IMG/VR virus record: IMGVR_UViG_3300049188_000036
Location: 1 to 37,128 of that record
Length of the DNA: 37,128 bases
Direction: 5' to 3' (one strand)
DNA from: a virus
Each line of letters opens with the position of its first letter. Within the stretch, counting starts at the first letter, position 1. The notes under the pieces were generated by a model. The model saw only the letters and a list, made by a program, of their open reading frames with translations, made no database searches and was not told the origin of the DNA. Position numbers and translations under genes: made by a program. Shown in pieces: positions 1 through 37,128 of the stretch.

Positions 1-1470
1 CCGCAGCTCGGCCTGCGAGAGGTCAGCGCCCACCACGAGGTGCTTGTCCGTGTAGGGCAGCACCATCTTCTTCAGACGCTTGTCGCGGGGCAGGGTGAGC
101 ATGGAGGCCCCCTGCCCGCCCAGCCGGCCCGTGATGGACGCTGTGAGCTTGTAGCCGGGGCGCACGATGCCGGCGGTGTCTGCCTGGTTGCGGTAGCCGT
201 CCACGTAGGTGCCCAGCTGCTTGGTGTAGTTCCGGCACACAAGGATTTGCTCGGCAAACTTGGTCTCCTGAGACTCCACCTCCTCCTCCTCCTCGATGAA
301 GTCCAGCAGCACCTGCTCGGCGGTGCCCTTCAGGTGGACGCCTTGGTTGGTGAACCACGTTGCGAGCTGCTTGGGCGAGTTGGGGTTGATGCCGGGTTGC
401 TCGGCAATCTCCCCCAGCTTTGCCAGCTCCTCGATCTTCTCGGCGGTGAGGATGCCTGACAGCTCCTCCAGATAGGGGATGTCCAGCCGGATGCCCCGGC
501 GCTCCACGCCCATGAACATATCCGAGAGCTGCATGAGCAGATCGAGCACCCGCTGGGAGTCCTCATCATCGGCAAGGTACTCCTCCATCAGGACATCCCA
601 GTGCCATGTGGCGTACACGTCGAAGGCGTTGTAGCGGTAGAGCAGGTGGCGCGGGATACGCTCGTAGCCCGAGCCCTTGCCGTTCTTCCGGGGGTAGGTG
701 CGGGCGTCGTGCCAGCTGCCGTCCTCGAACTTCTCGTAGCTGTCGTAGGTCTTGGCCGGCAGGTACTGCTCCAGGCCCTCATCCCAGTCCTCGAAGCCGA
801 AATACTTCTTGGCCGTGTCCTTCAGGTCATGCCGGCCAGCGGCCGGGAACAGCGCGTAGTGGGCCAGCTGGGTGTCCCGGAGGAAGCGGACCAGTACATC
901 AGGGAAATAGGAGAGGTCGAACTTGCCGTTGACGGCAATGATGTCGTTCCGCTTCAGGAACAGGCACACTGCCGCGTACCAGAACGAGGACTGGCAGACC
1001 TCCTCGGTGAAGACAAAGGCCATGCCCCCGGCGGTCATGGCAAACGAGATGATCCGCCGGGGGTGGTGCTCATCCTCCGCGATGACGCCGGAGGTCTCGA
1101 TGTCGATGACCACCTTGCGGTCCACGGTCTCGGACAGGAACTCGATGGCATCGGAGAGGTCATCAATGACGGTGTACTCGAACTCGGGCAGCACGGGCGG
1201 CGTGGCCAGCAGGCGGAACGCGGTGCCCAGCCGCGTGAGGATGTCCGGCTTGGTCAGGCACTGGGCCACGGACGGCGCGGGGACCACCCGCTCATCCCCG
1301 CGCCGGACGTAGTTGCCCATGGCGAACACCGTGGCGTTGGGCGGCAGCTCCTCCCCCACGATCTTGCTGAACTCCAGCTCGATGTTGGGGATGGTGTCAT
1401 TCTTGACGCGGGACATAATCTCCAGGCACTGGGGCGTCACCACATCGGCGCTGGAGAGGTAGACCCTCAC
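1..1470 (-). CDS. polA: DNA polymerase I, family A (3' part cut off by window edge)
   Basis: Replicative family A polymerase. The visible 490 residues begin at a GTG (1470) that overlaps the TGA of the dNMP kinase gene as GTGA; no stop codon occurs before the window edge. The 3'-5' exonuclease domain is recognisable: VVIDIETSG (Exo I), NGKFDLSYF (Exo II) and YRYNAFDVYATW (Exo III), with the acidic residues kept, so proofreading is expected. The polymerase domain starts with TGRLGGQGASMLTLPR and reaches motif A (GADLSQAELR) just before the edge. No N-terminal 5'-3' exonuclease domain precedes it, as is common in phage versions. It is the last visible gene of the leftward replication arm. Motif B and motif C lie outside the window. 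Confidence 0.95.
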   Translation of the reverse strand, partial: MRVYLSSADVVTPQCLEIMSRVKNDTIPNIELEFSKIVGEELPPNATVFAMGNYVRRGDERVVPAPSVAQCLTKPDILTRLGTAFRLLATPPVLPEFEYTVIDDLSDAIEFLSETVDRKVVIDIETSGVIAEDEHHPRRIISFAMTAGGMAFVFTEEVCQSSFWYAAVCLFLKRNDIIAVNGKFDLSYFPDVLVRFLRDTQLAHYALFPAAGRHDLKDTAKKYFGFEDWDEGLEQYLPAKTYDSYEKFEDGSWHDARTYPRKNGKGSGYERIPRHLLYRYNAFDVYATWHWDVLMEEYLADDEDSQRVLDLLMQLSDMFMGVERRGIRLDIPYLEELSGILTAEKIEELAKLGEIAEQPGINPNSPKQLATWFTNQGVHLKGTAEQVLLDFIEEEEEVESQETKFAEQILVCRNYTKQLGTYVDGYRNQADTAGIVRPGYKLTASITGRLGGQGASMLTLPRDKRLKKMVLPYTDKHLVVGADLSQAELR

Positions 1471-1991
1471 GCCTTGACCCCACCAAAAATCATGTCCACC
1501 GAGTTGTCGATCTGGTCATGCAAGCTCTCCAGATCGGTATTCCAGAGCCACACCGTCTCGCCCAGCTTTCCGGCGTGCTGTTCCGAGGCGTGGCTGTTGG
1601 TGGGACCAAAGCCGGGTCGGTCGATGTTCCAGAGACCATAGGGGTTCAGGCTCTTGATGAAGTCGGCCTCGTTGGGGAAGCGGGCGTCATCGAAGACGTA
1701 CCTGCCCTCGGGATCGGTCATCTGCCGCCCGGCTGCCAGCACCCAGAAATACACCTGGAGCAGGCGGCGGTACTCGTTACCCCAAGGGCTGGACTTGATA
1801 GCGTTCTCATCCCCGTAATGCCCAAAGAGCGCACTGAGGCGGTGCTCCCCCAACAACGGGTCCAGCGTCCGCAGCATCTTCTTCAGCGGGGCCGCAAAGG
1901 ACAGCCGGGTGAAGCCGTGCTGCTCCACGAGGTACTGCGCGGTGGTGCTCTTGCCGCTCTCGGCGTAGCCGGTGAGGCCTACTACGTGCAT
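1467..1991 (-). CDS. Deoxynucleoside monophosphate kinase
   Basis: A 174-residue P-loop kinase expected to phosphorylate dNMPs for phage DNA synthesis. The N-terminus MHVVGLTGYAESGKST contains the Walker A loop GYAESGKS (residues 8-15) on the first strand, as in phage dNMP kinases related to T4 gp1. The segment FDDARFPNEADFI is the usual Asp-Ala/Val-Arg-Phe motif of this family. The start at 1991 is preceded by AGGAGCACACC, a translation signal repeated in front of several genes of this phage. The gene overlaps the downstream polymerase by 4 bp, so the two are co-translated. A guanylate-kinase-like role is the alternative; the substrate base cannot be read from sequence. Confidence 0.85.
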   Translation of the reverse strand: MHVVGLTGYAESGKSTTAQYLVEQHGFTRLSFAAPLKKMLRTLDPLLGEHRLSALFGHYGDENAIKSSPWGNEYRRLLQVYFWVLAAGRQMTDPEGRYVFDDARFPNEADFIKSLNPYGLWNIDRPGFGPTNSHASEQHAGKLGETVWLWNTDLESLHDQIDNSVDMIFGGVKA

Positions 1992-2000
1992 GGTGTGCTC

Positions 2001-2420
2001 CTATGGTTGTTTGGTTTTGAAGTAGAGGGAAGATTCAGAGGCTCCGGTCAGTCGGGCGACAACGCCCACCGATGTTCCGGTTTCCACAGCGCCCTTCACG
2101 AACGAGGCTGGTATGTTGCTGTTTATAATCACGAGCCTACGCAAGTAAATGAGTGAGTTCAAGACCTCGGGCTGGAATTTTCCGCCGACAGCGTTCTTTT
2201 TCATGTGGCGGGACACAGTGGGAACAGTCAGCCGGCAGACCTTGGCCAGCTGGTTCAGCGAGAACATCTCGAAGCCGTGCAGCTCGTGTGCCATCACCAT
2301 GCGCTCCTTGCGGTCAGCCAGGGCCGAGGTGATCCAGACTTCCTTGGCGCGCATCAGGTGTTTGAGGCGTTCATCCTTCATCTCGCTGGGTGCCGCGCTG
2401 AAAATCAGGTCCGTGCTCAT
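2001..2420 (-). CDS. Helix-turn-helix DNA-binding protein
   Basis: 139 residues beginning MSTDLIFSAAPSEMK. I take the ATG at 2420 because it overlaps the stop of the upstream zinc-finger gene as ATGA; longer readings of the frame run into that gene. The middle segment FSLNQLAKVCRLTVPTVSRH is a classic helix-turn-helix (turn around VCRL, recognition helix VPTVSRHMKK). A second, weaker HTH-like segment near the C-terminus (VGVVARLTGASESSLYFK) resembles the helix pair of a Mor/resolvase-type fold. It sits between primase-helicase and dNMP kinase, so it may regulate the arm or assist replication initiation. No specific family name can be defended. Confidence 0.75.
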   Translation of the reverse strand: MSTDLIFSAAPSEMKDERLKHLMRAKEVWITSALADRKERMVMAHELHGFEMFSLNQLAKVCRLTVPTVSRHMKKNAVGGKFQPEVLNSLIYLRRLVIINSNIPASFVKGAVETGTSVGVVARLTGASESSLYFKTKQP

Positions 2421-2698
2421 GCTGCTGCTGCCTTCTTGTACGCCTTGTTGGTGGCCGAGTGTGTGGCCCCGCATCTGCACTGGTAGAGGTATTGGTCGGT
2501 TGGGAGGTTGAACAACGCGGCCTGCTCGGGGCTGCTCCAGCTGCGCTTGTACGGGGTGGGGCACTTTCCCGCTACCTCCAGCACCAGCCTGTCCTTGCGG
2601 CGTTTCCGGTTGGCCTTGGTGCTGTGTGTTGGCTTGCAGTAGGCCTGCTCATCGTTGGCGGGCTTGAACTCTCTCTTGCACCACTCGCAAATCTTCAT
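2417..2698 (-). CDS. Small zinc-finger protein
   Basis: 93 residues. The N-terminus MKICEWCKREFKPANDEQAYC has a CxxC pair followed by a third Cys and a His (YCKPTH), and the C-terminus has YQCRCGATHSATN, giving two likely zinc-binding centres. The basic stretch KANRKRRKDR between them suggests nucleic-acid contact. Start and stop both overlap neighbours by 4 bp (ATGA with the primase gene and with the HTH gene), so it belongs to the replication operon. Proteins of this type are common in actinophages but no function is established that I can name. It could be a cofactor of the neighbouring primase-helicase (inference). Confidence 0.75.
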   Translation of the reverse strand: MKICEWCKREFKPANDEQAYCKPTHSTKANRKRRKDRLVLEVAGKCPTPYKRSWSSPEQAALFNLPTDQYLYQCRCGATHSATNKAYKKAAAA

Positions 2699-4932
2699 GC
2701 TGCAATTTCCTCCTCGAAGTCAATGCGGGTGATCCAGCGGACGCCCTTTTCCATCTGACTGACCTGGATGACACCAGCGTCCTGCAGTGCCTGGATGATC
2801 TTCAGGAACTCATCGGCCCGGAGGTCTTGGCGGAACTGCCGGTAGACCACCTCCCACTTGGCCACGCCGCCCTTCTCCAGCAGGAACTCCTCAACCTGCG
2901 ACTGCCTGCGAGCCCAGCTGGACTCCGAGATGCGGTTGGCCATGTTCACCATGTGGGTGAACCAGCTGGAGGCGAAGTTGATGGCCGAGAGCATGTGGGG
3001 CAGCTGGACCTCATCGCAGCAGTCGAGCATGGCCAGCAGGGTTGCTGCCTTCAGGATCGACTTGGTGAGGCGGTCAGACGCGGCCTCGATGATCTGGTGG
3101 CGCTGGTGGCCCTCGGCCGCGTCCAGCACGTCGGTGATGAATTTGTTCAGCCGCAGCCACGCCTCGGGCACACAGGGGACGGGGTTGGTGGGGCCTCCGG
3201 GCTGGTTGCCAAAGGAGCACCAGTGGTCCCTTGCCCGCTCGATGCGGTGGACCATGGCCATGAACACGTCATCGCCCTGCTTGACCTCGTGGATGTCGGC
3301 CTGCTCCAGCCAGTCCGAGGCTGCCGTGCGCGGCGGCGGGGTGGCCTCGATGTAGATGAAGCGGGTCAGGAAGCCGCTCCTGAAGTCATCCTGCGTCAGG
3401 TAGTCAGCCACCTGGGAGGCAATGCCCATCATGAACAGGGTCAGGGCCACGTCCACCGAGCCGCGCCGGTTGTTGTCGCCCGTGGCGCGCAGCTTGCCGG
3501 AGACGTGGCCGTCGTAGAGCTCGGTCATTTTGCCTTTCGCGCCGGCCATGTAAGCCTTTTTATCCATCTCCTGAATCCAGCCCTGCGCCTCATCGCGGTG
3601 CAGCAGGGCCGAGCGGTTGGGGCGCTTCAGCAGCTCGTTGTCGAGCGCTTCCGGGGTGAAGTCCGAGCCCAGATCGTAGTTGAAGTCAGGGGCGTCCGGG
3701 TCATCGCCCTCGGGCACCACGGCGAGGGCCTTGATGAACTGCAGCCCGAGTGCGCGGGTGGTGGACTTGCGCGAGCGGGTGGTCTCCCCGAGCACCATGA
3801 ACCACAAATTCAGCGGCAGCCGGCCGAACTTGGGGACGGCATGGCCGAAATCGCTGAACACGGTGGAGAGGATCATGAAGGCGCTGGCGACGTGGTACTC
3901 GGTGGCCGCGTCGGTCTTGGAGGTAGCCCAGGCGATGTAGTCATCAATGAACGTCGTGGCCAGCCCGTCCTTCTCCGTCTGGGTCAGGAAGTCCACGGAC
4001 TTGTCTTTGGCAGCGGGCTCGACGGTCACCTCGACCTCGTAGCCGGGGTCTTCATCCGTCTCCCCGCCCTCGGACTTGGCCCGCGCCCGGAGGATGTCTG
4101 CCCAGAGCAGTTCATCGGCGTTGTGCTTGCCATCGGCCGCGAATTTGTTGAAGGGGTGACTGAGGCACACCACGAAAGCTGCCTCATCGGAGGCTCCGCA
4201 GCGAAACAGCTCCTGCTCCAGGAGGAACAGGGCATCGGAGCGGTCCACGTTGCCTGGGCTGGTCTTGTTCAGCAACGTCATCAGCTCGGGGGATGCCTTC
4301 AGGGACTTCAGGGCTTGGCCCATCTTGGGCAGGTCACCCATCTCCTTGAACTCATCCACGATCTGCTGCACCGGGGGGTAGGCTGCGCTGAACTCGGCCA
4401 GCTTGTAGACCGGGCCGGAGCCGTCGAAGGTGACAAGGAAGGGCTCATCGTACTTGGTGTTCGAGGTGCCCGGAACCCGGAGGAGCTTGTTGACGGCCCA
4501 GCCGTTGTCGAGCCCGGTCTTGGCCTTGTCGTGCATGTTCGACACGCTGTGGGACAGCGGCTCGATGAGCGAGGGGTCATGGCAGTCGGTGATCCGCCAG
4601 TAGATGTGGGTCTTGCCGTCCGAGGTCTCAGCGATGGCCGAGGGCGGCAGCAGGGCGTCGGCCACGTTGAAGGTGTCGGCGTCCGCGTGGACCACCTGGA
4701 TGGCTCGGGCGAGGCTCTTGCGTGCGCCGGCCGTGCCCTTGAACAGGCAGGGTGAGGTGTAGACATCCTCGGCGGCGAGCTTGCCTGCCAGCTTCAGCAG
4801 CTGCTCGCGCTGCTCCGGCCAAGTGAAGAACCTCTGCTGTGAGGGGGCACCGTTGGCGTCGAGCCGTGCGATGACGGCCCTGCCCTGAATACCCTCCCAA
4901 AGGAAGTCAACGTATTGTTCCTGCACGGTCAT
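2695..4932 (-). CDS. Primase-helicase (AEP primase plus P-loop ATPase)
   Basis: 745 residues from ATG 4932, which overlaps the upstream methyltransferase stop as ATGA. The N-terminal third has the archaeo-eukaryotic primase signature: VVHADAD (Asp84, Asp86), SDGKTHIYWRI (His109) and LLRVPGTSNTK (about 151-160), typical of RepB-/PrimPol-like primases. The second half carries a P-loop-like segment LGETTRSRKSTT (about 381-392) and an acidic LLHRDEAQGW (about 443-452), as in DUF3987-type or D5-related helicase ATPases of phages. The product should prime and unwind at the phage fork, working with the polymerase two genes downstream. The P-loop is atypical (RSRKST for GxGKST), which is usual for DUF3987-like proteins. 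Confidence 0.85.
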   Translation of the reverse strand: MTVQEQYVDFLWEGIQGRAVIARLDANGAPSQQRFFTWPEQREQLLKLAGKLAAEDVYTSPCLFKGTAGARKSLARAIQVVHADADTFNVADALLPPSAIAETSDGKTHIYWRITDCHDPSLIEPLSHSVSNMHDKAKTGLDNGWAVNKLLRVPGTSNTKYDEPFLVTFDGSGPVYKLAEFSAAYPPVQQIVDEFKEMGDLPKMGQALKSLKASPELMTLLNKTSPGNVDRSDALFLLEQELFRCGASDEAAFVVCLSHPFNKFAADGKHNADELLWADILRARAKSEGGETDEDPGYEVEVTVEPAAKDKSVDFLTQTEKDGLATTFIDDYIAWATSKTDAATEYHVASAFMILSTVFSDFGHAVPKFGRLPLNLWFMVLGETTRSRKSTTRALGLQFIKALAVVPEGDDPDAPDFNYDLGSDFTPEALDNELLKRPNRSALLHRDEAQGWIQEMDKKAYMAGAKGKMTELYDGHVSGKLRATGDNNRRGSVDVALTLFMMGIASQVADYLTQDDFRSGFLTRFIYIEATPPPRTAASDWLEQADIHEVKQGDDVFMAMVHRIERARDHWCSFGNQPGGPTNPVPCVPEAWLRLNKFITDVLDAAEGHQRHQIIEAASDRLTKSILKAATLLAMLDCCDEVQLPHMLSAINFASSWFTHMVNMANRISESSWARRQSQVEEFLLEKGGVAKWEVVYRQFRQDLRADEFLKIIQALQDAGVIQVSQMEKGVRWITRIDFEEEIAA

Positions 4933-5795
4933 GCTGCTATCTCTTTCTCGCTGATTTCGAGCAGGTGCTTGATTGCCAAAGCAGCTTGCGGTGGGGCCAC
5001 GCCGTTGCCTAGCGCTTTGCTGATCTGCCGCCGGGTAAGTCCGGGTACGTCGGTTACCCACCCTTCAGGCAGGCCCATCATCCACTCATGAACTTTTAGG
5101 TTCTCCCTCGAACGTATGTCCGAGACGAACAAGTCAGTTGGTTCCGGCGCAGGTCGCCCGAGCAGATTTGCCCAGTGAGTTACTGCTCCGGTATACGGCC
5201 CCCAGATTTCAGAAGTCCGTACTCCAAGATGATCCGCAGGCTGGTCACCTGCTTCCTTCCAGGCTTCTTGCGCAAATGATTCTCGGGGGTATTCCCCGAG
5301 TCGCTGGCTACTGGTGTCGGTAGCAACAATGAAGAGACGTTCTCGTTTGTGTGGCGCTCCAACGGTGGAAGCTCGTACAGTCGTCCACTGCGTGTCATAC
5401 CCGATTTCGGCAAGGTTCCCGAGAACGGTGTCGAATCCGAGGGAGAGGTGCCCAGCCACGTTTTCAAAGACTGCGTAGCGCGGTCGAAGGTGGCGAACGG
5501 CTTCAAGGGCGTAGGGCCAGAGGTGTTGGGCATGTGCATATCCTGTCCTTTTTCCAATGAGTGAGAATGGCTGGCAGGGGTAGCCCCCGCCGATGATGTC
5601 TACCGGCTCAACCTCGGCCCAGTCGATCTTGGTGATGTCTCCGTGGTTGGGGATTGTCGGCCAGTGGTGCGCGAGGATTTTTGATGGCCCCTCGTCGTAC
5701 TCCGAGACCCATGTGAGCTCTGCTCCGAAAACCTGCTCAATGGCGAGTCCAAGTCCCCCGTAGCCTGCGAATAGCTCGCCTAGTTTGTAACGCAT
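4929..5795 (-). CDS. C5-cytosine DNA methyltransferase 1
   Basis: 288 residues from ATG 5795, chosen because GAAGGAG lies 8 nt upstream; the frame runs further back only through the terminator. The conserved order of C5 methyltransferases is present: FAGYGGLG (SAM loop, 9-16), GGYPCQPFS with catalytic Cys74, FENV (111-113), HKRERLFI (about 149-156) and the C-terminal KALGNGVAPPQ. The target-recognition region is short, so specificity is not readable. It methylates cytosine in a sequence context, most likely to shield phage DNA from host restriction. No restriction nuclease is next to it. Its start is separated from the upstream gene by a leader with a terminator, unlike most neighbours. Confidence 0.93.
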   Translation of the reverse strand: MRYKLGELFAGYGGLGLAIEQVFGAELTWVSEYDEGPSKILAHHWPTIPNHGDITKIDWAEVEPVDIIGGGYPCQPFSLIGKRTGYAHAQHLWPYALEAVRHLRPRYAVFENVAGHLSLGFDTVLGNLAEIGYDTQWTTVRASTVGAPHKRERLFIVATDTSSQRLGEYPRESFAQEAWKEAGDQPADHLGVRTSEIWGPYTGAVTHWANLLGRPAPEPTDLFVSDIRSRENLKVHEWMMGLPEGWVTDVPGLTRRQISKALGNGVAPPQAALAIKHLLEISEKEIAA

Positions 5796-5813
5796 TGCCC
5801 CGGCTCCTTCGGT

Positions 5814-5839
5814 AAAAAAGCCCCTCCCGAAAGAGGGGC
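5814..5839 (-). terminator. Intrinsic terminator in the leader of methyltransferase 1
   Basis: Read leftward, a 7-bp stem GCCCCTC/GAGGGGC with a short loop is followed directly by six T. It lies only about 18 bp before the methyltransferase start codon, so transcripts from upstream would mostly end here unless the hairpin is prevented from forming. Confidence 0.85.
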
Positions 5840-5863
5840 CTCTGTTGTTGCTAAGGGCCAATC

Positions 5864-5899
5864 GCCCGACTCGAACGGGCTGTGTGCCTGGGTACACAG
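5864..5899 (-). other. Leader hairpins, one resembling a tRNA T-arm
   Basis: Leftward RNA can form CTGTGT/ACACAG (5880-5885 with 5894-5899) and then GCCCG-TTCGAGT-CGGGC (5864-5880). The second is a textbook T-arm shape, 5-bp stem with a TTCGAGT loop. No matching acceptor, D or anticodon arms are found upstream, so this is not called a tRNA. The hairpins sit between a micro-ORF and the terminator. Confidence 0.5.
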
Positions 5900-5913
5900 G
5901 GTGGCGGTGTTGC

Positions 5914-5949
5914 TTAGAAGTGCATGATCCATGCCCAGAAACCGCTCAT
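5914..5949 (-). CDS. Possible 11-residue leader peptide
   Basis: A micro-ORF encoding MSGFWAWIMHF, preceded by AGGTG six bases before the ATG. It is the only reading frame with a ribosome site in the 192-bp gap between the DUF669-like gene and methyltransferase 1. Two Trp and two Phe in eleven residues, followed by hairpins and a terminator, are reminiscent of attenuation leaders. Such a short frame could arise by chance. Confidence 0.25.
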   Translation of the reverse strand: MSGFWAWIMHF

Positions 5950-5987
5950 CGAAATCACCTACCTCTCCAAGAGGGGGTGGTGCGCGG

Positions 5988-6566
5988 CTAGAGCTTGAAC
6001 TTGCCGCCGGTGGCTGCCTTGGCCTTGCCGCCTGCCGGTGCCTTGCCGGCCACGGCGGCGCTGGCGGCTACCGAGGTGTTCACCGATGCCAGGGAGCGGT
6101 AGCCCCGGACGACCTCGCGGAACTCGACCGGGTTCTTGTCAACCCACTTGTCGCCCACCTTTTCCTGCTTCTTCTTGTGACCCACGGTGACCCGCAGTTC
6201 CTCGCCCAGCCACTCATCGGTGTCCACATCCTTCAGGTCTTCGGCGGCGACACCGAGGGCCTTGGCGACGGCGAGGAAGTCATACGGCGGGGTGGGCTCG
6301 CCGGTCTTCTGGCTCTTGCCCTCGAAGGCGTTCATGTCTGCGAACAGGCGGCGGTTGCCCTGCTTGCTGCCGTCCGGGGCCGTCTCGCCGTCAGCGATGC
6401 GGAACTGGAACTTCAGCCGGAGCTTGCCCTTGTTGTCGCCATCCTTCACGGCGTCTTCCGTGATGGAGAAGATGGTGACGAGGTAATCGCCCGTGGGCAC
6501 CGGCTCGAACTGGCGTCCTGCGCCGTCGAGGGTTTCCTGGTCTACGTTGAGGCTGAGTCGTGCCAT
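5988..6566 (-). CDS. DUF669-like single-stranded DNA-binding protein
   Basis: 192 residues starting MARLSLNVDQETLD, with GTAGGAG upstream of ATG 6566. The core (about 20-150) reads as a mixed beta protein with the LPTGDY-type pattern PVPTGDYLVTI, KLRLKFQFRI and ELRVTVGHKKK seen in DUF669 phage proteins. These are often encoded beside Sak4/RecA-like ATPases and are thought to act as ssDNA-binding partners. The tail (about 155-192) is low-complexity Ala/Gly/Lys ending GGKFKL, unlike the acidic tip of cellular SSB. Its neighbour one gene upstream is the Sak4-like ATPase, supporting a shared recombination or replication role. Family assignment is by pattern recognition only. Confidence 0.65.
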   Translation of the reverse strand: MARLSLNVDQETLDGAGRQFEPVPTGDYLVTIFSITEDAVKDGDNKGKLRLKFQFRIADGETAPDGSKQGNRRLFADMNAFEGKSQKTGEPTPPYDFLAVAKALGVAAEDLKDVDTDEWLGEELRVTVGHKKKQEKVGDKWVDKNPVEFREVVRGYRSLASVNTSVAASAAVAGKAPAGGKAKAATGGKFKL

Positions 6567-6621
6567 GGTGTGGTTCTCCTACTGGATGCGATGGTTGCTA
6601 GGTTACTGTTTTTTCTTGCTT

Positions 6622-6640
6622 GCTTACTGAAGCAGTAAGC
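6622..6640. repeat. Inverted repeat between Sak4-like and DUF669-like genes
   Basis: GCTTACTG/CAGTAAGC, 8 bp perfect with a 3-nt loop, in the 90-bp gap 6567-6656. Leftward it is followed by an A-rich stretch, not T, so it is not a standard terminator for the Sak4 gene. It may be an operator or an RNA-processing or stability hairpin. Confidence 0.6.
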
Positions 6641-6656
6641 GATACGGAACAGCTTA

Positions 6657-7529
6657 TCACTGCTCCGAGCGTGCGAGATAGGGGTAGATGTCCACGAAAC
6701 TGGGATTGCCCATGTGGAAGGGCAGCTCGCCGGAGCGGTCAGAGGCGTCGATCTTGCCATCACCCTTGGTCTGCAGGACGTGGACCGGCTGCCCCTGGTC
6801 ATCCTTGCCGAGCGCGAGGTAGAGCACGAGGTCGATGGGCTTCAGGGCCTGCTCGATGGTCTTGTTGCCGAGGAAGAACGGGCTCATCAGCACCTTGCCG
6901 GAGTCCTCCTCCTTCAGCTTCTCCGCGTGCGTCACAAAGATGACGTTGACGTGCTTGGCCCGGTGGAGCATCTTCATCACGTTGATGGAGTTGTCCGCGA
7001 TGTAGGCCCAGAGCCCGTATCCCACCTCATCGGTGTGGACCTTCATCTGCTCCTGCAGCTCGGAAACCGTGTCCACCACGACGGTCTTGTACTTGGTCTG
7101 CTGCTCTGCCATGGCCTCGATGACTGCGGCCCCGGTGGGCCAGTCTTCGACGTACACCACGTCCAGGTTGGGGTCATCGCTGTACTCCTTATCGAGCACA
7201 CTGGAGCCATCTTCGACAGCCAGGAACAGGACGGGGGCCAGCTGGGGAACCTTGGCTGCCGAGGCTGCCAGCGAGGACTTACCAACGCCCTTCTTGCCGT
7301 AGATGATGGCGCTGAATTTCTCAGACATCGGCCGGGGGCGCTCGACCTTGACGCCGATGCTGGCGAGGTCGAACAGGGCCGGTGCCGGCGCGGGCTTCTT
7401 GGCCTTGGGCTTAGCCGCCTTGACCTTTTCCTCCTGGGCGATGTCGGCCTCTGCCGCCATGCGCTCCAGTTCGGCAGCTGCTTCTTCATCGGTCATGGCG
7501 TCTACTGCGTCATCGAGTGCTTGACTCAT
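6657..7529 (-). CDS. Sak4-like RecA-family ATPase
   Basis: 290 residues; AAGGAGAACACC precedes ATG 7529. After an acidic then Lys/Ala/Pro-rich N-terminus (1-55), a single RecA-like core follows. It has Walker A GKKGVGKSS (78-86), an acidic VEDGS segment typical of phage nucleotide-binding (AAA_24) proteins, Walker B TVVVDTVSEL (149-158) and a polar motif VIFVTHAEK. This is the layout of Sak4 single-strand annealing ATPases, which load on ssDNA for phage recombination and recombination-dependent replication. Next to it lie a Cas4/RecB-like nuclease and a DUF669-like protein, a familiar three-gene recombination set. No RecA-like DNA-binding extension is seen. Confidence 0.85.
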   Translation of the reverse strand: MSQALDDAVDAMTDEEAAAELERMAAEADIAQEEKVKAAKPKAKKPAPAPALFDLASIGVKVERPRPMSEKFSAIIYGKKGVGKSSLAASAAKVPQLAPVLFLAVEDGSSVLDKEYSDDPNLDVVYVEDWPTGAAVIEAMAEQQTKYKTVVVDTVSELQEQMKVHTDEVGYGLWAYIADNSINVMKMLHRAKHVNVIFVTHAEKLKEEDSGKVLMSPFFLGNKTIEQALKPIDLVLYLALGKDDQGQPVHVLQTKGDGKIDASDRSGELPFHMGNPSFVDIYPYLARSEQ

Positions 7530-7539
7530 GGTGTTCTCC

Positions 7540-8391
7540 TTAGTTCAGGGTTTCGTTGTAGGTTGTGAGATCTCCACGGCCAATCGTGGAGCAGGTGTAG
7601 CAGTCCTCCCCGTCCGAGGGGATGTCATCGAGCTGGCCGGCTTGCACCGTTTCCCAGATGAGTTCTGTGCGTTCGAGCGCCTTCTGCACCAGCTCGGGCT
7701 GGTAGGGCTCCACCCAGTGGATGACATCTCGGATGTCGTTGGTGTGGCGGGGAAGGAAGATGATCCGGCACCGCTCGACATGGAAGCCCTGCTTGATGAG
7801 GCCGGCCGCGTACAGCTGCTGCTGGAAGCGGTACTGGTTGCTCGGCCCCCACTTGGAGGCTTCCTCCAGGTTGCCCTGCATGAGGAACTTCCGCCGCTTG
7901 GCCAGTGCCAAGGTGAGCTTGTCGTAGGACCACTTGCCGGGGAACTTGTAATCACCCGTCTCCCCGAAAGCCGGGGTGTAGATGTCCAGGTGGCCATTGA
8001 TGTTCCCGTAGCTGGGGATGTTGATGGTGTGGACCTTGTGCTCGCGCAGGGTCTTCAGCGGCTCCCCCGTCACCGGGTGCTGGAGCACGAGGTTCTGTTC
8101 GAGCCAGTAGTGTGCCATGGTCCCGATCCAGGCGGCGTAGCCGAAGTCATTGCCGCGCTTGGGCATGTTCTCCACGAGCTTGGCTGCCATGGTGTAGCCG
8201 ACGCAGTAGGCGCAGCCGCCGATTTCCGAGGGGCCGATCTTGACCTGCTTGTCACGCTCGGACTGGCGGGTGAAGCCGGCGGTGAAGGCTGCTGTGGCCT
8301 GCTCCTCGGTGAAAATTTCAGGCTCGGCGTCCCACCCCCGCTCGGGAATGTCGAAGTCTCGCTGGCCGGGCGCTTCAGATACTGTGGTCAT
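7540..8391 (-). CDS. Cas4/RecB-like PD-(D/E)XK exonuclease
   Basis: 283 residues. The catalytic pattern is visible: His94 in GTMAHYWLEQ, Asp136 in NGHLDIY, then GDYKF with Asp147 and Lys149. A Gln-containing helix (NQYRFQQQLYAAGL) matches the QhxxY motif of RecB-family nucleases. Cys60 and Cys63 near the N-terminus and Cys264 and Cys267 near the C-terminus frame the domain as in Cas4/AddB-type 4Fe-4S nucleases. The enzyme should resect DNA ends to make ssDNA for the Sak4-like annealing ATPase encoded next. Its ATG at 8391 overlaps the upstream methyltransferase stop by 4 bp. No CRISPR array is present, so a phage recombination role is favoured. Confidence 0.85.
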   Translation of the reverse strand: MTTVSEAPGQRDFDIPERGWDAEPEIFTEEQATAAFTAGFTRQSERDKQVKIGPSEIGGCAYCVGYTMAAKLVENMPKRGNDFGYAAWIGTMAHYWLEQNLVLQHPVTGEPLKTLREHKVHTINIPSYGNINGHLDIYTPAFGETGDYKFPGKWSYDKLTLALAKRRKFLMQGNLEEASKWGPSNQYRFQQQLYAAGLIKQGFHVERCRIIFLPRHTNDIRDVIHWVEPYQPELVQKALERTELIWETVQAGQLDDIPSDGEDCYTCSTIGRGDLTTYNETLN

Positions 8392-9263
8392 GCTGCCACC
8401 TCCAGGAGTCGTATTGCGATTGCTGTTACGACGGGCACACAGACTGCGTTTCCGATGCCTTTGTAACGTGGGGAGTTCTTGCGGTTCTTGCCCCAGCCGT
8501 CCGGGAAGCCTTGCAGCCTCTCGGTCTCGATGTTGGTGAGGCGGCGGTCGCCCTCCGGGGTGCGGAGGATGGTCATGCCGCTATGGTTTCCGCCCGAGTT
8601 GCCGCCTGCGGTGAGTGTTCGAGCAATTGAGGTTTCTGTTGACTGGCCGACCGTTGAATACCGGCTACCTTGGTGGGCGAAAGGAAATACTGGGGGTCCG
8701 GCGAGTCCTCCAAGATGTCCGACAAGGTAGACTCGCTCACGATTTTGGGGGATGCCGAAATCTTTGCTGTTAAGTAGCTGCCATTCGACGCAATACCCCA
8801 GCTCGACAAGGGTTTCGATGATGACTCGGAAAGTCCTCCCTCCGTCATGGCTGAGAAGGCCTTTGACGTTTTCAAGGATGAAATGGCGCGGCTTCTTTGC
8901 TCGGAGGATTCGAGCGACATCAAAGAAAAGAGTTCCGCGCGTATCGTCAAATCCGCGTCGTCCGCCTGCGATTGAGAACGCCTGGCACGGAAATCCGCCA
9001 ACGTAGAGACCGAAGTCGGGGAGGGCGTCTGCGTCGATGAGGGTGGTGTCACCGAAGTTGATGTGGTCAAAGTGATCCTCGTAAGTAGCGATGGCGTTCT
9101 TGTCGATTTCGGAGTAGCCGACGCAGCGGACGGTGATGCCCTTTGCCGCAGCGGCCTTTTCCAGGCCCAGCTCGAAGCCTCCGATGCCGGAAAAGCCTGA
9201 GAAGTAGTCAAGGATTTCGGGCAACGTGTATGTGAGGTCCGAAAGGTCGGGGTAGAGAGTCAT
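8388..9263 (-). CDS. C5-cytosine DNA methyltransferase 2
   Basis: 291 residues, complete by motif order: YFSGFSGIGGFE (SAM loop, 20-31), VGGFPCQAFS with catalytic Cys93, FILENVKG (128-135), PQNRERVYLVG (172-182), the LTNIETERLQGFPDGW block and the C-terminal KGIGNAVCVPV. It is clearly different from the first methyltransferase (4929-5795), so the phage carries two specificities. It starts at 9263, overlapping the stop of the WhiB gene, and its stop overlaps the Cas4-like gene. This region uses slightly more A/T-rich codons than the flanking replication genes, as does methyltransferase 1, hinting at separate acquisition. Likely role: protection from host restriction, or epigenetic control. Confidence 0.95.
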   Translation of the reverse strand: MTLYPDLSDLTYTLPEILDYFSGFSGIGGFELGLEKAAAAKGITVRCVGYSEIDKNAIATYEDHFDHINFGDTTLIDADALPDFGLYVGGFPCQAFSIAGGRRGFDDTRGTLFFDVARILRAKKPRHFILENVKGLLSHDGGRTFRVIIETLVELGYCVEWQLLNSKDFGIPQNRERVYLVGHLGGLAGPPVFPFAHQGSRYSTVGQSTETSIARTLTAGGNSGGNHSGMTILRTPEGDRRLTNIETERLQGFPDGWGKNRKNSPRYKGIGNAVCVPVVTAIAIRLLEVAA

Positions 9264-9559
9264 GCTGCCGGCCTCAATCCTGGTGCGTTGATGTATGGGT
9301 CACTGGCCCAGTTCTTGAATACGGTGCGCTCGGCGGGGGTGGCCCCACCGAGGATGGCGTGCTGGTCATCGGTCTCCAAGGCGAACTCCATGCAGGCCGC
9401 TTGGAGCGGGCACTGCCGGCACACTGCCTTGGCCTGCCTGATCTGGAAGGTGTGGGTGTCACCCCAGCCATCCGGGAAGAACAGCTCCGGGTCACCGATG
9501 GTGACGCAGGGCGGCGGCTCATCTGCGATCTTCTGGAGGAACGCCTTGGACTTGCTCAT
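9260..9559 (-). CDS. WhiB-family iron-sulfur regulator
   Basis: 99 residues. Four cysteines lie in the WhiB arrangement, Cys18 then Cys47-x2-Cys50-x5-Cys56 (CRQCPLQAAC), the ligands of the 4Fe-4S cluster. Downstream is ILGGATPAER, the counterpart of the G-V/I-W-G-G turn, here with the Trp replaced. WhiB proteins occur only in actinobacteria and their phages, where they bind the primary sigma factor and alter promoter choice; phage copies can act on host whiB genes. It is translated in an ATGA-coupled string between two genes of the leftward operon. The missing Trp in the turn may change sigma contact. Confidence 0.92.
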   Translation of the reverse strand: MSKSKAFLQKIADEPPPCVTIGDPELFFPDGWGDTHTFQIRQAKAVCRQCPLQAACMEFALETDDQHAILGGATPAERTVFKNWASDPYINAPGLRPAA

Positions 9560-9909
9560 GCTGCCAACCAGCCCGCGTGTCGTGTCTCGTGCTCGGCGCG
9601 AAGGTCTTCCAGGGCCTCCAGCTTGGCCTGCTCGGCGTCGATGAACTCCTGGACCCAGGCTGCCACGGCCTGGACTTCCGCCGTGGTGCTCATCCGGGGC
9701 CTGTAGATGAACATGCCATCGCCGGCCCAGTGGCCGTAGATGCCCAGCGAGTCCGCCTTGTAGACGGGGTGGTCTGCAGCAAAGTTCAGGTTGAGGATGA
9801 AGTGGATGGTGGGATCATACTGGCGGGCTGCCTTGAACAGCGGGTCGAGGGTGTTGTGGGCGTAGCGCGCGAGCCAGAACACATCGTGGGCTGATACGGC
9901 CCGCTTCAC
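9556..9909 (-). CDS. Hypothetical protein (117 aa)
   Basis: Not recognised. A soluble alpha/beta-looking protein: MKRAVSAHDVFWLARYAHNT at the N-terminus, a central segment with aromatic residues (FILNLNFAADHPVY, GIYGHWAGDGMFIYRP), and a C-terminal amphipathic helix rich in Glu, Ala and Leu (VQAVAAWVQEFIDAEQAKLEALEDLRAE) that may form a coiled coil. There is no signal peptide or membrane segment. It overlaps the upstream gene (ATGA at 9909) and the WhiB gene downstream, so it is co-expressed with the recombination cluster. Confidence 0.75.
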   Translation of the reverse strand: MKRAVSAHDVFWLARYAHNTLDPLFKAARQYDPTIHFILNLNFAADHPVYKADSLGIYGHWAGDGMFIYRPRMSTTAEVQAVAAWVQEFIDAEQAKLEALEDLRAEHETRHAGWLAA

Positions 9910-10274
9910 GGCTTCACCAGTCCCAGGAGGAGTTCGGCGTTGGGGACGCGGAAGGCTGCCGAGAGGTGCAGCTTCTCGAACTTGGAGCCCTTGAACAGCG
10001 ACACCACCTTGATGTAGTGGTCAGCGGTCCAGTCGTAGGCGTGCAGGGTCTCCACCTCCTGCACGATGGTGGGGTTGTCTTCCGCGATGGTGGCTGCCTC
10101 GTTCTGGGCTTCGACGCCGATCTGGGCCAGCTTCATCTCGAACTCCTCAGCGAAGGCTCCGTATGCCTGCTGCTCGGGGCCTGTCATGTTGGCGAGTGCG
10201 GACTTACCCTCGGGCTGGCCGAGCTTGTCTGCGCGGAAGATGCCCCACGCCTTCTCTTGGGTGATGCCGGTCAT
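9906..10274 (-). CDS. Hypothetical protein (122 aa)
   Basis: Not recognised. CAGGAGCACACA stands before ATG 10274, so this gene opens a translation unit of closely overlapping genes running to about 7540. The sequence is acidic and mostly helical (FAEEFEMKLAQIGVEAQNEAATIAEDN) with an aromatic block YDWTADHYIKVVSLFKGSKFEKLHL. No catalytic motif, cysteine pair or membrane segment is seen. The gap upstream (10275-10336) contains a CTTACT word and a GTGTGTGG run, resembling the control elements in front of other units. Confidence 0.7.
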   Translation of the reverse strand: MTGITQEKAWGIFRADKLGQPEGKSALANMTGPEQQAYGAFAEEFEMKLAQIGVEAQNEAATIAEDNPTIVQEVETLHAYDWTADHYIKVVSLFKGSKFEKLHLSAAFRVPNAELLLGLVKP

Positions 10275-10336
10275 TGTGTGCTCCTGATTTACTGGTGTGT
10301 GGGTAAAAAGTAGGTACTGAGTAAGTCGAGGGCCTG

Positions 10337-10762
10337 CTACTTGCCGGCGTCTACCTTCAGCTCCAGGGAGAAGCCGGTGTCGGCCTGCATCAGCTCGTAG
10401 GCGGCGGGGGCCACGTTGGCCTTGACCAGTGCGCCGGAGATGGCGCTGTACTTGGCGATTTCCTCCGAGGTCAGCAGCTGCTCGGCCAGCTTGGAGTCGA
10501 AGCGGCGGGTGCGCTTGATGATGGTGCGGACAACGCCCACGGCCTTGGTGTCGCCGTCGAGCTTACCGGCCTTCTCCAGCGCTTCCTTGAAAGCCTTCTT
10601 GGCGGACTCCTGCTTGGCGACCGCTGCCTTGGCGGCGATGTCGGCCTCCAGAGCGGCCTCGGCCAGCGCTTCCAGCTCGGCATCCACGAGTTCCTGCTTG
10701 GTCTTGCCGCTGAGGGTGAGCTTGGCGGGGGCGGCGGTTCCGGTGTTGAGGGTGAGGGACAT
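10337..10762 (-). CDS. Hypothetical helical protein (141 aa)
   Basis: Not recognised. The first gene after a good leftward promoter (10815-10842), with AAGGAGCACACC before ATG 10762. Residues about 20-75 are a long Ala/Glu/Lys helix (VDAELEALAEAALEADIAAK and following) likely to form a coiled coil. The rest has a compact domain with IIKRTRRFDSKLAEQLLTSEEIAKY. The position at a promoter in the recombination half of the arm and the Ala-rich composition suggest an abundant early structural or DNA-associated protein, but nothing specific can be claimed. Confidence 0.75.
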   Translation of the reverse strand: MSLTLNTGTAAPAKLTLSGKTKQELVDAELEALAEAALEADIAAKAAVAKQESAKKAFKEALEKAGKLDGDTKAVGVVRTIIKRTRRFDSKLAEQLLTSEEIAKYSAISGALVKANVAPAAYELMQADTGFSLELKVDAGK

Positions 10763-10814
10763 GGTGTGCTCCTTGGGGTGTGTGGTGTGTATTTCTGAAC
10801 TGCTACATGACCAA

Positions 10815-10842
10815 CCTATAGACCCTCGGCCACAAGTGTCAA
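10815..10842 (-). promoter_or_regulatory. Sigma70-type promoter for the 10762 gene
   Basis: Leftward TTGACA (10837-10842), 16-bp spacer, TATAGG (10815-10820). The -35 overlaps the stop of the upstream zinc-finger gene. The gene start is 53 bp beyond the -10. GGTTGGTCATGTAGC just after the -10 resembles sequence near 16825-16845 and 23355. Confidence 0.7.
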
Positions 10843-11177
10843 GACTTTTTTCGAGAAGCTTTGATCCGCTCGTTGTAGTCGAACTCGGCTACCCGGCACC
10901 TGAAGTCCAGTTCCTCGTTGTTCCTGCGGTGCCGCTTGGCAGCTGCATTGGTGCCACAGGGCCTCAGCCGCCTTTGGGTGACGCCGCTGCCTCGCCGGCC
11001 CTCTCGCCGGTAGTGGTTCACCGATTCCCGGCACACCGGGCAGACGGCCTCTCCCAGCCTCTTGTGTGCCAGACTGCCTGACGGCCCGTACTTGCCGTTG
11101 CAGCCCAGCGGGCGGGTCTCGGGGTCATGGTCCAGGTTCCACTGCTTGAAGGCCTCATGCCCCGGCTCGAAGGCCAC
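10839..11177 (-). CDS. Zinc-finger protein, GTG start
   Basis: 112 residues. The GTG at 11177 is preferred because GGAGG stands 7 nt before it and no in-frame ATG fits; it overlaps the upstream HTH gene by 23 bp. LGCNGKYGPSGSLAHKRLGEAVCPVCRES holds a C...CxxC set plus His, a probable zinc site. A basic C-terminal half follows (RREGRRGSGVTQRRLRPCGT, AAAKRHRRNNEELDFRCRVAEFDYNERIK). Proteins with this Cys pattern followed by RHRRN-type basic helices are frequent in actinophage early regions. A nucleic-acid binding role is likely but unproven. Confidence 0.75.
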   Translation of the reverse strand: MAFEPGHEAFKQWNLDHDPETRPLGCNGKYGPSGSLAHKRLGEAVCPVCRESVNHYRREGRRGSGVTQRRLRPCGTNAAAKRHRRNNEELDFRCRVAEFDYNERIKASRKKS

Positions 11178-11406
11178 GTCCCTGCCTCCGCATCCTGTGG
11201 TTGTGGTGTTTCATGAAGGTGCCCAGCTTGCGTGCCTCCTCTATGGGCATCCCCATGCCGGGGAGGTGTCGGGAGATGGTCTCGCGGTAAACGCCGACAA
11301 CCTCAGCCACCTGCCGGTAGGGCATCCCCTCATCGAGATAGGTCTTCCACAGCGCCACGTCCTCGGCGGTGTAGCGCCTCTTACGCTGCTGCTCGGTGCT
11401 GGTCAT
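11155..11406 (-). CDS. Small helix-turn-helix protein
   Basis: 83 residues. YTAEDVALWKTYLDEGMPYRQVAEVVGVYRETISRHLPG is a helix-turn-helix of the Myb/resolvase-C style: a first helix with Trp, then MPYRQVAEVVGVYRETISRHL as the HTH pair. The C-terminus is Arg/His-rich (HHNHRMRRQGRGLR). It probably binds DNA and may regulate the leftward arm. Both ends overlap neighbours (23-26 bp), so expression is coupled. It is similar in layout to the SANT/Myb-like half of the 15260-15709 product. Confidence 0.75.
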   Translation of the reverse strand: MTSTEQQRKRRYTAEDVALWKTYLDEGMPYRQVAEVVGVYRETISRHLPGMGMPIEEARKLGTFMKHHNHRMRRQGRGLRAGA

Positions 11407-11599
11407 TGCTCTGTTCCTTCAGTATCAGTCGTTCGATTTCGGCCAGCAGCCACGGAACTTCCACGTTGGCTAGCTGGAGCGCTGCCTGTGCCTGCCCTGC
11501 GGGGTAGGAGTAGTCCAATGCCTGCGCTTGCAGGGCCTCAATGTTGGCCATGTGGCGGCTGGTCTCCCAGCGCTGCGACGCCGTTGTCTGCGCGCTCAT
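11381..11599 (-). CDS. Hypothetical protein (72 aa)
   Basis: Not recognised. I prefer the ATG at 11599 (MSAQTTASQRWETSRHMANIEA), which lies just past the stop of the MazG-like gene, over an earlier start that would intrude into that gene. The product is helical with a repetitive Ala/Gln/Leu section (ALQAQALDYSYPAGQAQAAL) and a C-terminal amphipathic helix (VPWLLAEIERLILKEQ). No motif is found. It overlaps the HTH gene downstream by 26 bp. Confidence 0.65.
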   Translation of the reverse strand: MSAQTTASQRWETSRHMANIEALQAQALDYSYPAGQAQAALQLANVEVPWLLAEIERLILKEQSNDQHRAAA

Positions 11600-11603
11600 G
11601 ACT

Positions 11604-12134
11604 CTACCTGTGATCCCCGGAGCCACTGAGGACACCGCGCTGCTTGCGGGAGGCCAGCTTGTCCAGGTTGTCGTTCATCACGGCCCAGCGGGTGGTGCCG
11701 AGGCCCGACGAGATGACATCCAGCAGCAGGACAGTTTTGCCCAGCAACTGGATGGCCTTGTCCCGGCGCTCTGCGCTGAAGTGGCCGTCGTCATCCCGAA
11801 TGGCCTTCTTCACCAGACCTTCCAGATTGCCGGACGTGGCGGTGAGGTCAAGGATGAGGTTGTGGACCAACATGCGCTCGATGACAGGGCCGTCATAGAA
11901 GCGCACCACGTCTTCGAGGGAGACCTCCAGCGTTGATGCGATGGCTGCGGAGTACCAGTAGCAGTCCCCAGCCTCGGCAGCCACATCCCGGTAGCCCTTC
12001 TTGTTGTCCAGCCATGCCTCGGCCATCTCGCCCACCTCGGAACCGAGGCCAAGGACGGTGTAGTCCAGGCTCCGGTCCACGGGGAAGATGGCGGTGGACA
12101 TGGCCTGCTGCTGGTATTCGGTGAGGGATTTCAT
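11604..12134 (-). CDS. MazG-like nucleotide pyrophosphohydrolase
   Basis: 176 residues from ATG 12134 (ATGA overlap with the helicase stop). The all-alpha NTP pyrophosphohydrolase signature is present: GLGSEVGEMAEAWLDN (Glu33, Glu36, Glu39) followed by DVAAEAGDCYWYSAAIA (Glu54, Asp57), the ExxE...ExxD magnesium set of MazG/dUTPase-like enzymes. It would hydrolyse (d)NTPs or ppGpp-like nucleotides to monophosphates, cleaning up the pool or damping host starvation signalling during infection. The C-terminal half (VVRFYDGPVIERML and on) is not typical and may determine substrate. Confidence 0.8.
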   Translation of the reverse strand: MKSLTEYQQQAMSTAIFPVDRSLDYTVLGLGSEVGEMAEAWLDNKKGYRDVAAEAGDCYWYSAAIASTLEVSLEDVVRFYDGPVIERMLVHNLILDLTATSGNLEGLVKKAIRDDDGHFSAERRDKAIQLLGKTVLLLDVISSGLGTTRWAVMNDNLDKLASRKQRGVLSGSGDHR

Positions 12135-13618
12135 GCTGCTTCCATTTCTTCTAGTGGTGCAAATGATGCGTCCAGCTGTTCCTGGTCCGCCTGGAGCTTG
12201 CCGGCCTGCCGGACCTCGACGGTGTTCTCCGCGAGGAACATGAAGCGCTGGACGGTCTTCTTCTGGCCGGGGCGGGAGAGCCTGCCCTTGGCCTGTGTGT
12301 TGAGCAGCCTGTTGTCTTCCAGGCTGACCCAGAACTCGATGTTGCAGACATCCTGCAGGCCATCTGTGCCCTCGCCTACCGTGGCGATGGAGCTGACCAT
12401 GATGTCGTACTCGATGCCGAAGTTCTCCTTCTTCCACTCGCGCTCCTCGGTGGGCATCCCGCCGATGAACCGCAGGGCGCTGTAGCCCTTGGCCTGCAGC
12501 TGCATGGTGAGCATTGTGGCGAACTTGGCCGAGTGGGTGAAGATCAGGATGGGCACCGGCCCGCCTGCGTGCAGGTCACTGATCTTGTCGAGCATGGCGT
12601 CGGCCTTGGTGGAGTAGGCGTCCTCCTCGAAGTACACCACCTCCTTGTAGGCGTACCAGCCGTTCTCGCGCTCCTCCATCTGCCAGCGGTCCCAGTTGAA
12701 CTTCTCATCATCCAGCTCCTTGTCCGGGACGCGCTGCCACTCGAACCGGATGGAGGGGACGGCCAAGCAAATCTCCCGGAGCCGGACGCGCATCACGGCC
12801 GGTAGGTCTGCCACCAGCGGGTGCTCCTCCAGCCACACGATGGCTTCCTGCTCGAAGCGGTCATACAGCTTGCGCTGGGCCGGCTTCAGGGGCACCACCA
12901 CCTCGTGGATGATGGGCTCATCCTGGTACGGGGAGGGGAAGTAGGACTTGGAGGGCAGCGAGGCCCACACGGTGCCGGGGGTGCGCTCTGCCTCGACCTT
13001 CTTCCCGCTGTACTTGTCCAGCGAGGTGGTCATGTGCATGGTGACCCAGTTCCAGAAGGAGTCGTTCTTGCCCACGATGTCATCCCGGCCGTACCAGAGC
13101 CACCGGATGGCAGCCCACGCACCCTGGATGTGGTTGCCCCACGGGGTGGCGGACAGGGCCAGCTTGTACTCGGAGTGCTTGGTGGTCATGATGGCCTCGT
13201 GGGTGCCGGCGCGGCGGTTCTGCTGCCGGTGGCACTCATCAATGATCGTGAAGTCCAGTGGCATGTTGGCCCAGTCGTACATCCGAAACTTCTCCCAGCC
13301 CACGAGGTAGACACCGGGCTCCCGCAGGACCAGCGCCTCGAAGGCGAGCTTGCCGGCCTTGGTTTTGCTGTCGATCACGCGGGGGGTGACGGTGTAGCCG
13401 GACTGGCGCTGGAAGGTCTTGGTCCAGCTGGAGAACGTGTTGACCGGGCACACCACGAGGGTGATCTTAGCCTTGGAGCGGAGCACGGCCTCGACTCCGA
13501 TGAGGGTCTTGCCGGCCCCGGTCTCGCCCCTGCAGAGGTGGGCCTTGTGTGCCAGCACCTCCAGGGTGGCCGATTCCTGCTCGGGCCTCGGGACCATTGG
13601 CGGCTTATTCATGGCCAT
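12131..13618 (-). CDS. SNF2/DEAD-like superfamily 2 helicase
   Basis: 495 residues. I use ATG 13618 because GGGAG stands 7 nt upstream; ATG 13612 is two codons later. Motif I GETGAGKTLIG, Ia VVCPVNTFSSW, II TIIDECH (DEAH-type box), III LALSATPWGN, a motif IV-V area (PILIFTHSAKFATML) and VI NTQAKGRLSRPGQKK mark an SNF2-like SF2 ATPase. The sole substantial partner genes are primase, polymerase and the recombination set, so it probably remodels or unwinds forks or recombination intermediates. No extra nuclease domain is visible. It overlaps the Cys-rich small gene by 14 bp. Confidence 0.93.
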   Translation of the reverse strand: MAMNKPPMVPRPEQESATLEVLAHKAHLCRGETGAGKTLIGVEAVLRSKAKITLVVCPVNTFSSWTKTFQRQSGYTVTPRVIDSKTKAGKLAFEALVLREPGVYLVGWEKFRMYDWANMPLDFTIIDECHRQQNRRAGTHEAIMTTKHSEYKLALSATPWGNHIQGAWAAIRWLWYGRDDIVGKNDSFWNWVTMHMTTSLDKYSGKKVEAERTPGTVWASLPSKSYFPSPYQDEPIIHEVVVPLKPAQRKLYDRFEQEAIVWLEEHPLVADLPAVMRVRLREICLAVPSIRFEWQRVPDKELDDEKFNWDRWQMEERENGWYAYKEVVYFEEDAYSTKADAMLDKISDLHAGGPVPILIFTHSAKFATMLTMQLQAKGYSALRFIGGMPTEEREWKKENFGIEYDIMVSSIATVGEGTDGLQDVCNIEFWVSLEDNRLLNTQAKGRLSRPGQKKTVQRFMFLAENTVEVRQAGKLQADQEQLDASFAPLEEMEAA

Positions 13619-13796
13619 ACGCCTTCTCCCAGTCCACATCGCAGGTGCAGCCGGCCTCCCTGCCCTTGCAGAAGCCGCAGCCGTTGCAGGCGCAGTAGTA
13701 GACATCCTCCACCCAGACGCCGGGGCTGGCCACGGACTCCGGGATGGGGTGGTGGACCTGGATGTTGCCGGTCCATTCGACGCGGGTGCAGCTCAT
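13605..13796 (-). CDS. Small cysteine-rich protein
   Basis: 63 residues with five cysteines in the C-terminal half, YYCACNGCGFCKGREAGCTC (with a further one near the start), a likely zinc- or iron-sulfur-binding knot. Its ATG overlaps the upstream stop (ATGA) and it overlaps the helicase start, so it is made together with the helicase. Function unknown; it could be a helicase accessory subunit (inference from coupling only). Confidence 0.7.
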   Translation of the reverse strand: MSCTRVEWTGNIQVHHPIPESVASPGVWVEDVYYCACNGCGFCKGREAGCTCDVDWEKAYGHE

Positions 13797-14182
13797 GCCG
13801 GCACCACCTTGGCGAGTACCCAGTCCTCGATCTGGCGCTCCCCGTGGTTGTCAGCGCCGCTGATCTTGATGCCGAGGGACTTCCAGGCGGGGCCTTGGTA
13901 CGAGGAGCTGTAGCCGCCCCTCTGGCGGGTGAGTGCCACGCCCTCGGGGAACTCGATGCCCCGGACCTTCTTGGCGATGATGATGCTGCCGTACTCCTCG
14001 GGGAACACCGGCTTGGGCCGGTCGATCAGGTAGAAGGCAGAAGCGTCGGCGTAGGGTCTGGGCGTGCCGGTATCAACTACAAACTCTGAGTAGTGGACAT
14101 GCTTGGTGTTCACCCATGCCACGAGGATGGTGTCTCCGGGCTGGATGTCGGCCCACTCGATCTGGGGGTAGTCGATCTTCAT
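13793..14182 (-). CDS. Hypothetical beta-rich protein (129 aa)
   Basis: Not recognised. The first 60 residues (IEWADIQPGDTILVAWVNT, HYSEFVVDTGTP, AFYLIDRPKPVFPEEYGSII) read as a small beta barrel of the kind often found in phage early proteins that bind nucleic acid or protein tails (SH3-like). IQPGDTI is the typical first-strand turn. There is no Cys cluster or membrane segment. ATGA overlaps join it to the genes on both sides. Confidence 0.75.
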   Translation of the reverse strand: MKIDYPQIEWADIQPGDTILVAWVNTKHVHYSEFVVDTGTPRPYADASAFYLIDRPKPVFPEEYGSIIIAKKVRGIEFPEGVALTRQRGGYSSSYQGPAWKSLGIKISGADNHGERQIEDWVLAKVVPA

Positions 14183-14553
14183 GCCGTCACCCCCAGCTGC
14201 GCGCAGAGGCGCTGCGCGAGTACGGCGACGGTGACCTCGATGGCATTGTCCATACCGAAGCGCAGACGCTCCCGGTTGGCCTCGGTGTTGGGGACCCCGT
14301 ACCAGAACTCCAGGTCGCCCTCCTCTACCCGCTGGCTCTGCTCGTAGGCCATGGCCAGCTGCACGAAGCTGGCGTCCTGGATGTCGGTGCCGAGGGCGAA
14401 GGCCAGCCAGCGGCGGGCTTCCCCGATGCCTTCCAAGGCCTGCGCCCCTGCGTAGCGGACGGCCAGTGCCACACGCTCGCGGGTCAGGGAGCCGATCAGC
14501 TCATCCTCGGGGGTCATCTCATGGAGCCTGCGGCTCATGGTAACGATGCTCAT
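14179..14553 (-). CDS. Hypothetical protein (124 aa), first gene of its unit
   Basis: Not recognised. ATG 14553 is chosen because CAGGAGCGCACA is just upstream; the frame's earlier start would sit inside the promoter region. The product is helical (TPEDELIGSLTRERVALAVRYAGAQALEGI, then ASFVQLAMAYEQSQRVEEGD). It is the first gene after the operator-promoter at 14606-14634 and probably the head of the 14553-to-about-10839 transcript that includes helicase and MazG-like genes. Confidence 0.75.
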   Translation of the reverse strand: MSIVTMSRRLHEMTPEDELIGSLTRERVALAVRYAGAQALEGIGEARRWLAFALGTDIQDASFVQLAMAYEQSQRVEEGDLEFWYGVPNTEANRERLRFGMDNAIEVTVAVLAQRLCAQLGVTA

Positions 14554-14605
14554 TGTGCGCTCCTGCTGTGTGGTGTGGGTGTGTAGGTGCTTGGGAATAA
14601 ACACG

Positions 14606-14634
14606 ACTCTACACACCTATGCGCGAGGGTTCAA
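14606..14634 (-). promoter_or_regulatory. Promoter with built-in operator, for the 14553 gene
   Basis: Leftward TTGAAC (14629-14634), 17-bp spacer, TAGAGT (14606-14611). The spacer (CCCTCGCGCATAGGTGTG) is a clear relative of the palindrome in the 20346-20374 promoter: CTCGC at the left and GTGTGTAGA at the right are shared in register. The same regulator may bind here. Confidence 0.75.
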
Positions 14635-14647
14635 TACCTGACGGGCA

Positions 14648-14681
14648 AAGAAAAGGGCCGGATGCTTGCTGCACCCGGCCC
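14648..14681 (-). terminator. Terminator after the 14697 gene
   Basis: GGGCCGG/CCGGCCC stem (14655-14661 with 14675-14681), read leftward followed by TTTTCTTT. It ends the transcript that carries the Cro-like regulator and the 65-residue gene, just before the next promoter. Confidence 0.85.
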
Positions 14682-14696
14682 TCCCCCAACGGGAGT

Positions 14697-14894
14697 TCAG
14701 ATCACCATGTCCACGACTTCTATGTCCTGGACAAAGTGGCCCATCCCGTGGGATGGCTGTCTTTCGGACTCCTGCAGGACAATATACCCATCCCCGAGGT
14801 CATCCACGATAGTGGCTGTGTCCTCCGTGAGCTGATGCCCGCTTGCAGCCGGTGAGACCCACACTGACTGACCTGCCTGAAAACGCTTCCCCAC
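14697..14894 (-). CDS. Small beta-barrel-like hypothetical protein (65 aa)
   Basis: 65 residues, GTG start at 14894; the frame is closed by a stop shortly upstream so no other start is available, and GGGGGCAGAAGAA gives an imperfect ribosome site. FQAGQSVWVSPAASGHQ, DTATIVDDLGDGYIVLQE and HFVQDIEVVDMVI alternate short strands and turns as in SH3-like or Tudor-like folds. It lies downstream of the Cro-like regulator and is followed by a terminator. Confidence 0.6.
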   Translation of the reverse strand: MGKRFQAGQSVWVSPAASGHQLTEDTATIVDDLGDGYIVLQESERQPSHGMGHFVQDIEVVDMVI

Positions 14895-14916
14895 TTCTTC
14901 TGCCCCCGCATTGCTT

Positions 14917-15120
14917 CTATCTAAGGAGGGATACTTCCAGTCTCACACCCAGCGCCTCTGCGTAACGTTCGAGCGTGGTGATCTTTGGTTCCCGCTGTTT
15001 GTATTCGACTATTTGAACGAAGTTGGGGTGGACCCCCATCCTCTCCGCAACTGTTTTCTGGGTGAGACCCTGGCGCAGTCGCTCTGCTGTGAGAGCTTCC
15101 ACCACTTGCTGTGACAACAT
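14917..15120 (-). CDS. Cro/CI-type (XRE) helix-turn-helix regulator
   Basis: 67 residues: LTAERLRQGLTQKTVAERMGVHPNFVQIVEYKQREPKITTLERYAEALGVRLEV is a complete XRE HTH domain with the usual four to five helices and nothing else. AAAGGA lies 7 nt before ATG 15120. With no dimerisation domain beyond the HTH it is Cro-like, or a small immunity regulator. It is the only XRE protein in the window, so it is the best candidate to bind the palindromic operators found at other promoters (inference). An imperfect dyad AGAC/GTCT lies upstream of its own start. Confidence 0.85.
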   Translation of the reverse strand: MLSQQVVEALTAERLRQGLTQKTVAERMGVHPNFVQIVEYKQREPKITTLERYAEALGVRLEVSLLR

Positions 15121-15259
15121 CGTAGGTTCCTTTACGTCGAATTGATAGACATTTTCGTCTTTTTGGGTGGTTTATGACTTGATTTCGGGAAAATTATTTA
15201 GTAAGCCAGCTTGCGATCAACTGTTCCGCAAGGTAAGGCGCAGGATTGGCGCAAGATTG

Positions 15260-15709
15260 TCACAGCCTCTTGACATCGAGCTTCCAGGGCTTCGCAACCC
15301 TGTGCCGCTTCCTGACACCAGCCAAACCGAGGTCACTCCGGCGCTTGTAGACGCTCCGCAGGGACCGGCCCAGCTTGATGGCGATGTCCTCGTAGCTGTC
15401 GCCGCCGGCAATGCCACCACGCATGATCTGGTCATCCTCGGCGGTCCACAGCCGGTAGCGGCTGGTCTGCAGCTCCTCCGGGGGCCTTGGTGCCGGCACA
15501 CCGATCCCGCGCTCCTCCCTATCCTGTTTCTTCTGGAGGTTGGTGCAGACGTGGCAGACCTTGCGGCGGGCTTGGTTCTTGGTGCCGGCGTTCAGGATCG
15601 GGAAGCTGTCTGCGTCAGCGAGCTCCCCGCACTTGCGGCAGGTCCGGGCGAGGAGGGTGCGCTGGCCGGCCGAGAAGGGGCTGTTCGGACCCTTGCTCGG
15701 CAGCCTCAT
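15260..15709 (-). CDS. Zinc-finger plus SANT/Myb-like DNA-binding protein
   Basis: 149 residues from ATG 15709 (overlapping the stop of the small membrane gene). The N-terminal half has CRKCGELADADSFP...CHVC, a two-CxxC zinc site like those near phage HNH or homing-type proteins. The C-terminal half RLWTAEDDQIMRGGIAGGDSYEDIAIKLGRSLRSVYKRRSDLGL matches a Myb/SANT helix set (W-T-x-E-D, E-D-I-A, LGRS, R...LGL). No nuclease residues are seen, so it is called a DNA-binding protein, possibly a regulator or a degenerate relative of HNH-associated modules. The ribosome site is weak; translation is probably coupled. Confidence 0.75.
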   Translation of the reverse strand: MRLPSKGPNSPFSAGQRTLLARTCRKCGELADADSFPILNAGTKNQARRKVCHVCTNLQKKQDREERGIGVPAPRPPEELQTSRYRLWTAEDDQIMRGGIAGGDSYEDIAIKLGRSLRSVYKRRSDLGLAGVRKRHRVAKPWKLDVKRL

Positions 15710-15870
15710 GGCGAGGTGATGGCAATGGCAGTTGTAATGACAGTGCCGAGGGTGAACAGGAAGGTTGTCACCATCCAGGCGGGGTGTGTCCCGTGCATGG
15801 CGAACACGTAGCCGCTGGCAACTGCCAGCACGCCCAGCACCCAGGCGATGCGGTGGAAGATGGTCCTCAT
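15706..15870 (-). CDS. Small two-helix membrane protein (54 aa)
   Basis: Encodes MRTIFHRIAWVLGVLAVASG then YVFAMHGTHPAWMVTTFLFT and LGTVITTAIAITSP. Two hydrophobic spans (about 7-25 and 32-51) are joined by a short polar turn, MHGTHP. The ATG overlaps the upstream stop as ATGA and its own TGA overlaps the next ATG, exactly the spacing of its neighbours, which supports it as a real gene. It should sit in the host inner membrane. Function unknown; exclusion or lysis-related roles are possible but unsupported. Confidence 0.75.
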   Translation of the reverse strand: MRTIFHRIAWVLGVLAVASGYVFAMHGTHPAWMVTTFLFTLGTVITTAIAITSP

Positions 15871-16274
15871 GCCACCCACTCTTTAAGAAATGCCTGCAAC
15901 GCCGTGATGGCGGCTCGGGCCTTCTCCTCGCTGTGGCTGTCTCCGACGTACTTCTCGGCTGCCTTCCGTGCGTCCAGCCTGATTTGCTCCTTGCGCTGGA
16001 CTTCCTCAGCCGCTGCGATGCGGGGGTCATCGGTAGCGATCAGGGTGCCGGACCTGTAGCGGTCCCGGCCCATCTCCTTCAGCTCGCTCTTGTGTGACCA
16101 CTTAGGGATGTAGAAGGCCCGCCCGCCCTCCAGAGTAATGCGGGTCTTGGACACCTTGGTGATCTTGACCTTGGTGACGTTGGTGTAGCCCCAACTTCCC
16201 GTCTCGAAGATGACGGCCTCAACACCCGCGATGGCCCAGGGGAACTGCTCCGCGATGGTCTCCTGCTCGCTCAT
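15867..16274 (-). CDS. Hypothetical protein (135 aa)
   Basis: Not recognised. N-terminal beta region (AVIFETGSWGYTNVTKVKITKVSKTRITLEGGRAFYIPKW) resembles a small barrel that ends in a conserved-looking YIPKWS block. The C-terminal half is a long charged helix (DPRIAAAEEVQRKEQIRLDARKAAEKYV), probably a coiled coil. ATGA overlaps on both sides place it in a run of small early genes. Confidence 0.75.
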   Translation of the reverse strand: MSEQETIAEQFPWAIAGVEAVIFETGSWGYTNVTKVKITKVSKTRITLEGGRAFYIPKWSHKSELKEMGRDRYRSGTLIATDDPRIAAAEEVQRKEQIRLDARKAAEKYVGDSHSEEKARAAITALQAFLKEWVA

Positions 16275-16552
16275 GCTGCCTTCTCCTTGGTCTGTCCGTA
16301 GTGGGCGAAAATCTGTGCGTCGGCAGGCTCGAAGCCCTCCACCTCGACCCCGCAGTCGGCGCAGTGGCCGGTGGCGTAGACCTCGGTGTGCTCGCAGGGC
16401 TCAGCCTCGACCACCGGGGCCGGCTCCGTCAGCCCTGCACGGATCACACGGGCGAAGCTCGCCTCGGCCCGTTCGCGCTCCCTGGCCAGCTCGCGCTCGG
16501 CCTCCACCGGGTTGTCCCCGGCCCAGTCTGCCCAGTCTCCGGTCCAGCTCAT
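16271..16552 (-). CDS. Zinc-ribbon protein (93 aa)
   Basis: The C-terminal half carries CEHTEVYATGHCADCGVEVEGFEP, a C-x-H...C-x-x-C set that makes a zinc ribbon. The N-terminal half is a Glu/Arg-rich helix (PVEAERELARERERAEASFARVI). It overlaps neighbours as ATGA at both ends. Likely a protein- or nucleic-acid-binding early protein; no family can be named. Confidence 0.75.
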   Translation of the reverse strand: MSWTGDWADWAGDNPVEAERELARERERAEASFARVIRAGLTEPAPVVEAEPCEHTEVYATGHCADCGVEVEGFEPADAQIFAHYGQTKEKAA

Positions 16553-16743
16553 TTCCCTGCCTCCAATGCCGTGTTGAGAATGTCGTTGGTAATGCGGGCC
16601 GCGTCTTCCACCTTGAAGACAAACAACTCGGTGCCGCCGCCATCGCCGTTCTGATAGGTGATGACGATGTTGTGGCCGGACTCGCCCAGTTGGGTGGTGT
16701 AGGTGTCACCATCGGCGTCTGTGAAGCTGCGGGTCTTGCTCAT
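16549..16743 (-). CDS. Hypothetical protein (64 aa), first gene after promoter
   Basis: 64 residues from ATG 16743, preceded by AAGGAGCACATC; the longer frame runs into the promoter. The first half is beta (SFTDADGDTYTTQLGESGHNIVITYQN) and the last part a helix (VEDAARITNDILNTALEAG). It opens the transcript driven by the operator-promoter at 16782-16810. Function unknown. Confidence 0.75.
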   Translation of the reverse strand: MSKTRSFTDADGDTYTTQLGESGHNIVITYQNGDGGGTELFVFKVEDAARITNDILNTALEAGK

Positions 16744-16781
16744 GATGTGCTCCTTGCTCGGTGGTTTGTGGTGATGCTCTG

Positions 16782-16810
16782 ACAGTACACTCGCCTGCGA
16801 GGGTGTGCAA
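16782..16810 (-). promoter_or_regulatory. Promoter with built-in operator, for the 16743 gene
   Basis: Leftward TTGCAC (16805-16810), 17-bp spacer, TACTGT (16782-16787). The spacer contains CTCGCAGGCGAGTG, an imperfect form of the perfect dyad at 20348-20371 with one extra base in one arm. The placement between -35 and -10 is the same. Confidence 0.75.
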
Positions 16811-16855
16811 GCTTTATTTTTTCGGACTCGGTGTACCAACCTAGTAACCCTTGGG

Positions 16856-16900
16856 CAAAGAGAAACCCACCGGGCATCTGGGGGACCATTCCGGTGGGTT
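16856..16900 (-). terminator. Terminator after the 16920 gene
   Basis: AACCCACCGG/CCGGTGGGTT, 10-bp perfect stem (16864-16873 with 16891-16900) with a 17-nt loop, read leftward followed by TCTCTTT. It separates the 17573 gene from the next promoter at 16782-16810. Confidence 0.85.
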
Positions 16901-16919
16901 CTCGGTATTCAGCCTAGCA

Positions 16920-17573
16920 TCAGGATGCGGCAGCGCCTTCCAGTCGCGCCATGAGCAGGTCTGCCTGCTTGGTGATGAGGTCAGGGTCCGTGGAGTCGTA
17001 GAAGCCCCTGTCCCCATCCAGGAACTCGTTGTTGGGGCCGCAGATGAACCAGATGCCGCCCCTCCTCTCACGCTTGACCAATGTGAAGTCATCGGAGATG
17101 TACCAGCCGGCGAGGGATGCGTCATCGGGACGGAGCCACTTGATGTGGCCGAAGGCCGGTGCAGCTGCTGCCCTGCTGCGGTTCGATGCGGCCTTCAGCA
17201 CCTCCACCGGGCTGTTCTCGTTCACGGACTCAGGCAGCCGGCCCTCGGCGGCGAGGCGCTTGCGCAGGTCATATATCCAGACCGTGTTGCGCGAGCCCAG
17301 CTCTCGAAGGACCCGCTGGCCGGACCAGCCCAGCCCGCCTGATTCCTCGGTGGCCATGGCGTCCATGACGGCCCGGTCGCGGGCCTCCTGGAGTTCCTTC
17401 TTCTCCCTGGCCCACTTCTCAGAGAACTCTGTGTTGAGGTCGATGTTCTCCAACCGCAGGCGCTCTATCTCTGCGTTGTTGGCCTCGATCTTTGAATCAA
17501 CCTCGTGCCGTGCCTTTGCTCTATCTGCGGCGAACCCCCTCCACCTATTGTGTAACTCGATCATGGTGCTCAT
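16920..17573 (-). CDS. Hypothetical coiled-coil/HTH protein (217 aa)
   Basis: 217 residues from ATG 17573 (AGGAG about 10 nt upstream; a second ATG three codons on is possible). A charged coiled-coil N-terminus (about 15-80: KARHEVDSKIEANNAEIERL and on) leads to an HTH-like segment GWSGQRVLRELGSRNTVWIY. A C-terminal beta region follows with WYISDDFTLVKRERRGGIWF and NNEFLDGDRGFYDST. It is alone between terminator 16856-16900 and a 217-bp upstream gap, so it has its own promoter. The upstream sequence has CATAG-G-CTATG, a small dyad, at about 17643-17653. Function unknown; possibly a DNA-binding structural protein. Confidence 0.75.
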   Translation of the reverse strand: MSTMIELHNRWRGFAADRAKARHEVDSKIEANNAEIERLRLENIDLNTEFSEKWAREKKELQEARDRAVMDAMATEESGGLGWSGQRVLRELGSRNTVWIYDLRKRLAAEGRLPESVNENSPVEVLKAASNRSRAAAAPAFGHIKWLRPDDASLAGWYISDDFTLVKRERRGGIWFICGPNNEFLDGDRGFYDSTDPDLITKQADLLMARLEGAAAS

Positions 17574-17790
17574 CTGCAACGCGCTCCTTGTGGTGTATGT
17601 GTGTAGTGCTCCCGTGAAGTCGTTCTGTGTGTAGATACTTTCATAGCCTATGGAACTTATCAATAGCCTCGGATAAGAACAGTGTGTGTAGTTACCTCAT
17701 CGAGACCGGGTGAACAATGCCTCAATCAGTTTCGTGCGTAAGTAACCGTTTTTCTGGCATTGAGTGGAATTTTTCAGAGGGGGTGTACCC

Positions 17791-18045
17791 CTAGTGGCCG
17801 TCGCAGTCCATCACCTCGTGCATCTGCTGCCGTGTGAATCCCGCCTCGGCTGCCCTGCCCATGGCCTCGTAGAGGACCGAGGTGGCCAGGAAAGAGATGG
17901 GTGAATACTTGGCGTTGATGGCGTCGATGGCCTGCTGCACAGCCGTGTCAATCTCGACGTTGATCTTCTCCACTGCTTTGTGTGCCCGGTCAACATCAAG
18001 CATCGCGTTGGTGTCGCGCTGGGTGAAGTCTGCTACGTCGCTCAT
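17791..18045 (-). CDS. Hypothetical helical protein (84 aa)
   Basis: Not recognised. Mostly helical: NAMLDVDRAHKAVEKINVEIDTAVQQAIDAINAKY, then a C-terminal helix with FTRQQMHEVMDCDGH. The ATG at 18045 overlaps the stop of the upstream gene. It is the second gene transcribed leftward from the divergent control region, so an early role is likely. The 217-bp gap after it (17574-17790) has no ORF; it holds promoter-like A/T-rich sequence and TGTGTGTA words. Confidence 0.75.
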   Translation of the reverse strand: MSDVADFTQRDTNAMLDVDRAHKAVEKINVEIDTAVQQAIDAINAKYSPISFLATSVLYEAMGRAAEAGFTRQQMHEVMDCDGH

Positions 18046-18428
18046 GCGCTTGCCACCTTCCGCATGGCTGAGTTGAGTGCTTCGGACAATGACTCATCGT
18101 TGAGGTCATAGATGGCTTCCTCCGGCACACCATGGCGGTATGCAAGATAGGCTGCAGCCTCCAGCTCGGCAGCTATCGCTTCCTCCTCGGCGGTCCAGGC
18201 GCGCTCTGCGGCCTGCCTCTGATGGACCAGTGCGAGCTTGCGGACCATCATGTCCGAGGAGAGCTCATCGAGCTCTTTCAACAGGTGGCTCTGGCGCTCC
18301 AGGTCAGCGTTCTCACTGCCTCTTGGTTCCAACAGGATGGCTTTGACCTCCTGAAACAGTTCCCCGACCGTGGCTTCCCGCTCGGCGCGGGTCTTGCGGC
18401 GCTGGAACTGGACTACGTTGCTGCTCAT
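18042..18428 (-). CDS. Hypothetical helical protein (128 aa), first leftward gene
   Basis: Not recognised. AGGGGAGTCACC precedes ATG 18428. A basic start (VVQFQRRKTRAEREATVGEL) is followed by a long acidic coiled-coil (LLEPRGSENADLERQSHLLKELDELSSDMM) and a Glu/Ala helix. The C-terminal part YRHGVPEEAIYDLNDESLSEALNS resembles a small protein-interaction helix pair. It is the first gene expressed from the divergent control region into the left arm. Confidence 0.75.
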   Translation of the reverse strand: MSSNVVQFQRRKTRAEREATVGELFQEVKAILLEPRGSENADLERQSHLLKELDELSSDMMVRKLALVHQRQAAERAWTAEEEAIAAELEAAAYLAYRHGVPEEAIYDLNDESLSEALNSAMRKVASA

Positions 18429-18478
18429 GGTGACTCCCCTAGGTCTGTTTGGTGTGTACCCCTGTAGCTAACCACAGA

Positions 18479-18507
18479 AAAATATGAAGGCATAGGGTTT
18501 CGGCCAA
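18479..18507 (-). promoter_or_regulatory. Leftward early promoter candidate
   Basis: TTGGCC (18502-18507), 17-bp spacer, TATTTT (18479-18484), 51 bp before the first leftward start codon. GGGGTACACACC follows in the leader, a TACACAC word also seen in other leaders. Confidence 0.55.
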
Positions 18508-18793
18508 GAAATTCTCAAGGTCCGGTCAAGATTCCCCCGAAATCCGCCGAAATCCGCCCCACATTTTTGCCTCGGGGGGTTCTTTACCCACTTTTCGGGG
18601 CTGCGCCGGCGGGGCTCCCAGGGCCTCGGGGCGCGCCACTTGAAGCTTCAACCGTAAGTGGGGGCCGACTCTCGGGTATAGTTGTACCTTCAACCAAAAA
18701 TCGTTATAGAACCACCTGGAAACATGCTCGCAACGGAATTGCATAACCTTGCAATCATGCCGGCCGCCGTATGTAAATTGGTAAAAATAGCTG

Positions 18794-18822
18794 TTGACAC
18801 TACTAAACAAGTGCATCAGAGT
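18794..18822 (+). promoter_or_regulatory. Rightward promoter candidate
   Basis: Consensus TTGACA (18794-18799), 17-bp spacer, CAGAGT (18817-18822). The -10 is weak. It is 41 bp before the first rightward start codon at 18864. Confidence 0.6.
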
Positions 18823-18863
18823 TGACCCATCACCAACCGCACCAATTGAAAGCAGGCCCTAAA

Positions 18864-19061
18864 ATGTCCACTCTCACCGAATACTTCAACCGCCGCTCAC
18901 AGACAGCTGCAGCACCTGCCCCTGTTGTCTATGACAGCGAGCCAGACGCCGTTTATATCAAGGCATGGCAGCTCTCACTTGAAGAATGGGACGCCATGAA
19001 AGACCTTGATCGGGTGTGGCATCGTTGGAATGTTACTAAAGCTCCCGGCTTCAAGGCATGA
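18864..19061 (+). CDS. Hypothetical protein (65 aa), first rightward gene
   Basis: Not recognised. 65 residues from ATG 18864: MSTLTEYFNRRSQTAAAPAP, then acidic and aromatic (WQLSLEEWDAMKDLDRVWHRW). AGCAGG gives a modest ribosome site; an upstream in-frame start at 18822 would lie on the -10 and is rejected. It is the first gene of a block whose base composition and translation signals differ from the left arm. Confidence 0.65.
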   Translation: MSTLTEYFNRRSQTAAAPAPVVYDSEPDAVYIKAWQLSLEEWDAMKDLDRVWHRWNVTKAPGFKA

Positions 19062-19081
19062 CGCCAGAGGCTCGCCGGTTG

Positions 19082-19123
19082 GCATCGCGCGGCTTTTGGA
19101 CTAATCCACTAGTAACGCGATGC
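19082..19123 (+). repeat. Inverted repeat in the 19062-19209 gap
   Basis: GCATCGCG/CGCGATGC, 8-bp perfect arms with 26 nt between, in the leader before the 19210 gene. It may be an RNA fold controlling that gene; there is no T-run after it. Confidence 0.5.
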
Positions 19124-19209
19124 TGCCGACGGATTGAATATGCTTTAGCGGTTTGCGCAACACTCGCAGTAATGACTATCGGTTCACTGAATTTTTAGGG
19201 GAAATTGAA

Positions 19210-19566
19210 ATGCGAAATGCCAATTGGAGCAACAGCGAGGCTGTAGCGGTTTGGATGTCAGCCCGTCCCACACGCAACCCAATCATCGAATACCTTCGGG
19301 ATTACTTCGATTTCGGGGATATGTACGCTTCAACCATGGGAGCGTTGTTTGCCATCGCTGATGCCATGACAGACCTAGACCCCGATCTAGTGCCATCCGA
19401 ATGGGAGTTTCGGCAGGCGGCCGGTGGCAGCGATACCGAAGATGCAAATTACATCGCCATTACTGAAGCCATGGCAGCCGGGGCAACGGTTGAAGACTTG
19501 AAGCACGCCGGGGCAGTCTTCAGCCGGTTGGATTCAATGAACCGACTAACGGGGATTGATTACTAA
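19210..19566 (+). CDS. Hypothetical protein (118 aa), antirestriction-like in composition
   Basis: Not firmly recognised. I choose ATG 19210, with AGGGGA seven nt before it, over an upstream TTG in frame. The product is strongly acidic (YLRDYFDFGDMYA, AMTDLDPDLVPSEWEF, GSDTEDANYIAITEA) with few basic residues, a charge pattern seen in DNA-mimic and antirestriction proteins. Similarity to a known antirestriction family is not evident by eye, so the function is left open. No Cys or membrane segment. Confidence 0.7.
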   Translation: MRNANWSNSEAVAVWMSARPTRNPIIEYLRDYFDFGDMYASTMGALFAIADAMTDLDPDLVPSEWEFRQAAGGSDTEDANYIAITEAMAAGATVEDLKHAGAVFSRLDSMNRLTGIDY

Positions 19567-19631
19567 ACGGGGCCTGCAATTCTGCCAGGTACTTTGAAAA
19601 TTTTTGTTCCAACTCGCAAAAGGATTACGAA

Positions 19632-20162
19632 ATGACGCACGCATCGGAAATCATCGGTTACTCATTCAATGGCTCTACTTACTGCCCCGATTGCATCATT
19701 GAAGCGCTGCCAACGGGGCCGGGGCAGCCCTACGATGGTTGGAGCCTCGCTGACGGTGTGAGAATGTCGGTTGAAGACAATCTGTCTCAGATTGCTTATG
19801 CGTTTCAGATAGAGCGGACGGATGAAAGCAGTTTCGACAGCCACGATTTCCCAAAGGTCATTTTCAACTCGCAGGTTGAAACTGAGGATTATTGCGCAAC
19901 GTGCGGCCGGGACATCAGCGATGCTGACAGTGTGCCAACCAATCCGCTGATTTCGGATGTGTGGCATTACGGCAATGAACGCTCCGTAACCATGCTTCGG
20001 TATGACGCATTGAAAACCAAGCTTGAAGCCGAAGCACGCCACGGCTCAACTAAGGACAATGTGGACGCACGGCTTGCCAACGTTGCGGCAGCCCTGCGGG
20101 AGTTGGAGCGCACCGGGACATCCAACAGTTGGAGCTGGCACACTCTCACGTTGGAGGGCTAA
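19632..20162 (+). CDS. Zinc-binding hypothetical protein (176 aa)
   Basis: 176 residues; AAGGATTACGAA precedes ATG 19632. Two CxxC pairs, YCPDCIIEAL at the N-terminus and YCATCGRDISDAD in the middle, likely bind one zinc and bracket a domain of about 75 residues. The segment between is acidic (VEDNLSQIAYAFQIERTDESSFD). A charged helical C-terminus follows (LKTKLEAEARHGSTKDNVDA). The family is not known to me. It is the third gene of the unit ending at the 20266-20309 terminator. Confidence 0.75.
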   Translation: MTHASEIIGYSFNGSTYCPDCIIEALPTGPGQPYDGWSLADGVRMSVEDNLSQIAYAFQIERTDESSFDSHDFPKVIFNSQVETEDYCATCGRDISDADSVPTNPLISDVWHYGNERSVTMLRYDALKTKLEAEARHGSTKDNVDARLANVAAALRELERTGTSNSWSWHTLTLEG

Positions 20163-20165
20163 GCC

Positions 20166-20240
20166 ATGCTGCCGAAGCTAAAGCACGTCGCAGCTGTTGC
20201 GTTCGCTCTCATCATGTTCTGTCTGCCGCTTATGACCTAG
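20166..20240 (+). CDS. Very small membrane peptide (24 aa)
   Basis: Encodes MLPKLKHVAAVAFALIMFCL then PLMT: a Lys-rich start and one hydrophobic span. GGAGG lies 9 nt before ATG 20166, overlapping the end of the preceding gene, and the stop is followed by a strong terminator 25 bp later. The ribosome site and the position between stop and terminator are the support. It could be a single-span membrane toxin-like or lysis-modulating peptide (inference). Confidence 0.5.
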   Translation: MLPKLKHVAAVAFALIMFCLPLMT

Positions 20241-20265
20241 CGCTGACAGCCGGCCCCGTTGCCCC

Positions 20266-20309
20266 GTTGACCCCGTTTCCCCTGCAGGAAAACGGGGTCA
20301 ACATTTTTT
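20266..20309 (+). terminator. Strong terminator of the 18864-20240 unit
   Basis: GTTGACCCCGTTT/AAACGGGGTCAAC, a 13-bp perfect stem (20266-20278 with 20290-20302), 11-nt loop, then TTTTTT at 20304-20309. Confidence 0.93.
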
Positions 20310-20345
20310 CCAGGAAAAAATCTTGACCTATTTTCACCTGCCCTA

Positions 20346-20374
20346 TTTACACACTCGCCGGCGAGTGTGTAGAT
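20346..20374 (+). promoter_or_regulatory. Promoter with perfect palindromic operator
   Basis: TTTACA (20346-20351), 17-bp spacer, GTAGAT (20369-20374). A perfect 24-bp palindrome occupies 20348-20371: left half TACACACTCGCC, right half its exact complement. It fills the spacer and part of both hexamers, so a bound dimer would block RNA polymerase. The gene start is 40 bp downstream. Confidence 0.85.
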
Positions 20375-20414
20375 TGGTTCTAACGCATCCGAACAACAGT
20401 AAAGGACTAGGGCA

Positions 20415-20639
20415 ATGTTCACTCTCACCCAACACGGCAGGTTCACAGATACCAAGCGCACCGGGCTGAAGACGTGGCCTGCCGTAGTGGCTGAAGCTGC
20501 CCAGTTTGTCAACGCTTCAACGTCCGATCCTGCCCAGCGTGAAACACTGTTGGCAGCCGTTGAAGCTGCAGCCGGGGCCGGCGAGCCTGTAGCCCTCCCG
20601 AATGGGAAAACCCTTGAAATTGATTTCATCGAAGAATAA
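20415..20639 (+). CDS. Hypothetical protein (74 aa), first gene under palindrome control
   Basis: Not recognised. 74 residues: FTLTQHGRFTDTKRTGLKTW begins the protein, followed by an Ala-rich helix with a polar face (VVAEAAQFVNASTSDPAQRE, LLAAVEAAAGAGEP) and a terminal strand KTLEIDFIEE. GGACTAGGGCA precedes ATG 20415. As the first product of an operator-controlled unit, it might be expressed only when repression is lifted. Confidence 0.75.
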   Translation: MFTLTQHGRFTDTKRTGLKTWPAVVAEAAQFVNASTSDPAQRETLLAAVEAAAGAGEPVALPNGKTLEIDFIEE

Positions 20640-20677
20640 CCACACCAACCGCTAACCACACCGGAGGATTTAGAACC

Positions 20678-21124
20678 ATGGGAACGCTACTCGAAACGCA
20701 CGGGGCAATCATCACTTTGGACAAACTGCCAATTGGGCAGGCTCACAATCCGCACCATTTCCTGTTGAAGTGGCAAGGGCAGTCTACGGACTACGCACTA
20801 ACGCACGGCGGTTACGGCATCGAAACACGGGAAAACGTCATTCGGGGATATATGGACTATCTGACGATTGCCGGCCGGCGAGGCTACGGGGTCAACGGTT
20901 GGGTAGTCCGGTCTATTGAAAACCTGCAGGCTGTCAGCCTGCAGGGTGAGCCCGACCTAACCAACGATGCATTTTTCACTGACGAAATCGCACTCCCGAC
21001 CTTGAAGGGCATAAGGGCAGCCTTGAACTATACGGACGGTGCGCTGTCAGCGATAAACGGCGAGTTGGATGCTTGGGTTATGACGTGCGCCGCACGCTTC
21101 GGCATCCCCGAAGACAGCATGTAA
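20678..21124 (+). CDS. Hypothetical protein (148 aa)
   Basis: Not recognised. GGAGGATTTAGAACC precedes ATG 20678. Alternating strands and helices: AIITLDKLPIGQAHNPHHFLLKWQ, YGIETRENVIRGYMDYLTIAG, WVVRSIENLQAVSLQG, DEIALPTLKGIRAALNYTDGAL. There is no obvious catalytic motif; His26-Pro27-His-His could bind metal. Second gene of the palindrome-controlled unit. Confidence 0.75.
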   Translation: MGTLLETHGAIITLDKLPIGQAHNPHHFLLKWQGQSTDYALTHGGYGIETRENVIRGYMDYLTIAGRRGYGVNGWVVRSIENLQAVSLQGEPDLTNDAFFTDEIALPTLKGIRAALNYTDGALSAINGELDAWVMTCAARFGIPEDSM

Positions 21125-21194
21125 CCAAGCCTCCAATTTTTCCAGGTAAATTTTCCGGCCCCGTTGGTACACCTCACACCGAAGGATTAGAGCA

Positions 21195-21563
21195 ATGAAC
21201 CACGTATTACATGTTCTGACTGCAGACATGACAACGGATGCACGCATCACCGAACAACCGCAACAGCGGACGGCAACAGGCTACGGTCCCAAGCTGCCCA
21301 CGCCGTATATGTTCCGAATTGCCAACCGCTGGCACCGTGTCTACAATGCCAACTATGGCAACAGCGGCAGCCTCTACGTTGTCATCAAAGGGCAGGATTA
21401 CTATCTCGCCGGTAGCGCTGACTTGGTACTCGAAACCATTCGGGACGGCGGCAGCTACGCTGACGCACAAACCAAGCTGACGGGGATGCCGTCTTGGTTT
21501 CATGAGTCCGAAGCTGCAGCGGCAGCCGAAGGCAACCGCACCGACACCACGCCGGAGGCATAA
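21195..21563 (+). CDS. Hypothetical protein (122 aa)
   Basis: Not recognised. GAAGGATTAGAGCA precedes ATG 21195. A central aromatic beta region (YMFRIANRWHRVYNANYGN, GSLYVVIKGQDYYLAGSADLVLETIRDG) is followed by a helical tail ending AAAAEGNRTDTTPEA. The pattern of short Tyr-rich strands looks like a small compact binding domain. Ends four bp before the next start. Confidence 0.75.
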   Translation: MNHVLHVLTADMTTDARITEQPQQRTATGYGPKLPTPYMFRIANRWHRVYNANYGNSGSLYVVIKGQDYYLAGSADLVLETIRDGGSYADAQTKLTGMPSWFHESEAAAAAEGNRTDTTPEA

Positions 21564-21566
21564 GCC

Positions 21567-21836
21567 ATGGCAACGCTCGAAATCGGGGCACGCTCCCGAA
21601 ACGGCTTTTACGAAATCACCGACACCAACAGCGAGGGCAGCGGCACACTACGGGTCACGGTTCGTGAGCTTTACGGCGTCAGCATGGCAGGCCCTGCGAT
21701 GCTGCAGGCAATGCGCAGGCTCGCACGCCGTGCGGTTGCCAACCCTGCCAGCGCTGCCGAAGTCAACCGGTTTTACTCCGGCGGTTGCTCACACGTTACG
21801 TTCGCCGTAACAGCACGGGAGGCTGCCACCGACTAA
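21567..21836 (+). CDS. Hypothetical protein (89 aa), last gene of the unit
   Basis: Not recognised. 89 residues: LEIGARSRNGFYEITDTNSEGSGTLRVTVRELYGVSMAG is beta-rich, then a basic helix MLQAMRRLARRAVANPAS, then FYSGGCSHVTFAVTA. CCGGAGGCATAAGCC gives a ribosome site within the end of the preceding gene. It is followed 27 bp later by a strong terminator. Confidence 0.75.
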   Translation: MATLEIGARSRNGFYEITDTNSEGSGTLRVTVRELYGVSMAGPAMLQAMRRLARRAVANPASAAEVNRFYSGGCSHVTFAVTAREAATD

Positions 21837-21862
21837 CCACACCTCCACACCACACCAACCGC

Positions 21863-21899
21863 AACAGCGGCTCCCACACCATCGGGAGCCGCTGTTTTA
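21863..21899 (+). terminator. Strong terminator of the 20415-21836 unit
   Basis: AACAGCGGCTCCC/GGGAGCCGCTGTT, a 13-bp perfect stem (21863-21875 with 21884-21896), 8-nt loop, ending in TTTT. Confidence 0.92.
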
Positions 21900-22805
21900 G
21901 TGTGCCGAAAACCCGGTCCCGTTTACCAGGCATTTTCAACTATTGGGTACGGATGCCCTACGGGGCCGGCATGGGAGGGCTGCGAGGCTGCAGCGATGCC
22001 CCGGCCCCGATGGCTGCCGATGGTGTGCAGCGCTGCAGCTGGGCAGCGTTACGCATTGCCTCGCTGATGCCTGCAGCCGGCTGTTGCCTGCCACGCTGCC
22101 AGCCTCGCTGAAGCGCTCGCAACGCTCGCAGGCTAGGCAGCTACGGGCTGCCATGGGAGGGCTGCCACGGGGCAGCTACGGGGCAGCGGATAGGGCTGCA
22201 GAGGGCAGCTGCGACAGCCGGCGGCAGGCTCCCACGCGGTCGGGTGTGGCGAATGTGGGAATGTGTAACGTCCAGTACAAATACGTTGCATATGACCCCG
22301 GTTCTGTCAGCCATTCTCTAATTTACACACACTGAAACACTCGCCGGCGATGGTGCGGACGGCTGCAGGCCCAAACATGCCCTTTGAGAGGCTAGGGCTG
22401 TTGAAACCATGCCCTTTTGAAACGCATATGTACCGAACGTTATGTATTGCCTTGCACTATGTACTGCCCTATGTACTGACCAGGTAGCATCCCATATACA
22501 TGCATATGCATCCATAGACCGATGTAATTCCATGCATCCCTCTGGGGATGTATGCAAGCCTTCGAGCTCGAAATCACGCTCCAGCTTCAAAGTCAAGTAC
22601 CCAACTGAATCAATTCCAGGCATCGGCCCGAAGCCGCCTGGGCCTGCGGTTCGACATACTTTGACGCGCGCATGTTTTTCTCCCATAGCTCGTTCTCGTT
22701 TTCCACGATCTGAAAAAATCGCGCGTGCATTTTTGGCCATAGGCGCACCCCTTTGGCCCTGTAGACTGGGAGGCGAACGTACAGACCTAGTAAGAGGAGC
22801 CCTTC
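21900..22805. other. Long largely non-coding stretch with repeats and dyads
   Basis: No convincing gene in about 900 bp. 21960-22235 is rich in repeated GCTGC/GCAGC words (GGGAGGGCTGC and GGGCAGCTACGG-like words occur twice or more). 22337-22350 carries ACACTCGCCGGCGA, fourteen bases identical to the 20348-20371 operator. 22425-22560 is A/T-richer, with three TATGTAYTG words, a perfect palindrome ATGCATATGCAT (22500-22511) and a 10-bp hairpin at 22531-22554. Toward 22760-22805 it becomes the leader of the next gene. It may hold a replication origin or a control element (inference). Confidence 0.55.
22531..22554. repeat. Inverted repeat in the 22.5-kb gap
   Basis: CATGCATCCC/GGGATGTATG, 10 bp with one G-T pair, loop TCTG. 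There is no T-run after it, so it is not a standard terminator. Adjacent to the ATGCATATGCAT palindrome. Confidence 0.6.
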
Positions 22806-23204
22806 ATGAGCACACAGCCCTTCCCTCCCGCCGAGTGCCCGAACCCCGAGGTCCACGGCAACCCCTTCCGCTACTGCCCCTCCTGCACCTGGATCGAGGA
22901 GACGGAGGCAGGCATCAAGGCCGATTTGTGCATAGCACCCGGCCCCAAGGTCAGCCAGCCGGCCACCATCGGGCGCATCGTCCACTACAAGCTCGCCACC
23001 CACGATGCCGCAGTCATCAACCAGAAGACGCGCACCGGCAACGAGGCACGCACTGGCGACGTGTACCCGGCGCTGATCGTGCGTGTATGGGGCGGCAGCG
23101 GCGCAAACCTCCAGGTCTTCCTGGACGGGGCCGACACCTACTGGGCCACCTCCCGCACCGAGGGTGACGCCGAGGGCCAGTGGAGCTGGCCTCCCCGCGT
23201 GTAG
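22806..23204 (+). CDS. Hypothetical phage protein with N-terminal Cys/His cluster (132 aa)
   Basis: 132 residues; AAGAGGAGCCCTTC precedes ATG 22806. The N-terminus CPNPEVHGNPFRYCPSCTWI could bind zinc. The rest, from QPATIGRIVHYKLATHDAAVI through PALIVRVWGGSGANLQVFLDG to YWATSRTEGDAEGQWSWPPR, is of a kind I associate with short proteins widespread in actinophages. The ATIGRIVHY and W-x-W-P-P end are its most distinctive parts. The function is unknown. It is followed by a terminator, so it forms a single-gene unit. Confidence 0.85.
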   Translation: MSTQPFPPAECPNPEVHGNPFRYCPSCTWIEETEAGIKADLCIAPGPKVSQPATIGRIVHYKLATHDAAVINQKTRTGNEARTGDVYPALIVRVWGGSGANLQVFLDGADTYWATSRTEGDAEGQWSWPPRV

Positions 23205-23266
23205 ACTAGAGACCGCAGCACTCACAGGCCTTGCACAGTCAAGCCCCAACCTGGTGTGCCGCCGTT

Positions 23267-23307
23267 AGGCCCCCGCCTCCACCTGAAACCTGGACGGGGG
23301 CCTTTCT
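23267..23307 (+). terminator. Terminator after the 22806 gene
   Basis: AGGCCCCCG/CGGGGGCCT, 9-bp perfect stem (23267-23275 with 23295-23303), then TTTCTG. Confidence 0.88.
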
Positions 23308-23353
23308 GCTGCCCTAGCAGAAACTGCCTGAAAATTCCGCATCGCAGGCCTTC

Positions 23354-23394
23354 CTTACTAGGTTCGTGTGTACTAAGCTGGTCCTACACACCAA
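23354..23394 (+). promoter_or_regulatory. Conserved leader block before the 23413 gene
   Basis: CTTACTA (23354-23360) and CTACACACCAA (23384-23394) recur with nearly the same spacing at 27811-27817 and 27842-27852. GTGTGTACTAA lies between. No convincing -35 was found. Both copies precede small genes by about 20 bp, so the block probably holds a promoter or operator. Confidence 0.5.
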
Positions 23395-23412
23395 AACAGT
23401 AAGGAGCACCAC

Positions 23413-23604
23413 ATGCAGTACGAGCACAAGCAATGGGTCAACGGAGAGCTTGTCTTCCAGCACAGGGTCTACCGCTGCTTCCGGCTCTGGTTCAACCTCT
23501 ACTGGACCGCTCTGACAGGCTGGCAGTTCACCTTCAACCGGGACAAGGCCTATTCCGCATGTGACTGGGCCCTCCAGACTGCGCGCGAGGAGGCAGCCAA
23601 GTGA
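23413..23604 (+). CDS. Hypothetical aromatic-rich protein (63 aa)
   Basis: Not recognised. AAGGAGCACCAC precedes ATG 23413. The sequence is rich in Tyr, Phe and Trp (WVNGELVFQHRVYRCFRLWFNLYWTALTGWQF) with a segment hydrophobic enough to touch a membrane surface, but charged residues argue against a full span. Its TGA overlaps the next GTG, and the next product is a membrane protein, so the two may act together. Confidence 0.7.
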   Translation: MQYEHKQWVNGELVFQHRVYRCFRLWFNLYWTALTGWQFTFNRDKAYSACDWALQTAREEAAK

Positions 23605-23792
23605 ACTACTTCGCACTCGCCGGGGCCATCCTCTCCGCACTCATCGCACTTTGGAGCCTCTCGCAAATCCTCCGCACCCAGTTCGGGCAGCATCGCTTCA
23701 CCTGGGCCTGGGCCTTCCCGCTCAACGCCCTGCTGGTGGCCGGCTTCGGCACCGCCGCCGTCGCATGGTTCAACGTGGCGGTGGGGCCATGA
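23601..23792 (+). CDS. Small two-span membrane protein (63 aa)
   Basis: GTG start at 23601 overlapping the upstream stop as GTGA. Two hydrophobic spans: LAGAILSALIALWSLSQIL (about 5-23) and WAFPLNALLVAGFGTAAVAW (about 36-56), joined by RTQFGQHRFTW. It should sit in the host membrane. Lysis- or exclusion-related functions are possible, but nothing in sequence selects one. The ATGA overlap continues into the next gene. Confidence 0.75.
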   Translation: MNYFALAGAILSALIALWSLSQILRTQFGQHRFTWAWAFPLNALLVAGFGTAAVAWFNVAVGP

Positions 23793-23926
23793 TGTCCGAG
23801 GGGGAGGTCCGGGAACTGCTGGCCGAGCTGACTGCCAGCAACGCAAAGGAGACCAACCCGGCGCGCGTCCTCGCGTTCTCGGGCGGGCTGTCCGCGCTGA
23901 AGATGGTGCTGGGGGAGGACAAGTGA
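23789..23926 (+). CDS. Hypothetical protein (45 aa)
   Basis: Encodes MMSEGEVRELLAELTASNAK, ETNPARVLAFSGGLSALKMV and LGEDK. ATG 23789 overlaps the previous stop as ATGA and its stop overlaps the next GTG, which is strong coupling evidence for so short a gene. Two amphipathic helices; function unknown. Confidence 0.7.
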   Translation: MMSEGEVRELLAELTASNAKETNPARVLAFSGGLSALKMVLGEDK

Positions 23927-24216
23927 GCACCGCGCTCGATGTGGACATCTCCACCCTTGTGGGCGAGATGGAGGCACCGCCCTGCGAGTCCACCAGCCAC
24001 GATCCGTCAGACCGGCTGGCACACGATGACGGCCCCGCAGCCTTCTACGTGCGGGTGAAATGCCCCGCCTGCGGCAACACCGCCGTCAGGGCCTACTGCC
24101 AGCAGTTCATCAACTTCCTGATCGGCGGGGGCCTCCTCCAGCACTCCGAGGCCTGCGGGCCATTTCCAGGCATCGAGTGGATGACCATCCTTGGCCCGGT
24201 AGGGGGCACGCGATGA
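23923..24216 (+). CDS. Zinc-ribbon-like protein (97 aa)
   Basis: GTG start at 23923 overlapping the upstream stop. The middle has YVRVKCPACGNTAVRAYC followed by a later His and Cys (HSEAC), a plausible zinc ribbon. The start is acidic (STALDVDISTLVGEMEAPPC). Short and soluble. Part of the closely overlapped block 23413-24338. Confidence 0.72.
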   Translation: MSTALDVDISTLVGEMEAPPCESTSHDPSDRLAHDDGPAAFYVRVKCPACGNTAVRAYCQQFINFLIGGGLLQHSEACGPFPGIEWMTILGPVGGTR

Positions 24217-24338
24217 CCCCGCCGCGCTTCGACGGCAAGCAGATGGTCTACCTCTCGCTCGCGCTGGCCACCATGAGCACCATCTACGGCTACACCGGCT
24301 GGGCCATGCCGCACATCATCCGATACATCACCCACTGA
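24213..24338 (+). CDS. Small single-span membrane protein (41 aa)
   Basis: Encodes MTPPRFDGKQMVYLSLALAT then MSTIYGYTGWAMPHIIRYIT. One hydrophobic span from about residue 11 to 33. ATG overlaps the preceding stop (ATGA). With the 63-residue membrane protein nearby and the aromatic-rich protein, the block contains two small membrane proteins within 1 kb. Confidence 0.65.
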   Translation: MTPPRFDGKQMVYLSLALATMSTIYGYTGWAMPHIIRYITH

Positions 24339-24354
24339 ACCCCGGAGGTCTCAA

Positions 24355-24621
24355 ATGAGCAAGGAATCCGTCAATCTGCGGCCCAGCACGAACGAACAGC
24401 TCGCCTGGATCAGGGCCAACGGCCTCGATCCGCACAGGGTCAAGGCCCACCAAACGGCCATCATCGAGGATGGGAAACTGACCCTCGATCTGTTCGAGGT
24501 GGATGGCCACGGCCACAAAATCATCCAGTACGCAGCTGACGGGGAGCCGGAAGCCAAGCTGCGCACCATCACCGTCCCGCTCATCTCCGAGCCCGAGGAT
24601 CACGGGGTAGAGACATCATGA
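24355..24621 (+). CDS. Hypothetical protein (88 aa)
   Basis: Not recognised. CCCGGAGGTCTCAA precedes ATG 24355. LRPSTNEQLAWIRANGLDPHRVKAHQTAIIEDGKLTLDLFEVD reads as a short helix-turn-helix-like N-terminus followed by beta strands (HKIIQYAADGEPEAKLRTITVPL). Actinophages often carry proteins of this general size and style early in the right part of the genome. Confidence 0.75.
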   Translation: MSKESVNLRPSTNEQLAWIRANGLDPHRVKAHQTAIIEDGKLTLDLFEVDGHGHKIIQYAADGEPEAKLRTITVPLISEPEDHGVETS

Positions 24622-24764
24622 CGAAATGGATTGTGGTCTGGGTCAGCGCGTCCGAGTCCCTGCTGTGCAAGTGGTACGGCGATCACTACGAGGTGGAGGC
24701 CAAGTCCGGCGAGTCCCAGGCACTGAAGGACATTGCCGGCAAACTGAACGGAGCGGACGCATGA
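24618..24764 (+). CDS. Hypothetical protein (48 aa)
   Basis: Encodes MTKWIVVWVSASESLLCKWY, GDHYEVEAKSGESQALKDIA and GKLNGADA. ATG 24618 overlaps the previous stop as ATGA and its stop overlaps the ATG of the next gene. Compact alpha/beta look, with a possible beta-hairpin (YGDHYEVEAKSG). Confidence 0.7.
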   Translation: MTKWIVVWVSASESLLCKWYGDHYEVEAKSGESQALKDIAGKLNGADA

Positions 24765-25270
24765 ACCACCCAGTCGCCACCTTGGTGGACCCCACGGAGC
24801 CTGAGTTCCGCAACTGCACCCGGTGCGATGTCCAGCTGACCCAGCATCGAGCGGAGGCCGGCGGCAAGCTGTGCGTGGACTGCGAGGGCCTGAACGCCTT
24901 CAAGGCACCGCGCAACGGCGTGGCCGGCGGCTTCCCTCCGATTGACCCGGCCTACGAGGTGTTTGTCCACTTCCCCACCAAGCCCCGCCACGATCAGACC
25001 CTCCTGACGCTCGAAGCGCTGAAGATTCCCTACATTCACCTCTGGGAGACCCAGCACACCACCGAGGTCCAGTGGGCGCGCGGCCTGTTCAATCAGGAGC
25101 TCGCCCCCGACTGGCCCATCGTGCTCATCACCTCCCACGGCCAAGTGGTCGATTTCTGGGAGGGATTCGACCTCAACAGGCTCAACAGCATCCCGGCTGC
25201 CCGAGCCGCAGCCATCAACCCCACCGAGGCCCATACCAGTGTCCCCACCACCCAGGAGGAAGCAGCATGA
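24761..25270 (+). CDS. Zinc ribbon fused to a degenerate NrdH-like redoxin
   Basis: 169 residues from ATG 24761. The N-terminus FRNCTRCDVQLTQHRAEAGGKLCVDC (Cys19, Cys22, Cys38, Cys41) is a zinc ribbon. Residues about 65-143 follow the NrdH/glutaredoxin plan: first strand EVFVHFPTKP, helix HDQTLLTLEALKIPYIHLWE, cis-Pro region APDWPIVLITSHG and the NrdH-like end VDFWEGFDLNRLNSI. The CxxC active site expected after FPTKP is replaced by RHDQ, so redox activity should be lost. It may have become a binding protein. The tail is Ala/Thr/Pro-rich. Assignment is by motif order only. Confidence 0.65.
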   Translation: MNHPVATLVDPTEPEFRNCTRCDVQLTQHRAEAGGKLCVDCEGLNAFKAPRNGVAGGFPPIDPAYEVFVHFPTKPRHDQTLLTLEALKIPYIHLWETQHTTEVQWARGLFNQELAPDWPIVLITSHGQVVDFWEGFDLNRLNSIPAARAAAINPTEAHTSVPTTQEEAA

Positions 25271-25773
25271 GCAATATCCACGTCCACAGCGCACGTACAG
25301 CGGAGCAGCCGGCGGCACAGAACCCGGCACACACCGGCATCGCCATCGTGTGGCCCGCATGGTTCCTCGGCAGCACGGACCCGCAGCTGCACTGCACCAC
25401 GCTGTTCCTCGGCAACACCGACACCACCCCCTTCCGGCGCAGCACCATCGAGAACGTCCTCCGCTGGAAGGGCAGCAATCCCGGCCCCTGCCGCGTCATC
25501 GCCCCCGGCCTGTTCGGCAAGGAGGGCAACATCCCTGTCCTGCTCATCGACAATCCCGAGCTGCAGAAGGAGCAGGAGTGGCTGGTCCGCCGCCTGCAGG
25601 CCTACGATGTCGTCAGCCCCTCCACGTTCGGCTTCAACCCCCACGTCACCATCGCCAAAGAGGTGGCCAAGCCGTATTTCCCCCGCTTCATCCAGCTGGA
25701 GGCCCCCGTGCTCTGGTGGGGCGATGACAGGCCCATCCACAGCAAGCACGAGGCCCGAAAGGCAGTCGCATGA
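25267..25773 (+). CDS. 2H phosphoesterase (LigT/CPDase-like)
   Basis: 168 residues from ATG 25267. Two HxT motifs in the right order and spacing, LHCTTLFLG (His42, Thr44) and NPHVTIAK (His126, Thr128), identify the 2H phosphoesterase fold that acts on 2',3'-cyclic phosphates or 2',5'-linked RNA. Known phage relatives can open cyclic phosphates left by tRNA cleavage or degrade cyclic or oligonucleotide second messengers. The substrate here is not known. The rest, TGIAIVWPAWFLG and PVLLIDNPELQKEQEWLVRRL, fits the usual beta/alpha repeat. An anti-defence role is attractive but is inference. Confidence 0.85.
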   Translation: MSNIHVHSARTAEQPAAQNPAHTGIAIVWPAWFLGSTDPQLHCTTLFLGNTDTTPFRRSTIENVLRWKGSNPGPCRVIAPGLFGKEGNIPVLLIDNPELQKEQEWLVRRLQAYDVVSPSTFGFNPHVTIAKEVAKPYFPRFIQLEAPVLWWGDDRPIHSKHEARKAVA

Positions 25774-25910
25774 CCTTCCTGGGCTTCCTCAGCGCGGTCC
25801 CAGCGCCCAAAACCCTCACGATTCGGGACCTGGATGACCTCGATAACGCCGAGCTGAAGGCTGTCATTGAGGCCCCCACTCCGGTAAAATTGCGGGATGA
25901 AGCGGCTTAG
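25770..25910 (+). CDS. Hypothetical protein (46 aa)
   Basis: Encodes MTFLGFLSAVPAPKTLTIRD, LDDLDNAELKAVIEAPTPVK and LRDEAA. ATG 25770 overlaps the previous stop as ATGA. It overlaps the start of the next gene by 14 bp, and its coding sequence contains the -10-like element of that gene. Small acidic protein, function unknown. Confidence 0.65.
   Translation: MTFLGFLSAVPAPKTLTIRDLDDLDNAELKAVIEAPTPVKLRDEAA
25885..25890 (+). promoter_or_regulatory. -10 element TAAAAT of a leaderless start (25897 gene)
   Basis: TAAAAT ends six bases before ATG 25897, the spacing that places the transcription start on the A of the ATG. The same CGGTANAATTG word is present before the 35351 gene and, as TAGAATTG, before the integrase. 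Confidence 0.6.
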
Positions 25911-26235
25911 ACGGGGCGGCACCACCCTCGAAATCGACGCGGGTGGTGTCCCTCGGGACGCAACCGGCCACCGGACTGACCGGCCGGCCATCTACCGCGA
26001 GGGCCAGCGCCTCTGGCGCGAGGATGAGCGCCGCTTCGGCCTCGGTGAGCGCGTCCGGGCCATCAAGATATGGCACCGGATGGAGCACGGCGAGTGCGGC
26101 ACCATCATGGTGATCGAGGAGGGCAGCCAGCGCGACTACTACGTCCTCCCGGACAGCCTGCTCCGTCAGTTCCTCCGAAAACGCTCCGGCGAGTTCCTGT
26201 CCCGGATGCCCGAGCACTACCTGGAGCCCGAGTAG
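25897..26235 (+). CDS. Hypothetical protein beside attP (112 aa)
   Basis: 112 residues with a basic start (MKRLRRGGTTLEIDAGGVPR) and a charged middle (REGQRLWREDERRFGLGERVRAIKIWHRMEHGECGTIMVI), then DYYVLPDSLLRQFLRKRSGEFLSRMPEHYLEPE. The middle looks like a small SH3-like barrel (GLGERVRAI...GTIMVIEEG...YYVLP). There is no ribosome site but a -10 six bases upstream, so it may be leaderless. It is the last gene before the terminator and attP, and its basic nature makes it a candidate recombination directionality factor (inference only). Confidence 0.7.
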   Translation: MKRLRRGGTTLEIDAGGVPRDATGHRTDRPAIYREGQRLWREDERRFGLGERVRAIKIWHRMEHGECGTIMVIEEGSQRDYYVLPDSLLRQFLRKRSGEFLSRMPEHYLEPE

Positions 26236-26254
26236 GGTAGCCTTGAAAGATCAC

Positions 26255-26295
26255 ACCAGCCCCCTCTGGCCTAGCCAAGGGGCTGGTTTTCTTTT
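26255..26295 (+). terminator. Terminator before attP
   Basis: ACCAGCCCC/GGGGCTGGT (26255-26263 with 26279-26287), with an inner TGGC/GCCA pairing in the loop, followed by TTTTCTTTT. It shields attP from rightward transcription. Confidence 0.92.
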
Positions 26296-26309
26296 GGAAT
26301 CAGGCAATA

Positions 26310-26359
26310 GTAGGTAGATATGGAGCACGTATGACCATACGGGCGAGCTATCTACCTAC
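26310..26359. other. attP: Candidate phage attachment site attP
   Basis: A 50-bp site: outer arms GTAGGTAGATA (26310-26320) and TATCTACCTAC (26349-26359), an exact 11-bp inverted repeat. Inside, CGTATG (26328-26333) and CATACG (26336-26341) form a second inverted repeat about the same centre, dinucleotide AC at 26334-26335. Size, nested symmetry and an odd 2-bp centre are what large serine integrases need. It sits at the end of the integrase gene; the integrase stop codon (26356-26358) is within the right arm. The core AC/GT is a prediction. Confidence 0.8.
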
Positions 26360-27774
26360 ACGGAATCCCAGTCATGCTCCACGATTTCGATGGGCCTGCG
26401 GCCTGTCCTGATGCCTTCTTCCCAGTCCTGGAGCTGGATTTTGGCCAGCAGCTTGCCCAACGCCTCGCGCTTCAGCCGGGGAGGGGCCTCGGTCCACTTC
26501 TCCAGCAGCTGGGGCACGATCATGGCCGGCTTGACCTCGGAGTTGACCTCCACGAGCCGCTGGCGGGCCTCCAGAGCCTTCTTCTCCTCCTCGAACTTGG
26601 CCTTCATCCGGTTGTAGACATCGCCGGAGATTTCGTCATCGAGGTACTTGACCGTGAGCGCGTCCAGGCGCGTGGTGTTCTTGGCGATGTCGGCAGCCAG
26701 CTGGGAGGACTTGCGCGCGAGGTTGGGGCTCGGCTTGGTGACCTGCGCGGCCAGTGCGTCGATCTGCGAGGCCACGGTCTGCATCCAGTCCAGCACCGCC
26801 TCCTCCACGTATTGCTCGGAGACCGAAATGCGTGCGTGGCTGCCTTTGAGCAGCCCGTCCCGGCAGGTGTAGCGCCGGTAGACCTTCCCGTTGCGCTTGG
26901 TGGCCCCGCCGTCCATCTTGGCACCGCAGAAGCAGCGCAACAGGGCACTGTAGGCGTAGCCGCCCCCGGTGTTCAGCCCGCCGCCCATCCCTCGGGCAGC
27001 GCGCTCGGAGCGCTTGACCTGATAGGCCTTCCACTCAGCCTCGCTGATGACCCCCTCGTGTGCCCCCGGGAGGAACTCGCCCTTGCTCCTGATGAGGCCG
27101 GCACCGAACCCACGGTCGAGAATCTGGCGCACGCCGTCGTCACGCCAGCCTCCTTTTGGAGTGAAGCCCTCAGAGGCCGCGTAAGCGGCGATTTCCCGCA
27201 GGCTGAGCCCCCGGATGTACCGGAGGTACATCTCGCGCAGGACCGGCCCCGCCGCCTCGTTGACGCTGTACCCAGCAATCTTGTCGTAGTCGTATCCGAA
27301 CCGGGGCAGCCCGTGATGCGGCAGCCCGTTCTTCACCCGGCGCGCATGGGTCTCCTTCCAGGTGTCCCCGATCCGCTCGGACTCGAAGACGGCGAGCTCC
27401 GCGAGCATCCCGCGCGCGAACCGCCCGGAGGAGGTGGTGGTGTCCATTGGCTCGGTGGAGGACTCCAGCCGCCCGCCGATGCCCTCCACGCGGTCCACCG
27501 CGATGGCCCAGTCCATCCGGTTGCGAGCCACGCGGCTGATCTTCCAGACCACGAGGACATCGGCCTTCTTGTCCTCGATCATCTTGACGGCCTGCTCGAC
27601 CTGCCGGCGCTTCCAGAACCGGCCGGAGAGGTCGAGGTCTTCCAGCGTCTCCACGATGTCGTAGCCCATGCGTTCGCAGTGGCTCTGGATGGAGGTCAGT
27701 TGCAGCTCGGGGGAAATCATGCCGTCCCGCTCCTGCGAGACTCGTACATAGGCCACTGCTCTGGGCTTGCTCAT
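26356..27774 (-). CDS. int: Large serine integrase
   Basis: 472 residues. The N-terminal resolvase domain has VRVSQERDG with catalytic Ser13, WKISRVARNRMDW and the E-helix region (SGRFARGMLAELAVFESERI). A recombinase domain follows (about 155-265: GLPRFGYDYD, LSLREIAAYAASEGF, GWRDDGVRQILD). Then comes a zinc segment LLRCFCGAKM...RRYTCRDG...H (Cys281, Cys283, Cys304), a coiled coil (about 340-410) and a C-terminal tail. This is the standard plan of phiC31/Bxb1-type integrases that join attP to attB. TAGAAT lies six bases before ATG 27774 with no ribosome site, so the mRNA is probably leaderless. Confidence 0.96.
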   Translation of the reverse strand: MSKPRAVAYVRVSQERDGMISPELQLTSIQSHCERMGYDIVETLEDLDLSGRFWKRRQVEQAVKMIEDKKADVLVVWKISRVARNRMDWAIAVDRVEGIGGRLESSTEPMDTTTSSGRFARGMLAELAVFESERIGDTWKETHARRVKNGLPHHGLPRFGYDYDKIAGYSVNEAAGPVLREMYLRYIRGLSLREIAAYAASEGFTPKGGWRDDGVRQILDRGFGAGLIRSKGEFLPGAHEGVISEAEWKAYQVKRSERAARGMGGGLNTGGGYAYSALLRCFCGAKMDGGATKRNGKVYRRYTCRDGLLKGSHARISVSEQYVEEAVLDWMQTVASQIDALAAQVTKPSPNLARKSSQLAADIAKNTTRLDALTVKYLDDEISGDVYNRMKAKFEEEKKALEARQRLVEVNSEVKPAMIVPQLLEKWTEAPPRLKREALGKLLAKIQLQDWEEGIRTGRRPIEIVEHDWDSV

Positions 27775-27780
27775 GACGCA

Positions 27781-27786
27781 ATTCTA
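27781..27786 (-). promoter_or_regulatory. -10 element TAGAAT of a leaderless integrase start
   Basis: Leftward TAGAAT ends six bases before ATG 27774, matching the spacing at 25885 and 35339. TTGACG lies 7 bp upstream of the -10, too close to be its -35. Confidence 0.55.
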
Positions 27787-27810
27787 AATCGGCCGTCAAG
27801 AGGGTCTTGC

Positions 27811-27852
27811 CTTACTACTTTGGCGTGGTGTAGCTTGGTTTCTACACACCAA
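27811..27852 (+). promoter_or_regulatory. Conserved leader block, second copy
   Basis: CTTACTA (27811-27817) and CTACACACCAA (27842-27852), as at 23354-23394. TACTTTGG at 27816-27823 overlaps the first word and recurs near 28344 and 30655. A rightward promoter TTGCCT with a 16-bp spacer to TGTAGC overlaps it. Confidence 0.45.
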
Positions 27853-27872
27853 GACACACAGCAGGGGGAGCA

Positions 27873-27965
27873 ATGCCGGGAGGATCGAAGCAGCAGGCCA
27901 TCGAGGACGTGGCCGGCCTGTGGGCCAACTACTGGCTCTCCGAGCGTCAGGAGGAGGCGGCATGA
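27873..27965 (+). CDS. Possible small protein (30 aa)
   Basis: Encodes MPGGSKQQAIEDVAGLWANY then WLSERQEEAA; AGGGGGAG is immediately before the ATG, slightly too close. A helix with Trp and Leu on one face. An even shorter frame (MISNGPGY, 27962-27988) with GGAGGAG upstream overlaps its stop. Both lie just before the structured RNA segment; either could be regulatory. Confidence 0.4.
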   Translation: MPGGSKQQAIEDVAGLWANYWLSERQEEAA

Positions 27966-28131
27966 TAAGCAATGGCCCCGGATACTAGGTTGATTTTCCA
28001 AAATCAGCCGATTTGAAGCTACCCAGGTGACCGATCAAAAGGAGCCTGGGGAAAGTCCCCCAAGCTAATGAAGCCGGTAACTGAGACAGGCCGGAACGGG
28101 TGCCCTATCCGAGAAGGGGCTGCGGGGATGA

Positions 28132-28212
28132 GGGACTGTAGCTCAGCGGATAGAGCACTGGTGCGCACGCCAACAGGTACAGAGGTCGCTGGTTCAAATC
28201 CGGCCGGTCCCA
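28132..28212 (+). tRNA. tRNA-like gene with abnormal anticodon region
   Basis: Acceptor GGGACTG/CGGTCCC (one T-G pair) and D-arm GCTC-AGCGGATA-GAGC are good. The class I variable AGGTC, the T-arm GCTGG-TTCAAAT-CCGGC and discriminator A are also good. The segment 28158-28182 where a 17-nt anticodon arm should be is 25 nt: only CTG/CAG pairs at the ends, and a TGGTG-CGCA-CGCCA hairpin forms inside. No U33-anticodon-purine loop can be drawn, so no amino acid is assigned. CCA is not encoded. It may be a decayed tRNA or a deliberate mimic. Confidence 0.6.
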
Positions 28213-28292
28213 CAAGAGCAGCATGAGCACCTGACGCAGTGCCAGTCAGGGCCGATGGCTCTTGCCACGCGGGCGATAAACGCACAGTAAGG

Positions 28293-28325
28293 CCCCCGAG
28301 GTACTTCCACAGCTCGGGGGTTTTC
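28293..28325 (+). terminator. Terminator of the structured RNA
   Basis: CCCCCGAG/CTCGGGGG (28293-28300 with 28313-28320), 12-nt loop, followed by TTTTCTGTT. It ends the RNA 60 bp before the terminase gene. Confidence 0.9.
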
Positions 28326-28384
28326 TGTTGTCCACACCCTGTGTACTTTGGTGTGTAAAACTTCTGGTCTAGTAAGCTATTGAC

Positions 28385-28933
28385 ATGGCCGATGATCTGA
28401 ATACAATGGACGCCTTCACGGCGAAAGTTGTCCCCCTGCGCACCAAGGGCTATTCCTTCGAGGAAATTGCCCTCCGAACGGGTGCCGACGTTGAGGAAGT
28501 TGTCTCCGTCTGGAAAGAGTTCATCGCCTCGCGGACCATCATGCCGCCGGAGGAGCAGGCCGTCCTGCAGGAATTGCGGCTGGAAGTGCTGCTCACGCAG
28601 GTCAATGACCGCCTCCGCTTCGCTGACAGGGCCGAGGATTACGAGCTGGTCATCAAGCTGCTCCAGGAAATCGCCAAGCTGCAGGGCATCAACAAGGAGA
28701 ACAAGCGCGCGGCCGAGAGCGATCTGGTCCAGCTGACCAACGCGCAGACGGCGCTCATCCTGCAGGCCGTGTTCGCCCTCGGCGCTGCCATGACGGAGCA
28801 CGTCGAGCAGGCCTTCGAGAAGCACAAGACCATCAAGGCCATCAAGGGCGAGCTGGCCGGCAACGCACTGACCACGCTGTTCAACGCAGAGGCGCAGCGC
28901 GTCCTGGCACAGGAAGGCCGAGAAGAATCATGA
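28385..28933 (+). CDS. Terminase small subunit candidate
   Basis: 182 residues. The N-terminal segment TKGYSFEEIALRTGADVEEVVSVWKEF is a helix-turn-helix, and a long helical stretch follows (QELRLEVLLTQVNDRLRFAD, LVIKLLQEIAKLQGINKENK) as in oligomeric small terminases. It is two genes upstream of the large terminase, the usual place. No ribosome site is visible; TAAGCT ends six bases before ATG 28385, so it may be leaderless. The family is not certain, since small terminases share little sequence. Confidence 0.7.
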   Translation: MADDLNTMDAFTAKVVPLRTKGYSFEEIALRTGADVEEVVSVWKEFIASRTIMPPEEQAVLQELRLEVLLTQVNDRLRFADRAEDYELVIKLLQEIAKLQGINKENKRAAESDLVQLTNAQTALILQAVFALGAAMTEHVEQAFEKHKTIKAIKGELAGNALTTLFNAEAQRVLAQEGREES

Positions 28934-29157
28934 GCCAAGGCATCTACACGCAGGACGTGACCGACATCCTGGACCTGTTCTACGAGAACGACGCCAGCGA
29001 GCCCGACTGGGCTGCCATCAAGACCCGGCTGTTCGCGGCCACGGACTCCCACTACACCCTCATCATCAACCTCCTGCGCGCCTTCCACGCCGTGTACGAA
29101 GACCCGGCTGCCGCAGCTACCGTCCTGTGGCGGCTGGAGCAAGAGCGGGACGACTGA
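28930..29157 (+). CDS. Hypothetical protein (75 aa)
   Basis: Not recognised. ATG 28930 overlaps the preceding stop as ATGA, and its stop shares bases with the large terminase ATG (TGATG), so it is co-translated with both. Acidic and helical: YTQDVTDILDLFYENDASEP, YTLIINLLRAFHAVYEDP. It might be a packaging cofactor (inference from position). Confidence 0.75.
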   Translation: MSQGIYTQDVTDILDLFYENDASEPDWAAIKTRLFAATDSHYTLIINLLRAFHAVYEDPAAAATVLWRLEQERDD

Positions 29158-30650
29158 TGGCCATTCTTGACGCCATGAGGCAGGCCAGCGCCGCGCTGGA
29201 GCAGGCTGCCCTCAACGAGCGCTACAAGACCGACATCGCCCTCTGGGCCAAGGACAAGCTCGGCTACACCCTCTGGCGCAAGCAGATCGAGATTGCCGAG
29301 GCGCTGCTGAAGTACAAGCGCGTGGCGGTCAAGTCCGGCCACGGCGTCGGCAAGTCCTTTGTCGCGTCCATCATCGTGGCGTGGTGGGCGGACACCCGCA
29401 AAGACCTTGACTCCATCGCTGTCACCACGGCCCCCACGCAGAACCAGCTGGACATCATCTGGGAGTACCTGCGTGACCACAAGCTGAAGGGCAAGATGTG
29501 GGGCGACATCTCGCTCGACAACGAGTGGAAGTCCGAGCTCCGCGTCAAGCGCGCCTTCGGCCGCAAGCCCTCGAACACCAACGAGCACGCCTTCCAGGGT
29601 ATCCACCGCCGTCAGGGTGTGCTCGCGGTCCTCGATGAGTCCTGCGGTATCCCCGAGACCATCTTCACCGCCGTCTCGGCCATCACCACGGGCAAGTACG
29701 ATGCCGCGCTGGCCATCGGCAACCCCGATGATGTGAACACCCCGTTTGGAGCCATCTGGAAGTCCAACAACGAGACGTGGCACAAAATCACCATCAACTC
29801 CTACGACTCGCCCAACATCACGGGCGAGGACTTCCCGGAGGAGGCCTCGGGCGGTCTGGTGACGCTCCAGTGGATCGAGGACCGCAAGAAGGAGTGGGGC
29901 GAGGACTCCCCGCGCTTCCGCTCCAAGGTGCTGGGCGAGTTCTCCATGGACGGCACCAACGCGCTGTTCCCCGAGGGCACCCTGTCCATCGGACGCATGA
30001 CCGAACTGCCCATCAAGCAGGACTCAAAGCCCCGCCTGGGCGTGGACGTTGCCCGCATGGGTGGCGACTACACGGTGGTCTACAAATACCAAGACGGTGT
30101 GGCGCGCTTCCTCGCCAAGTGGAACAAGAGCACCCTGACCGAGACCGCCGCCCGCGTGGTCCAGCTGGCCTTCGATGAGGGTGTGGATGAGGTCAGGATC
30201 GACGGCGTGGGCATCGGTGCCGGCGTCTACGAGATGGTGGCCAACAAGTCCACGGGCCGCTTCGAGACCATTGGCATCATCGGCAACGCGGCCTCCACGG
30301 ACAACGACAAGTGGCTCAACCAGCGCGCCGAGATGTATGACACCATCCGGGAACGGATGCTCAATGGCGGCATCGACATTGATGAGAACGACACCAACCT
30401 CATCACCGAGCTGGGCGATCTGGAATACCACTTCAAGAACAAGCGCAGCGCATTGCAGCTGGCGTCGAAAGAGGAAATCCGGGCCAAGACCGGCAAATCC
30501 CCTGACTATTCTGACGCTTTTGCCTATGCCTCGATGGAGTTGGGCTTTGATCCGAAAGATGCCGTCAACAAAATGGAGGCCGGGACACAATTCGAGACGC
30601 TGCCCGAGGATTTCCTCTACGCCTACGAAACAGTAATAAGCCCGTTCTAG
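29157..30650 (+). CDS. terL: Terminase large subunit
   Basis: 497 residues from ATG 29157. ATPase domain: KSGHGVGKS (Walker A, 59-67), VLAVLDES (Walker B with Asp160, Glu161) and the coupling segment. Nuclease domain: LGVDVARMGGDYTVV (Asp297, Asp304), VRIDGVGIGAG and PDYSDAFAYA near the end supply the RuvC-like acidic residues. This motor packages DNA into the procapsid and cuts it. It is followed by a 7-bp hairpin TGGTGCT/AGCACCA (30660-30666 with 30680-30686) and a -10-like TAGAAT in the gap before portal. Confidence 0.95.
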   Translation: MAILDAMRQASAALEQAALNERYKTDIALWAKDKLGYTLWRKQIEIAEALLKYKRVAVKSGHGVGKSFVASIIVAWWADTRKDLDSIAVTTAPTQNQLDIIWEYLRDHKLKGKMWGDISLDNEWKSELRVKRAFGRKPSNTNEHAFQGIHRRQGVLAVLDESCGIPETIFTAVSAITTGKYDAALAIGNPDDVNTPFGAIWKSNNETWHKITINSYDSPNITGEDFPEEASGGLVTLQWIEDRKKEWGEDSPRFRSKVLGEFSMDGTNALFPEGTLSIGRMTELPIKQDSKPRLGVDVARMGGDYTVVYKYQDGVARFLAKWNKSTLTETAARVVQLAFDEGVDEVRIDGVGIGAGVYEMVANKSTGRFETIGIIGNAASTDNDKWLNQRAEMYDTIRERMLNGGIDIDENDTNLITELGDLEYHFKNKRSALQLASKEEIRAKTGKSPDYSDAFAYASMELGFDPKDAVNKMEAGTQFETLPEDFLYAYETVISPF

Positions 30651-30727
30651 TTCATACTTTGGTGCTCAAAAAGGAATAAAGCACCAGTTGATAGAATGGA
30701 CTGACAGCCAATGACTTTAGGAGTTTC

Positions 30728-32359
30728 ATGTCCAGGAAACGCGCACCGCGCCAGCGAGTGGCGATGACACTCTCGGAGTCGGCTGGAACACCCATGGCCG
30801 AAATGCTCGAAACCAAGGCGGCAAACACCGCGCTGGCCAATCAGGTGGAATACCTCGCAGAGTCCCTGGCCGACGTGCAGCTCGCGCTGGACAACATCGG
30901 CTGGCGTCCGCTGGGTGAAGAAGCGGACATGAACGAGCTGCCGCTGTCCGCCATCAGGGACTACACCAACGTCACGCGCGCACTGGCGGTCATCAACCCC
31001 CTCATCAAGCGCGGCCTTGCCGTGCGCCACGCCTACATCTGGGGCAATGGCATCAAGCTGGAGGGGCTGGTGGAGAAGCACGCGGCGTTCTGCAAGAAGG
31101 CCGTCAACCAGAAATACCTCCTCTCGGACAAGGCCCAGGAGGAGCTGGAGAACTGCCTCGCCACGGACGGCAACTTCTTCCTGCTGGTGACCAAACCCGG
31201 CAGCCCCAAGTCCACGGACGGGGACGTGGCACGCATCCCCATGCGCCAGATCACGGGCACGATTTCCAACCCCGACAACTCGGAGGAAATCTGGTTCTAC
31301 AAGCGTGAGTGGAAGACCGTCGTTACCAAGGCGGTCAGCCACCAGGAGGATGTCAAGGACAACACGGTCTACTACCCTGCCATCGACTATGACGAAGCCA
31401 ACGGCAAGCCCCGGCAGTTCAAGGGCAAGAAGGTCAACTGGGACGGCCAGCGCATCGCCGCGCACAGCGTCAACAAGCAGACCGGCTGGAAGTGGGGCGT
31501 CCCTGACCTGCTCTCGGTGATCTTCTGGGCCAAGGCCCACAAGGAGTTCCTGGAGTGCCAAGCCACGCTGGTGAAGGCATACTCGCGGTTCGCCTGGAAG
31601 GTTGCCGCCCCCACGGCAGCCAACGCCAAGGCAGCGGCCACCAAGGTGGGCACGGCCCCGGCCATCGACCCGCTGACCGGCCAGCCCCAGGCAGTGGGCG
31701 CTACCGCCGTCACCGGGCAGGGCACCACCATCTCCTCGGTGGGACGCACGGGCGGCTCCGTGGACTTCGAGGCGGGCCTGCCGCTTGCCGGCTATGTCGC
31801 CGCCGGCCTGAACGTGCCGCTCAACGAGCTGACGGCCGACGCCGGCAACGCCAACAGGGCCTCGGCCGAGACCTTGGGCAGCTCCAACGAGAAGGTCATG
31901 AAGGCCCGCCAGTCCGAGCACATCATGTTCTTCGAGTCGATCTTCGCCTTCCTCGGCTTCGATGAGGTCAAGGTGTCCTTCGAGAAGATCGAGGAGGAGG
32001 CCGTCTACCGCCAGATTCAGTCGATTGTCTCCCTACTCCCGCTGAACGTGTTCAGTGACGTGGAGATGCGCAAGGTGCTGGTCAAGGTGCTCGATCTGGA
32101 CTATGACCCCGAGAAGGTGCCGTCCGAGGAGGAACTGGGCAACCTGATCCTCGCGGCCAAGCAGGCAGAGAAGCAGGCCGAGCTGGCTGCCCAGCACGCA
32201 GAGAAGCTGGCCAAGGAAAAGCCCGTCCCCGGTGTGCCCGGTAAACCTGGACCCGCCGCGCTCCCGGCCGGCGGCAAGGGGCCAAAGAAGGACGCCTCCA
32301 CGGCTCCGTCCAACGGTGACAATTCCTACCGCAAGGACGCGCAGCAGGCTAAGCGCTAA
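30728..32359 (+). CDS. Portal protein
   Basis: 543 residues; TTTAGGAGTTTC precedes ATG 30728. The usual position after terminase and the length agree with a portal, as do the sequence features: SAIRDYTNVTRALAVINPLIKRGL, HAYIWGNG, a helical stem part, and AAGLNVPLNELTADAGNANRASAETLG. The Lys/Ala/Glu-rich coiled C-terminus and Pro/Gly-rich tail (PVPGVPGKPGPAALPAGGKG) are like other actinophage portals. It forms the dodecameric ring at one capsid vertex. A -10-like TAGAAT (30692-30697) and TACTTTGGTG (30655-30664) lie in its leader. Confidence 0.88.
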   Translation: MSRKRAPRQRVAMTLSESAGTPMAEMLETKAANTALANQVEYLAESLADVQLALDNIGWRPLGEEADMNELPLSAIRDYTNVTRALAVINPLIKRGLAVRHAYIWGNGIKLEGLVEKHAAFCKKAVNQKYLLSDKAQEELENCLATDGNFFLLVTKPGSPKSTDGDVARIPMRQITGTISNPDNSEEIWFYKREWKTVVTKAVSHQEDVKDNTVYYPAIDYDEANGKPRQFKGKKVNWDGQRIAAHSVNKQTGWKWGVPDLLSVIFWAKAHKEFLECQATLVKAYSRFAWKVAAPTAANAKAAATKVGTAPAIDPLTGQPQAVGATAVTGQGTTISSVGRTGGSVDFEAGLPLAGYVAAGLNVPLNELTADAGNANRASAETLGSSNEKVMKARQSEHIMFFESIFAFLGFDEVKVSFEKIEEEAVYRQIQSIVSLLPLNVFSDVEMRKVLVKVLDLDYDPEKVPSEEELGNLILAAKQAEKQAELAAQHAEKLAKEKPVPGVPGKPGPAALPAGGKGPKKDASTAPSNGDNSYRKDAQQAKR

Positions 32360-32442
32360 CCTCCGATTACTGCTTTGGTCTTTATTCCCAGCGGGCCAGA
32401 AATGCAAACTGATAAACTGGGATAGACGAATGGAGATTCCAA

Positions 32443-33381
32443 GTGACTGTTACCGAAATCAGTGAGGCGCGGACACTAAAGCCCGCCGAGATGACGGGCA
32501 AAACGTGGCGCATCAAAATCATTGAAGGTGACCGTCAGGGCTCCTCGGCCTATTACCCCAAAGAGGTAGTGGAAGCCGGCAAGCACCTTTTCGGTAAGGG
32601 CGTCCGCAGCTTCAAGAACCACCCTTCCGCTGATGAAAAGTGGAACCGGCCCGAGCGCAGCATTGACGACATCGTGGGCTACCTTTCCGAGTCGGCCGAA
32701 TACGACGGCAAGGATTTGTGGGCCAGCCTCACAATTGTCGAATCCGAGCGTGAGCGCATCAAGGAATTGGCCGAGGCCGGCCTGATCGACATTTCCATCC
32801 GGGCCGCTGGCGAAATGGTTGAAGGCACCAATGGCATGGAGCTGAAGAAATTCACCGCCGTCCATTCGGTGGACATCGTTACGCAGGGCGGTGCCGGTGG
32901 CAAATTCGGTGAAGTGCTGGAATCTGACCGCAAACAAGTTTCTGCATCCGAGAGTGTTGCAGAGTCCAAAAAGAAAGAAGACATCATGGAACTCCCCAAG
33001 GAATTTACGGATGCCCTGGACGCTCTCGTTGAGAGCGGCAAGCAGACCGCAACCGCCGTCGCCGCACTCGTAGAGCGCGCAAGCACCGAGGACAAGGCCA
33101 AGGCTGACGCCCTCGAAGAAGCCAAGAAGAAGGCTGAGCCCACCGCTCCGTCCGCCGCTGAGATTGCAGGGGCACTGGTTGAGGCCGAGCTGCCCAAGGC
33201 CGCGCACGCCAAGGTCATCGCAGCTGTCGAATCCGGCACCGAACTCGCGGAAGCAATTACCGCCGAGAAGGATTACCTGAAGACCATCACGGAATCCGTC
33301 AAGGAGTTCAAGGGCGACGGCTCCGAGGAACTCCAGGAATCCGCGCACTCCAAGATTGGCAGTTCCATCTTCGGTTCCTAA
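32443..33381 (+). CDS. Capsid maturation protease fused to scaffold
   Basis: 312 residues, GTG start at 32443 with TGGAG eight nt upstream. N-terminal part (1-160) has an S78/HK97-like protease layout: FKNHPSADEKW (His60), GLIDISIRAAGE (Ser118) and VHSVDIVTQGGAGG (Asp144) can form the catalytic triad. The C-terminal part (about 180-312) is an Ala/Glu/Lys-rich helical scaffold. An in-frame ATG at 32986 (MELPKEFTDALDAL), after AAGAAAGAAG, could start a free scaffold. The product cleaves itself and the capsid parts during assembly. Confidence 0.88.
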   Translation: MTVTEISEARTLKPAEMTGKTWRIKIIEGDRQGSSAYYPKEVVEAGKHLFGKGVRSFKNHPSADEKWNRPERSIDDIVGYLSESAEYDGKDLWASLTIVESERERIKELAEAGLIDISIRAAGEMVEGTNGMELKKFTAVHSVDIVTQGGAGGKFGEVLESDRKQVSASESVAESKKKEDIMELPKEFTDALDALVESGKQTATAVAALVERASTEDKAKADALEEAKKKAEPTAPSAAEIAGALVEAELPKAAHAKVIAAVESGTELAEAITAEKDYLKTITESVKEFKGDGSEELQESAHSKIGSSIFGS

Positions 33382-33437
33382 ATGAGGCGGTGATCCTGCA
33401 TCTCGTCCGCTGCAGACGGCTTTCGGGCAATGCAGTA

Positions 33438-33487
33438 GGGCGGGTTGTGTGCCTCATGATGGATTTCACAGGCACACAATTCCGCCC
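33438..33487 (+). repeat. Large hairpin between protease and decoration genes
   Basis: GGGCGG and TTGTGTGCCT pair with AGGCACACAA and CCGCCC (33438-33454 with 33470-33487), 16 bp with a small internal loop. The following CTTTACTC is a weak U-run. It may act as a partial terminator or an RNA-processing site that lets downstream capsid mRNA accumulate. Confidence 0.7.
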
Positions 33488-33563
33488 ACGCTTTACTCAA
33501 TTACTCTTTTTTCTCGATGCCGTATACTGATAAATAGCAGCAGCGGCTATGAAAGGCTGAACA

Positions 33564-33986
33564 ATGGCAAAGAACTTTGTCTTCAAGGAAGCGGAATACC
33601 TTTCCGTTCCAGTACCCACCGGCACACTGGCAGGCAAGGCTCTGCGCATTGGTGCCCTGAACGTCGTCACTGTCACCGATGAAGGCTCTGTGGGTAAGAC
33701 CATCACCCTCGGTGCCGGCGCAACGCTGACCCAGCCTTCCGGCTCGGCCTCCAGTAACGAACCCGGTTTCGCCTCCGCAGCACTGAAGGGCGCAGCCCTT
33801 CTCCCCGTCACGGGCATCACCGCCTTCGGAACCCCGGTCTACATCAAGACCTCGGACAACTCCCTGCAGGTCACGGCAGCTGTCGGAACCAAGCTGTTCG
33901 GCGTGGCACTCCGGGCCAAGACCGCTCCGCTCGCGGACGTTCTCGTCAAAATCATCAACGGCGGCGTTGTCGCTGACGCGGCATAA
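33564..33986 (+). CDS. Capsid decoration protein (DUF2190-like)
   Basis: 140 residues; GAAAGGCTGAACA precedes ATG 33564. The sequence VPVPTGTLAGKALRIGALNVVTV, GGVVADAA and the segment LFGVALRAKTAPLADVLVKI match the pattern of DUF2190 proteins that decorate capsids or stabilise them. The position just before the major capsid protein is standard. A -10-like TATACT (33533-33538) lies upstream. Mostly beta, no Cys. Confidence 0.8.
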   Translation: MAKNFVFKEAEYLSVPVPTGTLAGKALRIGALNVVTVTDEGSVGKTITLGAGATLTQPSGSASSNEPGFASAALKGAALLPVTGITAFGTPVYIKTSDNSLQVTAAVGTKLFGVALRAKTAPLADVLVKIINGGVVADAA

Positions 33987-33997
33987 GAAAGGCTGTC

Positions 33998-35164
33998 ATG
34001 ACTATCCAGACCCTCGCAGAAGCTGGCAAGATTTTCGGCTTCGCTCTCGAAGGTGACCGCACTGCACAGGGCCGCATCAAAGCCCTCGTGGACGGCACCG
34101 CTTACATCTCCGAGTCTTTCTCCAGCTCGGACCTTGCCGGCGCTTTCGCCATCGGCGTCTCCCAGAAGCTGCAGGCTCAGTACGCCGAGCGCACGCAGTC
34201 CTGGAAGGACTTCGCCGTTGAGCTGACCTTCAACGACTTCAAGCCGCAGTGGTTCCGCGAGCTGACGCTTGATGACGACGTGAACCTGGATGAGAACGGT
34301 GGGGCCAAGACCAAGCCGAACTCCCTCCCGCGTATCCCGGAAGGCACGGAGTACCCCTCCTTCGGCTTCACCACGTCCGCGTCGGGCATCATGCTCTACA
34401 AGGAAGGTGCGCGGTTCCCGTTCACCTGGGAAATGGTCATCAACGATGAGTGGTCCCTCATCAAGTCCATCCCCGGCAAGATGCTCACCCTCGCGGCCAA
34501 CACCGAGGACACGGAAGCCTACGGCATCCTTGCCGGCGTCGGTGGCCCGAACTCGATCACCTTCAGCACGGACCACGAGAACACCAACACCGGAGACTCG
34601 CTGTTCGCAGCCGAGCACCCGCTGAACCTCGACGCGCTGACCCTCGCCAAGAAGGCTATCCGCGCCCGCAAGGTCAACGGTCGCCGGGTCACGGTCCCCA
34701 AGTTCCGCCTGCTGGTCCCCACCACCATGAAGGATCAGGCAGAGGCGCTGCTGGCGATCCGCGAGTACACCACTCGCAACGCCGACAACACCAAGGAAAT
34801 CACGGTCACGCCCACCAACTCGGACGTGAAGCTGACCGCCTCGGATTGGCTGACCGACATCGACCAGTCCGCAGACGCTGACACCACTTGGTACTTGGTG
34901 CCGGACGGCGGCAAGGACGGCACCCGCGATGCACTGGGTGTGGCCTTCCTCCAGAACCACAAGGCTCCCGAGCTGCGCATCTCCGGCGGCGGTGGCAACT
35001 ACCTCGGTGGCGGCGCTGTTCCGGGTCTGGAAGGCTCGCTGCTGAACGACACCGCTGAGTACCGTGTCCGCCACGTTGTGGCCGGCGCGTTCATCAACGG
35101 ACAGGGCCTCCTGGCCTCCAAGGGCACGGGCGCTGCTGCTCCCTCCCAGTTCAGCACCCCCTAG
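33998..35164 (+). CDS. Major capsid protein
   Basis: 388 residues; AGAAAGGCTGTC precedes ATG 33998. The order (protease, decoration, this gene), the length and the sequence all support it. The segment FTTSASGIMLYKEGARFPFTWEMVINDEWSLIKSIP and the later RLLVPTTMKDQAEALLAI, LVPDGGKDGTRDAL and FLQNHKAPELRISGGGG are typical of HK97-fold capsid proteins in this phage type, with long E-loop-like and A-domain segments. Followed by two terminators. Confidence 0.92.
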   Translation: MTIQTLAEAGKIFGFALEGDRTAQGRIKALVDGTAYISESFSSSDLAGAFAIGVSQKLQAQYAERTQSWKDFAVELTFNDFKPQWFRELTLDDDVNLDENGGAKTKPNSLPRIPEGTEYPSFGFTTSASGIMLYKEGARFPFTWEMVINDEWSLIKSIPGKMLTLAANTEDTEAYGILAGVGGPNSITFSTDHENTNTGDSLFAAEHPLNLDALTLAKKAIRARKVNGRRVTVPKFRLLVPTTMKDQAEALLAIREYTTRNADNTKEITVTPTNSDVKLTASDWLTDIDQSADADTTWYLVPDGGKDGTRDALGVAFLQNHKAPELRISGGGGNYLGGGAVPGLEGSLLNDTAEYRVRHVVAGAFINGQGLLASKGTGAAAPSQFSTP

Positions 35165-35176
35165 TCTGACCTAAAG

Positions 35177-35210
35177 AGCCCCGCCTCCTGATAAAGGAGG
35201 CGGGGCTTTT
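35177..35210 (+). terminator. Terminator 1 after the major capsid gene
   Basis: AGCCCCGCCTCC/GGAGGCGGGGCT, 12-bp perfect stem (35177-35188 with 35196-35207), 7-nt loop, then TTTT. Confidence 0.95.
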
Positions 35211-35281
35211 GCCATTTCCGGTCAAATTCAAAATGGGGTATCCTAATTGTGTGGTGCTACTCCTCCGGTAGTGTGTGGTTG

Positions 35282-35329
35282 ATGGCCCCGGCTTTATTGG
35301 TTGCTCCCCAATATCGCCGGGGCCATTTT
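35282..35329 (+). terminator. Terminator 2 in tandem
   Basis: ATGGCCCCGGC/GCCGGGGCCAT, 11-bp perfect stem (35282-35292 with 35316-35326) with an inner ATTGG/CCAAT pairing in the loop, ending TTTT. Ten bases later comes the -10 of the connector genes. Confidence 0.85.
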
Positions 35330-35338
35330 GCATTCCGG

Positions 35339-35344
35339 TAGAAT
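35339..35344 (+). promoter_or_regulatory. -10 element TAGAAT of a leaderless start (35351 gene)
   Basis: TAGAAT ends six bases before ATG 35351 directly after terminator 2, so the connector genes have a fresh transcript. No -35 consensus was found at 17 bp. Confidence 0.65.
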
Positions 35345-35350
35345 TGGTCT

Positions 35351-35788
35351 ATGGCTGAAGACGTGAATCCCCTGGACCCAGAGACACCTGTTGGGCAGGT
35401 GCGTCTCCTCATTTCTGACTCCCAGCTTCGGCGCGATCCAATGAGCCCCGGTGAGCCCGGTGAGTATTACTTCTCGGACGCTTTCATCGGCGGGTTCCTT
35501 TCCCTCAACCAAGGAAATGTATTTCACGCAGCTGCCGATGCAATTACCGCCTTGGCCGCAAATGATGCGCTGGTCTCCAAGAAAATCCGCAAGGAGAATC
35601 TGCAGACCGATGGCCCCGCCGTGGCCAACGCACTCCGGCTGCTCGCGCAGGACTTGCGCGGCCGGGGCAACCGGGTCCAGGAGACCGCCGACGCAGCGGA
35701 CGGCACCTTCCTGATTGTGAACTTCGCAGACCCCGTGACGCCCTTCGATGAGTTCGAGGCCATCAACGGAGGCAACCTGTGGGCCTAG
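35351..35788 (+). CDS. Head-tail adaptor
   Basis: 145 residues. QVRLLISDSQLR, YYFSDAFIGGFLSLNQGNVFHAAADAITALAANDALVSKKI and LQTDGPAVANALRLLAQDLR are the helical pattern of HK97 gp6-like adaptors. It is in the usual place after the capsid gene, and is the first of four connector genes. No ribosome site, so a leaderless start is likely. It overlaps the next gene by 10 bp. Confidence 0.82.
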   Translation: MAEDVNPLDPETPVGQVRLLISDSQLRRDPMSPGEPGEYYFSDAFIGGFLSLNQGNVFHAAADAITALAANDALVSKKIRKENLQTDGPAVANALRLLAQDLRGRGNRVQETADAADGTFLIVNFADPVTPFDEFEAINGGNLWA

Positions 35789-36240
35789 GAACATCGGTCT
35801 TCCCGGACGGCTGGGCCGAACACCACATGCCCGTCATCAACTCGGCCATGACCGGCCGGGTGAAGATCGAGCGCACCAACGGAATCGCCAAGTGGAACAT
35901 GGCCACTGGCCAGTACGAGGGTGGTGTGCCGACGCTCCTCTATCTGGGCCGCGCCAACATCGACCGCATTGCCCGCCCCACGCGCCGGGAGTTTGTCTCG
36001 GACGCGGCGGACAACCAGATGACGCAGCTCATGCTCCCCTTCGACGGCAACGAGGCAGAGCCGGCACCGGCCGAGCTCCGCTGGCAGTCCAACGACATGG
36101 TGACCGTCCTGGAGACCGACTCCGAGGGCAACGACATGATTGTGGGCGAGCTGCTGTTTGTCCGTGGCTGGTTCGGCGGGACAGAGGACTGGGCCTACAC
36201 CCTGCACTGCGGCTTCAACGCCAAGCAGGATGATGTCTAG
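35779..36240 (+). CDS. Head-tail connector / stopper candidate
   Basis: 153 residues, GTG start at 35779 with GGAGG seven nt upstream inside the previous gene. Beta-rich: GRVKIERTNGIAKWNMATGQYEGG, TLLYLGRANIDRIARPTRREF, QLMLPFDGN, DMIVGELLFVRGWFGG. Position and look match head-tail stopper proteins of siphoviruses. Its TAG shares one base with the next GTG. Confidence 0.75.
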   Translation: MGLGTSVFPDGWAEHHMPVINSAMTGRVKIERTNGIAKWNMATGQYEGGVPTLLYLGRANIDRIARPTRREFVSDAADNQMTQLMLPFDGNEAEPAPAELRWQSNDMVTVLETDSEGNDMIVGELLFVRGWFGGTEDWAYTLHCGFNAKQDDV

Positions 36241-36650
36241 TGGCTGGGCTCCTCGGCCACAGGGCGCTGACTGACGGGCTGTTCCAGCACATCCTGCAGG
36301 GCGAGAAGCGCATGAAGGCCGACGTGGAGGAGGCGGCGCTGGAGGCAGGCATCGCCGGACTCGAAGCAGCCCGGTGGACCATCGACAACACCCCCTCCTC
36401 GCTCTCCCCCGGCAAGCCGAACCGTAACTGGACCTTCGAGATGAACCGCTCCCTGGATGCGGACGTGCGCCGCAACGGGACAACCACCACCGTCCGGGTG
36501 GGCTGGCTGAAGAACAAAAAAGGCTACTTCCTGATCCAGAACAACGGCGGGATGTTGGGCGAGAAGGTCATCACCCCGATGAACGCACTCATGAACGGCC
36601 AGCACGCCATCAAAGACACCCTGAAAGGCTGGGGCATCAAAGTCCAATGA
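36240..36650 (+). CDS. Neck / tail-completion protein, HK97 gp10-like
   Basis: 136 residues, GTG start at 36240. A helical start (HILQGEKRMKADVEEAALEAGIAGLEAARWTIDNTPSS) followed by strands with NRNWTFEMNRSL, TTTTVRVGWLKNKKGYFLIQNNGGML and a final helix is the HK97 gp10-type plan. GYFLIQNNGG is close to the conserved Y-x-x-x-x-E/N-x-G part. Its TGA overlaps the ATG of the next gene. Confidence 0.78.
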   Translation: MAGLLGHRALTDGLFQHILQGEKRMKADVEEAALEAGIAGLEAARWTIDNTPSSLSPGKPNRNWTFEMNRSLDADVRRNGTTTTVRVGWLKNKKGYFLIQNNGGMLGEKVITPMNALMNGQHAIKDTLKGWGIKVQ

Positions 36651-37075
36651 CAGTCAACCCATACCCCTCGCAGCAGGAAATCCTTGCCCACTTCCGCACC
36701 ATCCCCTACATCGAAATCTTCGAGGGCGGTGTGCCGGACGGAGTGGCGATCCCGCTGGACGCCAACGGGAAGATCAAGCCCCACCTCGTGGTGGCCTTCG
36801 CCGGCCTGACCAAGCCACCCAAGCGGGTCAACGGAATCATCGGGGCCACCGAGGATTCCTTCATCCAGGGCCTCTCCACCTACGCCATTGCCGGCGACGA
36901 TGACGCAGCACGGCAGGTCCATTCCGTGGCGTGGGGAAAGATCATCGGATTCGAGCCCGAGAATTGCAGCGAGGTCAGCCCCGCCTTTTTCGCAGGCATC
37001 GGGGAGATTTCCACGCTCGGGCAGCCGACACGTTATTCGGCCGCGCAGTCGTACCGCTACCTGATAAACCCTTGA
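36647..37075 (+). CDS. Tail terminator candidate
   Basis: 142 residues from ATG 36647 (ATGA overlap). PSQQEILAHFRTIPYIEIFEGGVPDG, PHLVVAFAGLTKPPKRVNGIIGATEDSFIQGLSTYAIAGDD and TLGQPTRYSAAQSYRYLIN fit the small alpha/beta tail terminators that cap the tail tube. Position right before the expected major tail gene supports it. Confidence 0.75.
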   Translation: MTVNPYPSQQEILAHFRTIPYIEIFEGGVPDGVAIPLDANGKIKPHLVVAFAGLTKPPKRVNGIIGATEDSFIQGLSTYAIAGDDDAARQVHSVAWGKIIGFEPENCSEVSPAFFAGIGEISTLGQPTRYSAAQSYRYLINP

Positions 37076-37099
37076 CAAATCGCCCACCACGCCATTCGG

Positions 37100-37128
37100 T
37101 ACAATTGAAGAAAGGGAATGGAGTTTAT
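37100..37128 (+). promoter_or_regulatory. Leader of the next (tail) gene, cut by window edge
   Basis: TACAAT (37100-37105) within CGGTACAATTG resembles the -10 words at 25885 and 35339. It is followed by AAAGGGAATGGAG and TTTAT at the edge. If the next base is G, the gene starts at 37127. Probably the major tail protein. Confidence 0.5.

Follow-up and report, generated by a model that had tools for sequence, protein, structure and literature searches.

Between a minus-strand serine integrase gene and the plus-strand packaging genes of a virus of soil bacteria (IMG/VR record IMGVR_UViG_3300049188_000036; 37,128 bases, positions 1 to 37,128 of the record, hereafter called the window) lies a region that a preliminary description took to be a structured RNA with an embedded tRNA-like domain. 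We asked what kind of RNA this is and how it might act. The parts named in that description, a hairpin, further pairings, a tRNA-like domain, a 3' fold and a strong terminator, were all present between 27988 and 28325. The divergent neighbour (26356..27774, minus strand) encodes a large serine recombinase with Pfam Resolvase, Recombinase and Zn_ribbon_recom matches (phrog_95 integrase, 9e-93); the proximity to an integrase, which had also been pointed out, holds in the window and is not general among the relatives described below. Downstream on the plus strand is a gene for a DNA-binding protein (28385..28933; phrog_19906), which from its position is probably the terminase small subunit. It is followed by the packaging block, consisting of the terminase large subunit gene (29127..30650; phrog_2, 1e-31; 42% identical to Arthrobacter phage terminases) and the portal, protease and capsid genes.

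Upstream of the RNA, we recognized by eye a putative plus-strand promoter, TTGCCT-N18-TAGCTT (27807..27836), which a sigma-70 scan of the window did not report. The same pattern (a TTG-rich hexamer, ~18 nt and a TA-N-N-N-T-like hexamer) occupies the same place in three related loci (L008, L026, L030; L numbers denote loci) and is less clear in L031. Operator-like inverted repeats (ACACACCAAG / CTTTGGTGTG) lie on either side of the RNA unit, with complementary 22-nt arms (82%) at 27840..27861 and, before the next gene, at 28339..28360, 477 nt apart; this arrangement suggests that the RNA and the next gene are under common control. A small plus-strand ORF of 30 codons (MPGGSKQQAIEDVAGLWANYWLSERQEEAA; 27873..27965) is conserved in L008, L017, L026, L030 and L031 by sequence comparison, and because it ends just upstream, the RNA is probably the 3' portion of a longer transcript. 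The related phages share a KEQAIQ..A..YAxWLS core in this ORF, for which a Pfam search returned no match.

The RNA region itself begins with an A/U-rich hairpin formed by the inverted repeat GGTTGATTTT/AAAATCAGCC (27988..28009, plus strand, as are all parts that follow), an equivalent of which can be read in L008 and L031. Next come a segment that we call motif A (28021..28131), the tRNA-like domain (28132..28213), a 3' domain closed by CAAGAGC/GCUCUUG in the predicted fold (28213..28264; the closing sequence also occurs in L017) and an intrinsic terminator with a 10-pair stem before TTTT (28293..28325). Counterparts of the terminator were found by script in L030 and L032 and can be discerned by eye in L008, L017 and L031, where the loop is the same. 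The window, L008, L026, L030 and L031 form a group that shares the promoter-like TTG..-N18-TA.... pattern, the small ORF, motif A, the tRNA-like domain and the terminator of hairpin and T-rich tract, and we infer that in the window motif A is co-transcribed with the 30-residue ORF, the tRNA-like domain, the 3' hairpin domain and the terminator as one RNA of ~500 nt.

The region from 27975 to 28330 was more stable than its shuffled versions (z = -3.9; none of 100 shuffles as stable), and motif A alone (the 111 nt 5' of the tRNA-like domain) stood weakly above shuffles (z = -1.9). As the folding energy of motif A is weak, comparison with relatives was needed, and we treat covariation as the decisive evidence. 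A first blastn search against phages gave a single short real match outside the tRNA, in Arthrobacter phage Bridgette (86% over 57 nt), the others being tRNA matches. Pattern scans and further blastn searches added the Arthrobacter phages Faja, RadFad, MidnightRain, BillyTP, QuinnAvery, Cole, Nandita and Elesar, a prophage of Arthrobacter sp. ok362 and many viral contigs. We built a covariance model, R1, from 21 of the 28 distinct sequences assembled, the window included (75.2 bits, E 2e-15); the scores of these 21 are high by construction, and L068, L069 and L081-L084 are independent of the model. Searches of host genomes with R1 located L068 (45 bits) and L069 (32.5 bits), both in Micrococcaceae genomes, and, in the genus to which the ok362 strain belongs, L082-L084 (70-72 bits). 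At E <= 0.001, R1 matched 4 of the 206 genomes sampled from this genus and, across the phylum, 1 of 396 (the ok362 genome itself), counts in which weak members may be missed because these large samples were scored with stricter filters. A search of plasmids for motif A gave no match. As far as seen, motif A is an element of phages and prophages of Micrococcaceae hosts, its 28 distinct sequences coming from Arthrobacter phages, viral contigs and Micrococcaceae prophages (about 30 related viruses). A hit at 27.8 bits (L070) was left out of the member count. We rejected pattern hits L021-L023, L025 and L034-L054, which lack the motif context, as chance matches, and a weak model hit, L071, which falls in an apparent transporter coding region; at the corresponding site of phage JasmineDragon (L055) there is a tRNA-Trp, but R1 found no match to motif A.

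Aligned relatives showed that motif A consists of a hairpin (P1), a helix (P2) that closes a junction, a second hairpin (P3) and an optional H-type pseudoknot (P4). In the window, which has the long form with P4, P1 pairs 28022-28027 with 28045-28050 and continues across a UGA/AG internal loop into an inner CC/GG (28031-28032/28041-28042), and P2 pairs 28056-28060 with 28124-28128, enclosing P3 (CCGGU/GCCGG, 28074-28078/28090-28094) and P4 (28097..28119; S1, CGGGU/AUCCG, 28097-28101/28107-28111; S2, CCCU/AGGG, 28103-28106/28115-28118). The consensus runs from P1 (stem, YGA/AR internal loop, inner CC/GG and a variable loop, which is a GCAA tetraloop in L081) through J1/2 (GAAAN or GAACA), P2, J2/3 (with CAAG..CUAAUG-like letters), P3 (CCGGU/RCCGG) and ACGCA to the 3' strand of P2, with P4 of the long form inserted at ACG^CA.

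Across the 28 sequences, 92.0% of cells were paired, vs 18-48% when the partner strand was slid by 1-3 columns; 71 double-changed cells were observed vs 24 ± 4 in shuffles, and the covariation score was 0.383 vs 0.129. P1 and P2 carried most of this signal, with double changes at four of the six outer P1 pairs and four of the five P2 pairs. Since MAFFT had split P2 into two registers, pairs were counted first on a hand alignment, in which P2 was 99% paired vs 66% for helix-shuffled partners, and then on covariance-model alignments. P3 was 97% paired and almost invariant, becoming CAGG/CCUG in L068 and CUGG/CCAG in L069. The same two divergent prophages carry alternative paired sequences for P4: in L068 it is replaced by CGUU/AACG and GCCCCC/GGGGGC, as many pairs being reached by 1 of 300 shuffles, and the L069 version is weaker, with 34 of 300 shuffles reaching as many. 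P4 thus has few independent changes behind it, and L068 and L069 support both P3 and P4.

The conserved pairings 5' of the tRNA are real, yet they differ from the minimum-energy fold of the single sequence, which pairs P4 with the tRNA D arm and is not supported by the comparative structure. The 5' half of P4 (28100-28111) and the D arm of the tRNA-like domain (28147-28158) are complementary at 11 of 12 positions, an alternative fold favoured by energy alone; this complementarity is absent from the relatives and is perhaps due to chance.

Searches of Rfam 15 with the window (E up to 5) and with 19 loci (gathering thresholds) returned no family other than tRNA, the weak hits at E up to 5 lying far below gathering scores. 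Models of group I introns, RNase P RNA, tmRNA, T-boxes and known riboswitches and ribozymes gave no match at E up to 5, in agreement with the earlier view that the RNA is not a tmRNA, an RNase P RNA or a group I intron. We also compared letters with individual ribozymes: GAAA and CUAAUG of the hammerhead are present in the wrong order relative to the stems, and a resemblance to twister (AAUGCCGGU...GCCGG) was not accompanied by an Rfam twister match. A literature search found no description of motif A in the open literature, most subscription journals being outside its scope. The suggestion of a GOLLD or ROOL RNA fits insofar as these are also phage and prophage non-coding RNAs beside tRNAs, with complex pseudoknotted folds and no known function. 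We nevertheless assign the RNA to neither family, as Rfam gave no match (E up to 5) and motif A spans ~85-110 nt and the window RNA ~340 nt without an ORF, compared to more than 800 nt in many GOLLD members (PMC12286853). With no match in Rfam and compensatory changes in P1 and P2, outside the tRNA part, the proposal of a new phage non-coding RNA is supported, and we conclude that motif A is almost certainly a new structured RNA family. The novelty concerns the RNA family, which has no catalogued relatives and strong comparative support.

Motif A lay on the sense strand in every case. In 14 loci (window, L001, L003, L006, L008, L017, L018, L026, L030-L033, L065, L082), the acceptor stem of a tRNA or tRNA-like domain begins exactly 3 nt after P2 (in L017 this stem has 6 bp). 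In ~11-13 others (L010-L016, L028, L029, L056, L068, L083, L084), it mostly ends only a few nucleotides short of a GGAGG-like site, behind which is a gene for an HTH, HNH, terminase or unknown protein; no tRNA directly adjoins motif A in Cole, QuinnAvery, Elesar and L068. Four members depart from the 3-nt rule: L004 (tRNA at +143), L007 (ambiguous), L069 (no tRNA) and L081 (tRNA-like domain further downstream). In Bridgette and Faja, motif A is 0.7-1 kb from the right genome end and the terminase genes start at the left end. The terminase large subunits encoded downstream belong to phrog_2, phrog_38 and phrog_19179, and in one contig (L032) motif A precedes a primase gene instead. From this variety we conclude that motif A moves as a module and is not dedicated to a single terminase or motor; a host factor is the more likely partner. 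The same observation speaks against a packaging RNA tied to one type of motor, as in phi29, which had been among the functions first suggested.

The tRNA-like domain of the window was called Val(cac) by ARAGORN and matched Rfam tRNA (RF00005) at 50.6 bits, both calls placing its 3' end at 28212/3. It has a complete acceptor stem (7/7), a complete T stem (5/5) and a D arm, and we found no anticodon arm of 5 bp and a 7-nt loop with U33. We applied an anticodon-arm test (at least 4 of 5 pairs, a 7-nt loop and U33) to 19 domains near motif A. Eight had a canonical arm (Asn, Leu, Trp, Ser), ten, including that of the window, failed or passed only in an impossible position, and L030 was ambiguous. 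As pairing in the acceptor and T arm was a condition for finding these domains, the intactness of these arms is partly built into the search, and their contrast with the anticodon arm suggests, rather than proves, that the tRNA-like domains keep the former while dropping the latter. The idea of a tRNA mimic is partly supported by the window domain itself, with its intact acceptor stem and T arm and non-canonical anticodon arm, but does not extend to those relatives that have normal tRNAs at the same place. The tRNA-like domain of tmRNA similarly keeps an acceptor and T arm and lacks a decoding arm; in contrast, the window domain retains a D arm, and neither Rfam nor ARAGORN called a tmRNA. L007, L016, L027 and L065 share a conserved tRNA-like sequence, GGGCUGAGGAUUGC..GCCUUGACGACCUGAGAUGGUCGAGCGGUUCGAAUCCGCCCCAGCCC, that has no canonical anticodon arm. 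Two further tRNA-like domains (L017, upstream of 1749; L008, minus strand, 3' of motif A) have a paired acceptor and T arm around ~90-nt inserts and resemble expanded or split tRNAs.

Motif A belongs to the leader of the packaging (late) operon, where a fixed 3-nt linker joins it to a tRNA or tRNA-like domain, or else the ribosome-binding site of the following gene comes directly after it. Our best guess, offered tentatively, is that it acts in cis and serves late leader RNAs as a boundary or folding module. P1, P3 and P4 would pack around P2, the end of which would stack on, or be read together with, the acceptor stem or the ribosome-binding site. Motif A could in this way isolate and position the downstream unit within a mosaic leader and control its exposure or its processing by RNase P or other RNases, and the tRNA-like domains would serve, through their acceptor and T arms, as folded sites of processing or protein recognition, not as decoders. 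Consistent with a cis-acting module are the compensatory changes in P1 and P2, the double changes in P3 and the alternative pairs of P4 among 28 distinct sequences, the exact junctions to tRNAs and ribosome-binding sites, the occurrence of motif A away from tRNAs and ahead of several terminase families, and the failure of 10 of 19 tRNA-like domains in the anticodon-arm test with acceptor and T arms intact. However, that integrity is partly a search criterion, four members lie outside the 3-nt rule, L032 precedes a primase gene, and RNase P could be impeded, not aided, by a helix that stops 3 nt short of G1; shared ancestry within subgroups might also account for the exact junction, although the genes around it are not the same. 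Bolder, and in our judgement doubtful, is the proposal that motif A and the tRNA-like domains lacking an anticodon arm form a new class of phage leader RNA, shuffled horizontally module by module, that needs no phage protein to reprogram host transcription or RNA processing where packaging operons begin.

Motif A might instead be a nascent-RNA antiterminator that folds on leaving RNA polymerase and causes pauses and terminators to be ignored across the late operon, by analogy with the put RNA of phage HK022, a nascent antiterminator of ~70 nt (PMC9378689). Like put, it is a short structured RNA (~85-110 nt) that opens phage operons and apparently acts in cis before unrelated genes, in this case ORFs and tRNAs alike ahead of unrelated packaging genes, and an intrinsic terminator lies downstream in the window, L030 and L032. 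We nonetheless consider this reading rather unlikely: these three were the only terminators found by script in 26 loci (a few more are visible by eye), motif A lies inside operons in L018, L032, L033 and L081, and an antiterminator would have no need of a tRNA exactly 3 nt away. Moreover, put consists of two stem-loops and belongs to lambdoid phages, whereas motif A, found in phages of Micrococcaceae, is attached to tRNAs and folds into a junction that P2 closes around P3 and a pseudoknot.

Motif A and the tRNA-like domain could also form a stable, discrete RNA that acts in trans by binding a host or phage factor, as an anti-defence decoy or through a translation or packaging factor. The putative promoter, flanking operator-like repeats and terminator of the window group point in this direction, as do tRNA-like domains that keep acceptor and T arms, often without a canonical anticodon arm. 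Action in trans is unlikely. Motif A forms part of the 5' UTR in Faja, Cole, Nandita, Elesar, L028, L029, L068 and L083, and no terminator separates it from the ORF, which suggests action in cis; the variety of terminase families, together with L032, contradicts a packaging role.

We regard as improbable a ligand-binding or self-cleaving element, that is, a riboswitch or a new ribozyme, with control or cleavage at the junction. The strong conservation of loop and junction nucleotides (e.g., GAA in J1/2 and GCA in J3/2), the pseudoknot and the proximity to ribosome-binding sites would suit such an element, and theta ribozymes provide a precedent for phage ribozymes beside tRNAs (PMC10879173). 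Those HDV-like RNAs, from phages of Bacteroidota and Bacillota, are likewise fused to tRNA genes, but at the 3' end, whereas motif A is 5' of the tRNA; in addition, Rfam gave no ribozyme or riboswitch match (E up to 5), and a riboswitch ahead of a tRNA would have no evident expression platform. A DNA-level element, such as a recombination boundary or a site near cos, is very improbable: most phages do carry motif A close to a genome end or to terminase genes, and the modules beside it are reshuffled from phage to phage, but the helix-by-helix compensatory change, inserted pseudoknot included, the fixed junctions in one orientation to tRNA genes or ribosome-binding sites and the position of L032 away from packaging genes argue against it.

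Should the target of motif A prove to be RNA polymerase or RNase P, phages would have a further means of controlling host machinery, one that needs no protein. Named isolates grow on Arthrobacter globiformis B-2979, a host in standard laboratory use, so that the reason why phages attach such RNAs to tRNAs and late operons is directly testable.

The leaders of the relatives are mosaics of further conserved non-coding blocks, for which Rfam searches of two leaders (L029 and L016; E up to 5) gave no convincing match. One block, in L004, L006, L027, L028 and L029, reads GACYCCCGCGGGACGGCGGGCUAAGACCGUCCCUCCG..GGGCC-stem-ACUGCAGAA-stem-CUGGCACYAAGGA; it has no Rfam match (L029 searched) and is probably a second RNA module. 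Directly 3' of the tRNA in L003, L065, L028 and L029 is another conserved block, CUGAUCGAAAGCAUGCCGACCAAC..ACGCGGCC.UCGCAAGUAGAUC, closed by GAUC/GAUC. Finally, the leader RNAs of L001, L017, L027, L030 and L081 contain a repeated 12-nt string, ACAACUGAAUAG (shorter in L030), with a GC-rich hairpin downstream of it in several.
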